Shown here one piece after another: positions 1-59,510 of a stretch of 59,510 nucleotides of DNA; position 1 is the stretch's first letter, and each line of letters begins with the position of its first letter. This DNA is from Streptantibioticus rubrisoli (GTDB lineage Bacteria; Actinomycetota; Actinomycetes; Streptomycetales; Streptomycetaceae). The stretch spans positions 1 through 59,510 of the forward strand of contig NZ_JANFNH010000044.1 in NCBI RefSeq assembly GCF_024436055.1, given 5' to 3'. The notes beneath the pieces are model-generated. The model was not told the origin of the DNA. It searched no databases and worked only from the letters and a program-made list of their open reading frames with translations. Position numbers and translations under genes: made by a program.

Positions 1-3
1 CCC

Positions 4-288
4 TCAAAGATTGCCCCGGCACAGCTCAAGTACCGTCATCGCCAGCCCAGCGCCCCGCTTGCCCAGCGCCCCGCTGTAGCGGTTGATGACCTCCATCTCG
101 CGCGACAGATGCACCCGCCGCCCGCCGGAGGCGATCCGCGCGCGCTGGATCTCCCCGGACACCGCGATCCGCTCGGCCAGCAGGCCGAGGATGCGCTGGT
201 CCAGCTCGTCGATCCGCTCCCGCGCGCCGCTGATCAGCCCCGCCGCGTCCGTGCTGCCCGCACCGGTGTCCGCCGTGCTCGTGCTCAT
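4..288 (-). CDS. chorismate mutase (AroQ type)
   Basis: Encodes 94 aa, the usual length of a monofunctional AroQ-class chorismate mutase, which converts chorismate to prephenate for Phe and Tyr synthesis. The family pattern is visible: an N-terminal helix with ARERIDELDQRILGLLAER, then I..ARI and the REMEVINRY segment of the second and third helices. The first about 18 residues are a low-complexity Ser/Thr/Ala tail. ATG start; the TGA stop lies at the very left edge, so the gene is complete. It is divergent from guaA. Family call from sequence pattern; cytoplasmic enzyme by inference. Confidence 0.88.
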   Translation of the reverse strand: MSTSTADTGAGSTDAAGLISGARERIDELDQRILGLLAERIAVSGEIQRARIASGGRRVHLSREMEVINRYSGALGKRGAGLAMTVLELCRGNL

Positions 289-591
289 ATCCGTATGCCT
301 CTCGGGTCACTGCCCCGACGGTCCCGGAACGGTACGGAAACGACTGGCGCCCCGGACCGAGACCGGTCCGGGGCGCCAGTTGATGTCTGGTTCGTTCAGA
401 CAGCACGACCATGGCAGCCGGACCAGCCGGTGCCATAGGTAAAGACGACGTGCGCGCTGAACATGGCGGCCATTATGCACGAGCCCCCGCCCGCCGCGCG
501 CCCGGACGCCCAACCCACAGCGGGAGGCGTTTCTCGTAGCAACGGTAGAATCGGGAATCGATCCCTTGTAGCAACCGCCGGAAGGCCGCCC
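289..591. other. divergent intergenic region chorismate mutase / guaA
   Basis: About 300 bases without a convincing gene. It holds a perfect 17-bp-arm hairpin (343-380), a second small hairpin (TGTCTG/CAGACA, 384-402) and a TAGAAT -10-like box at 546-551 that fits a guaA promoter. An in-frame extension of guaA reaches back to 463 but runs through this promoter, so it is probably not translated. Confidence 0.6.
343..380. terminator. 17-bp perfect inverted repeat in a divergent intergenic region
   Basis: Arms 343-359 (starting ACTGGCGCC) and 364-380 are exactly complementary with a 4-base AGAC loop. The shape is that of a strong intrinsic terminator, but it lies between two divergent genes, where no annotated upstream transcript ends. 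It could be an attenuator in a guaA leader, a terminator of an unannotated small RNA, or protection against antisense read-through. Confidence 0.6.
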
Positions 592-2181
592 GTGGCATCA
601 GCTACCCCAGCTCCCACCGACACCGTCCTGGTCGTCGACTTCGGGGCGCAGTACGCCCAGCTCATCGCCCGACGGGTCCGCGAGGCCCGGGTCTACAGCG
701 AGATCGTGCCGAGCACCATGCCGGTCAGCGAGATGCTCGCCAAGAACCCGAAGGCGATCATCCTCTCCGGTGGGCCGTCGTCGGTGTACGAGGAGGGCGC
801 GCCGTCCATCGACCGGGCCCTGTTCGAGGCGGGCGTCCCGGTCTTCGGCATGTGCTACGGCTTCCAGCTGATGGCCACCACGCTCGGCGGCACGGTCGAC
901 AACAACGGCCGCCGCGAGTACGGCCGCACCCCGCTGCACGTCAACCGGCACGGAGCCACCTCCACCCTGTTCGAGGGCACGCCCGCCGAGCAGTCGGTGT
1001 GGATGTCGCACGGTGACGCCTGCTCCGCCGCGCCGGAGGGCTTCACCGTCACCGCCTCCACCGACGGCGTTCCGGTCGCCGCCTTCGAGGACGACGAGCG
1101 CAGGCTGTACGGCGTCCAGTACCACCCCGAGGTCATGCACTCCACGCACGGCCAGCAGGTGCTGGAGCACTTCCTCTACCGCGGCGCGGGCCTGGAGCCC
1201 ACCTGGACGACGCACAACGTCGTGGAGGAGCAGATCGTCGCGATCCGCGAGCAGGTCGGCGACAAGCGGGTGATCTGCGGCCTGTCCGGCGGTGTGGACT
1301 CCGCGGTCGCCGCCGCCCTGGTGCAGAAGGCCGTGGGCTCCCAGCTGACCTGCGTCTTCGTCGACCACGGCCTGCTGCGCAAGGGCGAGGCCGAGCAGGT
1401 CGAGAAGGACTTCGTGGCCGCCACCGGCGTCGAACTCAAGGTCGTCGACGCCCAGGAGCGGTTCCTCGCCGCGCTCGCCGGGAAGACCGACCCGGAGGAG
1501 AAGCGGAAGATCATCGGCCGGGAGTTCATCCGGGTCTTCGAGCAGGCCGCCTCCGAGATCGTCGCCGACGCGGGCGCGCACGGCGAGGCCGTGGAGTTCC
1601 TGGTCCAGGGCACGCTCTACCCGGACGTGGTGGAGTCCGGTGGCGGCACCGGCACCGCGAATATCAAGTCGCACCACAACGTCGGCGGTCTGCCGGAGGA
1701 CCTGCAGTTCCGGCTGGTCGAGCCGCTGCGCAAGCTGTTCAAGGACGAGGTCCGCAAGGTCGGCGAGGAGCTCGGCCTGCCCTCCGAGATCGTCTGGCGC
1801 CAGCCGTTCCCTGGCCCCGGCCTGGGCATCCGGATCATCGGCGAGGTCACCCGCGACCGTCTGGACCTGCTGCGCGAGGCCGACGCGATCGCCCGTGAGG
1901 AGCTGACCGCCGCCGGTCTCGACCGCGAGATCTGGCAGTGCCCGGTCGTCCTGCTGGCCGACGTACGCTCGGTCGGCGTCCAGGGCGACGGCCGCACCTA
2001 CGGCCACCCGGTGGTCCTGCGCCCGGTGTCGTCGGAGGACGCGATGACCGCCGACTGGTCCCGGCTGCCCTACGACGTGCTGGCGCGGATCTCCACCCGC
2101 ATCACCAACGAGGTCCGCGACATCAACCGCGTCGTCCTCGATGTGACCAGCAAGCCCCCGGGCACCATCGAGTGGGAGTGA
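592..2181 (+). CDS. guaA: GMP synthase (glutamine-hydrolysing)
   Basis: Makes GMP from XMP, ATP and glutamine in purine synthesis. From the GTG at 592 the protein is 529 aa, normal for GuaA. Domains in order: class I glutamine amidotransferase ([10 protein letters not shown] start; nucleophile Cys in GMCYG; His-Glu in QYHPEV), ATP-pyrophosphatase domain (SGGVDSAV P-loop), and the C-terminal dimerisation domain ending [16 protein letters not shown]-type RBS precedes 592 and a TAGAAT box lies about 40 bases upstream, so this start is preferred over the longer frame to 463. Followed by a strong hairpin terminator. Confidence 0.97.
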
Positions 2182-2204
2182 CCTCACCCCCACTCGAACA
2201 AGTC

Positions 2205-2250
2205 AACGACCGCGCCGCCGCTCACGCTTTGGAGTGGCGGCGCGGTCGTT
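2205..2250 (+). terminator. guaA terminator hairpin
   Basis: Arms AACGACCGCGCCGCC (2205-2219) and its exact complement (2236-2250) flank a 16-base loop that can pair further (GCTC/GAG). It begins 24 bases after the guaA stop. Confidence 0.8.
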
Positions 2251-2302
2251 CCTGCTCGGTAGGCTGGCGGTAACGACGAGACTCCATCCCATGGGAGCAC
2301 TG

Positions 2303-2893
2303 ATGACCGTCGATCCGGATTTCGAGTGGCCGCGCCCACCCGAGGGCGGCTATACCTCGGACGATCTCGATCGGCTTCCGAACCTGCCCCCGCACACGGA
2401 GCTGATCGACGGGAGTCTCGTTTTCGTGAGTGCGCAGTCCAATTTCCACACACTGATGCTGCGCCTGCTGGAGTTCGAACTGTTGCGTCAGCTGCCCGAC
2501 GGGTTGGACGTTCGTCGTGAGATGAGCGTCGTGCTGGGGCGGCGGAACCGCCCAGAGCCTGATCTCATTGTCATCCGCGCTGACGCGGCCGGAGGCCTCA
2601 ACAAGACCGCCTACCTCCCGGACGACGTTGTCGTTGCCGTCGAGGTGGTATCACCGGATTCCGAAGAGCGCGACCGCGAGTCAAAGCCGCGCAAGTATGC
2701 GGCAGCGGGAATCCGCCACTTCTGGCGGGTGGAGAACGATGGCGGTCGGCCGATCGTCTACGTCTACGAGCTCGACCCGTCCACCGGCTCCTACATCCCC
2801 GCTGGCATCTACCACGACAAACTGCGGTTGCAGAGCCCGTTCGCCCTTGACATCGATCTCACGTCCCTTGGCCGTCGGCCCGGTCTTGGGTGA
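2303..2893 (+). CDS. Uma2 family (DUF820) protein
   Basis: Encodes 196 aa from the ATG at 2303, which has GGGAG five bases upstream; longer starts would lie in the guaA terminator. The Uma2/DUF820 restriction-endonuclease-like fold is recognisable: ELIDGSLVF, RPEPDLIVI (catalytic Asp), VEVVSPDSEERD (Glu-x-Val followed by Ser-Asp) and the KYAAAGIRHFWRV helix with the usual Lys. Family members are abundant in Streptomyces and cyanobacteria as predicted nucleases with no firm physiological role. Single-gene unit between guaA and the aldolase. A second, divergent Uma2 lies at 47878-48429. Confidence 0.88.
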   Translation: MTVDPDFEWPRPPEGGYTSDDLDRLPNLPPHTELIDGSLVFVSAQSNFHTLMLRLLEFELLRQLPDGLDVRREMSVVLGRRNRPEPDLIVIRADAAGGLNKTAYLPDDVVVAVEVVSPDSEERDRESKPRKYAAAGIRHFWRVENDGGRPIVYVYELDPSTGSYIPAGIYHDKLRLQSPFALDIDLTSLGRRPGLG

Positions 2894-2992
2894 GCCATCC
2901 GGTTTCCGCCGCCCCATCGACATCGACCTCACCGAGATCGATCCCCTGTAGGCCCCTGGCCTTACCCTGTACCTCGCGGTAACTTCCGCCCC

Positions 2993-3787
2993 ATGAGCGA
3001 AAAGACGCCGCCGCAGCCCATACCCACCGACCAGCTCCAGTTCGCGCTTCCGCCGACGTTCGACAACGTCGAGGACGAGCGCACGTATCGCAAAGAGCGG
3101 CTCGCCGCGGCCCTGCGCCTGTTCGGGCGGTTCGGGTTCGAAGAGGGCGTCGCGGGCCACATCACCGCTCGGGACCCGGAGTTCACCGACCACTTCTGGG
3201 TCAACCCGTTCGGGATGTCCTTCAAGCACATCACGGTCAGCGACCTGATCCTGGTCAACCACTCCGGCCAGGTGGTGGAGGGCCGCCACCACGTCAACCA
3301 GGCCGCGTTCGCGATCCATTCACAGGTGCACAAGGCGCGCCCGGATGTCATCGCCGCCGCGCACAGCCACTCCACCTACGGGCGGGCGCTGTCCGCGCTC
3401 GGTGAGCTGCTGGAGCCGATCACCCAGGACGTCTGCGCGTTCTTCGAGGACCACACCCTGTTCGACGACTACACCGGCGTGGTCGTAGACGAGGAGGAGG
3501 GCCGCCGGATCGCGACGGCGCTCGGCCCGCACAAGGCGGTGATCCTGCGCAACCACGGGCTGTTGACCGTGGGCGACTCGGTGGACGCCGCCGCGTGGTG
3601 GTTCATCACGATGGAACGTTCCTGCCAGGTGCAGCTCACCGCGAAGGCCGCGGGCAAGCCGGTGCCGATCTCCTACGAGAACGCGGTGCGCACCCGCGAA
3701 CAACTCGGCAACGACCTGGTGGCGTGGATCAACTACCAGCCGCTGTACCAGCAGATCACCCGCAGCGAACCCGAACTGCTCGGCTGA
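2993..3787 (+). CDS. class II aldolase/adducin family protein
   Basis: A 264 aa protein with the class II aldolase/adducin fold used by fuculose- and ribulose-phosphate aldolases and related decarboxylases. Visible features: the substrate and catalytic region EEGVAGHITARDP, the metal-binding AAHSHSTYG (His-x-His) and the third metal His in LRNHGLLTVG. The C-terminus carries an aromatic tail typical of the adducin-like soluble subgroup. ATG at 2993; no strong RBS. Zn-dependent lyase activity is predicted, but the substrate cannot be read from sequence and no sugar-catabolic genes are adjacent. Confidence 0.85.
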   Translation: MSEKTPPQPIPTDQLQFALPPTFDNVEDERTYRKERLAAALRLFGRFGFEEGVAGHITARDPEFTDHFWVNPFGMSFKHITVSDLILVNHSGQVVEGRHHVNQAAFAIHSQVHKARPDVIAAAHSHSTYGRALSALGELLEPITQDVCAFFEDHTLFDDYTGVVVDEEEGRRIATALGPHKAVILRNHGLLTVGDSVDAAAWWFITMERSCQVQLTAKAAGKPVPISYENAVRTREQLGNDLVAWINYQPLYQQITRSEPELLG

Positions 3788-3921
3788 GGCCGCGGGCCAG
3801 GCGTACCAGGCCCCACCGCACGCCCGTTCAGAAGGTCCGCAGAGCAAACCCGCGCAGTATTGAGCGCGAGCCGTCCAGCTCCCGTACTCATGGGGGAAAC
3901 CGGCGGAGAGGCGGAGACACG

Positions 3922-4437
3922 ATGCCTGGTGCGCATGCGACGGTGCTGGAGTCCGACGGGAGGTGGCGGGCCGGTTGGGCCCGCCACGCGCTGCTGCCGC
4001 TGCGCGTCTTCCTGGGCGTGACGTTCGTCTACGCGGGGCTGAACAAGCTCTCCGACCCCGCGTTCTTCTCCGCCAACGCCAGCGCCCCGGGCTCGCTGGT
4101 CGCCACGTTGCACGCGGTGCGCGACAACTCGGCGGTGCCGAGGCTGGTGGACCTGGCGCTGAAGAACCCGGACACGATCGGCCATGTCATAGCCTTCGGC
4201 GAACTCGCCGTGGGCCTGGGCACGTTGGTCGGCCTGCTGAGCCGACTCGCCGCCCTGGGCGGGGCGTTGATATCGCTGAGCCTGTGGCTGACGGTGAGCT
4301 GGGCGAGCACGCCGTACTACTACAGCAACGACCTGCCGTATCTGATGGCGTGGTTGCCGCTGGTGCTGGCCGGGGCGCCGTACCTGTCGCTGGACGCGCT
4401 CATCGCCCGGCGCCGGAAGCGCGCGACCGCTGCCTGA
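3922..4437 (+). CDS. DoxX family membrane protein
   Basis: Encodes 171 aa with four predicted membrane segments. The family signature is clear: PLRVFLGVTFVYAGLNKLSDPAFF at the first helix, then a FGELAVGLGTLVGLLSRLAA helix and LPLVLAGAP near the end, finishing in a basic RRRKR tail. The DoxX family includes a subunit of archaeal thiosulfate:quinone oxidoreductase and mycobacterial membrane redox proteins; the activity here is unknown. ATG at 3922 has GGAG upstream. Its 3' end overlaps the convergent small gene 4400-4624 by 38 bases. Confidence 0.8.
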   Translation: MPGAHATVLESDGRWRAGWARHALLPLRVFLGVTFVYAGLNKLSDPAFFSANASAPGSLVATLHAVRDNSAVPRLVDLALKNPDTIGHVIAFGELAVGLGTLVGLLSRLAALGGALISLSLWLTVSWASTPYYYSNDLPYLMAWLPLVLAGAPYLSLDALIARRRKRATAA

Positions 4438-4624
4438 CCGACCGCGTCACCGCCCGGACCAGCCCGGTCAGCACCAGGCCGACGCCCAGCACCGGCAGCG
4501 CCAGCACGGGCCGGGGGTGCCAGGCCCCGGCCGCCGCGAGCCCGAACCCGGCCGCGATCGCCAGGAACAACAGGCCCGCCAACAGCGTCGCCGGTTCGAA
4601 GCGCCGCTCACGATCCGCTGCCAC
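4400..4624 (-). CDS. small two-helix membrane protein
   Basis: Encodes 74 aa from a GTG that overlaps the end of the PspC gene by 17 bases, so it is probably translationally coupled to it. There are two hydrophobic segments (LLAGLLFLAIAAGFGLAAAG and LALPVLGVGLVLTGLV) separated by a short HPRP turn, and a basic tail. No family recognised. Its position suggests a partner of the PspC membrane stress protein. A real gene is supported by coupling and coherent topology rather than by homology. Confidence 0.6.
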   Translation of the reverse strand: MAADRERRFEPATLLAGLLFLAIAAGFGLAAAGAWHPRPVLALPVLGVGLVLTGLVRAVTRSVRQRSRASGAGR

Positions 4625-5942
4625 GCAGCACCACCACCTCTCCCACGCCGACCTTCAGGTCGAGCGTGATCGTCCCACCGGACCTGGTGCCCGCGGGCGG
4701 GTCCAGCGTCACCGAACGGTCCATTCCCGGGTGCATGTCCAGCCGGTGCGAACCGGGCCCGTCGGGCAGCCGTAGGTCGCCGAGTCCGACCTTGGCGTGC
4801 ACGTTGACCGTCGCGTTCCCGGGCACCCGCACCTCAAGCTGCCCGGCGCCGACGTCCACCGTCGTACCGGCCGTGCCTCCCTTGAGGTTGAGGCCGGTGA
4901 GGTCCAACACCTCCTGGCCCGCCCCGAGTTGGTACGCGGGCCGTAGCTGCGCGGTGGTCGTCGGGCGCCAGTCCTCCCGGTGCCAGTCGGTGCCCACGGA
5001 CTTCGGCAGCGAGGCCGCGGCCACCAGCAGCACGCTGCTCAGCGCCGCCCACACGATCGTGCCGCGCCCCCGGTGCCCCCAGAAGGCGCCGAGCACCAGG
5101 CACAGCCCGAACACCCCGAGCGCGCTGACCAGGCCCACCTGCATGACCGTGCCCAGCGGGTGGTGCCGCCAGGACAGCGCCACGCCCGCACTCGCCGCGA
5201 GCACGGCCAGGCAGAACGTCCCCAGCCCGAACCCCGAGCGCTCGCGCCGCCGGTGATCGGCGGCATCCCGGGGGTGGCGGGCCTCCCAGAAGTCCCGGAG
5301 CGTGGCGGCCGGCGACGACCACTTCTCGTACGGCGGCCCCTCGTACGAGTCGTCCGGACCCCACAGATACCCGGTGGAGGCGGCTGTGTTGGCCCGCTGC
5401 TCCCGCCACCACGACGGGGTGTCGGCGGGCGGCGGCTGCGCGGCCGGGGGCGCGTCGGACACCTGGCCCGAGGCGCTCGCACCGCCCTCACCGTCCGCCC
5501 CCGCCCGGGCCAGCGCCGCCCGCCGCTGCTGGGACCAGTAGACCGCTCCGACCAGCGCGACCACCAGGCAGATGGAGAACGCCTGGTTGTTGCCGTTGTC
5601 CATGGTGGACAGGAACAGCCCCGAGCCGACCAGCGTGAACAGCAGCGCGGTCAGCGCGCTGCCCTCGATCCGGCCGGAGAGCAGCCGGTGCAGCTCGGTC
5701 TCGTCCTCGCCGCACATCGGGATCAGCAGCCAGCCGATGCCGTACGCGATCAGACCGACGCCGCCGGTCAGGGCGAGTACGGCGAGCACCACCCGGAAGA
5801 TCACCGGGTCCATGCGGAAGAACTGGCCGAGGCCGCCGCACACCCCGCCGATCACCTTCTGGCGGCGGCTGCGGGTCAGCCCCTTGCGCAGCTGTTTCCC
5901 CAGCGTGACGCGTTCGTCACCCCGCGGGTCGTCGTCTGTCAT
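4608..5942 (-). CDS. PspC domain-containing membrane protein
   Basis: A 444 aa membrane protein. Residues about 20-80 form a PspC domain (RRQKVIGGVCGGLGQFF, then a hydrophobic helix and GWLLIPM). Further predicted helices follow near 95-140 and 245-320, separated by a Pro/Ala-rich linker, and the C-terminal 120 residues are a beta-rich extracytoplasmic domain (NLKGGTAGTTVDVGAGQLEV..., LDLKVGVGEVVV) of the LiaF/DUF2154-like adhesin type. Divergent from the PspC-kinase/response-regulator pair, giving a LiaFSR-like envelope stress layout. AGGAGG ends only one base before the ATG, so the start may be misplaced. Function is inferred from family and context. Confidence 0.85.
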   Translation of the reverse strand: MTDDDPRGDERVTLGKQLRKGLTRSRRQKVIGGVCGGLGQFFRMDPVIFRVVLAVLALTGGVGLIAYGIGWLLIPMCGEDETELHRLLSGRIEGSALTALLFTLVGSGLFLSTMDNGNNQAFSICLVVALVGAVYWSQQRRAALARAGADGEGGASASGQVSDAPPAAQPPPADTPSWWREQRANTAASTGYLWGPDDSYEGPPYEKWSSPAATLRDFWEARHPRDAADHRRRERSGFGLGTFCLAVLAASAGVALSWRHHPLGTVMQVGLVSALGVFGLCLVLGAFWGHRGRGTIVWAALSSVLLVAAASLPKSVGTDWHREDWRPTTTAQLRPAYQLGAGQEVLDLTGLNLKGGTAGTTVDVGAGQLEVRVPGNATVNVHAKVGLGDLRLPDGPGSHRLDMHPGMDRSVTLDPPAGTRSGGTITLDLKVGVGEVVVLRGSGS

Positions 5943-5994
5943 GCCTCCTATGGTGCGGGTTGCCCGCGGCTCGCCGGAATCCGTGACTCCCCTG

Positions 5995-6060
5995 GTCCTA
6001 CCCTGATTCCCGGCTCAGGGACGCCCAGGTCAGGGACGACCTCGGGGGCAACCCTGATGC
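5995..6060. promoter_or_regulatory. candidate operator array of TCAGGG half-sites
   Basis: Four copies of the hexamer TCAGGG/CCCTGA lie in the 136-base divergent gap: CCCTGA 6001-6006, TCAGGG 6015-6020, TCAGGG 6030-6035, CCCTGA 6052-6057. The outer two sit in the longer direct repeat ACCCTGAT(T/G)CC. Position and repetition suggest binding by the adjacent LuxR-type regulator. This is inference. Confidence 0.45.
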
Positions 6061-6093
6061 CGGACACCGCCGTGACATGTGACCATCGGAGGC

Positions 6094-7365
6094 ATGCCAG
6101 CCGTGTCCGCGCCCGCCGGGTCCGCCCGTGCCGACTTCGACGACGATCCGCCGCCCAAGCTGTACCGCAGCTCGGAGGGCCGGATCATCGGCGGTGTGGC
6201 CCGCGGACTCGCCGGTCACCTGGGGCTGCCGACATCCTGGGTGCGCATCGCCTTCGCCGTGCTGGTGACCATCGGCGGCCTGGGCATTCCGTTGTACGCG
6301 GCTTTCTGGTTCGTCGTACCGCTCGGCGTGGGCGGGGTCGACCAAGCGGCGAGGCAGCCGCTGAGCCCGCGCGCCTGGCTGGCCTCCGGCCGCAAGCCCG
6401 ACCGGGGGCAGGTCCTCGCGATGATCGCGGTGATCGCGGGCTTCGGGGTGCTGGTGAAGAACCTCAACCCGGGCGCCGCCAACCACTACATCTGGCCGGT
6501 CGTGCTGATCGGCGCGGGTGTGGCGCTGGTGTGGCGGCAGGCCGACAACGCCCGGCGGGCCCGCTGGGTGGAGATGAGCCGGGGCAAGCGGTTCTGGCCG
6601 GTGGCCCGGGGCGCGGCCGGGGTGATCCTGGTCGCCGCGGGAGTCACCGGGTTCCTGGTGGTGCGCAGTTCCGCGCGTGACCTCGGCGCGGCGCTCCAGG
6701 CGTCGCTCGCCGTGCTGGTCGGCATCGCGCTGCTCGCCGGGCCGTACGTGGTGCGGATGACCCAGGACCTGTCGGCGGAGCGGATGATGCGCATCCGCGC
6801 ACAGGAGCGCGCCGAGGTGGCCGCACATGTTCATGACTCCGTACTGCACACCCTGACCCTCATCCAGCGGCACGCCGACGACTCCCGCGAGGTGGCCCGG
6901 CTGGCCCGGGCCCAGGAGCGCGAACTGCGCGCCTGGCTGTACCGGCCGGAGGGAACCGGCAAGGAGGACGAACCGACCACGCTGGCCGACGCGGTGCGGC
7001 GCACCGCGGCCGAGGTCGAGGACCACCACGGCGTACCGGTCGAGGTGGTGTGCGTCGGTGACTGCCCGTTGGACGGCAACCTCGGCGCCCTGATGCAGGC
7101 CGCGCGTGAGGCGATGGTCAACGCGGCCAAGTACGGTGGCGACGAAGCGGTTCAGGTGTACGCGGAGGTCGAGGAGGCCCGGGTCTTCGTCTCCGTGCGG
7201 GACCGCGGCCCCGGCTTCGACATCGACCAGGTGCCGGACGACCGGATGGGCGTGCGGGAGTCGATCATCGGCCGTATGAAGCGCAACGGCGGCGAGGCAC
7301 GGCTGCGTGCCGCACCGGGTGGGGGGACCGAAGTGGAACTGGAGATGGAGAGGTCGGCGGGATGA
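6094..7365 (+). CDS. PspC domain sensor histidine kinase
   Basis: A 423 aa membrane sensor kinase. A PspC domain (LYRSSEGRIIGGVARGLAGHLG, about 24-80) is fused to further helices (about 105-135 and 170-225), a HisKA_3-like dimerisation helix with the phospho-acceptor at His247 (VHDSVLHTLTLIQ), and a HATPase domain with N-box REAMVNAAKYGG and G-box RDRGPGFD. It should phosphorylate the response regulator encoded next, whose start overlaps this stop (ATGA). Start uncertain: GGAGG lies one base before the ATG; GTG at 6079 (longer) and GTG at 6103 are alternatives. Likely senses membrane stress, by analogy to PspC/LiaS systems. Confidence 0.87.
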   Translation: MPAVSAPAGSARADFDDDPPPKLYRSSEGRIIGGVARGLAGHLGLPTSWVRIAFAVLVTIGGLGIPLYAAFWFVVPLGVGGVDQAARQPLSPRAWLASGRKPDRGQVLAMIAVIAGFGVLVKNLNPGAANHYIWPVVLIGAGVALVWRQADNARRARWVEMSRGKRFWPVARGAAGVILVAAGVTGFLVVRSSARDLGAALQASLAVLVGIALLAGPYVVRMTQDLSAERMMRIRAQERAEVAAHVHDSVLHTLTLIQRHADDSREVARLARAQERELRAWLYRPEGTGKEDEPTTLADAVRRTAAEVEDHHGVPVEVVCVGDCPLDGNLGALMQAAREAMVNAAKYGGDEAVQVYAEVEEARVFVSVRDRGPGFDIDQVPDDRMGVRESIIGRMKRNGGEARLRAAPGGGTEVELEMERSAG

Positions 7366-8045
7366 GCGAACAGACGTCTGCGACGCGTCAGGTACGGGTG
7401 GTGCTCGTCGACGACCACAGGATGTTCCGCACCGGGGTGCAGGCCGAGATCGGCGATACCGGGCGCACGGGTGTCGACGTGGTCGGCGAGGCCGCCGACG
7501 TCGACCAGGCGGTGACGGTGGTGACCGCCACCCGGCCCGATGTCGTACTGCTGGACGTCCATCTGCCGGGCGGCGGCGGGGTGGAGGTGCTGCGCCGCTG
7601 CGCGTCGTTGATGGCCGACGCCGCGCAGCCGGTGCGGTTCCTGGCGCTGTCCGTCTCCGACGCGGCCGAGGACGTCATCGGCGTCATCCGCGGCGGTGCG
7701 CGCGGCTATGTGACCAAGACGATCACCGGTCCCGACCTGGTCGACTCCATCTTCCGGGTGGCCGACGGGGATGCCGTCTTCTCCCCGCGGCTCGCCGGTT
7801 TCGTGCTGGACGCCTTCGCCTCCTCCGACGCCCCACCGGTCGACGAGGACCTGGACCGCCTCACCCAACGCGAGCGCGAGGTCCTGCGGTTGATCGCCCG
7901 TGGCTACGCGTACAAGGAGATCGCCAAGCAACTGTTCATCTCCGTCAAGACGGTTGAGTCCCATGTCTCGGCGGTACTGCGCAAGCTGCAACTGTCCAAC
8001 CGCCACGAGCTGACGCGTTGGGCCACGGCCCGCAGGCTGGTCTGA
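7362..8045 (+). CDS. LuxR/NarL family response regulator
   Basis: Encodes 227 aa. The receiver domain has the acidic pair VDDHR, phospho-acceptor Asp65 (VLLDVHLPG), Ser/Thr in LALSVSD and Lys in VTKTI. The output domain is a LuxR/GerE helix-turn-helix (LTQREREVLRLIARG...IAKQLFISVKTVESHV, about 160-215). Overlaps the kinase gene by 4 bases (ATGA), so the two are cotranscribed and coupled. Expected to control its own operon and the divergent PspC gene. It ends 28 bases from the convergent helR gene. Confidence 0.93.
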   Translation: MSEQTSATRQVRVVLVDDHRMFRTGVQAEIGDTGRTGVDVVGEAADVDQAVTVVTATRPDVVLLDVHLPGGGGVEVLRRCASLMADAAQPVRFLALSVSDAAEDVIGVIRGGARGYVTKTITGPDLVDSIFRVADGDAVFSPRLAGFVLDAFASSDAPPVDEDLDRLTQREREVLRLIARGYAYKEIAKQLFISVKTVESHVSAVLRKLQLSNRHELTRWATARRLV

Positions 8046-8073
8046 CCGTGGCCGCCGGGCGCCCTGGCCGGGG

Positions 8074-10224
8074 TCAGCGGCTTGTGAGGACGACGAGTTG
8101 CCGGGTCGCCCGGGTCATCGCCACATAGCGGTCCACCGCCCCTTCGACGCCCTCGCCGAACGCCTGTGGGTCGACGAGCACGACCAGGTCGAACTCAAGC
8201 CCCTTCGACAGCTCAGGGGGCAACGACCGGACGCGGGAGGTCGCCTGGAACGAGGGGTCACCGATGACGCAGGCGATACCGTCGGCGTGCGTGGCGAGCC
8301 AGGTGCCGAGGACGGAGTCCAGGTCGGAGATGGATCCGTGGACGACGGGGACGCCGCTGCGGCGGATGGAGGTTGGCACGTTGGCGTTCGGGAGCACGGC
8401 CCGGATGACCGGCTCGGCCTCCGCCATGACCTCTTCCGGCGTGCGGTAGTTGGTGCTCAGGGAGGCCACGTTGATCTGGTCGAACCCGATCCGCTCAAGC
8501 CGCTCCCGCCACGACTCGGTGAACCCGTGCCTGGCCTGGGCGCGGTCCCCGACGATGGTGAAGCTCCGGGACGGGCAGCGCAGCAGCAGCATCTGCCACT
8601 GCGCGTCGGTCAGTTCCTGCGCCTCGTCCACGACGATGTGCGCGAACGGCCCGGCGAGCCGGTCCTGATCGGCGCCGGGCAGGGCCGTCTCGTCGATCAG
8701 ACTGTCCTGCAGGTCCTGTCCGCGCAGCATCGTCACCGCGCCCTCACCGTCGTCATCGGCCTGGAGCAGGTTGTCTATGACGCCTGCCATGCGCTCGCGT
8801 TCGGCGGTGACGGCGGCGGCGTGCCGACGCTTGCGTCGTGCCGCCCGCGGGTCGCCGAGCCGCTGCCGTGCCGCGTCCAGCAGCGGCAGATCGGACACCG
8901 TCCAGACCTGGGGCTCATCACGCCGCAGCTTGCGAAGCTCGTCGCGGCTGAGCCAGGGAGCGCACATCCGCAAGTAGGCGGGTACCGACCACAGGTCTGA
9001 GACCAGGTCCGCCGCTTCGAGCAGCGGCCATGCCCGGTTGAGTGCCGTGACCAGCTCCTCGTCCTGCAGCAGCGACCTCCTGAACAAGTCGGGCGAGACG
9101 TCGCCATGGTCGTGCTTGTCCATCAGGATCGCGACCAGCTCATCCCAGATCTGCTCACGCGCCTCGTTGTGCGGAGTACCTGGTTCCGGTGCTTCGAACG
9201 CCGCTGCCCAATCGTCGGCGCTCAGCCAGATGTCGGACCAGTGGGTCGATACCGTCATCCCCTCGGAGGGCGGCTCCTCATAGAACCTGACGGCCGTCTC
9301 GATCGCCTTCACCATGTCCGCGGACGACTTCAGCCGGGCCACCTCCGGATCGGTCTCGACCGCCGCCGTGGCTCCCTCGGCCACCAGGTCCCGCAGGGTG
9401 CAGGTCTGTACCCCCTCCTCTCCGAGGCTGGGCAGGACATCGGCGACGTACGCCAGATACGGCTGGTGCGGACCGACGAACAGCACACCGCCGCGACGGT
9501 GACCAAGACGCGGGTCGGAGTAGAGCAGGTACGCGGCGCGGTGCAGAGCCACGACGGTCTTCCCCGTACCCGGGCCGCCGTCAACGACGAGAGCACCACG
9601 CGAACCCGCGCGGATGATGGCGTCCTGGTCGGCCTGGATGGTGCCCAGTACGTCCCGCATCCGGGCCGACCGGTTGCCGCCCAGGCTGGCGATGAAAGCC
9701 GACTGGTCGTCAAGCGCCGCGTGCCCTTCGAACCCGTCCTCGGTGAACACCTCGTCCCAGTAGTCGCTGATCCGGCCGCGGGTCCAGCGGTACCTGCGGC
9801 GGCTGGCCAAACCCATCGGGTTGGCGTGCGTCGCGGCGAAGAACGGCTCGGCCGCGGGGGAGCGCCAGTCGAGCAGCAGCCGACGACCCGCACTGTCGGT
9901 GAGGCCAAGTCGCCCGACGTACACGGGCTCGGGACGGTCCGCGCGGACGATGCGTCCGAGGCACAGGTCCAAACCGAAGCGGCGCAGGGCGCGCAGTCGA
10001 GCGGTCAGCCGGTGAACCTCCGCGTCCCGGTCCATCGCCGCCCGGCCCAGGCCCCCGGGTGCCCTGAGTTCGGCGTCGAGGCGGTCGGACAACTCGGCGA
10101 TCGCCTGCTCCAGGCTCTCCGCGATGGCCGCGAAGTGCCGCTCGTCATCGGCGATCAGCGCCGGGTCGGCCTTGGGCGAGAGGTGATCGGGAAGGTCAAA
10201 CGCGCTGGTGGTCAAGGGGTTCAC
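8074..10224 (-). CDS. helR: HelD-family RNA polymerase-recycling helicase HelR
   Basis: From the GTG at 10224 (GGGAG five bases upstream) the protein is 716 aa and begins NPLTTSAFDLPDHLSP, as I recall for Streptomyces HelR. It is a superfamily 1 UvrD-like ATPase: N-terminal coiled region, Walker A GGPGTGKT at 216-223, Walker B IVVDEAQEL, motif III IVGDRAQA, NYRTPEE, and C-terminal SKGLEFDLVV and YVAMTRA motifs. HelD proteins remove stalled RNA polymerase from DNA; Streptomyces HelR also displaces rifamycins from polymerase and confers resistance (established for the family). An RAE-like palindrome lies 55 bases upstream. The frame runs open to 10518 but that extension crosses the promoter. 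Confidence 0.88.
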   Translation of the reverse strand: MNPLTTSAFDLPDHLSPKADPALIADDERHFAAIAESLEQAIAELSDRLDAELRAPGGLGRAAMDRDAEVHRLTARLRALRRFGLDLCLGRIVRADRPEPVYVGRLGLTDSAGRRLLLDWRSPAAEPFFAATHANPMGLASRRRYRWTRGRISDYWDEVFTEDGFEGHAALDDQSAFIASLGGNRSARMRDVLGTIQADQDAIIRAGSRGALVVDGGPGTGKTVVALHRAAYLLYSDPRLGHRRGGVLFVGPHQPYLAYVADVLPSLGEEGVQTCTLRDLVAEGATAAVETDPEVARLKSSADMVKAIETAVRFYEEPPSEGMTVSTHWSDIWLSADDWAAAFEAPEPGTPHNEAREQIWDELVAILMDKHDHGDVSPDLFRRSLLQDEELVTALNRAWPLLEAADLVSDLWSVPAYLRMCAPWLSRDELRKLRRDEPQVWTVSDLPLLDAARQRLGDPRAARRKRRHAAAVTAERERMAGVIDNLLQADDDGEGAVTMLRGQDLQDSLIDETALPGADQDRLAGPFAHIVVDEAQELTDAQWQMLLLRCPSRSFTIVGDRAQARHGFTESWRERLERIGFDQINVASLSTNYRTPEEVMAEAEPVIRAVLPNANVPTSIRRSGVPVVHGSISDLDSVLGTWLATHADGIACVIGDPSFQATSRVRSLPPELSKGLEFDLVVLVDPQAFGEGVEGAVDRYVAMTRATRQLVVLTSR

Positions 10225-10278
10225 GAAGCTCCCAATTCCGCAGGTTCCGGCCGAGGCCAGCGATTGTGCGGCATGACC

Positions 10279-10299
10279 GGGGCCTTGCCGCAAGGCCCC
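10279..10299 (-). promoter_or_regulatory. rifamycin-associated element (RAE)-like palindrome
   Basis: Perfect 10-bp arms (GGGGCCTTGC at 10279-10288 and GCAAGGCCCC at 10290-10299) with one central base. It closely resembles the RAE, the inverted repeat found in promoters of rifamycin-inducible genes in actinomycetes (recalled consensus about GGGGCTTGCGGCAAG). It sits 55 bases before helR, as expected. Alternative: terminator of the upstream ATP-binding gene. Confidence 0.75.
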
Positions 10300-10343
10300 C
10301 AGTGCGCTATAGGTTGATAGTGGCGAGGAGTAGGTAATCCCGC

Positions 10344-10766
10344 TTACAGGTGCTTCAGGTGCTTCACAGGAAGCTCGTTCACAGGAAGCTCGAACCACAC
10401 CGTCTTGCCGATCCCGTACGGGCGAGGCTGTACGTCCCAGGCCCTGGCCAGCAGGGCCACCAGTGCCAGGCCCCGGCCGCACTCGTCCTCCGCCGTGGCG
10501 CGCTTCAGTTTCGGCCACTCACTGCTGGCGTCCGACACCTCCACGCGCAGCGCACCCTGCCGTAGCGCGCACCGCGCGCCGATCTGCCGCCCCGGCGAAA
10601 CCCGGCCGTGGCGGCAGGCGTTGGTCATCAACTCGCTCAGTAGCAGTACGGCGGTCTCCATGGTCTCGTCCGGAACCCGCCACGAACTGGCCTGCTCCCG
10701 CAGCCATGTTCGGGCCCGTCCCACGCTCCGGGGATGGCGCGGAAAACGCCGCTCAATGTCGTTCAC
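10344..10766 (-). CDS. ATP-binding protein, RsbW-like (HATPase)
   Basis: A 140 aa single-domain GHKL ATPase of the anti-sigma-factor kinase type abundant in Streptomyces. The N-box is SELMTNACRHG and the G1 region DASSEWPK; the G2 box is GRGLALVALLARAW. GTG start. Divergent from the HTH/DUF397 pair, reproducing the WhiJ/AbaA-like three-gene set (ATP-binding protein, HTH regulator, DUF397) linked to development and antibiotic control in Streptomyces. Its partner is unknown. Ends 120 bases before helR on the same strand. Confidence 0.82.
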   Translation of the reverse strand: MNDIERRFPRHPRSVGRARTWLREQASSWRVPDETMETAVLLLSELMTNACRHGRVSPGRQIGARCALRQGALRVEVSDASSEWPKLKRATAEDECGRGLALVALLARAWDVQPRPYGIGKTVWFELPVNELPVKHLKHL

Positions 10767-10860
10767 GGGTCATACCGTGCTCCGCGGGGAATAGCGTTTG
10801 GAGTGACGGTGCGGGTACGGAGCGCTGCTGTACCCGTCGCGTGACAGGGGAGGCGGGACG

Positions 10861-11676
10861 GTGACCAACGGGACGGCGGCTCAGCCACCGATGGCATGGC
10901 GCTACTGCGGCAACCAGGTCAAGCTGTGGCGCATGCGGGCGGGGGTGAGCCGGGAGGTCCTGGGGGACAAGGCGGGGTACGAGTACGAGACGGTCAAGTC
11001 GATGGAACAGGGTCGCCGGAGGCCGAGCCTCCGGCTCCTGGAGGTGGCCGACGAACTCTGCGGGGCGCGGGGGTTGTTGCTCGCGGCGCAGGAGTATTTG
11101 AAGCCGGAAAAGTACCCATGGTTCTCCATGGATTTCATGCGATACGAGAGCGAGGCGATCGCGCACAGTTCCTATGAGCCGCTGCTGATCCCGGGTTTGC
11201 TCCAGAACGAGGAGACAGCCAGGGCGCTCCTTGAATCCCACTGGCCGCCGCTGGACGACGAGACGGTTGAGGAGCGGGTGGCTGCTCGGCTGGAACGCCA
11301 GTCCCTGCTGGAGAAGCAGACCAAGGCGTTCACGTTCGTGATCGGCGAGGCGGCTGTGCGCTACCCCGTTGACAGCGGCGAGGCGCACAAGCGTCAGCTA
11401 CTGCATTTGCTGGCCGCCGCGAAGCGGCGCAACGTGACGATCCAGGTCATGCCATTCGATCGAGGTGCCCACCCTGGACTGAACGGGCCATATGTCCTCT
11501 TGGAGACACCGGAGCACGAGCAACTCGCCTACGAGGAAGGCCAGACCAGGGGTGTGCTGTACGCGACCCCTGAACAGGTGAGCCTCGTCTCCCAACGCCA
11601 TGCCATGATCCTCCAGAAGGCGCTCAGTCCCGAGGAATCGGTGCGCTACATCGGAAAGTTGGCAGAGGAGCTATGA
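10861..11676 (+). CDS. helix-turn-helix regulator with DUF5753
   Basis: A 271 aa protein. The N-terminal Xre-type helix-turn-helix (NQVKLWRMRAGVSREVLGDKAGYEYETVKSMEQGRRRPS, about 18-58) is followed by the DUF5753 domain (YEPLLIPGLLQNEETARALL..., VTIQVMPFDRGAHPGL...). This is the WhiJ-like family. GTG start behind a GGGAGGCGGG purine stretch. The stop overlaps the DUF397 start (ATGA). WhiJ-type regulators are thought to repress development or secondary-metabolite genes with the DUF397 protein as modulator; the target here is unknown. Confidence 0.88.
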   Translation: MTNGTAAQPPMAWRYCGNQVKLWRMRAGVSREVLGDKAGYEYETVKSMEQGRRRPSLRLLEVADELCGARGLLLAAQEYLKPEKYPWFSMDFMRYESEAIAHSSYEPLLIPGLLQNEETARALLESHWPPLDDETVEERVAARLERQSLLEKQTKAFTFVIGEAAVRYPVDSGEAHKRQLLHLLAAAKRRNVTIQVMPFDRGAHPGLNGPYVLLETPEHEQLAYEEGQTRGVLYATPEQVSLVSQRHAMILQKALSPEESVRYIGKLAEEL

Positions 11677-11930
11677 GCGACGAACGGGCGTGGTTCAAGT
11701 CCAGCTACAGCGGCACTGAAGGTGGCAACTGCGTCGAAGTCGCCGTCTCCTGGCGCAAATCCAGCTACAGCGATTCGGAGGGCGGCGCCTGCGTCGAGGT
11801 CGCCGCCTGCCCCCAAGGCGCCGACACCGTCCACGTCCGGGACTCCAAGGACAAGTTCGGCCCCCAACTGGCCTTCACGGCCGCCGCGTGGGCGGAGTTC
11901 ATAGCCTTCGCGGCCCGGCAGGGCGACTGA
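11673..11930 (+). CDS. DUF397 protein (tandem repeat of the domain)
   Basis: Encodes 85 aa with two DUF397 copies: WFKSSYSGTEGGNCVEVA (residues 7-24) and WRKSSYSDSEGGACVEVA (27-44), the second continuing to VHVRDSKDKFGPQLAFTAAAW. The short first copy looks like an internal duplication of the WxKSSYS...CVEVA motif. Coupled to the upstream regulator. The family partners with WhiJ-like HTH proteins. The same truncated-plus-full duplication is seen in the second locus (49866-50117). Confidence 0.88.
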   Translation: MSDERAWFKSSYSGTEGGNCVEVAVSWRKSSYSDSEGGACVEVAACPQGADTVHVRDSKDKFGPQLAFTAAAWAEFIAFAARQGD

Positions 11931-11934
11931 CCCC

Positions 11935-12990
11935 TCAGCCGGGGCGAGTAGCCCCGGCGAACGGCATCTCGGAGATCGGGGAGATCCGGACCGGGGCGCC
12001 GGGATGCGGAGCGTGAATCATCTGGCCGCCGCCGATGTAGATGCCGACATGGCTGACGCTGGAGTAGAAGAACACCAAGTCACCCGGCTGGAGTTGGCCC
12101 TGTGGCACGTGCGTACCGGCGTTGATCTGGCTGTACGTGGTCCGGGGCAGGGAGACCCCGGCGGCGGACCAGGCGGCCTGGGTCAGGCCCGAGCAGTCGT
12201 AGGAGTTGGGGCCGGTCGCGCCCCACACGTACGGCTTGCCCAGTTGCGCGCGCGCGAAGGAAACCGCCTGCGCGGCCCGGGAGTTGGGTGGGGACACCTC
12301 GGGCGCGGTGGCGTAGTGCGTGGGGGAGTGGGGCTGGGCCGTGGCGGGTGGAGCCGTCGCGGATTGGCTCGTCGCGGGCTGGCCCGGGGCAAGTTGGCCG
12401 AGCAGGTCGCGGGCGTGGTCGAGTTCCGAGGCCACCGTCTGCTTGCTGGCGGCGAGTTGATGCTCGGTCGCCTGGAGCGTGCTGAGTTTGCGGGCCGCCT
12501 GGTCGCGCAGTGCCTGCGCCTGCCGCTCCTGGGTGGTCAGGCCGCCGAGGGTGGCCGCCTGGCTACGGCCAATCCGTTGCAGCATGCCCGCCTGCTCCAG
12601 GTATTGGTCGGGCCGGGAGGAGAGGAGCAGCCGCATCGCCGGGTCGGGGTCGCCGGAGCGGTACTGGGCGGCGGCGACCGTACCGAGGCGGTCCCGGGTC
12701 CGGTTGATCTGCTGGGTGCGGCGGGCCAACTCGTCCTGGAGTGAGCTGAGTTCGCCGCGCTCGGCGTCGGCCAGCGCCTTGGCGGCGTCGTACTTCTGGG
12801 TGGCCTGTTCGGCCTGCTGGAAGAGCGCGTCCACCTGTGAACTGACGTGCTCCGGTGCGGGCTTGGGGGCCGCGTGCCCGGTGTCGGTCAGGGCGCTGGC
12901 GGCGCCCGCTCCCGCGATCACGAATGTGGCGGCGGTACGGGCGGTGGCTCCGGTGAGGGCGCGCCGCCTGGGTTTTCGGTGCGAGGCCAC
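11935..12990 (-). CDS. secreted NlpC/P60 (C40) peptidoglycan endopeptidase, paralogue 1
   Basis: From the GTG at 12990 the protein is 351 aa and begins ASHRKPRRRALTG, matching the start of paralogue 2. Order: signal peptide (basic n-region then TAATFVIAGAGAASALTDTGHA), long coiled coil (about 55-215) of the RipA/CwlO type, Pro/Ala/Thr-rich linker, NlpC/P60 domain (about 235-351). Catalytic Cys in YDCSGL, His in SHVGIYIG and a second His in MIHAPH. It should cleave stem peptides in cell-wall remodelling. No c-di-AMP riboswitch is seen in front of this copy, unlike the paralogue. Confidence 0.92.
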   Translation of the reverse strand: MASHRKPRRRALTGATARTAATFVIAGAGAASALTDTGHAAPKPAPEHVSSQVDALFQQAEQATQKYDAAKALADAERGELSSLQDELARRTQQINRTRDRLGTVAAAQYRSGDPDPAMRLLLSSRPDQYLEQAGMLQRIGRSQAATLGGLTTQERQAQALRDQAARKLSTLQATEHQLAASKQTVASELDHARDLLGQLAPGQPATSQSATAPPATAQPHSPTHYATAPEVSPPNSRAAQAVSFARAQLGKPYVWGATGPNSYDCSGLTQAAWSAAGVSLPRTTYSQINAGTHVPQGQLQPGDLVFFYSSVSHVGIYIGGGQMIHAPHPGAPVRISPISEMPFAGATRPG

Positions 12991-13081
12991 GGGGGTACTT
13001 CTCCGTCTCCGCGAGGTCGCTTCGGTCTGCTGAGGGACGCTAGACCCGGGGGTTACGCGGATGCGGGGCATGGATCGGGAC

Positions 13082-13125
13082 TGACGTCAAACGATCAAGC
13101 GGTGATCGAACGTGACCGGCACGTT
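13082..13125. promoter_or_regulatory. stacked palindromes upstream of NlpC/P60 paralogue 1
   Basis: Three palindromes in a row: TGACGTCA (13082-13089), CGATCA-N5-TGATCG (13092-13108) and AACGTG-N5-CACGTT (13109-13125). They also contain direct repeats GTGATCG/GTGACCG ten bases apart, spacing seen with response regulators such as MtrA that control cell-wall hydrolases. They lie in the divergent gap to the 13225 gene. Regulator assignment is inference. Confidence 0.45.
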
Positions 13126-13224
13126 ATGTGGGCGACGTGCTTTCGTCGGTGGCGGCGACCGATGCGGGGGATGCGGCGCACCCGGGTGAGTGCGGGTGCT
13201 ATGGCCGAGATTAGGCTCACGCCC

Positions 13225-13578
13225 ATGAACGTGCTGATTCACCTCTTCGTCGGCCTGCACATCATCGGCATCGCCGCGCTGCTCGGCGGCTTCCTCACCC
13301 AGATGAAGGCGATGCGCAGCGGCGAGGTCCGGATGGTCCCTGCGATGCTGCACGGCGCACTGACAATGCTCGCCACCGGCATCGTGCTGGTGGGCCTCAG
13401 CCAGGCCCAGCACGAGCAGATCAACACCATCAAGATCGGCATCAAGCTGGCGCTTCTGGTGGTGATCCTGGGCCTGGTCTACGTCAAGCGCGACGAGGAG
13501 CGGGTCGAAAAGGCCGCCCTCGCCACGGTGGGCGCGCTAACGGCCACCAACATCTTCATCGCGGTCCTGTGGACGTAA
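13225..13578 (+). CDS. small integral membrane protein
   Basis: Encodes 117 aa with four predicted membrane helices: LIHLFVGLHIIGIAALLGGFL, MLATGIVLVGLSQ, IGIKLALLVVILGLVYV and ATNIFIAVLWT. The MLHGALTMLATGIVL segment resembles conserved Streptomyces membrane proteins of unknown function. TAGGCT at 13213-13218 ends six bases before the ATG and there is no RBS, suggesting a leaderless transcript; an upstream in-frame ATG at 13201 is less likely. No function assigned. Confidence 0.75.
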   Translation: MNVLIHLFVGLHIIGIAALLGGFLTQMKAMRSGEVRMVPAMLHGALTMLATGIVLVGLSQAQHEQINTIKIGIKLALLVVILGLVYVKRDEERVEKAALATVGALTATNIFIAVLWT

Positions 13579-13594
13579 GGGGATTTTGGGAGGC

Positions 13595-13634
13595 GCAGCC
13601 CCAAGGGGCCCCCGGGGGCGGAGCCCCCGAGGGG
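13595..13634. terminator. GC-rich hairpin between convergent genes
   Basis: GGGGGC (13614-13619) pairs with GCCCCC (13623-13628), and outer CCCC/GGGG stretches extend the stem. It serves the convergent ends of the 13225 gene and NlpC paralogue 2. Similar GGGGGC...GCCCCC hairpins recur at 35485 and 37930. Confidence 0.55.
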
Positions 13635-13645
13635 TTGCCGTCTCA

Positions 13646-14785
13646 CTACGCGGGGCGCGTCGCCCCGTAGATCGGCATTTCGGTCACCGGCTGGATATCG
13701 ACCACCGCCCCCGTATGCGGAGCCTGGATCATCTGCCCGTTGCCGATGTACATCGCGACATGGCTGATGTCGCTGTAGTAGAACACCAGGTCCCCCGGCT
13801 GGAGGTCCGAAATCGCCACGCGGTGGCCGACGTTGACCTGGTCCCACGTGGTGCGCGGCAGCGTCACCCCCGCGGCGGCCCAGGCGGCCTGGGTGAGCCC
13901 GGAGCAGTCGTAGGAGTTGGGGCCGGTCGCCCCCCACACGTACGGCTTGCCCAGCTGCGCCTTGGCGAACGCGATCGCCTTGGCGGCCTTGGCCGCGTAC
14001 GAAGACGATGACGAGGAACCGGAGTTGGAGCCGCCGGCCCCCTGCGAGGACCCCTGCTGCTCCTTCTGCCGCTGCTCGGCGGCCAGCTTCGCCGCCTCCT
14101 GCTGCGCCTGCTCCTCCTTCTGCTTCTGCAACGCCGCCAACCGCGCCTTCTGCTGCGCGGTAAGGCTGTTGAGCAGGTTCTGCGCCTGGGTGAGCTTCTT
14201 CTGGACCGTCGCCTTGTCGGCCGCCAGCTGCTGCTGCGCCTCGGTGAGCGACTGGAGGCTCTTGGCCGCGGTACTGCGCTGACTGGCGGCCTTCGCCTGC
14301 TGGGTCTCGTATTCCGCCAGCAGTTGCTGCTCCTTGCCGGAGGCCCGGTTCAACAGGTGCGACTGGTCGAAGTACTGCTGCGGATCGGTGGCCAGGAAGA
14401 ACTGCGCGGTCTTGCCCAGCCCGCCGGTGCGGTACTGCGCGGCGGCGTACTGCCCCAGCGTGCGCCGGGTGGTGTTGAGCTGCTGGGCCCCGCTGGCGAG
14501 CTGGTCCATCAGCGCGTCCGCCTTCTTGCGCGCCGCTTCGGTGTTCTGCTGCGCCTGGTCGTACTTCATGGTGGCGACCTCGGCGTCGTGGTTGAGCTGG
14601 TCGACCTGCGCCTGGACGTCCGCGATCGACGGCTGCGCTGAGGGCTGCGCGGGTGCGGCCGACGCGGTCTCGCTCAGCAGGGTGACGGTGGCGAGCGCGG
14701 CCGAGGTCAGACCTATGACCGAGCGGGTGCCCGGTGCCGCCAGGGCGAGGCTCAGCGGTTTACGGGCTTTGCGATGCGACGCCAA
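13646..14785 (-). CDS. secreted NlpC/P60 (C40) peptidoglycan endopeptidase, paralogue 2
   Basis: A 379 aa secreted hydrolase read from a TTG at 14785 behind GGAAGGAG. Signal peptide (GLTSAALATVTLLSETASA), long coiled coil (about 45-235, rich in Gln/Lys/Ala), a Gly/Ser-rich linker, and a C-terminal NlpC/P60 domain with Cys in YDCSGL and His in SHVAMYIG. The third catalytic position is Gln (MIQAPH) where paralogue 1 has His; both are known in the family. A c-di-AMP riboswitch in the leader ties its expression to c-di-AMP, as for rpfA and related wall hydrolases in Streptomyces. Confidence 0.94.
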   Translation of the reverse strand: MASHRKARKPLSLALAAPGTRSVIGLTSAALATVTLLSETASAAPAQPSAQPSIADVQAQVDQLNHDAEVATMKYDQAQQNTEAARKKADALMDQLASGAQQLNTTRRTLGQYAAAQYRTGGLGKTAQFFLATDPQQYFDQSHLLNRASGKEQQLLAEYETQQAKAASQRSTAAKSLQSLTEAQQQLAADKATVQKKLTQAQNLLNSLTAQQKARLAALQKQKEEQAQQEAAKLAAEQRQKEQQGSSQGAGGSNSGSSSSSSYAAKAAKAIAFAKAQLGKPYVWGATGPNSYDCSGLTQAAWAAAGVTLPRTTWDQVNVGHRVAISDLQPGDLVFYYSDISHVAMYIGNGQMIQAPHTGAVVDIQPVTEMPIYGATRPA

Positions 14786-14804
14786 CGCGGGCGCTCCTTC
14801 CGTG

Positions 14805-14940
14805 GACCGCTTACCGGGTTAGCTGTCGGGTTCGGGCGGTCGGAAGGTTGCCCTACGGCCCGCGCGGTGGCCGCGCGTGCCGATTCACCCCCAGGTGGTG
14901 CGGATGGGTCCCCGGTTCCGGACGGGCCGGATTCAGCGGA
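14805..14940 (-). ncRNA. c-di-AMP riboswitch (ydaO-yuaA leader)
   Basis: On the minus strand the conserved ydaO-yuaA blocks occur in order: CCGCTGAATCC (14939 down), GGGGACCCA (14913-14905), GGGGGTGAATC (14892-14882), GTAGGG (14856-14851) and CCCGACAGCTAACC followed by GGTAAGCGG (about 14833-14807). The closing helix pairs CCGCT (14939-14935) with AGCGG (14811-14807). The aptamer ends just before the GGAAGGAG RBS of the NlpC/P60 gene, so it can act on termination or RBS access. The class binds c-di-AMP and usually turns genes off when it is high. Confidence 0.93.
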
Positions 14941-15117
14941 GGCGTACGCCTCGGCGCGGTCGCCGAGTTGGGGGAACGGACGCCTGGTCGAGCACGCTAG
15001 CGAACTCGTGTGGCTGGTGTGAAGTCCGTGCGTGATTTGTCCGCAACCATTCCGTGATCCTGTGTGCGACCCGTCGCCGAGCGTGTTCCCGGGCGCGTTC
15101 ACCGGTCCCGGCCCGGG

Positions 15118-15140
15118 CTGTCGGTGCGGCGGCCTAGACT
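15118..15140 (+). promoter_or_regulatory. RecA-NDp (PafBC-type) promoter of pcrA
   Basis: CTGTCGGTG (15118-15126), eight bases, then TAGACT (15135-15140). The consensus of RecA-independent DNA-damage promoters in actinobacteria is TTGTCRGTG-N8-TANNNT; only the first T differs. Transcription would start within a few bases of the pcrA ATG at 15150. Confidence 0.7.
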
Positions 15141-15149
15141 CGGTGGACG

Positions 15150-17576
15150 ATGAGCAGCCTCTTCGATGACAGTTTCCTGGCCGACATGGCCGCCATGGAG
15201 CCGGGCGAGGAACACCCTCCGCCGCCGGACGAGCACCCGGCGGAAGCGCTCCCGGACGACCTGTTCGGGGGCCGGTACGACACGCCGCCGCACGCGTTGG
15301 GCACGCTGCGCGACACGTACTACCGGGACGGCGCGCCGCGCCCCGTGGTGGACCCGTCGGCCCTGCTGGAGGGGCTGAACGAGAACCAGCGCGCCGCCGT
15401 GGTGCACTCCGGTTCCCCCCTGCTCATCGTCGCCGGCGCGGGCTCCGGCAAGACCCGGGTGCTGACCCACCGGATCGCCCATCTGCTCGCGGCGCGCCAT
15501 GTGCACCCCGGCCAGATCCTCGCGATCACCTTCACCAACAAGGCCGCGGGCGAGATGAAGGAGCGGGTGGAGCAGCTCGTCGGCCCGCGGTCGGCGGCGA
15601 TGTGGGTGTCCACCTTCCACAGCGCGTGCGTGCGCATCCTGCGCCGCGAGTCCAAGAAGCTCGGCTTCACCTCCAGCTTCTCGATCTACGACGCCGCCGA
15701 CTCCAAGCGCCTGATGGCCCTGGTCTGCCGCGATCTGGACCTGGATCCCAAGCAGTTCCCGCCGAAGTCGTTCAGCGCCCAGGTCTCCAACCTCAAGAAT
15801 GAGCTGATCGACGAGGAGACGTTCGCCGCCCGGGCGGAGAACCCGTTCGAGAAGAAGCTCGCCGAGGCGTACGCGCTCTACCAGGCCCGGCTGCGCGAGG
15901 CCAACGCGCTGGATTTCGACGACATCATCATGACCACCGTCCACCTGCTCCAGGCGTTCGAAGACGTCCGCGAGCACTACCGGCGCCGCTTCCGGCACGT
16001 GCTGGTGGACGAGTACCAGGACACCAACCACGCCCAGTACACCCTGGTGCGCGAGCTGGTCGGCAGCGGCGACGACGCCGCCGAGCTGTGCGTCGTCGGT
16101 GACGCGGACCAGTCGATCTACGCGTTCCGCGGTGCGACGATCCGCAACATCCTCCAGTTCGAGGAGGACTACCCGACGGCGACCACGATCCTGCTGGAGC
16201 AGAACTACCGCTCCACGCAGACCATCTTGTCCGCCGCCAACGCGGTCATCGAGCGCAACACCAGCCGCCGTCCGAAGAACCTGTGGACCGAGGCGGGCGC
16301 CGGACCGGTGATCACCGGCTATGTCGCCGACACCGAGCACGACGAGGCGCAGTACGTCGCCGAGGAGATCGACCGCCTCAGTGACGCGGGCGAGGCGAAA
16401 CCCTCCGATGTGGCGGTCTTCTACCGGACCAACGCCCAGTCCCGGGTCTTCGAGGAGATCTTCATCCGGGTCGGGCTGCCGTACAAGGTCGTCGGCGGAG
16501 TGCGCTTCTACGAGCGCAAGGAGGTCCGGGACGTCCTGGCCTACCTACGCGTTCTGGCCAATCCGGAGGACAGCGTTCCGCTGCGTCGGATCCTCAATGT
16601 CCCCAAGCGCGGCATCGGCGAACGCGCGGAGGCGATGATCGACGCGCTGTCGCTGCGCGAGAAGATCACCTTTCCCCAGGCGCTGCGCCGGGTGGACGAG
16701 GCGTACGGCATGGCGGCCCGCTCGGTCAACGCCGTCCGGCGGTTCAACGAGCTGATGGAGGAGCTGCGCACCATCGTCGAGTCCGGCGCGGGACCGGCGA
16801 CCGTGCTCGAAGCCGTTCTCGAACAGACCGGCTATCTCGCCGAGTTGCAGGCGTCCACCGATCCGCAGGACGAGACCCGGATCGAGAACCTCCAGGAACT
16901 CGCCGCCGTGGCCCTGGAGTTCGAGCAGGAGCAGCCGGAAGGCGTGCTGTCGGACTTCCTTGAGCAGGTCGCGCTGGTCGCCGACTCCGACCAGATCCCC
17001 GACGAGGAGGAGGGCGGCGGCGTCATAACGCTGATGACGCTGCACACCGCCAAGGGGCTTGAGTTCCCGGTGGTGTTCCTGACCGGCATGGAGGACGGCG
17101 TCTTCCCGCACATGCGCGCGCTCGGCCAGGCCAAGGAACTGGAGGAGGAGCGCCGCCTGGCGTACGTCGGCATCACCCGCGCCCGCGAGCGGCTCTACCT
17201 GACGCGCTCCGCGATGCGCAGCGCCTGGGGCCAGCCGTCGTACAACCCGCCGTCGCGGTTCCTTGAGGAGATTCCGGACAAGCTCATCGAGTGGAAGCGG
17301 ACGGGTGGTTCGGCGCCGTCGGTGTCCGCCGCGTCCGCTGCGCTGTCGGCCGGGCGCACCGGCAAGGCGGGGCCGTCCGGGTTCGCCACTCGGCGGGCGA
17401 AGGAGCGGCAGGTCGTCTCGCTGGCGGTCGGCGACCGGGTCACCCATGACTCGTTCGGGCTCGGCACGGTGGTCGCGGTCAAGGGCAGCGGGGACAACGC
17501 CGAGGCGACGGTGGACTTCGGGGACGACAAGCCGAAGCGGTTGTTGCTGCGGTACGCGCCGGTCGAGAAGCTCTGA
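15150..17576 (+). CDS. pcrA: ATP-dependent DNA helicase PcrA/UvrD
   Basis: An 808 aa superfamily 1A 3'-5' helicase, slightly longer than usual because of an acidic N-terminal extension of about 70 residues. Motifs in order: Q motif LNENQ, Walker A GAGSGKT at 96-102, TFHSAC, Walker B VDEYQDTN, GDADQSIYAFRGA, NYRST, TLHTAKGLEF and YVGITRAR. The C-terminal about 60 residues (VGDRVTHDSFGLGTVV...VDFGDDKPKRLLLRYAPVEKL) form the Tudor-like domain that binds RNA polymerase in PcrA. Acts in nucleotide excision repair and replication-transcription conflict clearance. Its promoter fits the DNA-damage consensus. Confidence 0.97.
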   Translation: MSSLFDDSFLADMAAMEPGEEHPPPPDEHPAEALPDDLFGGRYDTPPHALGTLRDTYYRDGAPRPVVDPSALLEGLNENQRAAVVHSGSPLLIVAGAGSGKTRVLTHRIAHLLAARHVHPGQILAITFTNKAAGEMKERVEQLVGPRSAAMWVSTFHSACVRILRRESKKLGFTSSFSIYDAADSKRLMALVCRDLDLDPKQFPPKSFSAQVSNLKNELIDEETFAARAENPFEKKLAEAYALYQARLREANALDFDDIIMTTVHLLQAFEDVREHYRRRFRHVLVDEYQDTNHAQYTLVRELVGSGDDAAELCVVGDADQSIYAFRGATIRNILQFEEDYPTATTILLEQNYRSTQTILSAANAVIERNTSRRPKNLWTEAGAGPVITGYVADTEHDEAQYVAEEIDRLSDAGEAKPSDVAVFYRTNAQSRVFEEIFIRVGLPYKVVGGVRFYERKEVRDVLAYLRVLANPEDSVPLRRILNVPKRGIGERAEAMIDALSLREKITFPQALRRVDEAYGMAARSVNAVRRFNELMEELRTIVESGAGPATVLEAVLEQTGYLAELQASTDPQDETRIENLQELAAVALEFEQEQPEGVLSDFLEQVALVADSDQIPDEEEGGGVITLMTLHTAKGLEFPVVFLTGMEDGVFPHMRALGQAKELEEERRLAYVGITRARERLYLTRSAMRSAWGQPSYNPPSRFLEEIPDKLIEWKRTGGSAPSVSAASAALSAGRTGKAGPSGFATRRAKERQVVSLAVGDRVTHDSFGLGTVVAVKGSGDNAEATVDFGDDKPKRLLLRYAPVEKL

Positions 17577-17593
17577 CGCTCCGCTGGGTTTCG

Positions 17594-17645
17594 GCAGCGC
17601 CCCGAAGGGGCGCGGGGAACTGCGCGACCAGCCACAACGGTGCCG
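17594..17645. terminator. Streptomyces-type 3' hairpin element
   Basis: GCGCCCC (17597-17603), loop GAA, GGGGCGC (17607-17613), followed by GGGGAACTGCGCGACCAGCC. This hairpin plus GCGCGACCAGCCAC tail is, from memory, a recurrent intergenic element downstream of Streptomyces genes. Here it separates convergent pcrA and the M23 gene. Confidence 0.6.
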
Positions 17646-17686
17646 CAGATGACCGACGGCGTATCGTCGCACTCCCAGCGGAGCGC

Positions 17687-18748
17687 TCAGCGCGGGTCCA
17701 GGCCGTGGGAGGTCAACCACGGTAGAGGGTCCACCGGTTCACCGCCGTGCGGGCGGACCTCGAAGTGCAGGTGCGGGCCCGTGGTGTTGCCGGTGTTGCC
17801 GGAGTAGGCGATGACCGTGCCCGCACGGACGGTGCCGGTGCGGACCTTGGTACTGCTCAGATGGCAGTACCAGGTCTCGGTGCCGTCGGGAGCGGTGACT
17901 ATGGCCATGTTGCCGTAGGACGGGTTCCACTTGGTGCGCACCGTGCCGTCGGTGGCCGCCATGACGGGGGTGCCGTCGCTCACCGGGAAGTCGATACCGG
18001 TGTGCACCGACATCCAGTTGATGCCCGCCTGGCCGAAGTAGGCGCTCAACCCCCGCTGGGTGACGGGCAGTACGAACTTCGGCCGCATCGCCTCCTTGCG
18101 GGCGGCCTCGGCCGCCTTCCGCTTCGCCTCCTGCGCCTGCCGGTTCCTCAGGTCAAGGCGCTGCTGGGCGCGGCTGGCCCGGTTGGCGAAGTCATCGGCG
18201 CCGTGGCTGACATCGGACAACTGCTGGTCGAGTTTGCCGGCCGCGGCCTTGGCCGGGGCGGGCTCGGCCTGGGGCGTCGTGCCCTCGTGGTGGCCGGCGG
18301 CGACGCTGCTCACCGCGGCGGCGGTCACTCCCATGACCGCCATCGACGGCACGCCGACGGTGAGCATCGCGGACCGCCGGGAGCGTCTGACGGTGCGCCG
18401 CCGACGCCCCGGTCCGCTGGACTGCCGTACGGCGGGCTCGGGTTGCGGCGTCAGGGCGGGGGGCTCGGCCGGTGCTGGTTCGGCGGGACCGGTCATCACC
18501 GCTGTGTAGTCGGCGATGTGCTGTGGATCGGCGGGGTAACTGCCGGTCTCATACGTCCCGGTGTCGTATGTGTGGAATACCGGGTAGCCGCCGGTGTCGT
18601 GGACCTGGTAATCCCCGTGCCCGGTATACGGGTCATATGCGCTGCCCGGGGCATATGCGACGGCCGTGCTGTCGAAGTGCGCATACGTGCCGGTCTCGTA
18701 CGCCCCGGTGGAATACCCGTCGTAGCCGTACGTGCCGTACTCGTCCAC
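17687..18748 (-). CDS. secreted M23 family metallopeptidase
   Basis: A 353 aa protein from the GTG at 18748 (GAAG five bases upstream; a TTG one codon earlier is possible). The N-terminal about 90 residues are a Tyr/Gly/Thr-rich low-complexity region with YETGTY/YDTGTY repeats, then a basic stretch (GRRRRTVRRSRR), one membrane or signal helix, a short coiled coil with EAKRKAAEAARK, and a LytM/M23 domain. Zn ligands are visible: His and Asp in VHTGIDF and the HLHFEV His-x-His. Predicted peptidoglycan endopeptidase. The membrane segment lies unusually far in, so the cytoplasmic tail is long. Confidence 0.9.
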   Translation of the reverse strand: MDEYGTYGYDGYSTGAYETGTYAHFDSTAVAYAPGSAYDPYTGHGDYQVHDTGGYPVFHTYDTGTYETGSYPADPQHIADYTAVMTGPAEPAPAEPPALTPQPEPAVRQSSGPGRRRRTVRRSRRSAMLTVGVPSMAVMGVTAAAVSSVAAGHHEGTTPQAEPAPAKAAAGKLDQQLSDVSHGADDFANRASRAQQRLDLRNRQAQEAKRKAAEAARKEAMRPKFVLPVTQRGLSAYFGQAGINWMSVHTGIDFPVSDGTPVMAATDGTVRTKWNPSYGNMAIVTAPDGTETWYCHLSSTKVRTGTVRAGTVIAYSGNTGNTTGPHLHFEVRPHGGEPVDPLPWLTSHGLDPR

Positions 18749-18870
18749 CAAAACTTCGCTTTCGCCTCGGCATCGGAGGAATCAGCGGCGACTGTATCCC
18801 GCCCTACCGGATGCCGACAATCTCCACGCGGGTTCGGGCAGGCGCGCGAAGAACATCCGACCGCCCGGGG

Positions 18871-19704
18871 TCATGCGGCGTCCACTGCTCCGCCGTGCTC
18901 CTCGTCCGCGCTCAGCGCCTGCTGAATCGCCGCCACCACCGCGCCGTTGACCGGGAACGTCAGATGTCCGATGGCGGGCGCCCGGACGTTGTGGGCGGTC
19001 AGGTCGGGATGGTCGAGCCGAGCTGTTTCGGCGGGCACCATGAATTCGTCGAGTTCGCTCCAGAAGGCGACGAAGCGGGTACGGCAGCCAATCGCCGGAT
19101 TCCCGAGTTCGAGCAGCAGTTCGGAATTCGGCCGCATTTGCCGAATAAGCGGATGCGGGCTGGCGAACGGTATGACGCGGGTCCCGGAGTGCGGTGTGCC
19201 GAGGGTGACGACCGTACGCACCCGGGCGTCGCCGCCCAGCCGCTGCACGTAATAGCGGGCGACCAGGCCGCCCAGACTGTGTCCGACGATGTCGATCCGC
19301 TGGTGGCCGGTGAGTTCGCAGAGCCGCTCCACCTGCTCGGCCAATAACGCCGCCGCGTCGCGCACATCGCAGGTCAGCGGTGAGTAGTTGAGCGCCTGCA
19401 CGGTGGTCCAGCCGTTCCGCCGCAGGCTGCGGGAGAGCAGGGCGAAGACCGACCGGTTGTCCACGAAGCCGTGCAGCAGCAGCACGGGGGGCGGACCGCA
19501 GGGTGCCGCCGGAATCCGGCGCTCCGCGAGTGCGTCGCCGCCCGCGGTGCCGCGCTGGTCGGCGGTGCGCTCCTGCAGGACGCCGGTGGGGTAGAGCAGC
19601 AGGTGCCCGGCCAGCACCACCAGCTCCACTCCGGTGGCCCGCAGCAGGGCGAGCGAGCGCAGCAGCCTGCGCCAGCCCAGGTCCGTCAAGGACAGATCAA
19701 CCAT
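18871..19704 (-). CDS. alpha/beta-hydrolase, secreted-lipase-like
   Basis: A 277 aa alpha/beta hydrolase of the triacylglycerol lipase type. Oxyanion region LLLHGFVDNRS, nucleophile elbow GHSLGG (Ser), catalytic His probably in IGHLTF. A hydrophobic segment near the N-terminus (VELVVLAGHLLLYPTGVL) may anchor it in the membrane. It contains a TTA leucine codon (genome bases 19345-19347, minus strand), making translation dependent on the developmentally controlled bldA tRNA in streptomycetes. Substrate not predictable. ATG start at 19704. Confidence 0.85.
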   Translation of the reverse strand: MVDLSLTDLGWRRLLRSLALLRATGVELVVLAGHLLLYPTGVLQERTADQRGTAGGDALAERRIPAAPCGPPPVLLLHGFVDNRSVFALLSRSLRRNGWTTVQALNYSPLTCDVRDAAALLAEQVERLCELTGHQRIDIVGHSLGGLVARYYVQRLGGDARVRTVVTLGTPHSGTRVIPFASPHPLIRQMRPNSELLLELGNPAIGCRTRFVAFWSELDEFMVPAETARLDHPDLTAHNVRAPAIGHLTFPVNGAVVAAIQQALSADEEHGGAVDAA

Positions 19705-20121
19705 GGCCCGACCTCCCCGTTTTCGGTGCCGGGAAGACAGGCCTGGCCCCCCGCGGCCCCTGCGGGTCGCCGAGTGGTGCCCTTCGGCCCCGCCCGCACC
19801 GACGGCTCGGCGGGCAAAGCCGTACCGCCGTGCCGTGCGGCTGGCGGCACGGGGGTACGGCGACCTGGCTGCGGCTCCCCAGGTAGACGAGCGGCCCGCC
19901 TGCCACCACCCGGTCGCTACGGGTGGCGCGCTACGGACGAGGCGCTACGGACGACGAGGGCGCAGATGCGGGCCGACGCTCGAATGAACGTGTCCCACGT
20001 GTGATTTCCCCCTCCCTTGGCGCCGCGAAACTGCCGGGTGCGCGATGCTGTAGATAACGTTCGTTCACGCTGGAGCCGATGGCGCTCCCGGTCGCAGCGA
20101 TGGCATGGCATGGAGGCAGTG
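19705..20121. other. 417-base intergenic region before icmB
   Basis: No convincing gene. Small open frames on both strands have no family resemblance and no RBS. There is a 14-base tandem repeat (GCGCTACGGACGAG at 19928-19941, again from 19942, last base differing) and a TAGATA box at 20051-20056 that could be the icmB -10 element, without a clear -35. Confidence 0.5.
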
Positions 20122-20529
20122 ATGGGTGTGTCCGGTCCGATCCGCGTGGTGGTGGCCAAGCCGGGTCTCGACGGTCACGACCGTGGGGCCAAGGTCATCG
20201 CCCGGGCGCTGCGCGACGCGGGCATGGAGGTCATCTACACCGGTCTGCACCAGACCCCGGAGCAGATCGTGGACACCGCCATCCAGGAGGACGCCGACGT
20301 GATCGGTCTGTCCATCCTCTCCGGCGCGCACATGACGCTGTTCGCCAAGGTGATCGAGCTGCTGAAGGAACGGGACGCGGCGGACATCAAGGTGTTCGGT
20401 GGGGGGATCATCCCCGAGGCGGACATTCCGCCGCTCAAGGAGCTGGGGGTCGCGGCGATCTTCACTCCTGGGACGCCGACCAGCGACGCGGTGGCGTGGG
20501 TACGGGAGAACGTGAGGCAAGCGGCGTAG
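20122..20529 (+). CDS. icmB: isobutyryl-CoA mutase-type small B12-binding subunit
   Basis: A 135 aa stand-alone cobalamin-binding domain. Base-off B12 motif DGHDRG (Asp17-x-His19-x-x-Gly22), then GLSILSG and VFGGGIIP. Length and sequence match IcmB, the small subunit that pairs with a separately encoded large subunit IcmA to interconvert isobutyryl-CoA and n-butyryl-CoA; in S. coelicolor icmB is likewise unlinked to icmA. ATG at 20122 has GGAGG five bases upstream. Pairing with another mutase large chain (methylmalonyl- or 2-hydroxyisobutyryl-CoA type) cannot be excluded. Confidence 0.85.
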
Positions 20530-20652
20530 CCGCTGCCCGCCGGACGTTTCGGGACTCGCCCACCCGCCCGCGCCCTTGCGCGCAGCGCAACCCGCACCGG
20601 CTGTGCGCAACGGCACCGCACAGGCTGAGCGCAAACGGGTGGGCGGATGGCG

Positions 20653-22257
20653 CTAGCCCGCGAGCTCCTGCAGCATGGCCGCCCGTAGCCGAAGCGTGGT
20701 GACCAACCGCTGGAACGCCTCCGACCAGTACGCCCCGGAACCGGGAGACGCGTTCGAACCGTCCTCCGCGGTCGCCGTGAGCGGCTCCAGGCGTTCCGCC
20801 AGCCCCGGGTCAAGGCAGCGCTCCGCCAACCCCATCACACCGCTGAAGCTCCACGGGTAGCTGCCCGCCTCCCGCGCGATGTCCAACGCGTCGACCACCG
20901 CCCGCCCCAGCGGCTCCGCCCACGGCACCGCGCACGCGCCCAGCAACTGGAACGCCTCCGACAGGCCGTGCCCGGCGATGAACTCGGCCACCCAAACCGC
21001 CCGTTCGTCCTCCGGCAGCACGGACAGCAGCTTCGCCGGGTCCCCGACGGCGGCCACCGCACCGGCCGGTACCGGCGGCGGCCCGAGCAGTGCCCGGGCC
21101 CACCGCGCGTCCCGCTGCCGCACCGCCGCCCGGCACCAGGCCGCGTGCAGGTCCGGTTGCCAGTCGTCGGCCACCTCCAGCGCCGCTATCTGCTCCGGCG
21201 TGCGCCCCCCGAACCGGTCCCGCCATATGGCCAGTGGCGCGCCCTCCACCAACTGGCCCAGCCACCAGGACCGTTCACCGCGCCCCGGCGGCGGGGTGGC
21301 GGTCACCCCGTCCCGTTCCATCGCCGCGTCGCAGGCGTGCGGCGCCTCGACCACGATGCGTGGACCGACCCCCGTACGGTCCAACGCGACGCAGGCCAGG
21401 GCCCGTTCGGTCATGCGGTGGGAGAGCGCCGAGCCGGGCAGCGCGGACAGCAGCTCGGCGGCGGTGGCGCGGACGTTGCGGCTGCGGTCGGTGAGCGCCT
21501 GTTCCAGGAACGGCTCATCGTCCGGGCCGAGACCGGTGCGCAGCGCGTCGAGGAACAGCAGCCGATCCTCGGCCCGCTCCTTCGCCCAGGTGCCGCTCAG
21601 CAGCGCGAGCCCGGCGGCCGGATCGCGCTCCCGGATGCGGGTGAGCAGCGCCACGCGCTCCGCGAACAGTCCCTCGTCCCACAACCGTTGGGCCGCCCGC
21701 GGGTCTGCTGCGGCGTCCCCGGCGGCGCCCCGGTTGCCCGAGCGCAGGGCGAACTTCCACTCCGGGTTCAGCTCGGCCAGCCACAGGGCGCGCGGACCGG
21801 CCAGCGCGAGTGCGTCGGACCGCAGGTCGGTGCGGGCCCGCGCGGCGTCCAGCAGGTCCGGAAGCACCGCGTCCGGGGCGCGGTACCCATACCGTCCGGC
21901 TGCCGCCAGCCACTGCGGCAGCAACTCGGCGAGGCTGGGCGCCGCGCCGCGCCGTCCGCCGCCTGAACCACCGTGGTGCGTACGGTCGTTGAGCAGGTCG
22001 CGGAGACGGGACCGGGCGGCGGGTGGGGGCAGCGGACGTGGATCGTCCGGTGCCACCGCGGGGCGTGGCGCGCTACGGGCCGGGCGCAGTCCGGCGCGGC
22101 GGCGCACGGTGGCGACGGCCGCCGCGTCCAGCAGCGCCCCCGCCGGATCGACGGGCTCGGCACCGACCTCTATGGGTGGTCTGCGCCGGGTGGTGCCCAG
22201 CAGCGCGGCGGAGACCAGCTCCTCCCAGGCCGGTGCTGTGTGCTCGGTGATGGTCAT
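20653..22257 (-). CDS. DUF5691 family protein
   Basis: A 534 aa soluble protein starting WEELVSAALLGTTRRRPP, the hallmark N-terminus of DUF5691. The rest is Ala/Leu/Arg-rich helices with HEAT-like repeats (for example DRSRNVRATAAELLSALPGSAL), suggesting a scaffold. No catalytic motif seen. It lies 46 bases downstream of the SWIM gene on the same strand, probably in one operon, and divergent from the MoxR/DUF5682/VWA operon with which these families habitually co-occur. Biochemical role unknown. Confidence 0.82.
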   Translation of the reverse strand: MTITEHTAPAWEELVSAALLGTTRRRPPIEVGAEPVDPAGALLDAAAVATVRRRAGLRPARSAPRPAVAPDDPRPLPPPAARSRLRDLLNDRTHHGGSGGGRRGAAPSLAELLPQWLAAAGRYGYRAPDAVLPDLLDAARARTDLRSDALALAGPRALWLAELNPEWKFALRSGNRGAAGDAAADPRAAQRLWDEGLFAERVALLTRIRERDPAAGLALLSGTWAKERAEDRLLFLDALRTGLGPDDEPFLEQALTDRSRNVRATAAELLSALPGSALSHRMTERALACVALDRTGVGPRIVVEAPHACDAAMERDGVTATPPPGRGERSWWLGQLVEGAPLAIWRDRFGGRTPEQIAALEVADDWQPDLHAAWCRAAVRQRDARWARALLGPPPVPAGAVAAVGDPAKLLSVLPEDERAVWVAEFIAGHGLSEAFQLLGACAVPWAEPLGRAVVDALDIAREAGSYPWSFSGVMGLAERCLDPGLAERLEPLTATAEDGSNASPGSGAYWSEAFQRLVTTLRLRAAMLQELAG

Positions 22258-22303
22258 GGTTCCCCCTTTGTTCGTGCCTGCCGCCGAAGCGCGGCGAAGC
22301 CCG

Positions 22304-23659
22304 TCACAGCGCTACCGGCCGCGCCGCCGACCAGGTCGTCAGCGGGGTGAAGCCCCGGTGTCCCACGGTGCCGAAGACGGTGACCGGACGACCGCCCGAG
22401 ACCGCGGCGAGCCGCCACAGGCCGGGCCGCCCCAGCCGCCGCGGGTCCACCGGAAGCGCTGAGTCCCCTTCCGCGTCGGCCAGTTGCCAGCCGCACTGGT
22501 CCGGTATCGGCACCACCCCGGCCAGTACCACCGGCCATTCGTCCAGCCAGGGATCGGCGCCCAGCGCCACCCCGTACCCGGTCAGCGCCTCTTGGACCGG
22601 CACGCCAGGCGGTGTCTGCCCGGCGGTCGGCGGGCCGTACCGGGTGCCCAGCGCGGCGCGCAGCGGCAGGCCGCCGGGGTGGTAGGCCAGCTCCGCCTCC
22701 AGCGACCGGCCCACCGGCAGCGTCACCTCCGGCGCCCGGCCCGCCGCGCCGAACGAGAGCAGCAGCGCCGCACGGCGGCTGCGCGCACCGAGCAGCCAGA
22801 TGCGGCGGGTGGTCATCGTCCCTTCCACGCTGTCCTGTTGGGCGAGCACCAGCCAGCTGTCCCGGAGCGTCGGCCCGGCCAGCAACTCCGCGCTGGCGGT
22901 GGTGAATCCGAGCCGGGAGCGGACCGTGTCGGCCAGGGGACCTGGCAGCGAGTCCAGGTTGAGGCAGCCGCGGGCCAGCAGGTGCAGCATCGCGTACTCC
23001 TCCAGCAGCCGCGACGGCCAGTCGCCGCCCGACGCCGGTATCGCCGCCAAGTCCCGTACACGCGCGGCGAGTCCGGGGGCCTGGGCGTCGACCATGCGGG
23101 CGGCGACGCCCTCCCAGCCGCGCTGCTCCTCCCGGCCCATGGCCAGGCCGCTGCGCAACTGGTCGGCCAGCCGCGCCTCAAGTTCCGTCGCGCCCGCCGC
23201 CACCCGTTGGGCGCGCCGCTCGGCGCGCTTGCGAGCCGCCGCGGGATCAGCCGCCGCGCTCGCGCCGCGCGCGGTCTTCTCGCGCGCCGCCGCCGTGCGC
23301 TTGGCGTGCCACTGCGCCACCCACTGCGGTGGCGTCCCCTCATCCGTGGCCGTGGGCACCTCGCCGCGCGCCCACAGCAGTAGCAGCGCCAGGGCGTGCT
23401 TGCACGGGAACTTGCGGCTCGGGCAACTGCAGTTGAACGCCGGACCGGCGAGGTCGACGGCCGTGCGGTACGGCTTGCTGCCGCTGCCCGCGCACAGCCC
23501 CCACACCACCGCACCGCCGCCGTCCCCCGACGGCCCCGACGTGCCCGTGCCGGTCCACGGTCCCGGCGCGGCGAGCCGGGTACCGGCCTTTTGTGACGCG
23601 GCGTCAGGAGCGAGTGCGAGCACTTGCTCCACCGACCACCGCTGCTCGGTGTCCTCCAT
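22304..23659 (-). CDS. SWIM zinc-finger protein
   Basis: A 451 aa protein. The SWIM motif is at about 81-92: CSCPSRKFPCKH (Cys-x-Cys-x6-Cys-x-His). Such zinc fingers bind DNA or protein. A charged Arg/Ala/Lys-rich region (about 120-175) follows, then a globular C-terminal half of unknown fold. Start: the ATG at 23659 lies seven bases after a TAGCGT -10 box and has no RBS, so the mRNA appears leaderless and the longer frame to 23761 is excluded. It is the first gene of the minus-strand arm of the island and is driven by a DNA-damage-type promoter. Confidence 0.85.
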   Translation of the reverse strand: MEDTEQRWSVEQVLALAPDAASQKAGTRLAAPGPWTGTGTSGPSGDGGGAVVWGLCAGSGSKPYRTAVDLAGPAFNCSCPSRKFPCKHALALLLLWARGEVPTATDEGTPPQWVAQWHAKRTAAAREKTARGASAAADPAAARKRAERRAQRVAAGATELEARLADQLRSGLAMGREEQRGWEGVAARMVDAQAPGLAARVRDLAAIPASGGDWPSRLLEEYAMLHLLARGCLNLDSLPGPLADTVRSRLGFTTASAELLAGPTLRDSWLVLAQQDSVEGTMTTRRIWLLGARSRRAALLLSFGAAGRAPEVTLPVGRSLEAELAYHPGGLPLRAALGTRYGPPTAGQTPPGVPVQEALTGYGVALGADPWLDEWPVVLAGVVPIPDQCGWQLADAEGDSALPVDPRRLGRPGLWRLAAVSGGRPVTVFGTVGHRGFTPLTTWSAARPVAL

Positions 23660-23666
23660 GCCCACG

Positions 23667-23689
23667 ACGCTACGAGCCGCCACTGACAA
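23667..23689 (-). promoter_or_regulatory. RecA-NDp (PafBC-type) DNA-damage promoter, SWIM operon
   Basis: On the minus strand TTGTCAGTG (23689-23681), eight bases, TAGCGT (23672-23667). This matches TTGTCRGTG-N8-TANNNT at every fixed position and has the TTGTCAGTGGC form described for Streptomyces recA. Predicted transcription start is at or next to the ATG (23659). Confidence 0.85.
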
Positions 23690-23726
23690 TCGGCGCTGAC
23701 CTGCGGATTTCCCGCGCCAACCGGGA

Positions 23727-23749
23727 TTGTCAGTGGCCTCGTGCAACCT
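23727..23749 (+). promoter_or_regulatory. RecA-NDp (PafBC-type) DNA-damage promoter, MoxR operon
   Basis: TTGTCAGTG (23727-23735), eight bases, CAACCT (23744-23749). The -35-like part is identical to the divergent copy over 13 bases (23679-23691 versus 23725-23737); the -10 has C for the first T. The mRNA leader would be about 40 bases, consistent with the GGGGGAG RBS before the MoxR ATG at 23794. Confidence 0.7.
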
Positions 23750-23793
23750 GAGACCGCACAAGTTTCCTGTCTGGGACGAACGTTGGGGGAGCC

Positions 23794-24879
23794 ATGTCCG
23801 AAGAGGCCCTGCGCCCGCATGCCGAGGACGCCTTCGCCGAGGAGCTGAAGGCGCTGTCGGCCGTCGACGACCGCCCGCGCCCCGCCCGTTGGCGGCTGTC
23901 GCCGTGGGCGGTGGCCACCTATCTCATGGGAGGCACGCTGCCCGACGGCACCGTCATCAGCCCCAAGTACGTGGGCCCGAGGCGGATCATCGAGGTCGCC
24001 GTCTCCACCCTCGCCACCGATCGCGCCCTGTTGCTGCTCGGCGTGCCCGGCACCGCCAAGACCTGGGTGTCCGAGCACCTCGCGGCGGCCGTCAGCGGAG
24101 ACTCCACCCTGCTGGTCCAGGGCACGGCGGGCACGCCCGAGGAGGCGATCCGCTACGGCTGGAACTACGCCCAGTTGCTGGCGCACGGCCCCAGCCGGGC
24201 CGCGCTGGTGCCGGGGCCGGTGATGCGCGCGATGTCCGGCGGCGGCATCGCCCGGGTCGAGGAGCTGACCCGTATCCCTGCCGACGTGCAGGACACGCTC
24301 ATCACCATCCTGTCCGAGAAGACCCTGCCGATACCGGAGTTGGGCGAGGAGGTGATGGCGGTGCGCGGCTTCAACCTCATCGCCACCGCGAACGACCGGG
24401 ACCGCGGCGTCAACGATCTGTCCAGCGCGCTGCGCCGCCGCTTCAACACGGTCGTGTTGCCGCTACCCGCCACGGTGGAGGACGAGGTCGACATCGTCGC
24501 GCGGCGGGTGGCCCAGATCGGCCGTGGCATCGAGTTGCCGCCGGTGCCCGAGGGCACCGAGGAGATCCGCCGCGTCGTCACCGTCTTCCGTGAACTGCGC
24601 GACGGCATCACGGCCGACGGCCGTACCAAGGTCAAGTCCCCCTCGGGCACGCTGTCCACCGCCGAGGCGATCTCCGTGGTCACCGGCGGCCTGGCGCTGG
24701 CCGCGCACTTCGGCGACGGGGTGCTGCGCCCCGGCGACGTCGCGGCCGGGATCCTGGGCGCGGTGGTCCGCGACCCGGCCGCGGACCGGGTCATCTGGCA
24801 GGAATACCTGGAGTCCGTGGTGCGTGAGCGCGACGGCTGGAAGGACTTCTACCGCGCCTGCCGCGAGGTGAGCGCATGA
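23794..24879 (+). CDS. MoxR-type AAA+ ATPase
   Basis: A 361 aa AAA+ ATPase. Walker A GVPGTAKT (83-90; Ala replaces the usual Gly), Walker B-like region GIARVEELTR with catalytic Glu, sensor 1 LIATAND, and arginine-finger region SSALRRRFNTVVLPLP. MoxR ATPases act as chaperones or maturation factors for VWA-containing partners, and a VWA gene ends this operon. GGGGGAG lies before the ATG. Its stop overlaps the DUF5682 start (ATGA). Fed by a promoter resembling the PafBC class. Confidence 0.92.
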   Translation: MSEEALRPHAEDAFAEELKALSAVDDRPRPARWRLSPWAVATYLMGGTLPDGTVISPKYVGPRRIIEVAVSTLATDRALLLLGVPGTAKTWVSEHLAAAVSGDSTLLVQGTAGTPEEAIRYGWNYAQLLAHGPSRAALVPGPVMRAMSGGGIARVEELTRIPADVQDTLITILSEKTLPIPELGEEVMAVRGFNLIATANDRDRGVNDLSSALRRRFNTVVLPLPATVEDEVDIVARRVAQIGRGIELPPVPEGTEEIRRVVTVFRELRDGITADGRTKVKSPSGTLSTAEAISVVTGGLALAAHFGDGVLRPGDVAAGILGAVVRDPAADRVIWQEYLESVVRERDGWKDFYRACREVSA

Positions 24880-27398
24880 ACACCGCACTGCGCGCGGCTC
24901 CACAGAAGGGCGGCACCGCGCCCCCGGCCGAGCCTGCGCCACCGACCAGGGAAGGACGAGCGCCCCTGCGGTGCGCGGGCGGTCCGGAGACGACGCCCGC
25001 ACAACCGGAGACGCCGCCCGCACAAGAGGACGGTGCGCGTTCGCCGGTCCCGGGCCCCGACGTGCCGCCCGCTGCCGAGGACGCGGGTGCCGAGGACGCG
25101 GGCGCCGACGCGCCGGGGCGGGCCGCCGAGCGGCCACTGCTGCTCGGGGTGCGGCACCACGGGCCGGGCTCCGCGCGAGCGGTGCGCGCCGCGCTGGAGC
25201 GGTACCAGCCGCGGGCGCTGCTGGTGGAGGGACCGCCCGAGGCGGACGCGGTGGTGGGCATCGCGCGGGAGGGGCTGCGGCCACCGGTGGCGCTGCTGGC
25301 GCACGCGGTGGACGATCCGGCGCGGGCCGCGTTCTGGCCGTTCGCCGAGTTCTCGCCGGAGTGGGTGGCGGTCCGCTGGGCGCTCGCCCGGGGGGTGCCG
25401 GTGCGCTTCATCGACCTGCCCGCCGCCCACACCCTCGCCCTGCACGACGACACCCCCGACGAGGAGTGCGCCGACGAGGCCGCGGTACGGGTCGATCCGC
25501 TGGCGGTGCTCGCCCAGGCCGCCGGACACGACGACCCGGAGCGCTGGTGGGAGGACGTGGTGGAGCACCGCGCCGAGGGCGGCCCGGACGGCGACCCGCT
25601 GGCCCCGTTCACCGTGCTCGCCGAGGCCATGGCCGCGCTGCGGGAACGGCACGCGGACGGTGGCCACCCCCGTGACGCGGTGCGCGAGGCCCATATGCGG
25701 CTGCGGATCCGTGAGGCCACCCGCGAGCACGACCGCGTCGCCGTGGTCTGCGGTGCCTGGCACGTACCCGCGCTGGCCGCCCCGGCCACCGTGACCGCCG
25801 ACCGGCGCACGCTGCGTGGCCTGCCCAAGGTGAAGACGGAGGTCACCTGGGTGCCGTGGACCCACCGCAGGCTGCGTCGCCGCAGCGGCTACGGCGCCGG
25901 AATCGACTCACCCGGCTGGTACCGGCACCTGTTCACCGCCCCGGACCGCCCCCTGGTGCGATGGATGACCAGGGTCGCCGGGCTGCTGAGGGCCGAGGAC
26001 CGCCAGGTGTCGTCCGCCCATGTGATCGAGGCGGTCCGGCTCGCCGAGACGCTGGCCGCGATGCGCGGCCGACCGCTGGCCGGTCTCGCCGAGACCATGG
26101 ACGCGGTGCGGGCGGTGATGTGCGAGGGATCCGAGGTGCCGCTGGCGCTGATCCACGACCGCCTGGTGGTGGGCGAGGAACTCGGCGAGGTCCCCGACAC
26201 CTCTCCCGCCGTACCGCTCGCCCGCGACCTGGCCCGCCAGCAGCGCGCGCTGCGGCTCAAACCGGAGGCCGCCGAGCGGGAGTTGGACCTGGACCTGCGC
26301 CAGGACAACGACGCCGCCCGCAGCCGGCTGCTGCACCGGCTGGCCCTGCTAGGCGTCCCCTGGGGTGAACCGGTCCGCTCCCGCACCGCCAACGCCGGTA
26401 CGTTCCGGGAGAGTTGGCGGCTGTGCTGGGAGCCGGAACTGGCGGTGCGGGTAGCCGAGGCCGGGGTATGGGGCACCACGGTCGAGTCGGCGGCCACGGC
26501 GAAGGCCGAGGACACCGCCGTGGCCGCCGCCAGGCTCGCCGAGGTCACCGCGCTGGCCGAACGGTGCCTGCTGGCCGCGCTGCCCGACGCCCTGCCGACC
26601 GTGCTGCGGGTGCTGGCCGACAAGGCCGCGCTCGACGCCGACGTCGGCCATCTCGCCCAAGCGCTGCCCGCGTTGGTGCGCTCCGCGCGCTACGGCGACG
26701 TACGCGGCACCGACGCGGCCGCGCTGCGCGAGGTCGCCGAGGGCCTCGCGCTGCGGATCTGTGTGGGCCTACCGCCCGCCTGCGCGGCGCTGGACGAGGC
26801 GGGCGCCGCCGAGATGCGCGGCCATCTGGACGCGGTGCACTCGGCGATCGGCCTGCTGGCGGCCGAACGGCTGGGCGAGCGCTGGACGGCGGTGCTGACC
26901 TCGCTGGCCACCCGGGACGGCACGGTGCCGGGGGCGATACGCGGCCGGGCGGCCCGGCTGCTGCTGGACGAAGGACGGTTCGACGCGGCACGGGCCGCCC
27001 GGCTGATGGGGCTGGCCCTGTCGCCCGGTAGCGCGCCGCGGGACGCCGCCGGTTGGCTGGACGGCTTCCTGTCCGGCGGCGGGATGCTGCTGGTGCACGA
27101 CGAGCAGCTGCTGGCCCTGGTCGACGGCTGGCTGGGCGCGGTGCCAAACGAGGCGTTCAGCGATGTACTTCCGCTTGTGCGGCGGACGTTCGCCGAGTTC
27201 GAGCCCGGTGTTCGGCGCACGGTGGGGGAGTTGGCGCGCCGCGGACCAGCAAGGGGCGGGCGGCGGATGGTCGAGGGCGGTGGCAACGGCTTCGGTGCGG
27301 GGCTCGACGAGGCCCGCGCTGAGGCCGTACTGCCCACGCTGCGACTGCTGTTGGGGGCGGGCGCCGTTGGCGATCACACGGAGGGGAGCAGCGCATGA
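24876..27398 (+). CDS. DUF5682 family protein
   Basis: An 840 aa protein. The first about 85 residues are Pro/Ala-rich and disordered. Residues 88-300 hold the conserved block LLLGVRHHGPGSARAV, LLVEGPPEAD, RFIDLPAAH and VVCGAWHVPAL, whose spacing of a His motif, an acidic motif and a final Gly-x-x-His resembles the TraB/ChaN (Tiki-like) hydrolase superfamily; that link is my inference. The C-terminal two thirds are helical. Start overlaps MoxR and stop overlaps the VWA gene (both ATGA), so the three are translationally coupled. No function is established. Confidence 0.85.
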   Translation: MNTALRAAPQKGGTAPPAEPAPPTREGRAPLRCAGGPETTPAQPETPPAQEDGARSPVPGPDVPPAAEDAGAEDAGADAPGRAAERPLLLGVRHHGPGSARAVRAALERYQPRALLVEGPPEADAVVGIAREGLRPPVALLAHAVDDPARAAFWPFAEFSPEWVAVRWALARGVPVRFIDLPAAHTLALHDDTPDEECADEAAVRVDPLAVLAQAAGHDDPERWWEDVVEHRAEGGPDGDPLAPFTVLAEAMAALRERHADGGHPRDAVREAHMRLRIREATREHDRVAVVCGAWHVPALAAPATVTADRRTLRGLPKVKTEVTWVPWTHRRLRRRSGYGAGIDSPGWYRHLFTAPDRPLVRWMTRVAGLLRAEDRQVSSAHVIEAVRLAETLAAMRGRPLAGLAETMDAVRAVMCEGSEVPLALIHDRLVVGEELGEVPDTSPAVPLARDLARQQRALRLKPEAAERELDLDLRQDNDAARSRLLHRLALLGVPWGEPVRSRTANAGTFRESWRLCWEPELAVRVAEAGVWGTTVESAATAKAEDTAVAAARLAEVTALAERCLLAALPDALPTVLRVLADKAALDADVGHLAQALPALVRSARYGDVRGTDAAALREVAEGLALRICVGLPPACAALDEAGAAEMRGHLDAVHSAIGLLAAERLGERWTAVLTSLATRDGTVPGAIRGRAARLLLDEGRFDAARAARLMGLALSPGSAPRDAAGWLDGFLSGGGMLLVHDEQLLALVDGWLGAVPNEAFSDVLPLVRRTFAEFEPGVRRTVGELARRGPARGGRRMVEGGGNGFGAGLDEARAEAVLPTLRLLLGAGAVGDHTEGSSA

Positions 27399-28552
27399 CG
27401 ACCAACGAGGAACGGCTGCGCCGCTGGCGCCTGGTGCTGGGTGGCGACGCGGACGGCACCGGATGCCCGCTGAGCGGCCGGGACCTGCGGATGGACGCCG
27501 CCCTCGCCGCGCTCTACGGCGGTGCTGGCAGCGGCGGCCAGTCCGACGCGGGCCGCTCGGCGGGACTGGGCGGCTCTGCACCGAGAGTGGCCCGCTGGCT
27601 GGGCGACATCCGTACGTACTTCCCCACCTCCGTGGTGCAGGTGATGCAGCGCGACGCCATCGACCGGCTGGGTCTTTCCGCCCTGTTGCTGGAGCCCGAG
27701 ATGCTGGAGGCCGTGGAGGCCGACGTTCATCTGGTCGGCACGCTGCTCTCGCTGCACCAGGCGATGCCCGAGACCACGAAGGAGACGGCACGGACCGTGG
27801 TGCGCAAGGTGGTGGCCGATCTGGAGGCGCGGCTGGCCACCCGCACCCGGGCGACGCTGACCGGCGCCCTGGACCGCTCGGCACGCGTTCGGCGGCCGAG
27901 GCACCACGACATCGACTGGGACCGCACGATACGCGCCAACCTGAAGAACTACCTTCCGGAACACCGCACGGTGGTGCCCGAGCGGCTGGTTGGTTATGGG
28001 CGGGCGGCGCAGGGGGTGAAGAAGGACGTGGTGCTCTGCGTCGACCAGTCGGGATCGATGGCGGCCTCGGTCGTCTACTCATCCGTGTTCGGCGCCGTAC
28101 TGGCCTCGATGCGGTCGATCGCCACCAAACTCGTGGTGTTCGACACCTCCATCGTGGACCTCACCGACCAACTGGACGATCCGGTCGAGGTGTTGTTCGG
28201 CACCCAGCTCGGCGGGGGCACCGACATCAACCGGGCGCTCGCCTACTGCCAGTCGCTGATCACCCGGCCGAGCGAGACCGTGGTGGTGCTCATCAGCGAC
28301 CTGTACGAGGGCGGCATACGCGACGAGATGCTCAAGCGGGTGGCGGCGATGAAGGCGTCCGGTGTGCAGTTCGTGGCGCTGCTCGCGCTGTCCGACGAGG
28401 GCGCGCCGTCGTACGACCGGGAGCACGCGGCGGCGCTCGCCGCGCTCGGCGCACCCGCCTTCGCCTGCACCCCGGACCTGTTCCCCGAGGTGATGGCGGC
28501 CGCCATCGAGAAGCGCCCGTTGCCGATACCGGACATGACGCCCAATCAGTAA
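27395..28552 (+). CDS. VWA domain-containing protein (MoxR partner)
   Basis: A 385 aa soluble protein. The C-terminal half is a von Willebrand factor A domain with a complete MIDAS: Asp217-x-Ser219-x-Ser221 in VDQSGSM, Thr in GGGTDINRAL and Asp in ISDLYEGG. The N-terminal half is helical with no named domain. The lack of a signal peptide or helix places it in the cytoplasm, as in CoxE-like MoxR partners. It closes the coupled MoxR-DUF5682-VWA operon. The metal site suggests metal-dependent binding of a client or of MoxR. Confidence 0.92.
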   Translation: MTTNEERLRRWRLVLGGDADGTGCPLSGRDLRMDAALAALYGGAGSGGQSDAGRSAGLGGSAPRVARWLGDIRTYFPTSVVQVMQRDAIDRLGLSALLLEPEMLEAVEADVHLVGTLLSLHQAMPETTKETARTVVRKVVADLEARLATRTRATLTGALDRSARVRRPRHHDIDWDRTIRANLKNYLPEHRTVVPERLVGYGRAAQGVKKDVVLCVDQSGSMAASVVYSSVFGAVLASMRSIATKLVVFDTSIVDLTDQLDDPVEVLFGTQLGGGTDINRALAYCQSLITRPSETVVVLISDLYEGGIRDEMLKRVAAMKASGVQFVALLALSDEGAPSYDREHAAALAALGAPAFACTPDLFPEVMAAAIEKRPLPIPDMTPNQ

Positions 28553-29011
28553 CGCCGTTGCCGCAGGGCGGTGCCGAGCGGGGCGTGGTGGAGCCGCCGG
28601 AATGCCGTCTTCAGGGAATCTCCACACCATGTGCATGGCTGGATCATCTTCCTTTCGAGGCCCATCGATATGCCGGTTGTGCCCCATGTGATTGATGTGT
28701 GTATGTCCCACTGTGTTCCCCGCGCGGATGCGGCCCGCGTATTTGTTACTCGATCTCGTGGAGAAGTCGTCATAATCCGGTGAGTAAAGCTGCGCACCGG
28801 CTCGTGTGAGGGACCGTCAGGCTCATAAGAGAACGTCAACGGGGTTGGCCGGGTGACCCGTACGCGTGCTTTCATCTTGCGCACTGCGGCAGTTCTGGCG
28901 GATGGGGCCGAGTTCTCGGGCGCCAGGCCGCCACGGGAGCGCTGGTCGGCTATGTCGTGACCCGCTCCGCGTCGTTAGGAATATTCCGACAAGTGAAGGG
29001 AAATACGCGTA
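28553..29011. other. 459-base AT-richer intergenic region before the GG-leader peptide
   Basis: No gene recognised. The stretch is clearly less GC-rich than its surroundings, with TTGTTA, CATAAT (28770s) and a perfect GGAATATTCC palindrome at 28978-28987, 25 bases before the peptide ATG. These may form the promoter and operator of the peptide gene. Composition marks a boundary between the MoxR/VWA island and the export cassette. Confidence 0.45.
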
Positions 29012-29254
29012 ATGCGTAACGACCTTGAGACCCGTGAGATCGCCGACGCCGAGCTGGACGCCGTGTCCGGTGGCCTGGCCAACGGCGCCGTCACCATCTC
29101 CGGCGGCCTCGCCGGTGCGGCGACCACCGACCTGAACTCCTTCGAGACCGTCGAGGCCGCCAAGGGCCTGGTCAACGTGGCCCCCGCCCTGGTGGGTGGC
29201 ATCACCGGCGTTCAGGTCAACACCGCCGCTGTGACCGGCCAGCTCGGTCTCTGA
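29012..29254 (+). CDS. double-glycine-leader secreted peptide precursor
   Basis: Encodes 80 aa. The first 21 residues are a typical GG leader for C39 peptidases (acidic and helical, ending ELDAVSGG). The 59-residue core is rich in Gly, Ala, Val, Thr and Asn, nearly neutral, and contains no Cys, Trp, Tyr or His. GxxxG spacings occur (for example GGITG). A second SGG at 30-32 gives an alternative cleavage site. Genes for an exporter with a C39 peptidase follow, so cleavage and export are well supported. No lanthionine, radical SAM or cyclodehydratase gene is nearby, so the product is probably unmodified. Bioactivity unknown. AAGGGA lies about 10 bases before the ATG. Confidence 0.82.
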   Translation: MRNDLETREIADAELDAVSGGLANGAVTISGGLAGAATTDLNSFETVEAAKGLVNVAPALVGGITGVQVNTAAVTGQLGL

Positions 29255-29330
29255 GCGCCACATCCGCTACTGGGCTTCATCGCCTGGGCAGTTGCACGAT
29301 CTGACGGGTGCGGCGGCCCCGTGAGGTTGC

Positions 29331-29370
29331 CCGTGAACCCCGGAGCCTCCCCTGTTCCGGGGTTTCACGG
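29331..29370 (+). terminator. hairpin between peptide gene and exporter genes
   Basis: CCGTGAACCCCGG (29331-29343) pairs with CCGGGGTTTCACGG (29357-29370) with one bulged base and a 13-base loop. It lies 76 bases after the peptide stop, so it can end most transcripts and leave less mRNA for the transporter than for the peptide. Confidence 0.7.
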
Positions 29371-29429
29371 CTGCCCGCCTCCGAACAGGACCGCCGGGCG
29401 GCAATTCCCCGCTTCGGCACCCGTGTTGA

Positions 29430-29453
29430 GATCAGTCGCTTCCATGACTGATC
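29430..29453. promoter_or_regulatory. palindrome upstream of the export operon
   Basis: GATCAGTC (29430-29437) and GACTGATC (29446-29453) are perfect 8-base arms with an 8-base spacer, about 32 bases before the HlyD-like start. Good candidate operator; no regulator gene is adjacent. Confidence 0.45.
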
Positions 29454-29484
29454 GAGACGAATAATGCAGTTGAAGGAAGAGTCC

Positions 29485-30291
29485 GTGCAGTTCCGCCAAA
29501 AGGCGCTTTCCAAGCTGCAGTCACCCGAAGAACTCGATCTGCCGGTGCGCTTCGCCCGTCCGCAGGGGCGGCTCGTGCTGGCGGTCACGGTCATCGTCAT
29601 GGCCGTCGCGACCTTCTGGGCCCTCACCGGCTCCGTCTCCGCCAAGCTGACCGCACCCGGGATCCTCACCCATCCCGAGGGCAGTTACCTCCTGCAGAGC
29701 CCGTTCTCCGGGCAAATCACCGCGGTGCTCGCCCAGGAGGGCCAGCTGCTGGCCCCCGGCGCCCCCCTGGCCACCGTCCGTACCGAACAGGGCGACCGGA
29801 CCGTACGAGCGGTGGCCGGAGGCCGGGTGACCGCCCTGGTCGCCAAGATAGGCGCGGTCGTCACCACCGGGGCGAACGTGGCGATCGTGGAGCGCGTGCG
29901 GGATCCGAACGAACCGCTGGTGGCCATGGTGTACGTGCCCGGCGGGAGCGGCTCGACGATTCCGGTGGGCGCCCCGGTCGACCTGACGGTGCAGTCCGTC
30001 CCCCAGCAGCGTTTCGGAGTGCTGCGCGGCCGCGTCGAGGCCGTCGGCCGCGAGCCCCAGACACAGGCGCAGCTCACCGGCTTCCTCGGCGACAGCCAGC
30101 TCGCCGCGCAGTTCTCCCGGCAGGGCAACCCCACAGCCGTACTGGTGCAGTTGGCGCCCTCGTCCACCACCAGGTCCGGCTACCAGTGGTCCTCCACGGA
30201 CGGCCCCCCGTACTCCCTGGACTCCACGACACCGGTCACCGGCGCCATCCACCTCACCGCACAGCGCCCCATCGATTGGCTGCTCCCGTGA
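29485..30291 (+). CDS. HlyD-like adaptor of NHLM bacteriocin export system
   Basis: A 268 aa protein from the GTG at 29485 (AAGGAAG five bases upstream; an ATG at 29464 would add seven residues). It begins QFRQKALSKLQSPEELD, has one membrane helix (LVLAVTVIVMAVATFWAL), then a biotinyl-lipoyl-like hairpin domain (LQSPFSGQITAVLAQEGQLLAPGAPLATV) and a beta-rich tail. This matches the NHLM secretion HlyD family. It should link the ABC transporters to export across the envelope; with no outer membrane, its role is probably accessory. Overlaps the next gene by 4 bases (GTGA). Confidence 0.85.
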   Translation: MQFRQKALSKLQSPEELDLPVRFARPQGRLVLAVTVIVMAVATFWALTGSVSAKLTAPGILTHPEGSYLLQSPFSGQITAVLAQEGQLLAPGAPLATVRTEQGDRTVRAVAGGRVTALVAKIGAVVTTGANVAIVERVRDPNEPLVAMVYVPGGSGSTIPVGAPVDLTVQSVPQQRFGVLRGRVEAVGREPQTQAQLTGFLGDSQLAAQFSRQGNPTAVLVQLAPSSTTRSGYQWSSTDGPPYSLDSTTPVTGAIHLTAQRPIDWLLP

Positions 30292-32564
30292 CGACGCCGC
30301 GCACCCGCTCAGAGTCCCGGCGTCAGGCCCGGCACCTGCCGCCCGCCGGGCGCCGCCACCGTCCCGAGCCCCGGGGCGGCACCCGCCGCCGCGGATCCGT
30401 CCCCAGGTCCCGGCAGAAGACCGTACGAACCCCTACCATCCTGCAGATGGAGGCGGTGGAGTGCGGTGCCGCCGCGCTGGCCATGGTGCTCGCCCACTAC
30501 CGCCGCTTCGTTCCCCTGGAGGAGCTGCGCATCGCCTGCGGTGTCTCCCGCGACGGCTCGCGCGCCAGCAACCTCCTCAAGGCCGCCCGCAGTTACGGTC
30601 TGACGGCCAAGGGCATGCAGATGGACCTGGCCGCGCTCGCCGAGGTGCGTGCCCCGGCCATCCTGTTCTGGGAGTTCAACCACTACGTCGTCTACGACGG
30701 CATGGGGCGCCGCTTCGGCCGCCGGGGCGCGTACATCAACGACCCGGCCAAGGGCCGCCGTTTCGTGCCCATGGACGAGTTCGACACCAGCTTCACCGGT
30801 GTGGTGCTCACCTTCGAGGTCGGCGAGGGCTTCCGCCGCATCGGCCGCAAGCCGGGCATCATGAGCGCCATGCCGGCCCGGCTGCGCGGCACCTCGGGCA
30901 CCATGCTCGCCGCCGTGCTCGCCAGCCTGCTGCTGGTGGTGGTCGGCGCGTGGGTGCCCGCGCTCAGCCGCACGTACATCGACATGTTCCTGATCGGCAA
31001 CCAGACCTCGCTGCTGGGCGTGGTCTTCGCCTCCATGGCGGCGGCGCTGGTGCTCACCGCGGTGCTCACCGGGCTCCAGCAGGCCAACCTGCTGCGCGGA
31101 CGCATCATCACCTCCACCCTGGGCAGCGCCCGCTTCCTGCGGCACCTGCTCCGGCTGCCGGTGACCTTCTACTCCCAGCGCAACCCGGCCGACCTGGTGC
31201 AGCGCCTGCAGTCCAACGACGCGGTCGCCGAGACCCTCGCCCGCGACCTGGCCGCCGCGGGCGTGGACGCGGTGGTGGTCGTGGTCTACGCGGTGCTGCT
31301 GTGGACGTACGACCCGCAGCTCACCGTGCTGGGCGTGCTGATCGCGCTGCTGAACGTGGTGGCCATGCGGATCGTCATCCGGGTGCGGGCCACCGGGACC
31401 CAGAAACTGCGCGCCGAGAGCGCCCGGCTGACCAACACCTCGTACAGCGGTCTGCAGCTGATCGAGACGATGAAGGCCACCGGAGGGGAGAACGGGTTCT
31501 TCCGCCGCTGGGCAGGACAGCACGCGGTCACCCTCGACGTACAGCAGCGGCTCGGCGTCCCCAGCGCCTGGCTGGCGATCGTCGCGCCCACGCTGGCCGC
31601 CGTCAACAGCGCGTTGATCCTGCTGATCGGCGGCCTGCGGGCGGTCGAGGGCCACCTGTCGGTCGGTCTGCTGGTCGCCTTCCAGTCCCTGATCACCAGT
31701 TTCACCACACCGATCACCCGCCTCAACGGCGTGGCCGGACGGGTCCAGGACTTCGCCGCCGACGTCGCCCGCCTCAAGGACGTCGAGAACTTCCCCGTCG
31801 ACCCGGTCTACACCCGGCGCGAGCCCGCCAGCAGCACCCGCCGCCTCAAGGGCCACGTGGAGCTGGACCACATCACCTTCGGCTACAGCCCGCTGGACGC
31901 ACCGCTGTTGAAGGACTTCTCGCTGTCGGTCGGCCCCGGCCAGCAGATCGCCCTGGTCGGCGGCTCCGGCAGCGGCAAGTCCACCGTCTCCCGGCTGATC
32001 TCGGGGCTCTACGCCCCCTGGGAGGGCACCATCCGCATCGACGGGATGCGCCTGGAGGACATCCCGCGCGGTGCGCTGGCCGCCTCCGTCTCCTTCGTCG
32101 ACCAGGACGTGTTCCTCTTCGAGGGCACCGTCCGGGACAACGTGGCGCTGTGGGACCCCTCCATCCCCGACGAGGCCGTGATCGCCGCCCTTCAGGACGC
32201 CGCCGTGCACGACGTGGTGGCCCGCCGCCCCGGCGGTATCCACAGCCGGGTCGAGCAGGACGGCCGCAACTTCTCCGGCGGCCAGCGGCAGCGGCTGGAG
32301 ATCGCCAGGGCGCTGGTGCGCCGCCCCAGCATCCTGGTCCTGGACGAGGTGACCAGCGCGCTGGACGCGATGACCGAGCAGCTGATCATCGACAACCTGC
32401 GGCGCCGTGGCTGCGCCTGTGTGGTGATCGCCCACCGGCTGAGCACGGTGCGCGACAGCGACGAGATCGTCGTGCTCGACCGGGGCACGGTGGTGGAGCG
32501 CGGGCGGCACGAGTACCTGGTGGCCGCGCAGGGCGCCTACGCCGAACTGGTCAAGGAGCACTGA
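30288..32564 (+). CDS. NHLM-type ABC transporter with C39 leader peptidase
   Basis: A 758 aa PCAT-type exporter. Order: basic N-terminal tail (1-45), C39 peptidase (about 46-175) with oxyanion Gln53, catalytic Cys59 (VECGAAALAM), His132 (FNHYVVYDG) and Asp152 (INDPAKG), six-helix membrane domain (about 205-480), ATP-binding domain with Walker A GGSGSGKS, signature FSGGQRQR, Walker B LVLDE and IAHRLS. It should cut the GG leader of the 29012-29254 peptide and export the core. All catalytic residues are present. GTG start overlaps the adaptor stop; the second transporter follows one base after its stop. Confidence 0.93.
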   Translation: MTTPRTRSESRRQARHLPPAGRRHRPEPRGGTRRRGSVPRSRQKTVRTPTILQMEAVECGAAALAMVLAHYRRFVPLEELRIACGVSRDGSRASNLLKAARSYGLTAKGMQMDLAALAEVRAPAILFWEFNHYVVYDGMGRRFGRRGAYINDPAKGRRFVPMDEFDTSFTGVVLTFEVGEGFRRIGRKPGIMSAMPARLRGTSGTMLAAVLASLLLVVVGAWVPALSRTYIDMFLIGNQTSLLGVVFASMAAALVLTAVLTGLQQANLLRGRIITSTLGSARFLRHLLRLPVTFYSQRNPADLVQRLQSNDAVAETLARDLAAAGVDAVVVVVYAVLLWTYDPQLTVLGVLIALLNVVAMRIVIRVRATGTQKLRAESARLTNTSYSGLQLIETMKATGGENGFFRRWAGQHAVTLDVQQRLGVPSAWLAIVAPTLAAVNSALILLIGGLRAVEGHLSVGLLVAFQSLITSFTTPITRLNGVAGRVQDFAADVARLKDVENFPVDPVYTRREPASSTRRLKGHVELDHITFGYSPLDAPLLKDFSLSVGPGQQIALVGGSGSGKSTVSRLISGLYAPWEGTIRIDGMRLEDIPRGALAASVSFVDQDVFLFEGTVRDNVALWDPSIPDEAVIAALQDAAVHDVVARRPGGIHSRVEQDGRNFSGGQRQRLEIARALVRRPSILVLDEVTSALDAMTEQLIIDNLRRRGCACVVIAHRLSTVRDSDEIVVLDRGTVVERGRHEYLVAAQGAYAELVKEH

Positions 32565-32565
32565 G

Positions 32566-35454
32566 GTGACGTTCCCGCCCCAAGCACCTCAGCACGCCCC
32601 TGCCCCCGATCCGGTCGTCACCGCCCTCGGCGCCCTGGGCACGGCGGTGGACGGCGCGGGGCTGCGCAGCCTGTCGCTGGAAGGGCCGCACGTGCTGTGG
32701 CTCGTGGTGGACGGCGCCATGGACCTGTTCGCCGTGGACGCCGCCCTTGAGGGGCACTGGCACTTCCTCGGCCGGTTGCAGGCGGGCACGCTGCTGCTGG
32801 GGCCGGTCGAGGGGCCGCAACACACCCTGGTCGGCCGCCCGTTGCAGGGGTGCTGGCTGCGCCGCATCGAACTGCGTGAGCTGTACCGGCCCGAACCCGG
32901 TTGGGACACCGGGCAGTGGGACACCGGGCAGTTCTACGCCGGACAGTGGAACCACGGCGACCATGCTCAAGTCGGTTATCCGGAAGCCCGGTTGAGCCCG
33001 CTGGAGGACGCCTTCGCGCGCGGTGTCGGCCGTGGCCTGAGAGTGCTGTACCAGGCACCGCTGGGCGGCCGGGTGGCCGTCGAGCAGGGCGGCGTCGACG
33101 ACGACATCCTGTGGATGCAGATCACCCCCGGCAGCGTCAGTTACGGTGCCGCGTACGAGGCCGACGCCGCTGGCACCCTGCTGGTCGACGCGGCGATGTG
33201 GCAGGGCATGGTGGACCAGCAGTACCGGCTGCTGGACGCCCTGGACCGCTGGATCGAGCAGCTCGAACGGGCCCACGAGGACCGTACGGCGGCCGGTATC
33301 GAGGCCGGGGAGGCCGCCCGTACCCAGGCCGACCAGGCACTGCTGGCCTCCATCGACCGCTCCGGCCGCGCGCGCACCGCCCACCGCCGCGCCAGCGACG
33401 ACGCCACCTTCGCCGCCTGCCGCCTGGTCGCCGACGAGGCCCGCATCACCCTGACCGAACCGGGCGCGGCGGGCGCCACCGGGCAGCTCGACCCCGTCGA
33501 GCGCATCGCGTTGGCGTCGCGGATCCGTACCCGCGCGGTCAAGCTCAGCGGACGCTGGTGGCAGGAGGACAGCGGCCCGCTGGTGGGGTGGCGCGAGGAG
33601 GACGCGGCGCCGGTCGCGCTGCTGTGGCGACGCGGCGGATACCACGCCGTGGACCCCGTCACCGGAGCCCGGGAGCGCGTCGACCGGGGCAACGAGGCCG
33701 ACTACGTACCGCGCGCCGTGATGCTCTACCGACCGCTGCCCGACCGCCCGTTGGGGCTGCTGCCGCTGCTGCGCTTCAGCGTCCGCGGCACCCGCGCCGA
33801 ACTGCGCGACCTGCTGCTGGGCGGACTGGTCGCGGTGGGCCTGGGCGCGCTGGTGCCGGTGCTGACCGGCACGGTGCTCGGCGAGTTCGTCCCCAACGCC
33901 GAGAACGGGCTGATCACGCAGGCCGCGTTGGCGCTCATCGCGACCAGTGTGGTCGCCGCGGCCTTCATGCTGCTGCAGAACGTCGCCATCCTGCGCATGG
34001 AGGGCCGGATCGAGGCCACCTTGCAACCCGCCGTGTGGGACCGGCTGTTGCGGCTGCCGACGAGGTTCTTCGCGGGCCGCTCCACCGGCGAACTGGCCAG
34101 CGCCGCCATGGGCATCAGCGCCATCCGCCGGGTGCTGTCCGGCATCGCCTCGGTGTGCCTGCAGGCGAGCACGGTCGGCACGATGAACCTGGTGCTCCTG
34201 CTGGTCTACAGCGTGCCGTTGGCGCTCGCGGCGATCGCCATGCTGATGCTCATCGCCGCGGTCTTCCTGGGACTCGGGCTGTGGCAGCTGCGCTACCAGC
34301 GGCAGTTGGTCAAGCTCGGCAACAAGCTCAACAACCAGGCGTTCCAGACCCTGCGCGGGCTGCCCAAGCTGCGCGTCGCGGCGGCCGAGAGCTTCGCCTA
34401 CGCGGCCTGGGCACGGGAGTTCGCCCGCACCCGCGAGCTGCAGCAGCGGGTCGGCCGGATCAAGAACGCCGTCACCGTGCTCAACGCCGTCTACCTGCCG
34501 CTGTGCACGCTGGTGATGTTCATGCTGCTCGCCGGACCGGCCCGCGGCACCATGTCCGCCAGTGACTTCCTGACCTTCAGCACCGCCGTGACCATGCTGC
34601 TGTCCTCGGTCACCCAGCTGACCGGCGCGCTGTTGTCGGCCGCCGCCGTGCAGCCGATGTTCGAGCAGGTCAAACCGGTGCTCCAGGAGACCCCGGAGGT
34701 GTCCGGGAACAGTACGCAGCCGGGTGTGCTCAGCGGTGCCATCGACGTCAGGAACCTGTCGTACCGGTACACCGAGGACGGGCCGCTGGTCCTCGACGAC
34801 GTCAGTTTCCGGGTGCGGCCGGGCGAGTTCGTGGCGATCGTCGGGGCCAGCGGCTGCGGCAAGTCCACGCTGCTGCGACTGCTCATCGGCTTCGACCGGC
34901 CGACCGAGGGCAGCGTGCTCTACGACGGCCAGGACCTGGCCGCGCTCGACCAGGCGGCGGTGCGCCGTCAGTGCGGGGTGGTGCTGCAGAACGCCCAGCC
35001 GTTCTCCGGCTCGATCCTGGAGTGCATCTGCGGGGCCGAGGCGCACTCGCTGGAGGAGGCCTGGCAGGCCGCCGCGATGGCGGGCCTGGCCGAGGACATC
35101 AAGGCGATGCCCATGGGCATGCACACCATGCTCTCCGACGGCGGCGGTACCGTCTCGGGCGGTCAGCGCCAGCGGCTGATGATCGCCCAGGCCCTCATCC
35201 GCAAACCGCGCATCCTGTTCTTCGACGAGGCCACCAGCGCACTGGACAACGAGGCACAGCGGGTGGTCATCGAGTCCACCCGGGCGCTGCGTGCCACCCG
35301 GATCGTGATCGCGCACCGGCTGTCGACGGTCATGGACGCCGACCGGGTGATCGTGATGGCGGACGGGCGCGTCGCCCAGCAGGGCACGCCCGCCGAGTTG
35401 CTCGCCGACACCGGTGGCCTCTTCCACGAGCTGGTCCGGCGCCAAGTCCGGTGA
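32566..35454 (+). CDS. NHLM-type second ABC transporter (no peptidase)
   Basis: A 962 aa protein. About 400 N-terminal residues carry a cyclic-nucleotide-binding-like beta region (VLWLVVDGAMDLFAV, GRLQAGTLLLGP) and helices typical of the NHLM ABC2 family; then a membrane domain (about 415-690) and an ATP-binding domain with Walker A GASGCGKS, signature VSGGQRQRLM, Walker B ILFFDEA and IAHRLS. It lacks a C39 domain and probably forms a heterodimer with, or acts in sequence after, the peptidase transporter. GTG start, one base after the upstream stop. Transcript ends at paired hairpins at 35485-35515. Confidence 0.9.
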   Translation: MTFPPQAPQHAPAPDPVVTALGALGTAVDGAGLRSLSLEGPHVLWLVVDGAMDLFAVDAALEGHWHFLGRLQAGTLLLGPVEGPQHTLVGRPLQGCWLRRIELRELYRPEPGWDTGQWDTGQFYAGQWNHGDHAQVGYPEARLSPLEDAFARGVGRGLRVLYQAPLGGRVAVEQGGVDDDILWMQITPGSVSYGAAYEADAAGTLLVDAAMWQGMVDQQYRLLDALDRWIEQLERAHEDRTAAGIEAGEAARTQADQALLASIDRSGRARTAHRRASDDATFAACRLVADEARITLTEPGAAGATGQLDPVERIALASRIRTRAVKLSGRWWQEDSGPLVGWREEDAAPVALLWRRGGYHAVDPVTGARERVDRGNEADYVPRAVMLYRPLPDRPLGLLPLLRFSVRGTRAELRDLLLGGLVAVGLGALVPVLTGTVLGEFVPNAENGLITQAALALIATSVVAAAFMLLQNVAILRMEGRIEATLQPAVWDRLLRLPTRFFAGRSTGELASAAMGISAIRRVLSGIASVCLQASTVGTMNLVLLLVYSVPLALAAIAMLMLIAAVFLGLGLWQLRYQRQLVKLGNKLNNQAFQTLRGLPKLRVAAAESFAYAAWAREFARTRELQQRVGRIKNAVTVLNAVYLPLCTLVMFMLLAGPARGTMSASDFLTFSTAVTMLLSSVTQLTGALLSAAAVQPMFEQVKPVLQETPEVSGNSTQPGVLSGAIDVRNLSYRYTEDGPLVLDDVSFRVRPGEFVAIVGASGCGKSTLLRLLIGFDRPTEGSVLYDGQDLAALDQAAVRRQCGVVLQNAQPFSGSILECICGAEAHSLEEAWQAAAMAGLAEDIKAMPMGMHTMLSDGGGTVSGGQRQRLMIAQALIRKPRILFFDEATSALDNEAQRVVIESTRALRATRIVIAHRLSTVMDADRVIVMADGRVAQQGTPAELLADTGGLFHELVRRQVR

Positions 35455-35773
35455 CGCTCCCGCTGTGGGTTCGGCGGTTTGTTTCTGGGGGCTTCGCCCC
35501 CAGGCCCCGTGGGGCTCTCTGGGAATTCGTCCGCGCGCCCCCCGGGCCGCCGGGCCTGTGACCGTTCTCACCGCTTTGGAGTGAGCTGGAATTTAGCCCG
35601 GTGCCACAGGCAGGGATAACCTGCGAGGCGGACATGCCGCGTACCTGGTCGACGTGAGCGCCCTCTCAATAGATCGCGTAGTCACGCTGCCCGCCACGTC
35701 ACGGCACGCCCACGCAGACAACTAACCCGCGATCACCAGACTGCGATTTAGAGAAGCAAAGGGACGGACGCGC
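35455..35773. other. 319-base intergenic region between exporter and sucC
   Basis: Left part holds two adjacent hairpins (35485-35503 and 35504-35515). The right part is the sucC leader: AT-richer, with TTTAGC (35592-35597) and GGATAACC (about 35613) as weak promoter candidates and an AAAGGGA RBS. No small gene recognised. Confidence 0.5.
35485..35515 (+). terminator. double hairpin after the export operon
   Basis: CTGGGGGC (35485-35492), loop TTC, GCCCCCAG (35496-35503), directly followed by GCCCC-GT-GGGGC-type pairing (35504-35515). It separates the export cassette from sucCD. Confidence 0.6.
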
Positions 35774-36946
35774 GTGGACCTGTTCGAGTACCAAGCGAGG
35801 GATCTCTTCGCGAAGCACGGAGTACCCGTGCTCGGCGGCGAAGTCATCGACACCCCTGAGGCAGCGCGCGAGGTGGCCGAGCGTCTCGGTGGCCGCGTGG
35901 TCGTCAAGGCCCAGGTCAAGACCGGCGGCCGCGGCAAGGCCGGTGGTGTGAAGCTGGCCGACGACCCGGCGGACGCCGTGGAGAAGGCCACCGCGATCCT
36001 GGGCATGGACATCAAGGGCCACACGGTCCACAAGGTGATGCTGGCCCAGACCGCGGACATCGCCGAGGAGTACTACGTCTCCTTCCTGCTGGACCGCGCC
36101 AACCGCACCTTCCTCGCCATGGCGTCCGTCGAGGGCGGCATGGAGATCGAGGAGGTCGCGGCCACCAAGCCGGAGGCCCTCGCCAAGGTCCCGGTCGACG
36201 CCAACGAGGGCGTCACCGACGCCAAGGCCCGCGAGATCATCGAGGCCGCCAAGTTCCCGGCCGAGCTGCACGACCAGTTGGTCGAGGTCCTCAAGAGCCT
36301 GTGGACCGTCTTCATCAAGGAAGACGCCCTGCTCGTCGAGGTCAACCCGCTGGCCAAGACCCCCGAGGGCAAGGTCCTCGCCATCGACGGCAAGGTCTCG
36401 CTGGACGAGAACGCCCGCTTCCGGCAGCCGGAGCACGAGGCGCTGGAGGACAAGGCCGCGGCCAACCCGCTGGAGGCCGCCGCCAAGGCCAAGGGCCTCA
36501 ACTACGTCAAGCTGGACGGCGAGGTCGGCATCATCGGCAACGGCGCGGGTCTCGTGATGAGCACCCTCGACGTGGTCGCCTACGCCGGTGAGAAGCACGG
36601 CAACGTCAAGCCCGCCAACTTCCTCGACATCGGCGGCGGCGCGTCCGCCGAGGTGATGGCGAACGGCCTGGAGATCATCCTGGGCGACCCGGACGTGAAG
36701 TCCGTGTTCGTCAACGTCTTCGGCGGCATCACCGCGTGCGACGCGGTCGCCAACGGCATCGTGCAGGCCCTGGAGCTGCTGAAGTCCAAGGGCGAGGACG
36801 TCAACAAGCCGCTGGTCGTCCGTCTCGACGGCAACAACGCCGAGCTGGGTCGCACGATCCTCACCGACGCTAACCACCCGCTGGTGCAGCAGGTGGACAC
36901 CATGGACGGCGCCGCGGAGCGGGCCGCCGAGCTGGCTGCGAAGTAA
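35774..36946 (+). CDS. sucC: succinyl-CoA ligase (ADP-forming), beta subunit
   Basis: A 390 aa protein beginning [12 protein letters not shown], the standard SucC start, with an ATP-grasp domain ([24 protein letters not shown]) and a C-terminal CoA-ligase domain ([33 protein letters not shown]). With SucD it makes succinate and ATP (or GTP) from succinyl-CoA in the TCA cycle. GTG start. The sucD start follows 20 bases after its stop. Confidence 0.98.
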
Positions 36947-36966
36947 GGGACGAGGTCACCAACACC

Positions 36967-37851
36967 ATGGCTATCTTCCTCACCAAGGAATCCAAGGTCA
37001 TCGTCCAGGGCATGACCGGCTCCGAGGGCCAGAAGCACACCCGTCGGATGCTCGCCTCTGGCACCAACATCGTCGGCGGCGTGAACCCGCGCAAGGCAGG
37101 CCAGAAGGTCGACTTCGACGGCCAGGAGATCCCGGTCTTCGGTACCGTCAAGGAGGCCATCGAGGCCACCGGCGCCGACGTGACCGTCATCTTCGTGCCG
37201 GAGAAGTTCACCAAGGACGCGGTCATCGAGGCGATCGACGCCGAGATCCCGCTGGCCGTCGTGATCACCGAGGGCATCGCGGTGCACGACACCGCCTCGT
37301 TCTGGGCGCACGCCCAGGCCAAGGGCAACAAGACCCGGATCATCGGCCCAAACTGCCCCGGCCTGATCACCCCCGGCCAGTCCAACGCGGGCATCATCCC
37401 GTCGGACATCACCAAGCCGGGCCGCATCGGTCTGGTGTCGAAGTCCGGCACGCTGACCTACCAGATGATGTACGAGCTGCGGGACATCGGCTTCTCGTCC
37501 TGCGTCGGCATCGGTGGCGACCCGATCATCGGCACCACCCACATCGACTGCCTCAAGGCGTTCCAGGACGACCCCGACACCGACCTGATCGTGATGATCG
37601 GTGAGATCGGTGGCGACGCGGAGGAGCGCGCGGCGGCCTACATCAAGGAGCACGTGACCAAGCCGGTCGTCGGCTACGTCGCGGGCTTCACCGCCCCCGA
37701 GGGCAAGACGATGGGCCACGCCGGCGCGATCGTCTCCGGTTCGTCCGGCACCGCCCAGGCGAAGAAGGAGGCCCTCGAGGCCGCAGGCGTCAAGGTCGGC
37801 AAGACCCCGTCCGAGACGGCCCGCCTCGCCCGCGCCGCCCTCAACGGCTGA
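36967..37851 (+). CDS. sucD: succinyl-CoA ligase, alpha subunit
   Basis: A 294 aa protein. N-terminal CoA-binding Rossmann domain ([29 protein letters not shown]), ligase domain with [10 protein letters not shown] and the phosphohistidine near the C-terminus ([13 protein letters not shown], His in GHAGA). Forms the TCA-cycle enzyme with SucC. Cotranscribed with sucC and followed by a perfect 15-bp-arm terminator. Confidence 0.98.
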
Positions 37852-37863
37852 CGACCAGTCGAG

Positions 37864-37895
37864 AAGGGCCCGTCCCCGCTCGGGGACGGGCCCTT
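37864..37895 (+). terminator. sucCD terminator
   Basis: Perfect 15-base arms (AAGGGCCCGTCCCCG at 37864-37878 and its complement at 37881-37895) with a two-base loop, 12 bases after the sucD stop. GGGGGC...GCCCCC hairpins follow at 37930-37975. Confidence 0.9.
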
Positions 37896-38010
37896 CCGCT
37901 TCCCGGGGCAGCCGCCGAATGGGGGCGGCCCCGGGGGCGTAGCCCCCGTGGGGGTCTCCGGGGGCGAAGCCCCCGGAACACAACCCCCTTTCGGGGGGCG
38001 GTCCGGTTCC

Positions 38011-38075
38011 TTTCCGTGCCATTCCGCGCCCAGTAGCGACCAATATGCAGCAATTGGGTGTGACCCAATTGCTGC
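38011..38075 (+). promoter_or_regulatory. promoter and 13-bp-arm palindrome over the perM start
   Basis: TTTCCG (38011-38016), 17 bases, TAGCGA (38034-38039) is a fair promoter whose start point would fall at about the ATG (38045). Directly after it, GCAGCAATTGGGT (38047-38059) and ACCCAATTGCTGC (38063-38075) form a perfect inverted repeat around a GTG (38060). Either an operator just downstream of the start point or an RNA hairpin at the 5' end of a leaderless mRNA. Confidence 0.55.
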
Positions 38076-39370
38076 ACCGCATCAGGTTGTTGTCCCGTCA
38101 TGACCATGCCCTCCGCTTCTCGCCGAAGGCCCTCACCGCGCTGTTCGGTGGTGTGATCGCCGCCGGTGCCGGGCTCGCAGCGCTGGCGCTGCTGGTGCTG
38201 CTGCTGTGGACCGTCTCGCCGTACTCCGTCGGCGGCCCCGGCTCCGCGATGCACGTCGCCGCCGCGCTGTGGCTGCTCGCGCACGGCGCCGAACTCTCCC
38301 GTAGCGACGGGTTGACCGGCGGCACGGTACCGATCGGGGTCACCCCGCTGCTGCTGACCGCGCTGCCCGCGTGGCTACTGCACCGCATCGCCGCGCAGGC
38401 GCTGGCCCCCGACGAGCTGGCGCGAAGTGAAACCCCGGACAACACAGCGGAGTTGGGGCCGGTCGCCCTGACCGGATGGCTGATCGCCGGGTACCTGCTC
38501 GTCGCGCTGGCCGCCGCGCTGTACACCGCCGACGGGCCGCTGCGCGGCGAGCCGCTGTCGGCGCTGCTGTGCGTACCGCTGGTGGCCGCGCCGGTGGCGG
38601 CCGTCGGCGCCTGGACGGCGTACGGGCGGCCGACGTCCGCGCTGGCCAACTGGGCGCCGCATCCGCTGGCCCGGCTGCTGCCGCGCGGCGGCGCGAGCGT
38701 GGGGCTGCGGGCCGCCGGGGTGGCGGTGGGCGCGCTGGCCGTCGGCGGCGCACTGCTCAGCGGCGGCGCGCTGGCGTGGCACGCGGGTGCGGTGGGCGAT
38801 GACTTCAGCCAGTTGACCGGTTCGTCCTCCGGGCGGTTCGCGGTGCTGCTGTTGATCGTCGCGCTGGTGCCCAACGTCGCGCTGTGGGGCGCGGCCTACG
38901 CGCTCGGACCGGGGTTCGCGCTGGGGGTCGGCGGCGCGGTGTCGCCCGCCGGGGCGTACGGGTATCCGCGGGTGCTGCCGCACTTCCCGCTGCTGGCGGC
39001 GCTGCCCGCGCCGACCGGGCGGGACGGGGGATCGCCGTTCCTGTGGCTGGTGGTGGTGATCCCGGTGGCCGCCGCGGCGGCGCTGAGCTGGTACGTGGCA
39101 CAGGCGGCGGTACAGCACGGCTGGTCGGTGCCCGGCACGGCGGCGGCGGTGACGCTGGCCTCACTGTGTGGCGGGGTGGCCCTCGCCTGGGCCGCGTTCC
39201 TGGTGGCGGGCCCCATGGGCACCGGCACGCTCTCCCGCTTCGGCCCGACGGCCTGGTCCACGGGCACCGCGGCCTGCGCCTGGCTGCTGGCCGTCGGCCT
39301 CCCCGGAGCCCTCGGCGCCCGCTGGTGGCTGCGGACCCGGGCCTCGGCGGCTGACCTCCGGTCGGGTTGA
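38045..39370 (+). CDS. PerM/DUF6350 cell-division-linked membrane protein
   Basis: Up to 441 aa with about ten predicted membrane helices and no large soluble domain, matching the DUF6350 family that includes mycobacterial PerM, which stabilises FtsB and is needed for division and persistence (family knowledge). Two starts fit: ATG at 38045, apparently leaderless, or GTG at 38060 (TQLLHRIRLL), which lies in the loop of a perfect palindrome. Neither has an RBS. Located between sucCD and purNH. Confidence 0.78.
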   Translation: MQQLGVTQLLHRIRLLSRHDHALRFSPKALTALFGGVIAAGAGLAALALLVLLLWTVSPYSVGGPGSAMHVAAALWLLAHGAELSRSDGLTGGTVPIGVTPLLLTALPAWLLHRIAAQALAPDELARSETPDNTAELGPVALTGWLIAGYLLVALAAALYTADGPLRGEPLSALLCVPLVAAPVAAVGAWTAYGRPTSALANWAPHPLARLLPRGGASVGLRAAGVAVGALAVGGALLSGGALAWHAGAVGDDFSQLTGSSSGRFAVLLLIVALVPNVALWGAAYALGPGFALGVGGAVSPAGAYGYPRVLPHFPLLAALPAPTGRDGGSPFLWLVVVIPVAAAAALSWYVAQAAVQHGWSVPGTAAAVTLASLCGGVALAWAAFLVAGPMGTGTLSRFGPTAWSTGTAACAWLLAVGLPGALGARWWLRTRASAADLRSG

Positions 39371-39377
39371 CGGGGTC

Positions 39378-39585
39378 TGCTCGCCGCGGCGGGATTCTTC
39401 TGGGGCGAGCCCCAAGCCCCCGGGGATTAGGGGTGCGCTTTGACACCGCCGGTCAGGGTGGTGGGGGTTGCTCGCCGTCGCGGCGGAATGCTTTTTGGGG
39501 TGAGCCCCAAAGCCCCGATGGCCGGGGCTCGTTGATGCCGCCGCACATTCACCAAGGCGACCGGCGGTCAAGCGCACCCCCGCCC
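39378..39585. repeat. intergenic repeats and imperfect long inverted repeat
   Basis: The gap between convergent genes holds two related copies of GCTCGCC..GGCGG..TTCT/TTTT-GGGG-GAGCCCCAA (39379-39418 and 39469-39512), and GGGGTGCGCTTTGACACCGCCGGTC (39430-39454, written here as two parts: GGGGTGCGCTT and TGACACCGCCGGTC) mirrored by GACCGGCGGTC-AAGCGCACCCC (39559-39580). No coding sequence. It could be a decayed small mobile palindrome or a bidirectional terminator. Confidence 0.5.
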
Positions 39586-39608
39586 AACCGGCAACCGCCG
39601 CGAGGGCG

Positions 39609-40247
39609 TTAGCCCTGAGGGGTCCCCAGGACGGGCTGCAACTGCTTGGGCAGCAGCTCGCTGCACGCCTGCCGTGCGGGCTGCGTCAGCGCGTCCTGCA
39701 CGCACGAGTAGTAGTCCCGGTACGCCAGTTGGAACGTGAAGCTCGCGGCCACGATCGCCAACGCCACCACACCCGTGAGGATCCCGCTCAACGCCGCGGT
39801 GAACTGCGGCCGTTGCTCCGCCTTCGGCTTGGCGCGCAGTGAGCTGATCCCCCAGTACAGCGCCAGCGTCCCCAGCAACAGTGCCACCGGCGCCATGCTG
39901 AACAGCCCGAAGAACAGCCCCCACATGCCCGCCAGCAGCGCGTACCGCGCGCGCCGCTGCGCCGGGTCGGTCACATCGAAGCGCGGCCCCTGCGGGCGCA
40001 CCGGCGGACGTGGGCCGGAGCCGAACGGCCCGTTGGACGGATCGTGCCGCTCCGGCTGGTTGCTGCTCCACCGGTCGCCATGACCGCCACGCGGCTGCCA
40101 CGGCCGGTCGGGCGCACCCTTGGGCGGCGGCGCGAACGGATCATGCTCCTGCTCGTCGGACGCACGCAGCGCGGGGTACGCGAACGGGACGGAGCCCGGA
40201 TCGCGATGGGTGGTGATGCGGACGCTGCTCATGGTTGGTTGCGTCAT
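39609..40247 (-). CDS. membrane protein with disordered N-terminus
   Basis: A 212 aa protein. Residues 1-95 are polar and Pro/Gly-rich; two or three helices follow (LLAGMWGLFFGLFSMAPVALLLGTLALYWGISSL and ILTGVVALAIVAASFTFQLAY), then a short Cys-containing tail (SCVQDALTQPARQACSELLP) likely outside the membrane. The layout resembles DUF4190-like actinobacterial membrane proteins. The start is uncertain: ATG 40247 has AAGGGG directly before it and ATG 40232 is an alternative. Divergent from purN. No function assigned. Confidence 0.75.
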   Translation of the reverse strand: MTQPTMSSVRITTHRDPGSVPFAYPALRASDEQEHDPFAPPPKGAPDRPWQPRGGHGDRWSSNQPERHDPSNGPFGSGPRPPVRPQGPRFDVTDPAQRRARYALLAGMWGLFFGLFSMAPVALLLGTLALYWGISSLRAKPKAEQRPQFTAALSGILTGVVALAIVAASFTFQLAYRDYYSCVQDALTQPARQACSELLPKQLQPVLGTPQG

Positions 40248-40348
40248 CCCCTTGCCGTCGACCTGCTCGTGCGTCGTCGCACGTCATCAGACGCTACCCG
40301 GCTCCGCTGCCCCCGTCCCCGTGGGGGCCGGACGCCGTGCCGGTATCG

Positions 40349-40376
40349 TTGCAGGCGGTCGGCGCCTTCGTAGGGT
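40349..40376 (+). promoter_or_regulatory. candidate purN promoter
   Basis: TTGCAG (40349-40354), 16-base spacer, TAGGGT (40371-40376), about 70 bases before the purN start. Fits a housekeeping-sigma promoter. Confidence 0.5.
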
Positions 40377-40448
40377 TCCCTGGATCTCACGGACCCTTCG
40401 TTTTGTACGACCGCACAAACGAAACGGTCCCACGAGAAAGAACCCGCC

Positions 40449-41099
40449 GTGGCCTCCGCAGCTTTCCCCCCGCCTACCCGCCCGGCAACCTCTCCCTGCC
40501 GCCTGGTCGTCCTGGTCTCCGGCTCGGGCACCAACCTGCAGGCGCTGCTCGACGCCATCGCGGCCGACCCCGACTACGGAGCGCGGATCGTGGCCGTGGG
40601 CGCCGACCGGGACGGCATCGCCGGTCTGGATCGGGCCGAGCGGGCCGGGCTGCCCACCTTCGTGTGCCGGGTCAAGGACCACGAGGACCGCGCCGCCTGG
40701 GACCTCGCGCTGACCGAGGCGGTCGCCGGGTACCAGCCGGACCTGGTGGTCTCCGCGGGGTTCATGAAGATCCTGGGCAAGGAGTTCCTGGCCCGGTTCG
40801 GCGGCCGGGTGATCAACACCCACCCGGCGCTGCTGCCCAGTTTCCCCGGCACCCACGGGGTCCGAGACGCTCTCGCGTACGGCGCCAAGGTCACCGGCTG
40901 CACCGTCCACTTCGTCGACGCAGGCGTCGACACCGGCCCGATCATCGCGCAGCGCGCGGTGGAGGTCCGGGACGAGGACGACGAGGACACGCTGCACGAG
41001 CGCATCAAGGAAGTCGAGCGACGGCTGCTCGTCGAGGTCGTCGGGCGGATCGCCCGCGACGGCTACCGCATTGAGGGAAGAAAGGTCATCGTCCCGTGA
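40449..41099 (+). CDS. purN: phosphoribosylglycinamide formyltransferase
   Basis: A 216 aa PurN, the third step of purine synthesis, using 10-formyl-THF. Visible: [18 protein letters not shown] phosphate loop, catalytic Asn-His in [15 protein letters not shown], and catalytic Asp in [12 protein letters not shown]. About 17 extra residues at the N-terminus. GTG start. The stop overlaps the purH start by 4 bases (GTGA), coupling the two purine genes; folD, which supplies the cofactor, lies 1 kb downstream. Confidence 0.97.
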
Positions 41100-42649
41100 G
41101 TACGAAGCGCCCCATCCGGCGGGCCCTGGTCAGCGTCTACGACAAGACCGGCCTGGAGGAGCTGGCCCGAGGGCTGCACGCGGCCGGGGTCGAGCTGGTC
41201 TCCACCGGATCGACCGCGAAGAAGATCGCCGACGCCGGTGTGCCGGTCACCCCGGTCCAGGAGCTGACCGGCTTCCCCGAGTGCCTGGACGGCCGGGTCA
41301 AGACCCTGCACCCGAGGATCCACGCGGGCATCCTGGCCGATCTGCGGCTGGACTCGCACCGCGAGCAGCTCACCGAACTGGGCGTCGCCCCGTTCGAGCT
41401 GGTGGTGGTCAACCTCTACCCGTTCCGGGAGACCGTCGCCTCCGGCGCCTCGCAGGACGAGTGCGTGGAGCAGATCGACATCGGCGGCCCCTCCATGGTC
41501 CGCGCCGCCGCCAAGAACCACCCGTCGGTCGCGGTGGTCGTCAACCCGGCCCGCTACGAAGAGGTGTTGGAGGCCGCGGCGGACGGCGGCTTCGAGCTGG
41601 CCGCCCGCAAGAAGCTGGCCGCCGAGGCGTTCGCGCACACCGCCGCCTACGACGCGGCGGTGGCCAACTGGTTCGCCACCGACTACGCGGCCGACGAGAA
41701 CAGCGTGTTCCCCGAGTTCCTGGGCGCCGCGTTCGAGCGCAAGAACGTGCTGCGCTACGGCGAGAACCCGCACCAGGGCGCCGCCCTCTACACCGACGGC
41801 ACGCCCGGTCTGGCCCAGGCGGAGCAGTTGCACGGCAAGGAGATGTCGTACAACAACTACGTCGACACCGAGGCCGCCCGCCGTGCCGCCTACGACCACG
41901 ACGAGCCGTGCGTGGCGATCATCAAGCACGCCAACCCCTGTGGCATCGCGATCGGTTCGGACGTCGCCGACGCGCACCGCAAGGCACACGCCTGCGACCC
42001 GCTCTCCGCGTTCGGCGGTGTCATCGCGGTCAACCAGCCCGTGACCGTGGCGCTGGCCGAGCAGGTCGCGGAGATCTTCACCGAGGTCATCATCGCGCCC
42101 GGGTACGAGGACGGCGCGGTCGACGTGCTGGCCCGCAAGAAGAACATCCGGGTGCTGCGCTGCGCCCACCAGCCGTGTGAGCGGCGGGAGTTCCGGCGGA
42201 TCGAGGGCGGTCTGCTGATGCAGGCCAAGGATCTGCTGCAGGCGGACGGCGACGACCCGGCCAACTGGACGCTCGCCACCGGCGAAGCGCTGGACGAGGC
42301 GGGCCTTCGCGAACTGGCCTTCGCCTGGCGGGCGTGCCGCGCGGTGAAGTCCAACGCGATCCTGCTCGCCAAGGACGGTGCGACGGTGGGCGTCGGCATG
42401 GGCCAGGTCAACCGGGTGGACTCGGCCCGGCTGGCGGTCCAGCGGGCGGGCGCCGAGCGCGCGGCGGGCTCGTACGCGGCCTCCGACGCGTTCTTCCCGT
42501 TCCCCGACGGCCTTGAGGTACTGGCCGAGGCGGGCGTCAAGGCCGTTGCGCAGCCGGGCGGTTCGGTGCGCGACGAGGCGGTGGTCGAGGCGGCGCGCAA
42601 GGCGGGCGTGACGATGTACTTCACCGGGACCCGGCACTTCTTCCACTGA
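41096..42649 (+). CDS. purH: bifunctional AICAR transformylase / IMP cyclohydrolase
   Basis: A 517 aa protein, standard length. N-terminal cyclohydrolase (MGS-like) domain with [17 protein letters not shown] and [17 protein letters not shown]-terminal transformylase domain with [12 protein letters not shown], Lys-His in [11 protein letters not shown] and [12 protein letters not shown], ending TGTRHFFH. Catalyses the last two steps to IMP. Coupled to purN. Followed by a strong bidirectional hairpin. Confidence 0.98.
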
Positions 42650-42678
42650 CGCGGACCAGGAAGAAGCCGCCAACGCGT

Positions 42679-42710
42679 AAAGGGCGGCCCGCAGTCGCGG
42701 GCCGCCCTTT
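42679..42710. terminator. bidirectional terminator purH / RDD gene
   Basis: Perfect 14-base arms (AAAGGGCGGCCCGC at 42679-42692; complement at 42697-42710) with loop AGTC, between convergent genes. Confidence 0.85.
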
Positions 42711-42723
42711 CGGTACGTACGCG

Positions 42724-43479
42724 TTACTTCTTGACGACCACGGTCCCGGCCGCGCGGTCGTGCCAGCCCTGCAGCTTGCCGGAGTTGTCGAAGAACGGCG
42801 ACAGGTACACCAGCAACGCGCCGATGTAGCACAGGAAGACGCCGACGATCGGGATGATGTAGCGGATGAAGCCGCCGCCCAGGCCCGGGGCCTGGCCGTT
42901 GGACTCCTTGACCACCTTCAGGCCCATCGCCATCTTGCCCAGCGTGGCACCGAAGAACGAGATCATCAGCCACTCGTAGAGCAGCGCGAACAGCGCGAAC
43001 GTGCCCATGAAGCCGAGCATGACCACGCCGATGCTGGTGCTCGCGTGGGCCTGGTCGTTGAGGCACTGCGTGTACTCGGCCGAGCCGTAGTCGTAGCCGG
43101 TGCAGTCCTTGACGTTGTTGCTGATGCCGATCACGCTCGCCATGCCCGCGGCCATGGCGATGCCCATCACGATGCTGGCGACCACGCCGTCGATCAGCCG
43201 GGCCAGGAGGCGCTGGCCCATCGTGGCGACCTGGACCGTGCCCAGGTAGGCGATGTTGATGTACCCGTTGTTGGCCTGGATGGTGCCCGGCGCCTGCTGC
43301 TGGTAGCCGTACGGCGCGGAGTTCGGGTCGTATCCCGGCTGCTGCGGGTAGCCGTACGGCGGCTGTCCTTGCGGCGGCTGCTGCGGGTAGCCGTACTGCG
43401 GCTGACCCGGCTGCTGCTGTGGGTAGCCGTGCGGCTGCTGCTGGCCGTACGGGTCCTGGGGTCCGGGCGGGTAACTCAC
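42724..43479 (-). CDS. RDD family membrane protein
   Basis: A 251 aa protein. The N-terminal about 75 residues are Pro/Gln/Gly/Tyr-rich with PQQP-GYPQQ repeats. The RDD domain follows: GQRLLARLIDGVV (Arg-Asp pair), three helices, GATLGKMAMGLKVV and a final LQGWHDRAAGTVVV (second Asp). Two Cys in the loop (DCTGYDYGSAEYTQC) may form a disulfide outside. RDD proteins are proposed transporters or anchors; no substrate is known. ATG at 43479. Confidence 0.88.
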   Translation of the reverse strand: MSYPPGPQDPYGQQQPHGYPQQQPGQPQYGYPQQPPQGQPPYGYPQQPGYDPNSAPYGYQQQAPGTIQANNGYINIAYLGTVQVATMGQRLLARLIDGVVASIVMGIAMAAGMASVIGISNNVKDCTGYDYGSAEYTQCLNDQAHASTSIGVVMLGFMGTFALFALLYEWLMISFFGATLGKMAMGLKVVKESNGQAPGLGGGFIRYIIPIVGVFLCYIGALLVYLSPFFDNSGKLQGWHDRAAGTVVVKK

Positions 43480-43708
43480 GGCATGTCCTTACAACGAGAA
43501 GCGGGGACGAGCCGGACCATGAAAGAGTCCGGGCATCGTTGAGCACCCTGTTCCCCCGTGGTCCAGCGACCCCATGGTTCTAGCACCCCACGCGCCGTGT
43601 CCAGACAGCGCCCATCGGCCCAGCCGGTATGTGGGGAATTACGGCGAATGACCGCACGGATCTCGTGCGGATTGGTTCATGGCGGGCCACATCCGCGAGG
43701 ATGGGAGC

Positions 43709-44572
43709 ATGACCGCCCAGATTCTCGATGGCAAGGCCACCGCCGCCGCGATCAAGTCCGAGCTCACCGAGCGCGTCACGGCGCTCAAGGCCCAGGGCGT
43801 CACGCCCGGCCTGGGAACCATCCTGGTCGGCGACGACCCGGGCAGCCGCTGGTACGTCAACGGAAAGCACCGCGACTGCGCGGAGGTGGGCATCGCCTCC
43901 ATCCAGCGCGAGCTGCCCGCCACCGCCACCCAGGAGGAGATCGAGGCGGTCGTACGGGAGCTCAACGACGACCCGGCGTGCACCGGTTACATCGTCCAAC
44001 TGCCGCTGCCCAAGGGCATCGACACCAACCGCGTGCTGGAACTGATGGACCCGGCCAAGGACGCGGACGGTCTGCACCCGATGAGCCTGGGCCGCCTGGT
44101 ACTCAACCAGACCGGGCCGCTGCCGTGCACCCCCAACGGCATCGTGGAACTGCTGCGCAGGCACGGCGTGGAGATCAACGGCGCCCACGTGGTCGTCGTC
44201 GGCCGGGGCATCACCGTCGGCCGTTCCATCGGCCTGCTGCTGACCCGGCGCTCTGAGAACGCCACCGTGACCCTCTGCCACACCGGCACCCGGGACCTGC
44301 CGGCCCAGCTGCGCCAGGCGGACATCATCGTCGCCGCGGCGGGCGTGCCGCACCTGGTCAAGCCGGAGGACGTCAAGCCGGGCGCCGCCGTGCTGGACGT
44401 CGGCGTCAGCCGGGACGAGAACGGCAAGATCGTCGGCGATGTGCACCCGGGTGTGCGCGAGGTGGCCGGTTGGCTGTCGCCGAACCCGGGCGGTGTGGGT
44501 CCGATGACCCGCGCCCTGCTGGTCCAGAACGTCGTGGAAGCGGCCGAGCGGGCGGCGGCCGCCGCGCGCTGA
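43709..44572 (+). CDS. folD: methylene-THF dehydrogenase / methenyl-THF cyclohydrolase
   Basis: A 287 aa FolD from the ATG at 43709 (GGGAG four bases upstream). Motifs: [16 protein letters not shown] (catalytic Lys and Tyr), [17 protein letters not shown] and [15 protein letters not shown] of the Rossmann domain. Supplies 10-formyl-THF for purN and purH nearby. Followed after 15 bases by the DUF3017 gene on the same strand, probably one operon. Confidence 0.97.
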
Positions 44573-44587
44573 GAGAAGGGGTCCCTG

Positions 44588-45220
44588 GTGGCCGGAACGA
44601 ACTCCACGCCCAACGGCTCCGCCGCGAGCGCCAACGGCTCCGCAGCGAAGGCCAACGGCACTGCCGCGAAGGCGAAGGACACGGGCGCGAAGGCGAAGGC
44701 CAACGGCTCCGCCGCGAGCGCCAACGGCTCCGCAGCGAAGGCCAACGCCACCGCCGCGAAGGCGAAGGACACCGCCGCGAAGGCGAAGCAGACGGCTGCC
44801 TCCCAGCCGAGCGGCACCGTGCCCGAGCCGAAGCCGCCGTCCCGCCGCTTCCCCGAGGTCACCCAGGACACCGCGCGCCCCGAGGGGGGTGGCCGGGCCG
44901 CCGGTGGGGCGGCTCCGGCCCCCGCCCGGCAGTGGCCGCTGCTGACCGTGCTGGCCGGGGTCGCCCTCGGCCTGGCCATCACCGCCGCCGGTGGCTTCCG
45001 CGTCGGGCTGATCGTCGTGGGCGGCTGCCTGCTGCTCGGCGCGGTGCTGCGCTGGCTGCTGCCCGAGGTCGGCATGCTCGCCGTCCGCAGCCGCTTCACC
45101 GACCTGATCACCTACGGCGCGCTGGGCACCGCCATCGTGCTGCTGGCACTGATGATCCAGCCGAAACCGATCCTGCACCTGCCCTTCCTGGATGACATCG
45201 TGCACTTCGCGGTCCGCTGA
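44588..45220 (+). CDS. DUF3017 membrane protein with Ala/Lys repeat tail
   Basis: A 210 aa protein (GTG start, GAAGGGG upstream). The C-terminal about 95 residues are the DUF3017 domain with three helices (LLTVLAGVALGLAITAAG, GLIVVGGCLLLGAVLRWLL, ALGTAIVLLALMI). The N-terminal about 75 residues are a low-complexity Asn/Gly/Ser/Ala/Lys region built from a duplicated 30-residue unit (NGSAASANGSAAKAN...). The Lys/Ala part resembles histone-H1-like tails, so contact with nucleic acid or the membrane is possible but unproven. The gene usually follows folD in streptomycetes. Confidence 0.85.
   Translation: MAGTNSTPNGSAASANGSAAKANGTAAKAKDTGAKAKANGSAASANGSAAKANATAAKAKDTAAKAKQTAASQPSGTVPEPKPPSRRFPEVTQDTARPEGGGRAAGGAAPAPARQWPLLTVLAGVALGLAITAAGGFRVGLIVVGGCLLLGAVLRWLLPEVGMLAVRSRFTDLITYGALGTAIVLLALMIQPKPILHLPFLDDIVHFAVR
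44612..44791 (+). repeat. 90-bp tandem duplication within the DUF3017 gene
   Basis: Two in-frame 90-base units (44612-44701 and 44702-44791). The first 45 bases are identical; the encoded 30-residue units differ at only three positions (Gly/Ala twice, Ala/Gln once). A recent expansion. Confidence 0.85.
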
Positions 45221-45360
45221 CGTTCCCCGCAGGTGCCCTGGCCGGGGACCTGCGAGGACGAGCCCGCGGACGCGACCGCCGCTTGCCCGAACTGGCCGGA
45301 ATGCTATGGCTGTCGCGACGCATCGCGACCAACTGCTGCCTGACAGGCATGGCTTGGGGT

Positions 45361-45380
45361 AATCACCGTGTGGGGTGATT
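45361..45380. promoter_or_regulatory. candidate operator
   Basis: AATCACC (45361-45367) and GGTGATT (45374-45380) form a 7-base inverted repeat with a 6-base spacer, 40 bases before the peptidoglycan-binding gene. Regulator unknown. Confidence 0.4.
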
Positions 45381-45419
45381 CCCACCGGGGGACGCGTTGC
45401 GGATGGGCGGGGGACAGAC

Positions 45420-46085
45420 ATGGCACGTTGGCAGCCGATACCGGACGGTCTTGAGGCCCAGTTACGCGAACTGGTGCTGCGCACCCGTGGCGCCGGGGAC
45501 CGCCCGCCACGGCAGATGGTCGCCTCACGGGGCGCGTTGGCGGGCGGTGACACCTTGCGGTTGGTCGAGCTGTGGGAGACCGCGGCCCGCGGGACCGGCG
45601 TCGAACTGGTCAAGGGCCGCACGGGGATCTGTGAGCCCTTCGTCGGCTACGAGGACTTCACCGCACCGCTGGTCTCCGAGCGCCGGTCCCGCCAGCGCCG
45701 CGCGCTGCTCGCCGCGGCCGTGGCGATAGTGGTCCTCGGCGGCGGCATGGCCAGCGGTTACGCGCTGATGCCCGGGGCGCAGCGGGACGGCGTCGGACCG
45801 CAGGCGGGCGAGCTGCCCGGCTTCCCGTGCCACGACAAGGTGCAGGACGGCCGCCACTACGCGGGCTATGCGCAGACCAGCACCGATGTGGTGGGCGAGG
45901 GCGCCGACGGCCCCCAAGTCACCGAGATCCAGTGCCTGTTGCAGCGCCAGCGGGTGGACACCGGTACGGTCAACGGCCACTTCGGGCGGCGAACGGCGGA
46001 TGCCGTCAAGGAGTACCAGCGGGCCCACCGGCTCCCCGTCGACGGGGTGGTGGGCAAGGACACCTGGGCGCGGTTGCGCGGGTGA
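45420..46085 (+). CDS. peptidoglycan-binding domain membrane protein
   Basis: A 221 aa protein from the ATG at 45420 (GGGGGA upstream). The N-terminal about 95 residues are cytoplasmic (DGLEAQLRELVLRTRGAGDRPPRQMVASRGALAGGDT, a region common to streptomycete helix-turn-helix/peptidoglycan proteins), then one membrane helix (ALLAAAVAIVVLGGGMASGYAL) and a C-terminal PG_binding_1 repeat (VTEIQCLLQRQRVDTGTVNGHFGRRTADAVKEYQ...). Codon 15 is TTA (45462-45464), so translation should depend on bldA. Overlaps the next gene by 4 bases (GTGA). Confidence 0.85.
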   Translation: MARWQPIPDGLEAQLRELVLRTRGAGDRPPRQMVASRGALAGGDTLRLVELWETAARGTGVELVKGRTGICEPFVGYEDFTAPLVSERRSRQRRALLAAAVAIVVLGGGMASGYALMPGAQRDGVGPQAGELPGFPCHDKVQDGRHYAGYAQTSTDVVGEGADGPQVTEIQCLLQRQRVDTGTVNGHFGRRTADAVKEYQRAHRLPVDGVVGKDTWARLRG

Positions 46086-46666
46086 GCCGCCTGAGCGACA
46101 ACCCGGCCACCCATGCGGCGCGTCCCTCGTGTGAGGGAGCGGAATTCGGTCAGCCCGCACGGGGGGACCCGGATTCGCCCTGGCCCGAACGCACCAGCGG
46201 CAGGCTGGAGATGGCCGTCTGGACGGCCGTGACCGCAGTCGTGCTGGCCCTCGCCGTGGGGGCCGTGCTGCTGTTGATCGGCGCGGTGCCCAACTCCACC
46301 GCCAACGAGGTGGCGCCACCGTTCTGCCAGGGCCGCAGCTGCGCCGGGCTCGACCCGGATGTCACGCTGTGCGCCGACGACGGGGTGACCACGGCGTCCG
46401 CGTGGCTCGCCGGGCGGGAGGTCGACCTGCGGGTCAGCGCCCGCTGCCGGGCGGCCTGGGCGCTGACCCGCGATCCCCGGGCGGGCGACGCGATCGAGGT
46501 GCGCGGCGCGCACGGCGACGTACGGTGGCAGAACGCGCAGGAAACCGGGGTACGGGCGTTCACCCCGATGATCCCGGACGCGCGCGGCGAGGCGGTGCAG
46601 GTCTGCCTCGCGGCCCGCGACGGCAGAGTGTGCGCCACCCGGACGAAGAACACCCACAAGCGGTGA
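46082..46666 (+). CDS. DUF2690 membrane-anchored protein
   Basis: A 194 aa protein whose GTG overlaps the upstream stop. One membrane helix (AVWTAVTAVVLALAVGAVLLLIGAV, about 44-68) precedes a DUF2690 domain: CQGRSCAGLDPDVTLCADDGVTTASAW, then RYSARC-like VSARCRAAWA, with four conserved Cys that can pair outside the membrane. In Streptomyces this domain is often paired with peptidoglycan-binding or helix-turn-helix proteins, as here. Function unknown; the pair may monitor the wall under bldA control. Confidence 0.8.
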   Translation: MSRLSDNPATHAARPSCEGAEFGQPARGDPDSPWPERTSGRLEMAVWTAVTAVVLALAVGAVLLLIGAVPNSTANEVAPPFCQGRSCAGLDPDVTLCADDGVTTASAWLAGREVDLRVSARCRAAWALTRDPRAGDAIEVRGAHGDVRWQNAQETGVRAFTPMIPDARGEAVQVCLAARDGRVCATRTKNTHKR

Positions 46667-46713
46667 CCCGAGCCACACCCTCCCAAGGGTTCGGTGCGCC
46701 CGGTGTCCGATAG

Positions 46714-47811
<1,098 letters not shown>

Positions 47812-47825
47812 GCCCGCACCCTCCA

Positions 47826-47870
47826 ACTGAGCCCCGCCACCGGCATGTTGCGCTGGTGGCGGGGCTCAGT
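47826..47870. terminator. bidirectional terminator mdh / Uma2 gene
   Basis: Sixteen-base arms (ACTGAGCCCCGCCACC at 47826-47841; complement 47855-47870) with a 13-base loop, between convergent genes. Confidence 0.88.
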
Positions 47871-47877
47871 GTTTCGC

Positions 47878-48429
47878 TCAGTCGCGGGGGAACTCGTTGG
47901 TGGTGAGGGTCAGCCCGACGACGGTGTCGGTGAGGTCGATGGGCACGCCGAAGGCGGCGGTGAGCCTTCTGCGGTAGGCGCCGTCCTCGGGCCGGGTGAA
48001 CACGTGGCACTCGCCGTTGCGCGGGTCGGCGATCAGGTAGACCGGGACACCGGCCGTCGCGTACGCATGCTTCTTCGGCCCGAAGACACGGTACTCGGTG
48101 GCCTTGCAGACCACCTCGGCGACGAACTCGACGTCCTGGTACCGCCATCGACCCTTGGACCGCCGCGCACCCTTGCGCAGCACCGCCACATCAGGTGCGA
48201 ACCCGTTCATGGAGCCGGGGAAGTCGATGCGCATGTGGCGTGGACGCCGCCGCATGGAGTGCTTGACCTGCAACTGCTTCCGAAGCCCCACGGTGATCGC
48301 CCGTTGCCCGGACCGCCATCGGGACATGCAGATGCACCCCTCCACGATGTCGGCCTTGTAGCCCTTTGGCACCGCCCGGCCCAACCACTCGAACAGGTTG
48401 TCCAGCAATGCCAAGTCGGTGTCGGTCAC
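47878..48429 (-). CDS. Uma2 family protein, divergent
   Basis: A 183 aa member of the Uma2 fold: PKGYKADIVEGCICM, FAPDVAVL (Asp), VEFVAEVVCKATEYRVFGPKKHAYATAGVPVYLIAD. In the canonical motif EVVSPST...D...K the Ser is replaced by Cys-Lys and the following acidic residue is missing, so nuclease activity may be weakened. GTG start with GGGAGGGA upstream. No neighbour suggests a role. Distinct in sequence from the copy at 2303. Confidence 0.82.
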   Translation of the reverse strand: MTDTDLALLDNLFEWLGRAVPKGYKADIVEGCICMSRWRSGQRAITVGLRKQLQVKHSMRRRPRHMRIDFPGSMNGFAPDVAVLRKGARRSKGRWRYQDVEFVAEVVCKATEYRVFGPKKHAYATAGVPVYLIADPRNGECHVFTRPEDGAYRRRLTAAFGVPIDLTDTVVGLTLTTNEFPRD

Positions 48430-48486
48430 CGCGCATCCCTCCCCACTGCCGTGGGGCTCAACGACGTGCGGCGTGACCAGGACACG

Positions 48487-48545
48487 ACCCGCCGCTGTCA
48501 GTGGGCTGACAGCGGCGGGAACGCCTTGTCAGCGGCTTGTCAGGC
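48487..48545. promoter_or_regulatory. palindrome and TGTCAG repeats before the FAD monooxygenase
   Basis: CCCGCCGCTGTCAG (48487-48500) and its complement (48505-48518) form a 14-base-arm palindrome; two more direct TTGTCAG copies follow (48525-48531 and 48537-48543). It lies in the divergent gap and may be an operator, with the palindrome alternatively a hairpin. TTGTCAG here lacks a TANNNT box at the RecA-NDp spacing. Confidence 0.45.
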
Positions 48546-48628
48546 GGGATGGCCAGGATCGAAGTCAACGCCGGGCCGTACGCCTCGCGTCGAATCCGAT
48601 AGGTCCCACCTGATGTCGAGGAGCACAG

Positions 48629-49819
48629 ATGGAGAACGTCAATGTCCTTATCTCCGGAGCCAGCGTCGGCGGCCCCGCCCTGGCGTACTTCCTGAACCGC
48701 TACGGCTTCAACGTCACCGTCGTCGAACGCGCCCCCCACCTACGCCCCGGCGGCCAGGCGATCGACGTGCGCGCCGCGGCGCTCGACGTGGTCGAGCAGA
48801 TGGGCGTCCTGGACGAGATGCGCCGCCTCAGGACCGATATTCGCGGCATGTCCATCGTGGACGCCTCCGGCAAGGAGCTGTACCGCACCACGGAACACAC
48901 CTTCACCGGCGGTGTGATCGCCAACTCCGATGTCGAGATACTCCGCGACGACCTGTGCAGCCTGATCTACGAGGCGGGCGGTGACGGCATCGAGTACCTC
49001 TTCGACGACTCGATCACCAGCATCACCCAGGACGAGCACACCACCCGTGTCACCTTCGAGAACCGCGCCCCGCGCGACTTCGACATCGTCGTCGGCGCCG
49101 ACGGGCTGCACTCCAACGTCCGCAGGCTGGTCTTCGGCCCCGAGTCGCAGTTCATCCACCACCTCGGCGGCTCCTACATGGGCGTGTTCACCGCTCCCAA
49201 CTTCCTCGACCTGGACCACTGGCAGGTCTACCACCAGAACGAGGGCGCCGGGGGCATCATCATGAGCGTCCGCGACGACACCGAGCTGCGGGTGTACGCG
49301 GGCTTCTTCGCCGAGGAACCGCTGGACTACGACTACCGCGACCTGGCCGCGCAGAAGCGCATCATCGCCGACCGACTGGCCAACGCGGGCTGGGAGTTCC
49401 CCAACGCGCTCAAGTACATGTGGGACGCGCCCGACTTCCACTTCGACTCCGCGAGCCAGATCCGCATGGACAGTTGGTCCAGGGGGAGCGTGGTGCTGCT
49501 AGGCGACGCGGGGTACTGCGGCTCGCCCCTGTCCGGCCAGGGTACGAGCATGGCGCTCATCGGTGCCTACGTCCTCGCGGGCGAACTCAAGGCGGCGGGC
49601 GGCGATCACGTCGCGGCGTTCGCCGCGTACGAGAAGGAACTGCGCGGCTTCATCGAGCGGAACCAGGACATCGCCCTGGCCAACGTCGAGGAGCGGTCGG
49701 CTCGGGCGGAGGCCCTCGCCGACAGGTCCGAGGCGGAGATCGCCCAGGAGATGGGCGAGCAGGGCGACCACGAGCGGTTCCGGGACGTGGTGACGTCCTA
49801 CTCCCTCAAGTCGTACTGA
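48629..49819 (+). CDS. FAD-dependent monooxygenase (PHBH/TetX-like)
   Basis: A 396 aa group A flavoprotein monooxygenase. N-terminal ADP-binding motif VLISGASVGGPALAYFLNR, DG motif VVGADGLHSNVRR and GD motif VVLLGDAGYCGSPLSGQGTSMAL, where Ser replaces the more usual Pro-x-Gly-GxG pattern in part. Such enzymes hydroxylate aromatics, polyketides or tetracyclines; the substrate here is not predictable and no biosynthetic genes are adjacent. GAGGAG RBS. No transmembrane segment, so a cytosolic enzyme. Ends at a hairpin shared with the convergent DUF397 gene. Confidence 0.88.
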   Translation: MENVNVLISGASVGGPALAYFLNRYGFNVTVVERAPHLRPGGQAIDVRAAALDVVEQMGVLDEMRRLRTDIRGMSIVDASGKELYRTTEHTFTGGVIANSDVEILRDDLCSLIYEAGGDGIEYLFDDSITSITQDEHTTRVTFENRAPRDFDIVVGADGLHSNVRRLVFGPESQFIHHLGGSYMGVFTAPNFLDLDHWQVYHQNEGAGGIIMSVRDDTELRVYAGFFAEEPLDYDYRDLAAQKRIIADRLANAGWEFPNALKYMWDAPDFHFDSASQIRMDSWSRGSVVLLGDAGYCGSPLSGQGTSMALIGAYVLAGELKAAGGDHVAAFAAYEKELRGFIERNQDIALANVEERSARAEALADRSEAEIAQEMGEQGDHERFRDVVTSYSLKSY

Positions 49820-49825
49820 CGCGAC

Positions 49826-49857
49826 AGCGGCCGCCCCCGGCGATGGGGGCGGCCGCT
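49826..49857. terminator. bidirectional terminator
   Basis: Thirteen-base arms (AGCGGCCGCCCCC at 49826-49838; complement 49845-49857) with a 6-base loop, between the monooxygenase and DUF397 genes. Confidence 0.85.
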
Positions 49858-49865
49858 TCGCGGTG

Positions 49866-50117
49866 TCAGACGACGCCGGGGTACGCGGCGGCGAACTCCA
49901 CGAAGGCGGACCACTGTTCGGGGGTGAAGTCCAGGACGGGGCCGGTCTTGTCCTTGGAGTCGCGGACGTGGACGGTGGTGGGGTGGGTGGCGATCTCGAT
50001 GCAGTCTTGGCCGCCTGCACCGCTGTGGCTGGACTTCTGCCAGTCGTAGGCGACTTCGACGCACTGCCCGCCTCCGCCGCCGCTGTAACTGGACTTGAAC
50101 CAAACGAGCTCGTTCAT
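49866..50117 (-). CDS. DUF397 protein (tandem repeat of the domain)
   Basis: Encodes 83 aa: WFKSSYSGGGGGQCVEVA (about 6-23) and WQKSSHSGAGGQDCIEIA (26-43), continuing VHVRDSKDKTGPVLDFTPEQWSAFVEFA. Start overlaps the upstream HTH gene stop (ATGA). Same architecture as the 11673-11930 gene, so the two loci are likely paralogous. Confidence 0.88.
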   Translation of the reverse strand: MNELVWFKSSYSGGGGGQCVEVAYDWQKSSHSGAGGQDCIEIATHPTTVHVRDSKDKTGPVLDFTPEQWSAFVEFAAAYPGVV

Positions 50118-50926
50118 GTCGCTCCCGTTGCCAACTGCTTGATAAAGCTGACCGATTCATCGGGTGTAAGAGCCTGGCCTCGCAGGATCGCATACCGCTG
50201 GGCGATCTTGCTGACGGTTGGACGGTCCGTGATCAGACGGCCGATGTTCTGGACCTCTAGGTACGCGCACAGCTCTTTCTCAGGCGGTTCGACGACGGTT
50301 AGTGGACCTTCGAGCCCGGCATGGCCTGGGCGCTCGGTCGGCATCACCTGGATTTCGACGTGCCGCATCTGTGCCACGTCCAACAGGCGTTCCAGCTGCT
50401 CACGCATGACCTCTCGGCCACCGATGGAGCGGCGTAGCAGGACCTCTTCGAAAATGAAGCTGAGGGATGCGGCTGGTACCCGTGTGAGCAGCTTCTGCCG
50501 GGTCAGCCGAGCGTCGACTCGGAGTTCGATCTCCTGGTCGTCCAGGGCTGGGCGGTGTTCTTCGTGTACGGCTCGTGCGTATGCCTCGGTTTGCAGCAGG
50601 CCGTTGACGAGTTGGTTGTCGTACGCGGACAGCGCGACTGCCTCCGCCTCCAGCTCGGCGAACGGCTGGAACCAGGACGGATGCGGCTCCTTCAGCAGCT
50701 CGTCCGCAACGGACGTGAAGACCCCCTGCACCTGGAACATCTCCTCGAACACCAGCAGAAGCTCCGGCTTCGGGGTCCGCCGTCCCGACTCGATGCTGCG
50801 GATCTGGGACTCCGAGTAGCCGACCTTCTTGCCGAGTTGGGCCTGTGTGAGCCCGGCTCGTTGGCGTAGGGCCTTGACCTGGGTGCCGATGATCCGCAAG
50901 CTCACAGGTGTGTTGCCGTCGCTCAT
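50114..50926 (-). CDS. helix-turn-helix regulator with DUF5753
   Basis: A 270 aa protein from the ATG at 50926 (GGGGAG seven bases upstream; the longer frame to 51091 would cover the divergent promoter). Xre-type helix-turn-helix (KALRQRAGLTQAQLGKKVGYSESQIRSIESGRRTPKPEL, about 16-54) and a DUF5753 domain (NQLVNGLLQTEAYARA..., VEIQVMPTERPGHAGL). Coupled to DUF397. WhiJ-like family; target unknown. This locus lacks the ATP-binding protein seen at the first one. Confidence 0.88.
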   Translation of the reverse strand: MSDGNTPVSLRIIGTQVKALRQRAGLTQAQLGKKVGYSESQIRSIESGRRTPKPELLLVFEEMFQVQGVFTSVADELLKEPHPSWFQPFAELEAEAVALSAYDNQLVNGLLQTEAYARAVHEEHRPALDDQEIELRVDARLTRQKLLTRVPAASLSFIFEEVLLRRSIGGREVMREQLERLLDVAQMRHVEIQVMPTERPGHAGLEGPLTVVEPPEKELCAYLEVQNIGRLITDRPTVSKIAQRYAILRGQALTPDESVSFIKQLATGAT

Positions 50927-51072
50927 CGCGATTCTCCCCTCATCGGTGAGCACGAAGCGCGCGCCGCGCAAGACAGCGCAACCACCGCACAGAACCAGCG
51001 CGCAGCGCGTCACCGCACCCGTACCCTGCGTGGATCTCGAAACGGTAGCCCTGAGCAGGGCAACCTCGCCGT

Positions 51073-51447
51073 ATGAACGCAGAAAGCCCACCCGATCGAA
51101 TGCCGGTTCCCGTCCTGGGAGTTGGCGGAGAACGGGCGATCGCCGAGACGGTGGAAGCGGTGCTCGGAGAGCGCCGCGCCGCGTACCCCCGTCACGAGGA
51201 GACCGAGGAACTCGTCCTGACCCTGCGCGGCCACCTCATGCGGCTGATCCCAGAAGTGGAAGCGCTGGCCTGCGCACAGCCGAAGGACGACCTGTGCCGC
51301 ATCCTGGCGCTGGCCGCAATCGCCGAAGCCCGCAGGAAGTTGCGCGGTGACACCGGCACCGGCCTGGCCTCGGCCGTCCGGCACGCAGAGCAACTCGCCC
51401 GCGCCTGCCGGGCATTGCTCCTGCACCACAAACGCCTGACGGCGTAA
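51073..51447 (+). CDS. DUF6415-like protein
   Basis: A 124 aa soluble, helical protein: ERAIAETVEAVLGE, TEELVLTLRGHLMRLIPEVEALA, IAEARRKLRGDTGTGLASAVRHAEQLARACRALLLHH. This fits the DUF6415 natural-product-associated family that often sits beside helix-turn-helix/DUF397 loci. Divergent from the HTH gene. No RBS; possibly leaderless. Function unknown. Confidence 0.68.
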   Translation: MNAESPPDRMPVPVLGVGGERAIAETVEAVLGERRAAYPRHEETEELVLTLRGHLMRLIPEVEALACAQPKDDLCRILALAAIAEARRKLRGDTGTGLASAVRHAEQLARACRALLLHHKRLTA

Positions 51448-51547
51448 CGCCGAAAAAATCATGGGCGCGGGTGTCATACGAGGGCGCCCCCTCACTCGTG
51501 TAGCTGGTGAAGGTCACAGCAACGCACCGAGACCAAGGGGGAGAACG

Positions 51548-51847
51548 ATGGCATCTGTGCTCATCCGGAAGACGGCCGCACTGGCCGCTGGGGTGGCCGC
51601 CGTGGCGAGCCTCGGCTTCATGGCCCCGGCCGCCCACGCCGCCGCGCAGCACCACGCGGTGCCGACCCACCACACCGTGGCGGCGCGCCACGCCGACGAC
51701 GCGCCTCCCGGCTGGATCGACCGCGGCAAGTACTGGACGTTCGACGGCTGCAACAGCGCCGGTCAGCAGGGCGTCGACCGCCACGCGTGGGACCAGTACC
51801 AGTGCGCCAACGGTGCCGTCTTCTGGAACCTGTGGACCAACCGCTGA
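51548..51847 (+). CDS. small secreted protein
   Basis: A 99 aa protein with a clear Sec signal peptide (basic start, TAALAAGVAAVASLGFMAPAAHA, predicted cut after AHA at about residue 31). The mature part of about 68 residues has a His-rich start, then an aromatic-rich region with two Cys (FDGCNSAG...YQCANGAVFWNLW) that may form one disulfide. No family recognised. GGGGGAG RBS. Followed by a 15-bp hairpin. Exported to the medium or wall by inference. Confidence 0.75.
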   Translation: MASVLIRKTAALAAGVAAVASLGFMAPAAHAAAQHHAVPTHHTVAARHADDAPPGWIDRGKYWTFDGCNSAGQQGVDRHAWDQYQCANGAVFWNLWTNR

Positions 51848-51859
51848 ACCACCCCTCCA

Positions 51860-51905
51860 GCGGGGCGGCCGGAGAGCATGTCAACGGGGGCTCCGGCCGC
51901 CCCGC
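51860..51905 (+). terminator. terminator of the small secreted protein gene
   Basis: Fifteen-base arms (GCGGGGCGGCCGGAG at 51860-51874; complement 51891-51905) with a 16-base loop. Confidence 0.82.
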
Positions 51906-51915
51906 CCCTATGTCC

Positions 51916-51942
51916 AAAAGGTGACTAGCGTCACTCTTTTTT
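51916..51942. promoter_or_regulatory. AT-rich palindrome with T-tract upstream of the betaine operon
   Basis: AAAAGGTGAC-TAGC-GTCACTCTTTTTT: a perfect GTGAC/GTCAC core (51921-51925 and 51930-51934) with flanking A and T runs. It resembles a Rho-independent terminator but could also be the operator of the bet operon 94 bases downstream. Confidence 0.4.
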
Positions 51943-52035
51943 AGAAAACACGCATACCTATACGCCTTCCGGTTAGGGGTCCTTGTCGCTGGTGAACCAG
52001 CACGGGCAAAACGGACATTGGAAGGCAGAACGAGC

Positions 52036-53538
52036 GTGTCGGCAGTCGAGACCATTCATGTGAACGGGGCGTGGCGCGGCGCCGCGTCCGGCGCGCAGCG
52101 GGAGGTCCTCGACCCCGCCGACGCCAAGACGCTGGCCGTGGTGGCCGAGGGTGGCGTCGCCGACACGGACGCGGCGGTGGCCGCGGCCCGTGAGGCGTTC
52201 GACGAGGGGCGCTGGCCGCACACGCCGGTCGCCGAGCGGGCCGCGCTGCTGCGCCGGGTCGCCGACCTGCTCCAGCGGGACCGCGAGGCGATCGCGCTGA
52301 CCGAGAGCCGGGACACCGGTAAGACCCTGGAAGAGGGCCGCGTCGACGTGGACGACGTGACCAACGCGTTCCGCTACTTCGCCGACCTGGTGGTGAACGA
52401 GAGCGGCGGCCGGGTGGTGGACGCGGGCTCGCCCGAGATACACAGCGTGGTCGTCTACGAGCCGGTCGGCGTGTGCGCGATGATCACCCCCTGGAACTAC
52501 CCGCTGCTCCAGGCCAGTTGGAAGATCGCCCCGGCGCTCGCGGCGGGCAACACCTTCGTGATCAAGCCCAGTGAGATCACCCCGCTGTCCACCGTGCACC
52601 TGATGAAGCTGCTGGTGGAGGCCGGTCTCCCGGCCGGGGTCGGCAACCTGGTCACCGGCACCGGGGACCCGGTGGGCGCCCGGCTCGCCGAGCACCCGGA
52701 CGTGGACCTGGTGTCGTTCACCGGCGGCCTGGCCAGCGGCACCAGGGTGATGGAGGCCGCGGCGGCCACCGTGAAGAAGGTCGCGCTGGAGCTCGGCGGC
52801 AAGAACCCGAACGTGGTCTTCGCCGACGCCTGCGCCACCGAGGAGGGCTTCGACACCGCCGTCGACCAGGCGCTGAACGCGGCCTTCATCCACAGCGGCC
52901 AGGTCTGCTCGGCCGGTGCCCGGCTGATCATCGAGGACTCGGTGCGCGACCGCTTCGTCGCCGAACTCGCCCGCCGCGCCGAACGGATCAAGCTCGGCCG
53001 GGGCACCGAACCGGGCGTGGAGTGCGGCCCGCTGGTCTCCGCGGCCCAACTCGCCAAGACCGAACGCTACGTTGCGGCGGCGCTCGCCGATGGCGCCAGC
53101 CTGCGGTGCGGTGGATCCCGCCCGGAGCCGAGCCAGATCCGCCCGGCCACCGGGTACTTCTACTCCCCGACCGTCCTCGACCACTGCCACGGCGAGATGA
53201 GCGTGGTCCGCGAGGAGACCTTCGGTCCGATCCTCACCGTGGAGACCTTCCACACCGAGGACGAGGCGGTGGCGCTGGCCAACGACACCGAGTACGGCCT
53301 GGCGGGCGCGGTGTGGACCGCCGACGCGGGCCGCGCTCGGCGGGTCGCCGGACGGATGCGGCACGGCACGGTGTGGATCAACGACTACCACCCGTACCTG
53401 CCGCAGGCCGAGTGGGGCGGCTTCGGCAAGTCCGGTGTCGGCCGCGAACTCGGCCCCTCCGGGCTGAACGAGTACCGCGAGCCCAAGCACGTCTATCAGA
53501 ACCTCGCACCGCGTCCGGTGCGCTGGTTCAAGGGTTGA
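52036..53538 (+). CDS. betB: betaine aldehyde dehydrogenase
   Basis: A 500 aa NAD(P)-dependent aldehyde dehydrogenase from the GTG at 52036 (GGAAGG upstream; TTG at 52018 would add six residues). Motifs: ITPWNYPLLQASWKIAPALAAGN, SFTGGLASG, catalytic Glu in ALELGGKNP, catalytic Cys in HSGQVCSAG and EETFGPI. As first gene of a choline oxidase and betaine ABC-transporter operon it should oxidise betaine aldehyde to glycine betaine, an osmoprotectant. Confidence 0.9.
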   Translation: MSAVETIHVNGAWRGAASGAQREVLDPADAKTLAVVAEGGVADTDAAVAAAREAFDEGRWPHTPVAERAALLRRVADLLQRDREAIALTESRDTGKTLEEGRVDVDDVTNAFRYFADLVVNESGGRVVDAGSPEIHSVVVYEPVGVCAMITPWNYPLLQASWKIAPALAAGNTFVIKPSEITPLSTVHLMKLLVEAGLPAGVGNLVTGTGDPVGARLAEHPDVDLVSFTGGLASGTRVMEAAAATVKKVALELGGKNPNVVFADACATEEGFDTAVDQALNAAFIHSGQVCSAGARLIIEDSVRDRFVAELARRAERIKLGRGTEPGVECGPLVSAAQLAKTERYVAAALADGASLRCGGSRPEPSQIRPATGYFYSPTVLDHCHGEMSVVREETFGPILTVETFHTEDEAVALANDTEYGLAGAVWTADAGRARRVAGRMRHGTVWINDYHPYLPQAEWGGFGKSGVGRELGPSGLNEYREPKHVYQNLAPRPVRWFKG

Positions 53539-53645
53539 CCTCTTCCGGGCGGTAAGCCCCCCGGCGCCCCGGTCTTCTCCGGGGAGTACCCCCGTCTCCC
53601 CAGCGGGTACCCCGGATCCCCCCGCAACGAAGGAGCAGTACCCCC

Positions 53646-55193
53646 ATGCCCGTAAATGAGAACGTTTACGACTATGTCGTGATCGGCGGCGGCACCGCAG
53701 GATCCGTGATCGCCTCCCGGCTCACCGAGGACCCCTCGGTCCAGGTCGCGGTGATCGAGGGCGGACCGTCCGACGTCGACCGCGAGGACGTGCTCACCCT
53801 GCGCCGCTGGCTGGGACTGCTCGGCGGCGAGCTGGACTACGACTACCCGACGACCGAGCAGCCGCGCGGCAACTCGCACATCCGGCACAGCCGCGCCCGG
53901 GTGCTCGGCGGCTGCTCCTCGCACAACACGCTGATCAGCTTCAAGCCGCTGCCGTCCGACTGGGACGAGTGGGCCGAGGCCGGAGCCGCGGGCTGGGACG
54001 CGGCGGCCATGGACCCGTACTTCGACCGGCTGCTCAACAACATCGTGCCGGTGGACGAGAAGGACCGGAACGCCATCGCCCGCGACTTCGTCGACGCCGC
54101 CCAGAACGCGATCGGCGTACCGCGTGTCGAGGGCTTCAACCGCAAGCCGTTCCACGAGGGCGTGGGCTTCTTCGACCTGGCGTACCACCCGGAGAACAAC
54201 AAGCGCTCCTCCGCCTCGGTCGCCTACCTGCACCCGTTCCTGGACCGCGCCAACCTGCACCTGATGCTGGAGACCTGGGCGTACAAGCTGGAACTGGACG
54301 CGGACAAGCGGGCCACCGGGGTGTGGGTGCGCACCAAGGAGGGCGAGGAGGTCTTCGTCCGGGCCGCCCACGAGGTGCTGGTGTGCGCGGGCGCGGTGGA
54401 CACCCCGCGGCTCCTGCTGCACTCCGGCATCGGCCCGAAGAAGGACCTTGAGGCGCTGGGCATACCCGTGGTGCACGACCTGCCGGGCGTCGGCGAGAAC
54501 CTGCTGGACCACCCCGAGTCGGTGATCGTCTGGGAGACCGACGGGCCGATCCCGGACAACTCCGCGATGGACTCCGACGCGGGCCTGTTCGTCCGCCGGG
54601 ACCCCGAATCCAAGGGCCCCGACCTGATGTTCCACTTCTACCAGATCCCGTTCACCGACAACCCCGAGCGCCTCGGCTACCAAAAGCCCGCGCACGGTGT
54701 GTCGATGACCCCCAACATCCCCAAGCCGCGCAGCCGTGGCCAGCTCTACCTGACCAGCTCGGACCCGTCCGTCAAGCCCGCACTGGACTTCAGGTACTTC
54801 ACCGACCCCGAGGACTACGACGGCCGCACCCTGGTCGACGGCATCCGCATCGCCCGGCAGATCGCCAGGACCGAGCCGCTGGCTAGCTGGCTCAAGCGCG
54901 AGGTGTGCCCCGGGCCTGAGATCACCTCGGACGAGGAGATCTCCGAGTACGCCCGCAAGGTCGCGCACACCGTCTACCACCCGGCGGGCACCTGCAAGAT
55001 GGGCGCCGAAGACGACGAACTCGCCGTGGTCGACCCGCAGTTGAGGATCCGCGGCCTGAACGGCGTTCGCATCGCCGACGCCTCCGTCTTCCCGACGATG
55101 CCCGCGGTGAACCCGATGATCGGCGTGCTGATGGTGGGGGAGAAGGCCGCGGAACTGCTCGGTGCGGCTCCGGCCGAGGGGGGTGACGCGTGA
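53646..55193 (+). CDS. GMC-family choline oxidase/dehydrogenase
   Basis: A 515 aa glucose-methanol-choline flavoprotein. FAD motif [26 protein letters not shown] at 88-95, where His93 matches the His that carries covalent FAD in choline oxidase; catalytic His in [11 protein letters not shown] and Asn in [19 protein letters not shown]. The residue after the covalent-His motif is Thr where choline oxidase has Ser. With betB it converts choline to glycine betaine. GAAGGAG RBS. Stop overlaps the next start. Choline is the likely substrate from context. Confidence 0.9.
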
Positions 55194-56260
55194 TGAGCGC
55201 GGTTACTTCTCCCGTTTTCGCGGTCCGCGACCTGTGGAAGGTCTTCGGCCCCAAGGCCGACCGGATCCCCGGCTCGCCCGAAGCCGACCTGAGCGCCGAG
55301 GAGTTGCGGCAGCGCACCGGCTGCACGGTCGCGGTGCGGGATGTCTCCTTCGACGTCCGCAAGGGTGAGGTCTTCGTCGTCATGGGGCTGTCCGGCTCCG
55401 GCAAGTCCACCCTGGTGCGCTGTCTGACCCGGCTGATCGAGCCGACCTCCGGTGAGATCGCCATCGACGGCGAGGACGTGCGCGGCATGGACGCCGGGCG
55501 GCTGCGCGAACTGCGCCGCCACCGCGCGGCCATGGTCTTCCAGCACTTCGGTCTGCTGCCGCACCGCACGGTGCTGGACAACGTCGCCTACGGCCTGGAG
55601 ATCCAGGGCACCGGCAAGGCGCAGCGGCGGGCCAAGGCGGCCGAGATGGTGGAGAAGGTGGGCCTCGCCGGACTTGAGGGGCGCCGTCCCGGCCAGCTCT
55701 CCGGTGGCCAGCAGCAGCGGGTGGGGCTCGCCCGGGCGCTCGCCGTGGATCCCGAGGTGCTGCTGTTCGACGAGCCGTTCAGTGCGCTGGATCCGCTCAT
55801 TCGGCGGGACATGCAGGAGGAGGTCGTGCGCCTGCACCGGGAGGAGGGCCGCACGATGGTCTTCATCACCCACGACCTGTCCGAGGCGCTGCGGCTCGGC
55901 GACCGGATCGCGCTGATGCGCGGCGGCCGTATCGTCCAGTGCGGCACGCCGGAGGAGATCGTCGGCGCTCCGGCCGACGAGTACGTGCGGGACTTCGTGC
56001 GGGACGTGCCGCGCGAGCAGGTGCTGACGGTGCGGCGTGCGATGCGGCCCGCCGTGGGCGGCGAGGCCGAGACGGGCCCGGCGCTTTCGCCGGGGACGCT
56101 GTGCAGTGACGCGATCGAGGCGGTGGCCAGGACCGGCGGGCCGGTGCGGGTCGTCGAGGGTGGGCGCTGCCTCGGGGTGGTGGACCACCAGGCGTTGCTG
56201 TCGGTGGTGGCGGGGGTTTCGGTTGCTTCGGGTCCCGCTGCTGAGAAGGCTGTCGCGTGA
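55193..56260 (+). CDS. glycine betaine/proline ABC transporter ATPase
   Basis: A 355 aa ProV/OpuAA-type ATPase (ATG at 55193 or GTG at 55190, overlapping the previous stop). Begins [12 protein letters not shown] as in OpuAA; Walker [29 protein letters not shown], signature [16 protein letters not shown], Walker [14 protein letters not shown]-loop THDLSEA. The C-terminal regulatory half has lost much of the usual tandem CBS pair and keeps about one CBS-like segment. Drives import of glycine betaine. Overlaps the permease start (GTGA). Confidence 0.93.
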
Positions 56261-58392
56261 GTTCTGTTAGTACGGCCGTCAGGCCCTTTGGCGGTTCTCT
56301 GCGTGAGTTGGTGGCTCGGCGGCGGGGGCTCGCCAAGCTGGTGCTGCTCGCCGTGGTGGCGGCGGTCGTGGTGCCGCTGGTCAACTCCCGGTGGGGCAGC
56401 GGCAGTTGGCCTGCCGCGCTGACCGTCGACCCGTCGGGTTCGTTGGGCAAGGCCAGCAACTGGATCATTGACAACCGGGACAGCAGCCCGGTCTTCCTCT
56501 ACTTCTTCGGCTACGTCAGCTACGGCGTCGGCTACGCCGTGCGCGGCGTCTACCTCGTGCTGCTGGCCCTCGGCTGGACCGGGGTGACGGCGGCGGCGAC
56601 CCTGCTCGCCTGGCGGTTCGCCCGGCTGCGGGTGGCGCTCACCGCGCTGGTTTCCCTGGCGGCCTGCGGGGCGCTCGGCATGTGGGTGCCGACCGTGCAG
56701 ACGCTGGCGCTGATGGTGGTGGCGGTGGTCGCCTCCGTCGCGGTCGGTGCGGTGCTCGGCCTCGCGGCCGGGCTTTCGGAGCGGATGTTCCGGGTGCTGC
56801 GGCCAGTGCTGGACACCATGCAGGTGCTGCCCGCGTTCGCCTATCTGCTGCCGTTCGTGTGGATCTTCGGCATTGGCGTGCCGCCCGCGGTGCTGGCCAC
56901 CGTGGTCTACGCGGCCCCGCCGATGGCGCGGCTCACCGCGCTCGGGTTGCGCGGCGCGGACTCCGGTGTGCTGGAGGCGGTCACCTCGCTGGGGGCGACC
57001 GCGCGGCAGCGGCTGTTCACGGCACGGTTGCCGCTGGCGCGGGGGCAACTGCTGCTGGGCGTCAACCAGACGATCATGATGGCGCTCTCGATGGCCGTGA
57101 TCGCTTCCGTGATCGGGGCCGGTGGCCTCGGTGACCGGGTCTACCAGGCGCTGTCCACGGTTGATGTCGGCAATGCGCTGGCGGCGGGGGTTCCCATCGT
57201 TTTGCTCGCTGTCGTACTGGATCGTACGACGGCCGCTGCGGGGGAGCGGGTTGGGGCTGGTGGGGGTGCGGGAGTTGGCTCCGGTGGGGGTGCCTCTGCG
57301 GGTGGCTCTGGCGGTGCTTCTGGGAGTGGCTCTGGTGAGGGTGCTTCTGGGGGTGCTTCTGGGAGTGGCTCTGGTGGGGGTGCTTCTGGGCGTGCTTCTG
57401 GGCGTGCTTCTGGGGGTGGCGGCTCGGCTGGCGGCCTTCGCGTGTGGCGGGTGTTTGGGCGCGGCTGGGTTGTGTGGGGTGCGCTTGCGGGGCTTGTTGC
57501 CGGGTGTGCGGTTCTTGGGCGGGCTTTCGACTCGGCCTCCTGGCCCGGGAGTTGGACGGTCAGCATCGCGGCGCCGGTCAACAGCGTGGTGAACTGGATC
57601 ACCGGGCACCTCAACTCCGGCGTCCCCGTCATTGGTGGGACCGCCGACTGGGCCGCCGGGTTCACCACCTGGGTCCTCGACCCGGTGCGCGACGGTCTGC
57701 AGGGCCTGCCGTGGTGGTCGGTGCTGCTGGTCGTGGGTGCGCTGGCCTGGCTGATCGGGACCTGGCGTACGGCGCTCACCGCCGTGCTGGCCATGGCCGC
57801 GATCGGGGTGCTCGGGGTGTGGAGCGTCTCGCTCGACACGCTCTCCCAGGTCCTGGCGGCGCTGGCGGTGACGCTGGTGGTCGGTGTCGGGGTCGGCATC
57901 GCCGCGGCGCGTAGCCGTCGGTTCGAGGCGTTGCTCCGGCCGGTGCTGGATGTCTTCCAGACCATGCCGCAGTTCGTCTACCTGATCCCGGTCGTCGCGC
58001 TGTTCGGCGCGGGCCGTGCCGCGGGCGCGGCTGCCGCCGTGGCCTACGCGGTGCCCGCGGTCGTGCGGATCACCACGCAGGGGCTGCGGGAGGTGGATCC
58101 CGCCGCCATGGAGGCGGCGCGGTCACTGGGCGCGACCGGCGGCCAGCAGGTGCGGCAGGTGCAACTGCCGCTCGCCCGGCCCGCGTTGCTGCTCGCGGTC
58201 AACCAGGCCGTGGTGCTGGTGCTGGCGGTGGTCGTCATCGCGGGCATGATCGGCGGCGGTGCGCTCGGCTACAACGTCGTCTTCGGGCTCGCCCAGGGCG
58301 ACCTCGCGACCGGGCTGATCGGCGGTACGGCGATCGTGTGCCTCGGGTTGATGTTGGACCGGGTGACGCAGCCCGTGGGTAAGGGGCGTTGA
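56257..58392 (+). CDS. glycine betaine ABC transporter permease, tandem fusion
   Basis: A 711 aa protein carrying two complete ProW/OpuAB permease domains (about 85-325 and 440-705). Each has its own EAA loop: [23 protein letters not shown] and [24 protein letters not shown] repetitive Gly/Ser/Ala linker (about 327-395) joins them. Two-domain permeases are common for OpuA systems in actinobacteria, so a single chain probably replaces a homodimer. GTG start overlaps the ATPase gene. Confidence 0.92.
57313..57390 (+). repeat. 39-bp tandem repeat in the permease linker
   Basis: Two near-identical 39-base units (57313-57351, 57352-57390; one G/A difference) encode GASGSGSG(E/G)GASG. Further GCTTCTGGG triplets follow. 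Codon use is T-ended (GGT, GCT, TCT), unlike the rest of the gene. Confidence 0.85.
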
Positions 58393-59363
58393 TGGTGTTC
58401 GGACGTAGGAAGTTGTGGGGCGCGCTGCTCGCCGGTGGGCTGCTGGTGGGTGCTACCGGGTGCGGTGCGGCCGACATGACCAAGCAGACATCGCCGTACG
58501 CGAACGCCTCCGGTGCGAAGACGGTGACCCTGTCCGTCCAGTCGTGGGTGGGCTCGCAGGCCAACGTCGCCGTGGCGCAGTACCTGTTGGAGCACGAACT
58601 GGGGTACCGGGTGGACACCGTCCAGGTGGACGAGGTACCCGCGTGGGACGCGCTCAGCCAGGATCGCGTGGACGCGATTCTGGAGGACTGGGGGCATCCC
58701 GACCAGGAGGAGCGGTACGTTCACGAGAAGAGGACCATCGTCTCCGCCGGGGGCGAGGGGGTTACCGGGCACATCGGGTGGTGGGTGCCGAAGTATCTCG
58801 CCGATGAGCATCCGGACATCCTTGATTGGCGGAACCTCAACAAGTACGCCGATCTCATGCGGACCGCTGAGAGCGGTTCCAAGGGGCAACTGCTTGACGG
58901 TTCGCCGTCGTACGTCACCAACGACAAGGCGTTGGTGAAGAATCTCCGGCTCAACTACCAGCCGGTCTTTGCCGGTTCCGAGGCGGCGCAGATCACGCAG
59001 ATCAAGCAGTTCGCCAAGGAGAGGAAGCCGTTCCTCACGTACTGGTACATGCCGCAGTGGCTGTTCAACGAGGTGCCGATGGTGGAGGTCAAACTTCCGC
59101 CGTACACGGATGCCTGCGGGGCCAAGGCCCCGGCGGATATTGACTGCGCGTATCCCACGACGCCGTTGCAGAAGTATCTGAACGCGGACTTCGCCAGGCA
59201 TGGTGGGAAGGCTGCTCAGTTCCTGAAGAACTTCCGGTGGACGAAGGACGAGCAGAACGAGGTCTCGCAGATGATCGCGGAGGACAAGCTGTCGCCGGAG
59301 GCGGCGGCCAAGCGGTGGGTGACGGCGCATCCGGATGTCTGGCGGGCGTGGTTGCCCAGGTAG
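58392..59363 (+). CDS. glycine betaine ABC transporter substrate-binding lipoprotein
   Basis: A 323 aa lipoprotein from the ATG at 58392 (AGGGG upstream; TGATG overlap with the permease stop; TTG 58389 also open). Lipobox GLLVGATGC, then an OpuAC-type binding fold: VTLSVQSWVGSQANVAVAQYLLEHELGY, AWDALSQDRVDAILEDWGHP and several Trp/Tyr (GHIGWWVP, TYWYMPQWLF) that would form the aromatic cage for the betaine ammonium group. Last gene of the bet operon. Confidence 0.92.
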   Translation: MVFGRRKLWGALLAGGLLVGATGCGAADMTKQTSPYANASGAKTVTLSVQSWVGSQANVAVAQYLLEHELGYRVDTVQVDEVPAWDALSQDRVDAILEDWGHPDQEERYVHEKRTIVSAGGEGVTGHIGWWVPKYLADEHPDILDWRNLNKYADLMRTAESGSKGQLLDGSPSYVTNDKALVKNLRLNYQPVFAGSEAAQITQIKQFAKERKPFLTYWYMPQWLFNEVPMVEVKLPPYTDACGAKAPADIDCAYPTTPLQKYLNADFARHGGKAAQFLKNFRWTKDEQNEVSQMIAEDKLSPEAAAKRWVTAHPDVWRAWLPR

Positions 59364-59378
59364 CTCGTCGTGGGGCGG

Positions 59379-59510
59379 GGCCGGGGGCTCCGGGGTGGGG
59401 GTCCTGGACCGTATATTTACGGGCCGGTTGCCCAGTGCCTTTTGGTGGCCGGAAGTTCGGCCCACAAATACACGTAAGCGTCCAGGACCCCCACCCCTCC
59501 GCCCCCGGCC
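59379..59510. repeat. long inverted repeat at the right edge
   Basis: Arms 59379-59409 and 59480-59510. GGCCGGGGGC (59379-59388) pairs with 59501-59510; the 18 bases from 59392 to 59409 (GGGGTGGGGGTCCTGGAC) pair with 59480-59497; the three bases between do not pair. The 70-base interior is AT-richer with CGTATATTTACG and CACGTAAG. No ORF. May continue beyond the window. Confidence 0.8.

Follow-up and report, generated by a model that had tools for sequence, protein, structure and literature searches.

The 134 bases that separate the start codons of a SWIM zinc-finger protein gene (ATG at 23657–23659, minus strand) and a MoxR-type ATPase gene (ATG at 23794, plus strand) carry two oppositely oriented promoter motifs which, judged from their sequence and conservation, are most likely PafBC-activated DNA-damage promoters, one for each arm of a five-gene island. 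The window, i.e. the whole stretch of 59,510 nucleotides of Streptantibioticus rubrisoli DNA that was analyzed, was compared with orthologous loci in Streptomyces, in other Streptomycetaceae, and in other families of the class. The joint explanation that we consider probable is that divergent PafBC-type promoters keep both halves of a split ancestral unit damage-inducible.

The minus arm consists of the SWIM gene (22304–23659; PF04434), predicted to be leaderless, followed by a DUF5691 gene (20653–22257; PF18944, E = 1.1e-177). The plus arm consists of the MoxR-type AAA+ ATPase gene (23794–24879; PF07728), a DUF5682 gene (24876–27398; PF18934, E = 1.9e-292), and a CoxE-like VWA gene (27395–28552; VWA_CoxE, PF05762). 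The preliminary description of this DNA had proposed a MoxR/VWA island with two arms; the arms stood, and the extent was corrected, as DUF5691 joins the minus arm and brings the island to five genes. PADLOC models gave no match to the four proteins scanned (MoxR, DUF5682, VWA, and SWIM), and the NCBIfam matches were weak and far below the cut-off (ViaA for VWA, the MadB ATPase for MoxR). The AlphaFold model of DUF5682 was mediocre (mean pLDDT 71.4, pTM 0.49), and a Foldseek search with this model returned no match at E 0.001 or better. A resemblance of the DUF5682 N-terminus to TraB/TIKI/EreA-like proteins was also considered; Pfam lent it no support. A search of the open-licence literature found no paper on DUF5682. 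We also noted a UvrD/PcrA helicase gene (15150–17576, plus strand) approximately 3 kb beyond the minus arm, with no second exact RecA-NDp site in the window. On the other side, approximately 0.9 kb downstream of the VWA gene, begins a peptide-export type pair (29464–32564, plus strand), in which a HlyD-like protein precedes an ABC transporter carrying a C39 peptidase domain.

Within the gap, two exact copies of the 13-base box GATTGTCAGTGGC lie in opposite orientation, at 23679–23691 on the minus strand and at 23725–23737 on the plus strand, with 33 bases between them, a layout that had been described correctly to the base. The count alone is not significant, since at least two copies of the 13-mer at up to 2 mismatches were present in 43 of 100 shuffles; the significance of the boxes rests instead on the exactness of both copies, on the full motif around them, and on 25 exact motif matches in the source genome versus none for the reversed pattern. 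On the minus strand, positions 23689–23667 read TTGTCAGTG-GCGGCTCG-TAGCGT, with the 9-mer at 23689–23681 and the –10 element at 23672–23667. The RecA-NDp consensus is given as tTGTCRgtg-8 nt-TannnT in the excerpted text of PMC5656591, and the claim that the minus site fits it was borne out, as the –26 element TTGTCRGTG and, eight bases on, TANNNT agree at all fixed positions. This site is the sole exact TTGTCRGTG-N8-TANNNT of the whole window, and the pattern did not occur in 100 shuffles.

The –10 element of the SWIM-arm promoter (23667–23689) ends 7 bases ahead of the SWIM ATG. To place this spacing in context, orthologous Streptomyces loci were found by the MoxR protein, and the best 80 of 556 confirmed loci were examined; all counts out of 80 below refer to this set. 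All 80 loci have the minus motif ahead of the SWIM gene (75 exact, five with one mismatch), and the distance from the –10 element to the SWIM start was 7 bases in 79 loci and 6 in the remaining one. Because the SWIM start follows the promoter by 6–7 bases in all 80 orthologues, the SWIM mRNA is probably leaderless; the leaderless-type spacing that had been read from one gap is fixed across these Streptomyces loci, and the transcription start point is a prediction from it. Leaderless frames have been put at ~20% in S. lividans (available text of PMC6742748).

Anchoring the scan on MoxR instead, we found the full minus motif within 400 bases of MoxR in 65 of the 80 loci. A single mismatch or a wide gap accounts for the 15 loci missed; 12 of these have 719–902 bases between SWIM and MoxR, and there the SWIM promoter is retained and each box remains with its own gene. 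In the one wide-gap locus examined for its content (L026), a 136-residue frame, possibly encoding a lipoprotein-like product, lies between SWIM and MoxR. Upstream flanks have an information content of 0.42–0.55 bits and –10 elements 1.57–1.58 bits; the 2.0 bits of the 9-mer are circular, since loci were anchored on exact 9-mers, and the flank, spacer, and –10 values alone are informative. Across these 80 orthologues the boxes are conserved in the gap while the flanks and the distance between the boxes drift. Conserved boxes between drifting flanks had been named in the preliminary description as support for its reading, and a loss of the boxes from orthologous gaps, which it had named as a refutation, was not seen.

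The RecA-NDp promoter class is reportedly already known (Ahel, 2002, and Gamulin, 2004, are the names attached to it). A RecA-NDp-type regulon exists in the source genome. Setting aside the SWIM site, a Pfam scan of 28 frames after the other 24 exact sites gave repair-type matches at 11 sites: dnaX, a PD-(D/E)XK nuclease, ruvC, uvrC, a DEAD-box helicase, recA, a RecD2-like helicase, a UvrB-type protein (an identity suggested by its domain order), an O6-methylguanine methyltransferase (MGMT), a uracil-DNA glycosylase (UDG), and an AlkZ-like glycosylase. Four sites precede genes with no evident repair role (KDPG aldolase, glyoxalase, an ABC protein, and a transport permease), and nine gave no Pfam match (L006, L011, L014–L017, L022–L024), some of which may be intragenic. 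Two of the exact sites, L018 and L019, form another mirrored pair (G000:C56:10085-10198), between the UvrB-type and O6-methylguanine methyltransferase genes. A genome from a different family of the class has a mirrored pair of identical 23-base RecA-NDp sites within 86 bases (G030:C1:1907155-1907240).

The candidate regulator is encoded in the same genome, where pafB and pafC are adjacent. PafB gave full-length alignments with 7p5x_AY (E = 2.6e-58) and 9fnd_X (E = 5.8e-58), both named 'Transcriptional regulator-like protein', which we take to be M. smegmatis PafB, and it also aligned with 6sj9_A, named PafBC (E = 3.4e-42). Twenty-two Streptomycetaceae genomes together held 539 motif matches versus 4 reversed controls, and a PafC match was present in 22 of 22. 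In a draw of 246 genomes of the class, many PafC-positive genomes hold few motif matches, and 20 listed of the 51 PafC-negative genomes hold few but non-zero matches, up to 5 in one. As motif number and PafC presence are thus loosely related over the class, we infer PafBC to be the regulator and do not take it as given. Another activator of the same sequence, ClgR or a further WYL regulator, might read the boxes and convey a different or additional signal. This is unlikely in our view, although the imperfect tracking of PafC by motif counts speaks for it, as do the nine matches to the PafC HTH family in the source genome (PafC among them); the sites, however, precede repair-type genes, and the PafB alignment with solved PafB chains spans the whole length, HTH region included. 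ClgR is cited in the excerpt of PMC5656591 as recognizing the P1 promoter in M. smegmatis. In mycobacteria, the PafB HTH engages the –26 element and single-stranded DNA activates PafBC (PMC11804915, in the portion available).

The MoxR-arm promoter (23727–23749, plus strand) departs from the consensus at a single position. The plus strand reads TTGTCAGTG-GCCTCGTG-CAACCT, with an exact 9-mer at 23727–23735 and the –10 element at 23744–23749, the lone mismatch being a C at –12. The earlier claim of an exact –26 element with one mismatch downstream is accurate. TANNNT followed the plus 9-mer in none of the 80 Streptomyces loci. The plus 9-mer itself was exact in 78 of 80, and a CANNNT plus site with a relaxed 9-mer was found in 80 of 80. 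From these alignments, the plus –10 element is best described as a conserved CANNNT variant, neither a consensus member nor a decayed site. A probable ribosome-binding site of the MoxR gene, GGGGGAG, can be read at 23785–23791 on the plus strand.

The CANNNT form is not confined to this gap. The source genome contains 19 CANNNT sites versus 1 control, and the frames that follow them (10 of 19 scanned) include those of Lhr helicase, DinB, and a Rv2175c-like protein, besides genes whose role is different or unknown. Pooling the TANNNT and CANNNT sets, 21 of 44 sites are followed, 6–8 bases past the –10 element, by the ATG or GTG of a frame that is 60 codons or longer; other 3-base windows gave a mean of 2.76 frames in 44, a mean that includes one artefact window. 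That window, a control at –18 with 25 of 44, picks up the GTG that is part of the 9-mer; the highest count among the remaining windows is 6. In the genus of G018, 59 of 61 genomes contain the exact leaderless CANNNT pattern, and the reversed control matched in none of the 61. This recurrence of leaderless CANNNT sites across genomes marks C at –12 as a recurrent trait, as opposed to decay at one locus. Such a subtype would escape searches with the consensus.

Next, we followed the MoxR-side site through the rest of the family, in which a MoxR orthologue was found in 117 of 121 genomes. A CANNNT site precedes MoxR in 20 of 20 further Streptomycetaceae loci (15 genus labels, with two loci of the organism's own label g1); its 9-mer has at most one mismatch in 18, two in L195, and three in L198/L215. 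In 14 of these further loci the SWIM start was covered, and all 14 have the SWIM motif 7 bases ahead of it with no more than 2 mismatches. Two Streptomycetaceae genera, g108 and g105, are still collinear, DUF5691 and MoxR being separated by ~0.8 to 5.6 kb. A CANNNT site precedes MoxR in all seven of their genomes fetched. These sites are weak, their 9-mers having 1 to 3 mismatches, and in three of the seven stretches the relaxed pattern also matches away from the SWIM and MoxR starts. In the three g108 genomes with SWIM covered, the SWIM motif is again 7 bases before the start.

Outside Streptomycetaceae, the motif is found at the SWIM end only. DUF5682 is present in 61 of the 246 class genomes drawn; 40 listed places were fetched, comprising 28 orthologues outside Streptomycetaceae and 12 loci with a paralogous MoxR (44–47% identity), whose fetched stretches showed no SWIM gene. 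Among the 28 orthologues, the genes that were detected share one strand and run SWIM-DUF5691-MoxR-DUF5682, with all four detected in 25; VWA comes next in nine of nine loci checked, one of which (L233) is from Streptomycetaceae itself. A relaxed motif within 420 bases of MoxR was found in 0 of the 28 and in 1 of the 12 paralogues. The region upstream of SWIM was fetched for 26 of the 28 loci, and SWIM with its start was found in 25. The motif lies 6–8 bases before the SWIM start in 17 of these 25 (at most 2 mismatches, Y accepted at –12): 14 of 17 in family f17, 3 of 5 in f18, and 0 of 3 in f42, f26, and f4. In the other eight, the motif at the SWIM start has 3 or more mismatches. As controls, 200 permuted 9-mers gave a mean of 0.055 loci and a maximum of 3, and the reversed 9-mer gave 0. 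A paralogous MoxR/DUF5682 locus without a detected SWIM was also seen in 10 Streptomycetaceae genomes fetched (L159–L168), among which L163 alone has a site no more than 420 bases from MoxR, its 9-mer differing at one position.

These distributions bear on whether the plus site is a damage promoter at all. The SWIM arm alone could have one, the plus 9-mer with its C at –12 being an inactive or constitutive element, and both the absence of TANNNT from all 80 plus loci and the absence of a box before MoxR in all 28 loci outside Streptomycetaceae are in keeping with that idea. We nevertheless hold it to be quite improbable, given the exact 9-mer in 78 of 80 Streptomyces loci and CANNNT in all 80, the CANNNT site before MoxR in every one of the 20 further Streptomycetaceae loci (18 with at most one 9-mer mismatch), and the CANNNT sites of leaderless type in G018's genus and before Lhr and DinB in the source genome. 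The simplest reading, which we favor, is that there was one ancestral SWIM promoter, that the separated MoxR then had a site of its own, and that the two halves later became divergent.

Across the 80 loci, the two 9-mers lie anywhere from 25 to 764 bases apart, and this largely refutes a further reading, in which the boxes would form an inverted-repeat operator for a dimeric repressor and not two promoters. The perfect 13-base inverted repeat in the gap invites that reading, yet outside Streptomycetaceae the box is found at the SWIM start only, and each box follows its own gene when the gap is 719–902 bases; we therefore reject it as very improbable. LexA/SOS control of the gap, which would likewise give damage inducibility, is the least credible alternative and was rejected for want of a box, as the LexA/SOS core GAAC-N4-GTTC was found in none of the 80 loci over the 330 bases that precede MoxR and, between 23641 and 23800, has no match at 0 or 1 mismatch and one with 2 at 23774. 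Some mycobacterial damage genes do carry both LexA and RecA-NDp elements (PMC8223512, in the text available).

Upon a closer inspection of the gap, we noted a third conserved element, GCAGGTCAG, on the minus strand at 23696–23704, just upstream of the minus box (it reads CTGACCTGC on the plus strand). It was found at up to 2 mismatches in 79 of 81 loci, a count for an element defined post hoc on the same sequences and without a shuffled control, and in 74 of 81 it stands 14–15 bases upstream of one or the other box, the side switching between species. The element or a near copy of it also precedes the box of Lhr helicase and two other CANNNT sites of the source genome (L112, L116, L118). Spacing between the 9-mers (23690–23726 in the window; loci L026–L105) clusters near 25, 37, 49, and 61 bases, with 37 in 23 loci, 49 in 14, 61 in six, 38 in six, 36 in three, and 25 in three. 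On a MoxR tree, 15 of 19 large inferred spacing changes were within 1 base of a multiple of 12, a count that leaves out changes to or from wide gaps. Steps of ~12 bases do not match the helical step of 10.5 bases.

We propose the following mechanism for the divergent PafBC-type promoters, borrowing its activation steps from mycobacteria. Single-stranded DNA would accumulate after damage, PafBC would act at the –26 element TTGTCAGTG, and it would thereby enable the housekeeping RNA polymerase to initiate at promoters that lack a proper –35 element. From the minus promoter, transcription would begin at the SWIM ATG and yield a leaderless SWIM-DUF5691 mRNA; from the plus CANNNT promoter, it would yield a leadered MoxR-DUF5682-VWA mRNA with a leader of about 37 bases. 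The ancestral unit would have been SWIM-DUF5691-MoxR-DUF5682-VWA with a single RecA-NDp-type promoter at its head. In Streptomycetaceae, this unit may have been split and inverted, the MoxR half carrying its own box, and both halves of a putative AAA+/VWA remodelling machine would thereby stay co-inducible by damage. Since each separated piece keeps its own box in evolution, the five genes very probably take part in the DNA-damage response. More tentatively, and with less confidence than we would wish, they might form a novel AAA+/VWA machine, induced by damage, whose targets are DNA or stalled repair complexes and which belongs to the core of the actinobacterial PafBC response. Selection on its control would then be strong enough for each unit to have kept or gained a box upon breakage of the ancestral operon, with a CANNNT subtype that lies outside the published consensus and a third element at about –40.

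This promoter class is abundant in Streptomycetaceae, and a LexA-independent, PafBC-type response in Streptomyces has been stated as open: according to an S. venezuelae LexA study, a first search pointed to a lack of conservation of the M. smegmatis PafBC motif in that species, and the question was left open (PMC9380542). In the main text of that study, the words MoxR, SWIM, VWA, and von Willebrand do not appear. The UV induction of S. coelicolor SCO6735, which has a RecA-NDp promoter, speaks the other way. The island offers a sharp test of such a response, being a near-universal locus with two conserved sites and predicted start points, and it ties a widespread uncharacterized MoxR/VWA/SWIM gene set to DNA damage. 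What looks new is the island as a target, the CANNNT subtype, and a mirrored pair that outlasts the splitting of the operon; among the matches listed from the open-licence literature, we noticed no paper on any of the three.

The closest known relative of the minus site is the RecA-NDp promoter of the recA P1 type, PafBC-activated in mycobacteria (PMC5656591, excerpted text), with which it agrees at every fixed position. The source genome likewise carries the motif before recA and uvr-type genes. Unlike that class, the plus site here has C at –12 in all orthologues, the sites form a mirrored pair, and the targets have no known repair role. A RecA-NDp promoter is also found in Streptomyces at the S. 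coelicolor macrodomain gene SCO6735, which is up about 5-fold after UV (PMC5087735); that case involves a single promoter and a single gene. The divergent UvrB-type/MGMT pair of the source genome also resembles the gap, having two exact mirrored RecA-NDp sites and a start codon 6 bases past both –10 elements, but both of its sites are TANNNT and its genes are known kinds of repair genes. At the protein level, the island resembles MoxR AAA+/VWA partner systems (RavA-ViaA, NorQ-NorD), in which a MoxR ATPase adjoins a VWA protein. E. coli yehLMPQ is a further system of this kind, and DUF5682 also has a match in E. coli. In contrast to RavA-ViaA, NorQ-NorD, and yehLMPQ, the island adds SWIM, DUF5691, and DUF5682 partners together with a putative damage-type promoter.
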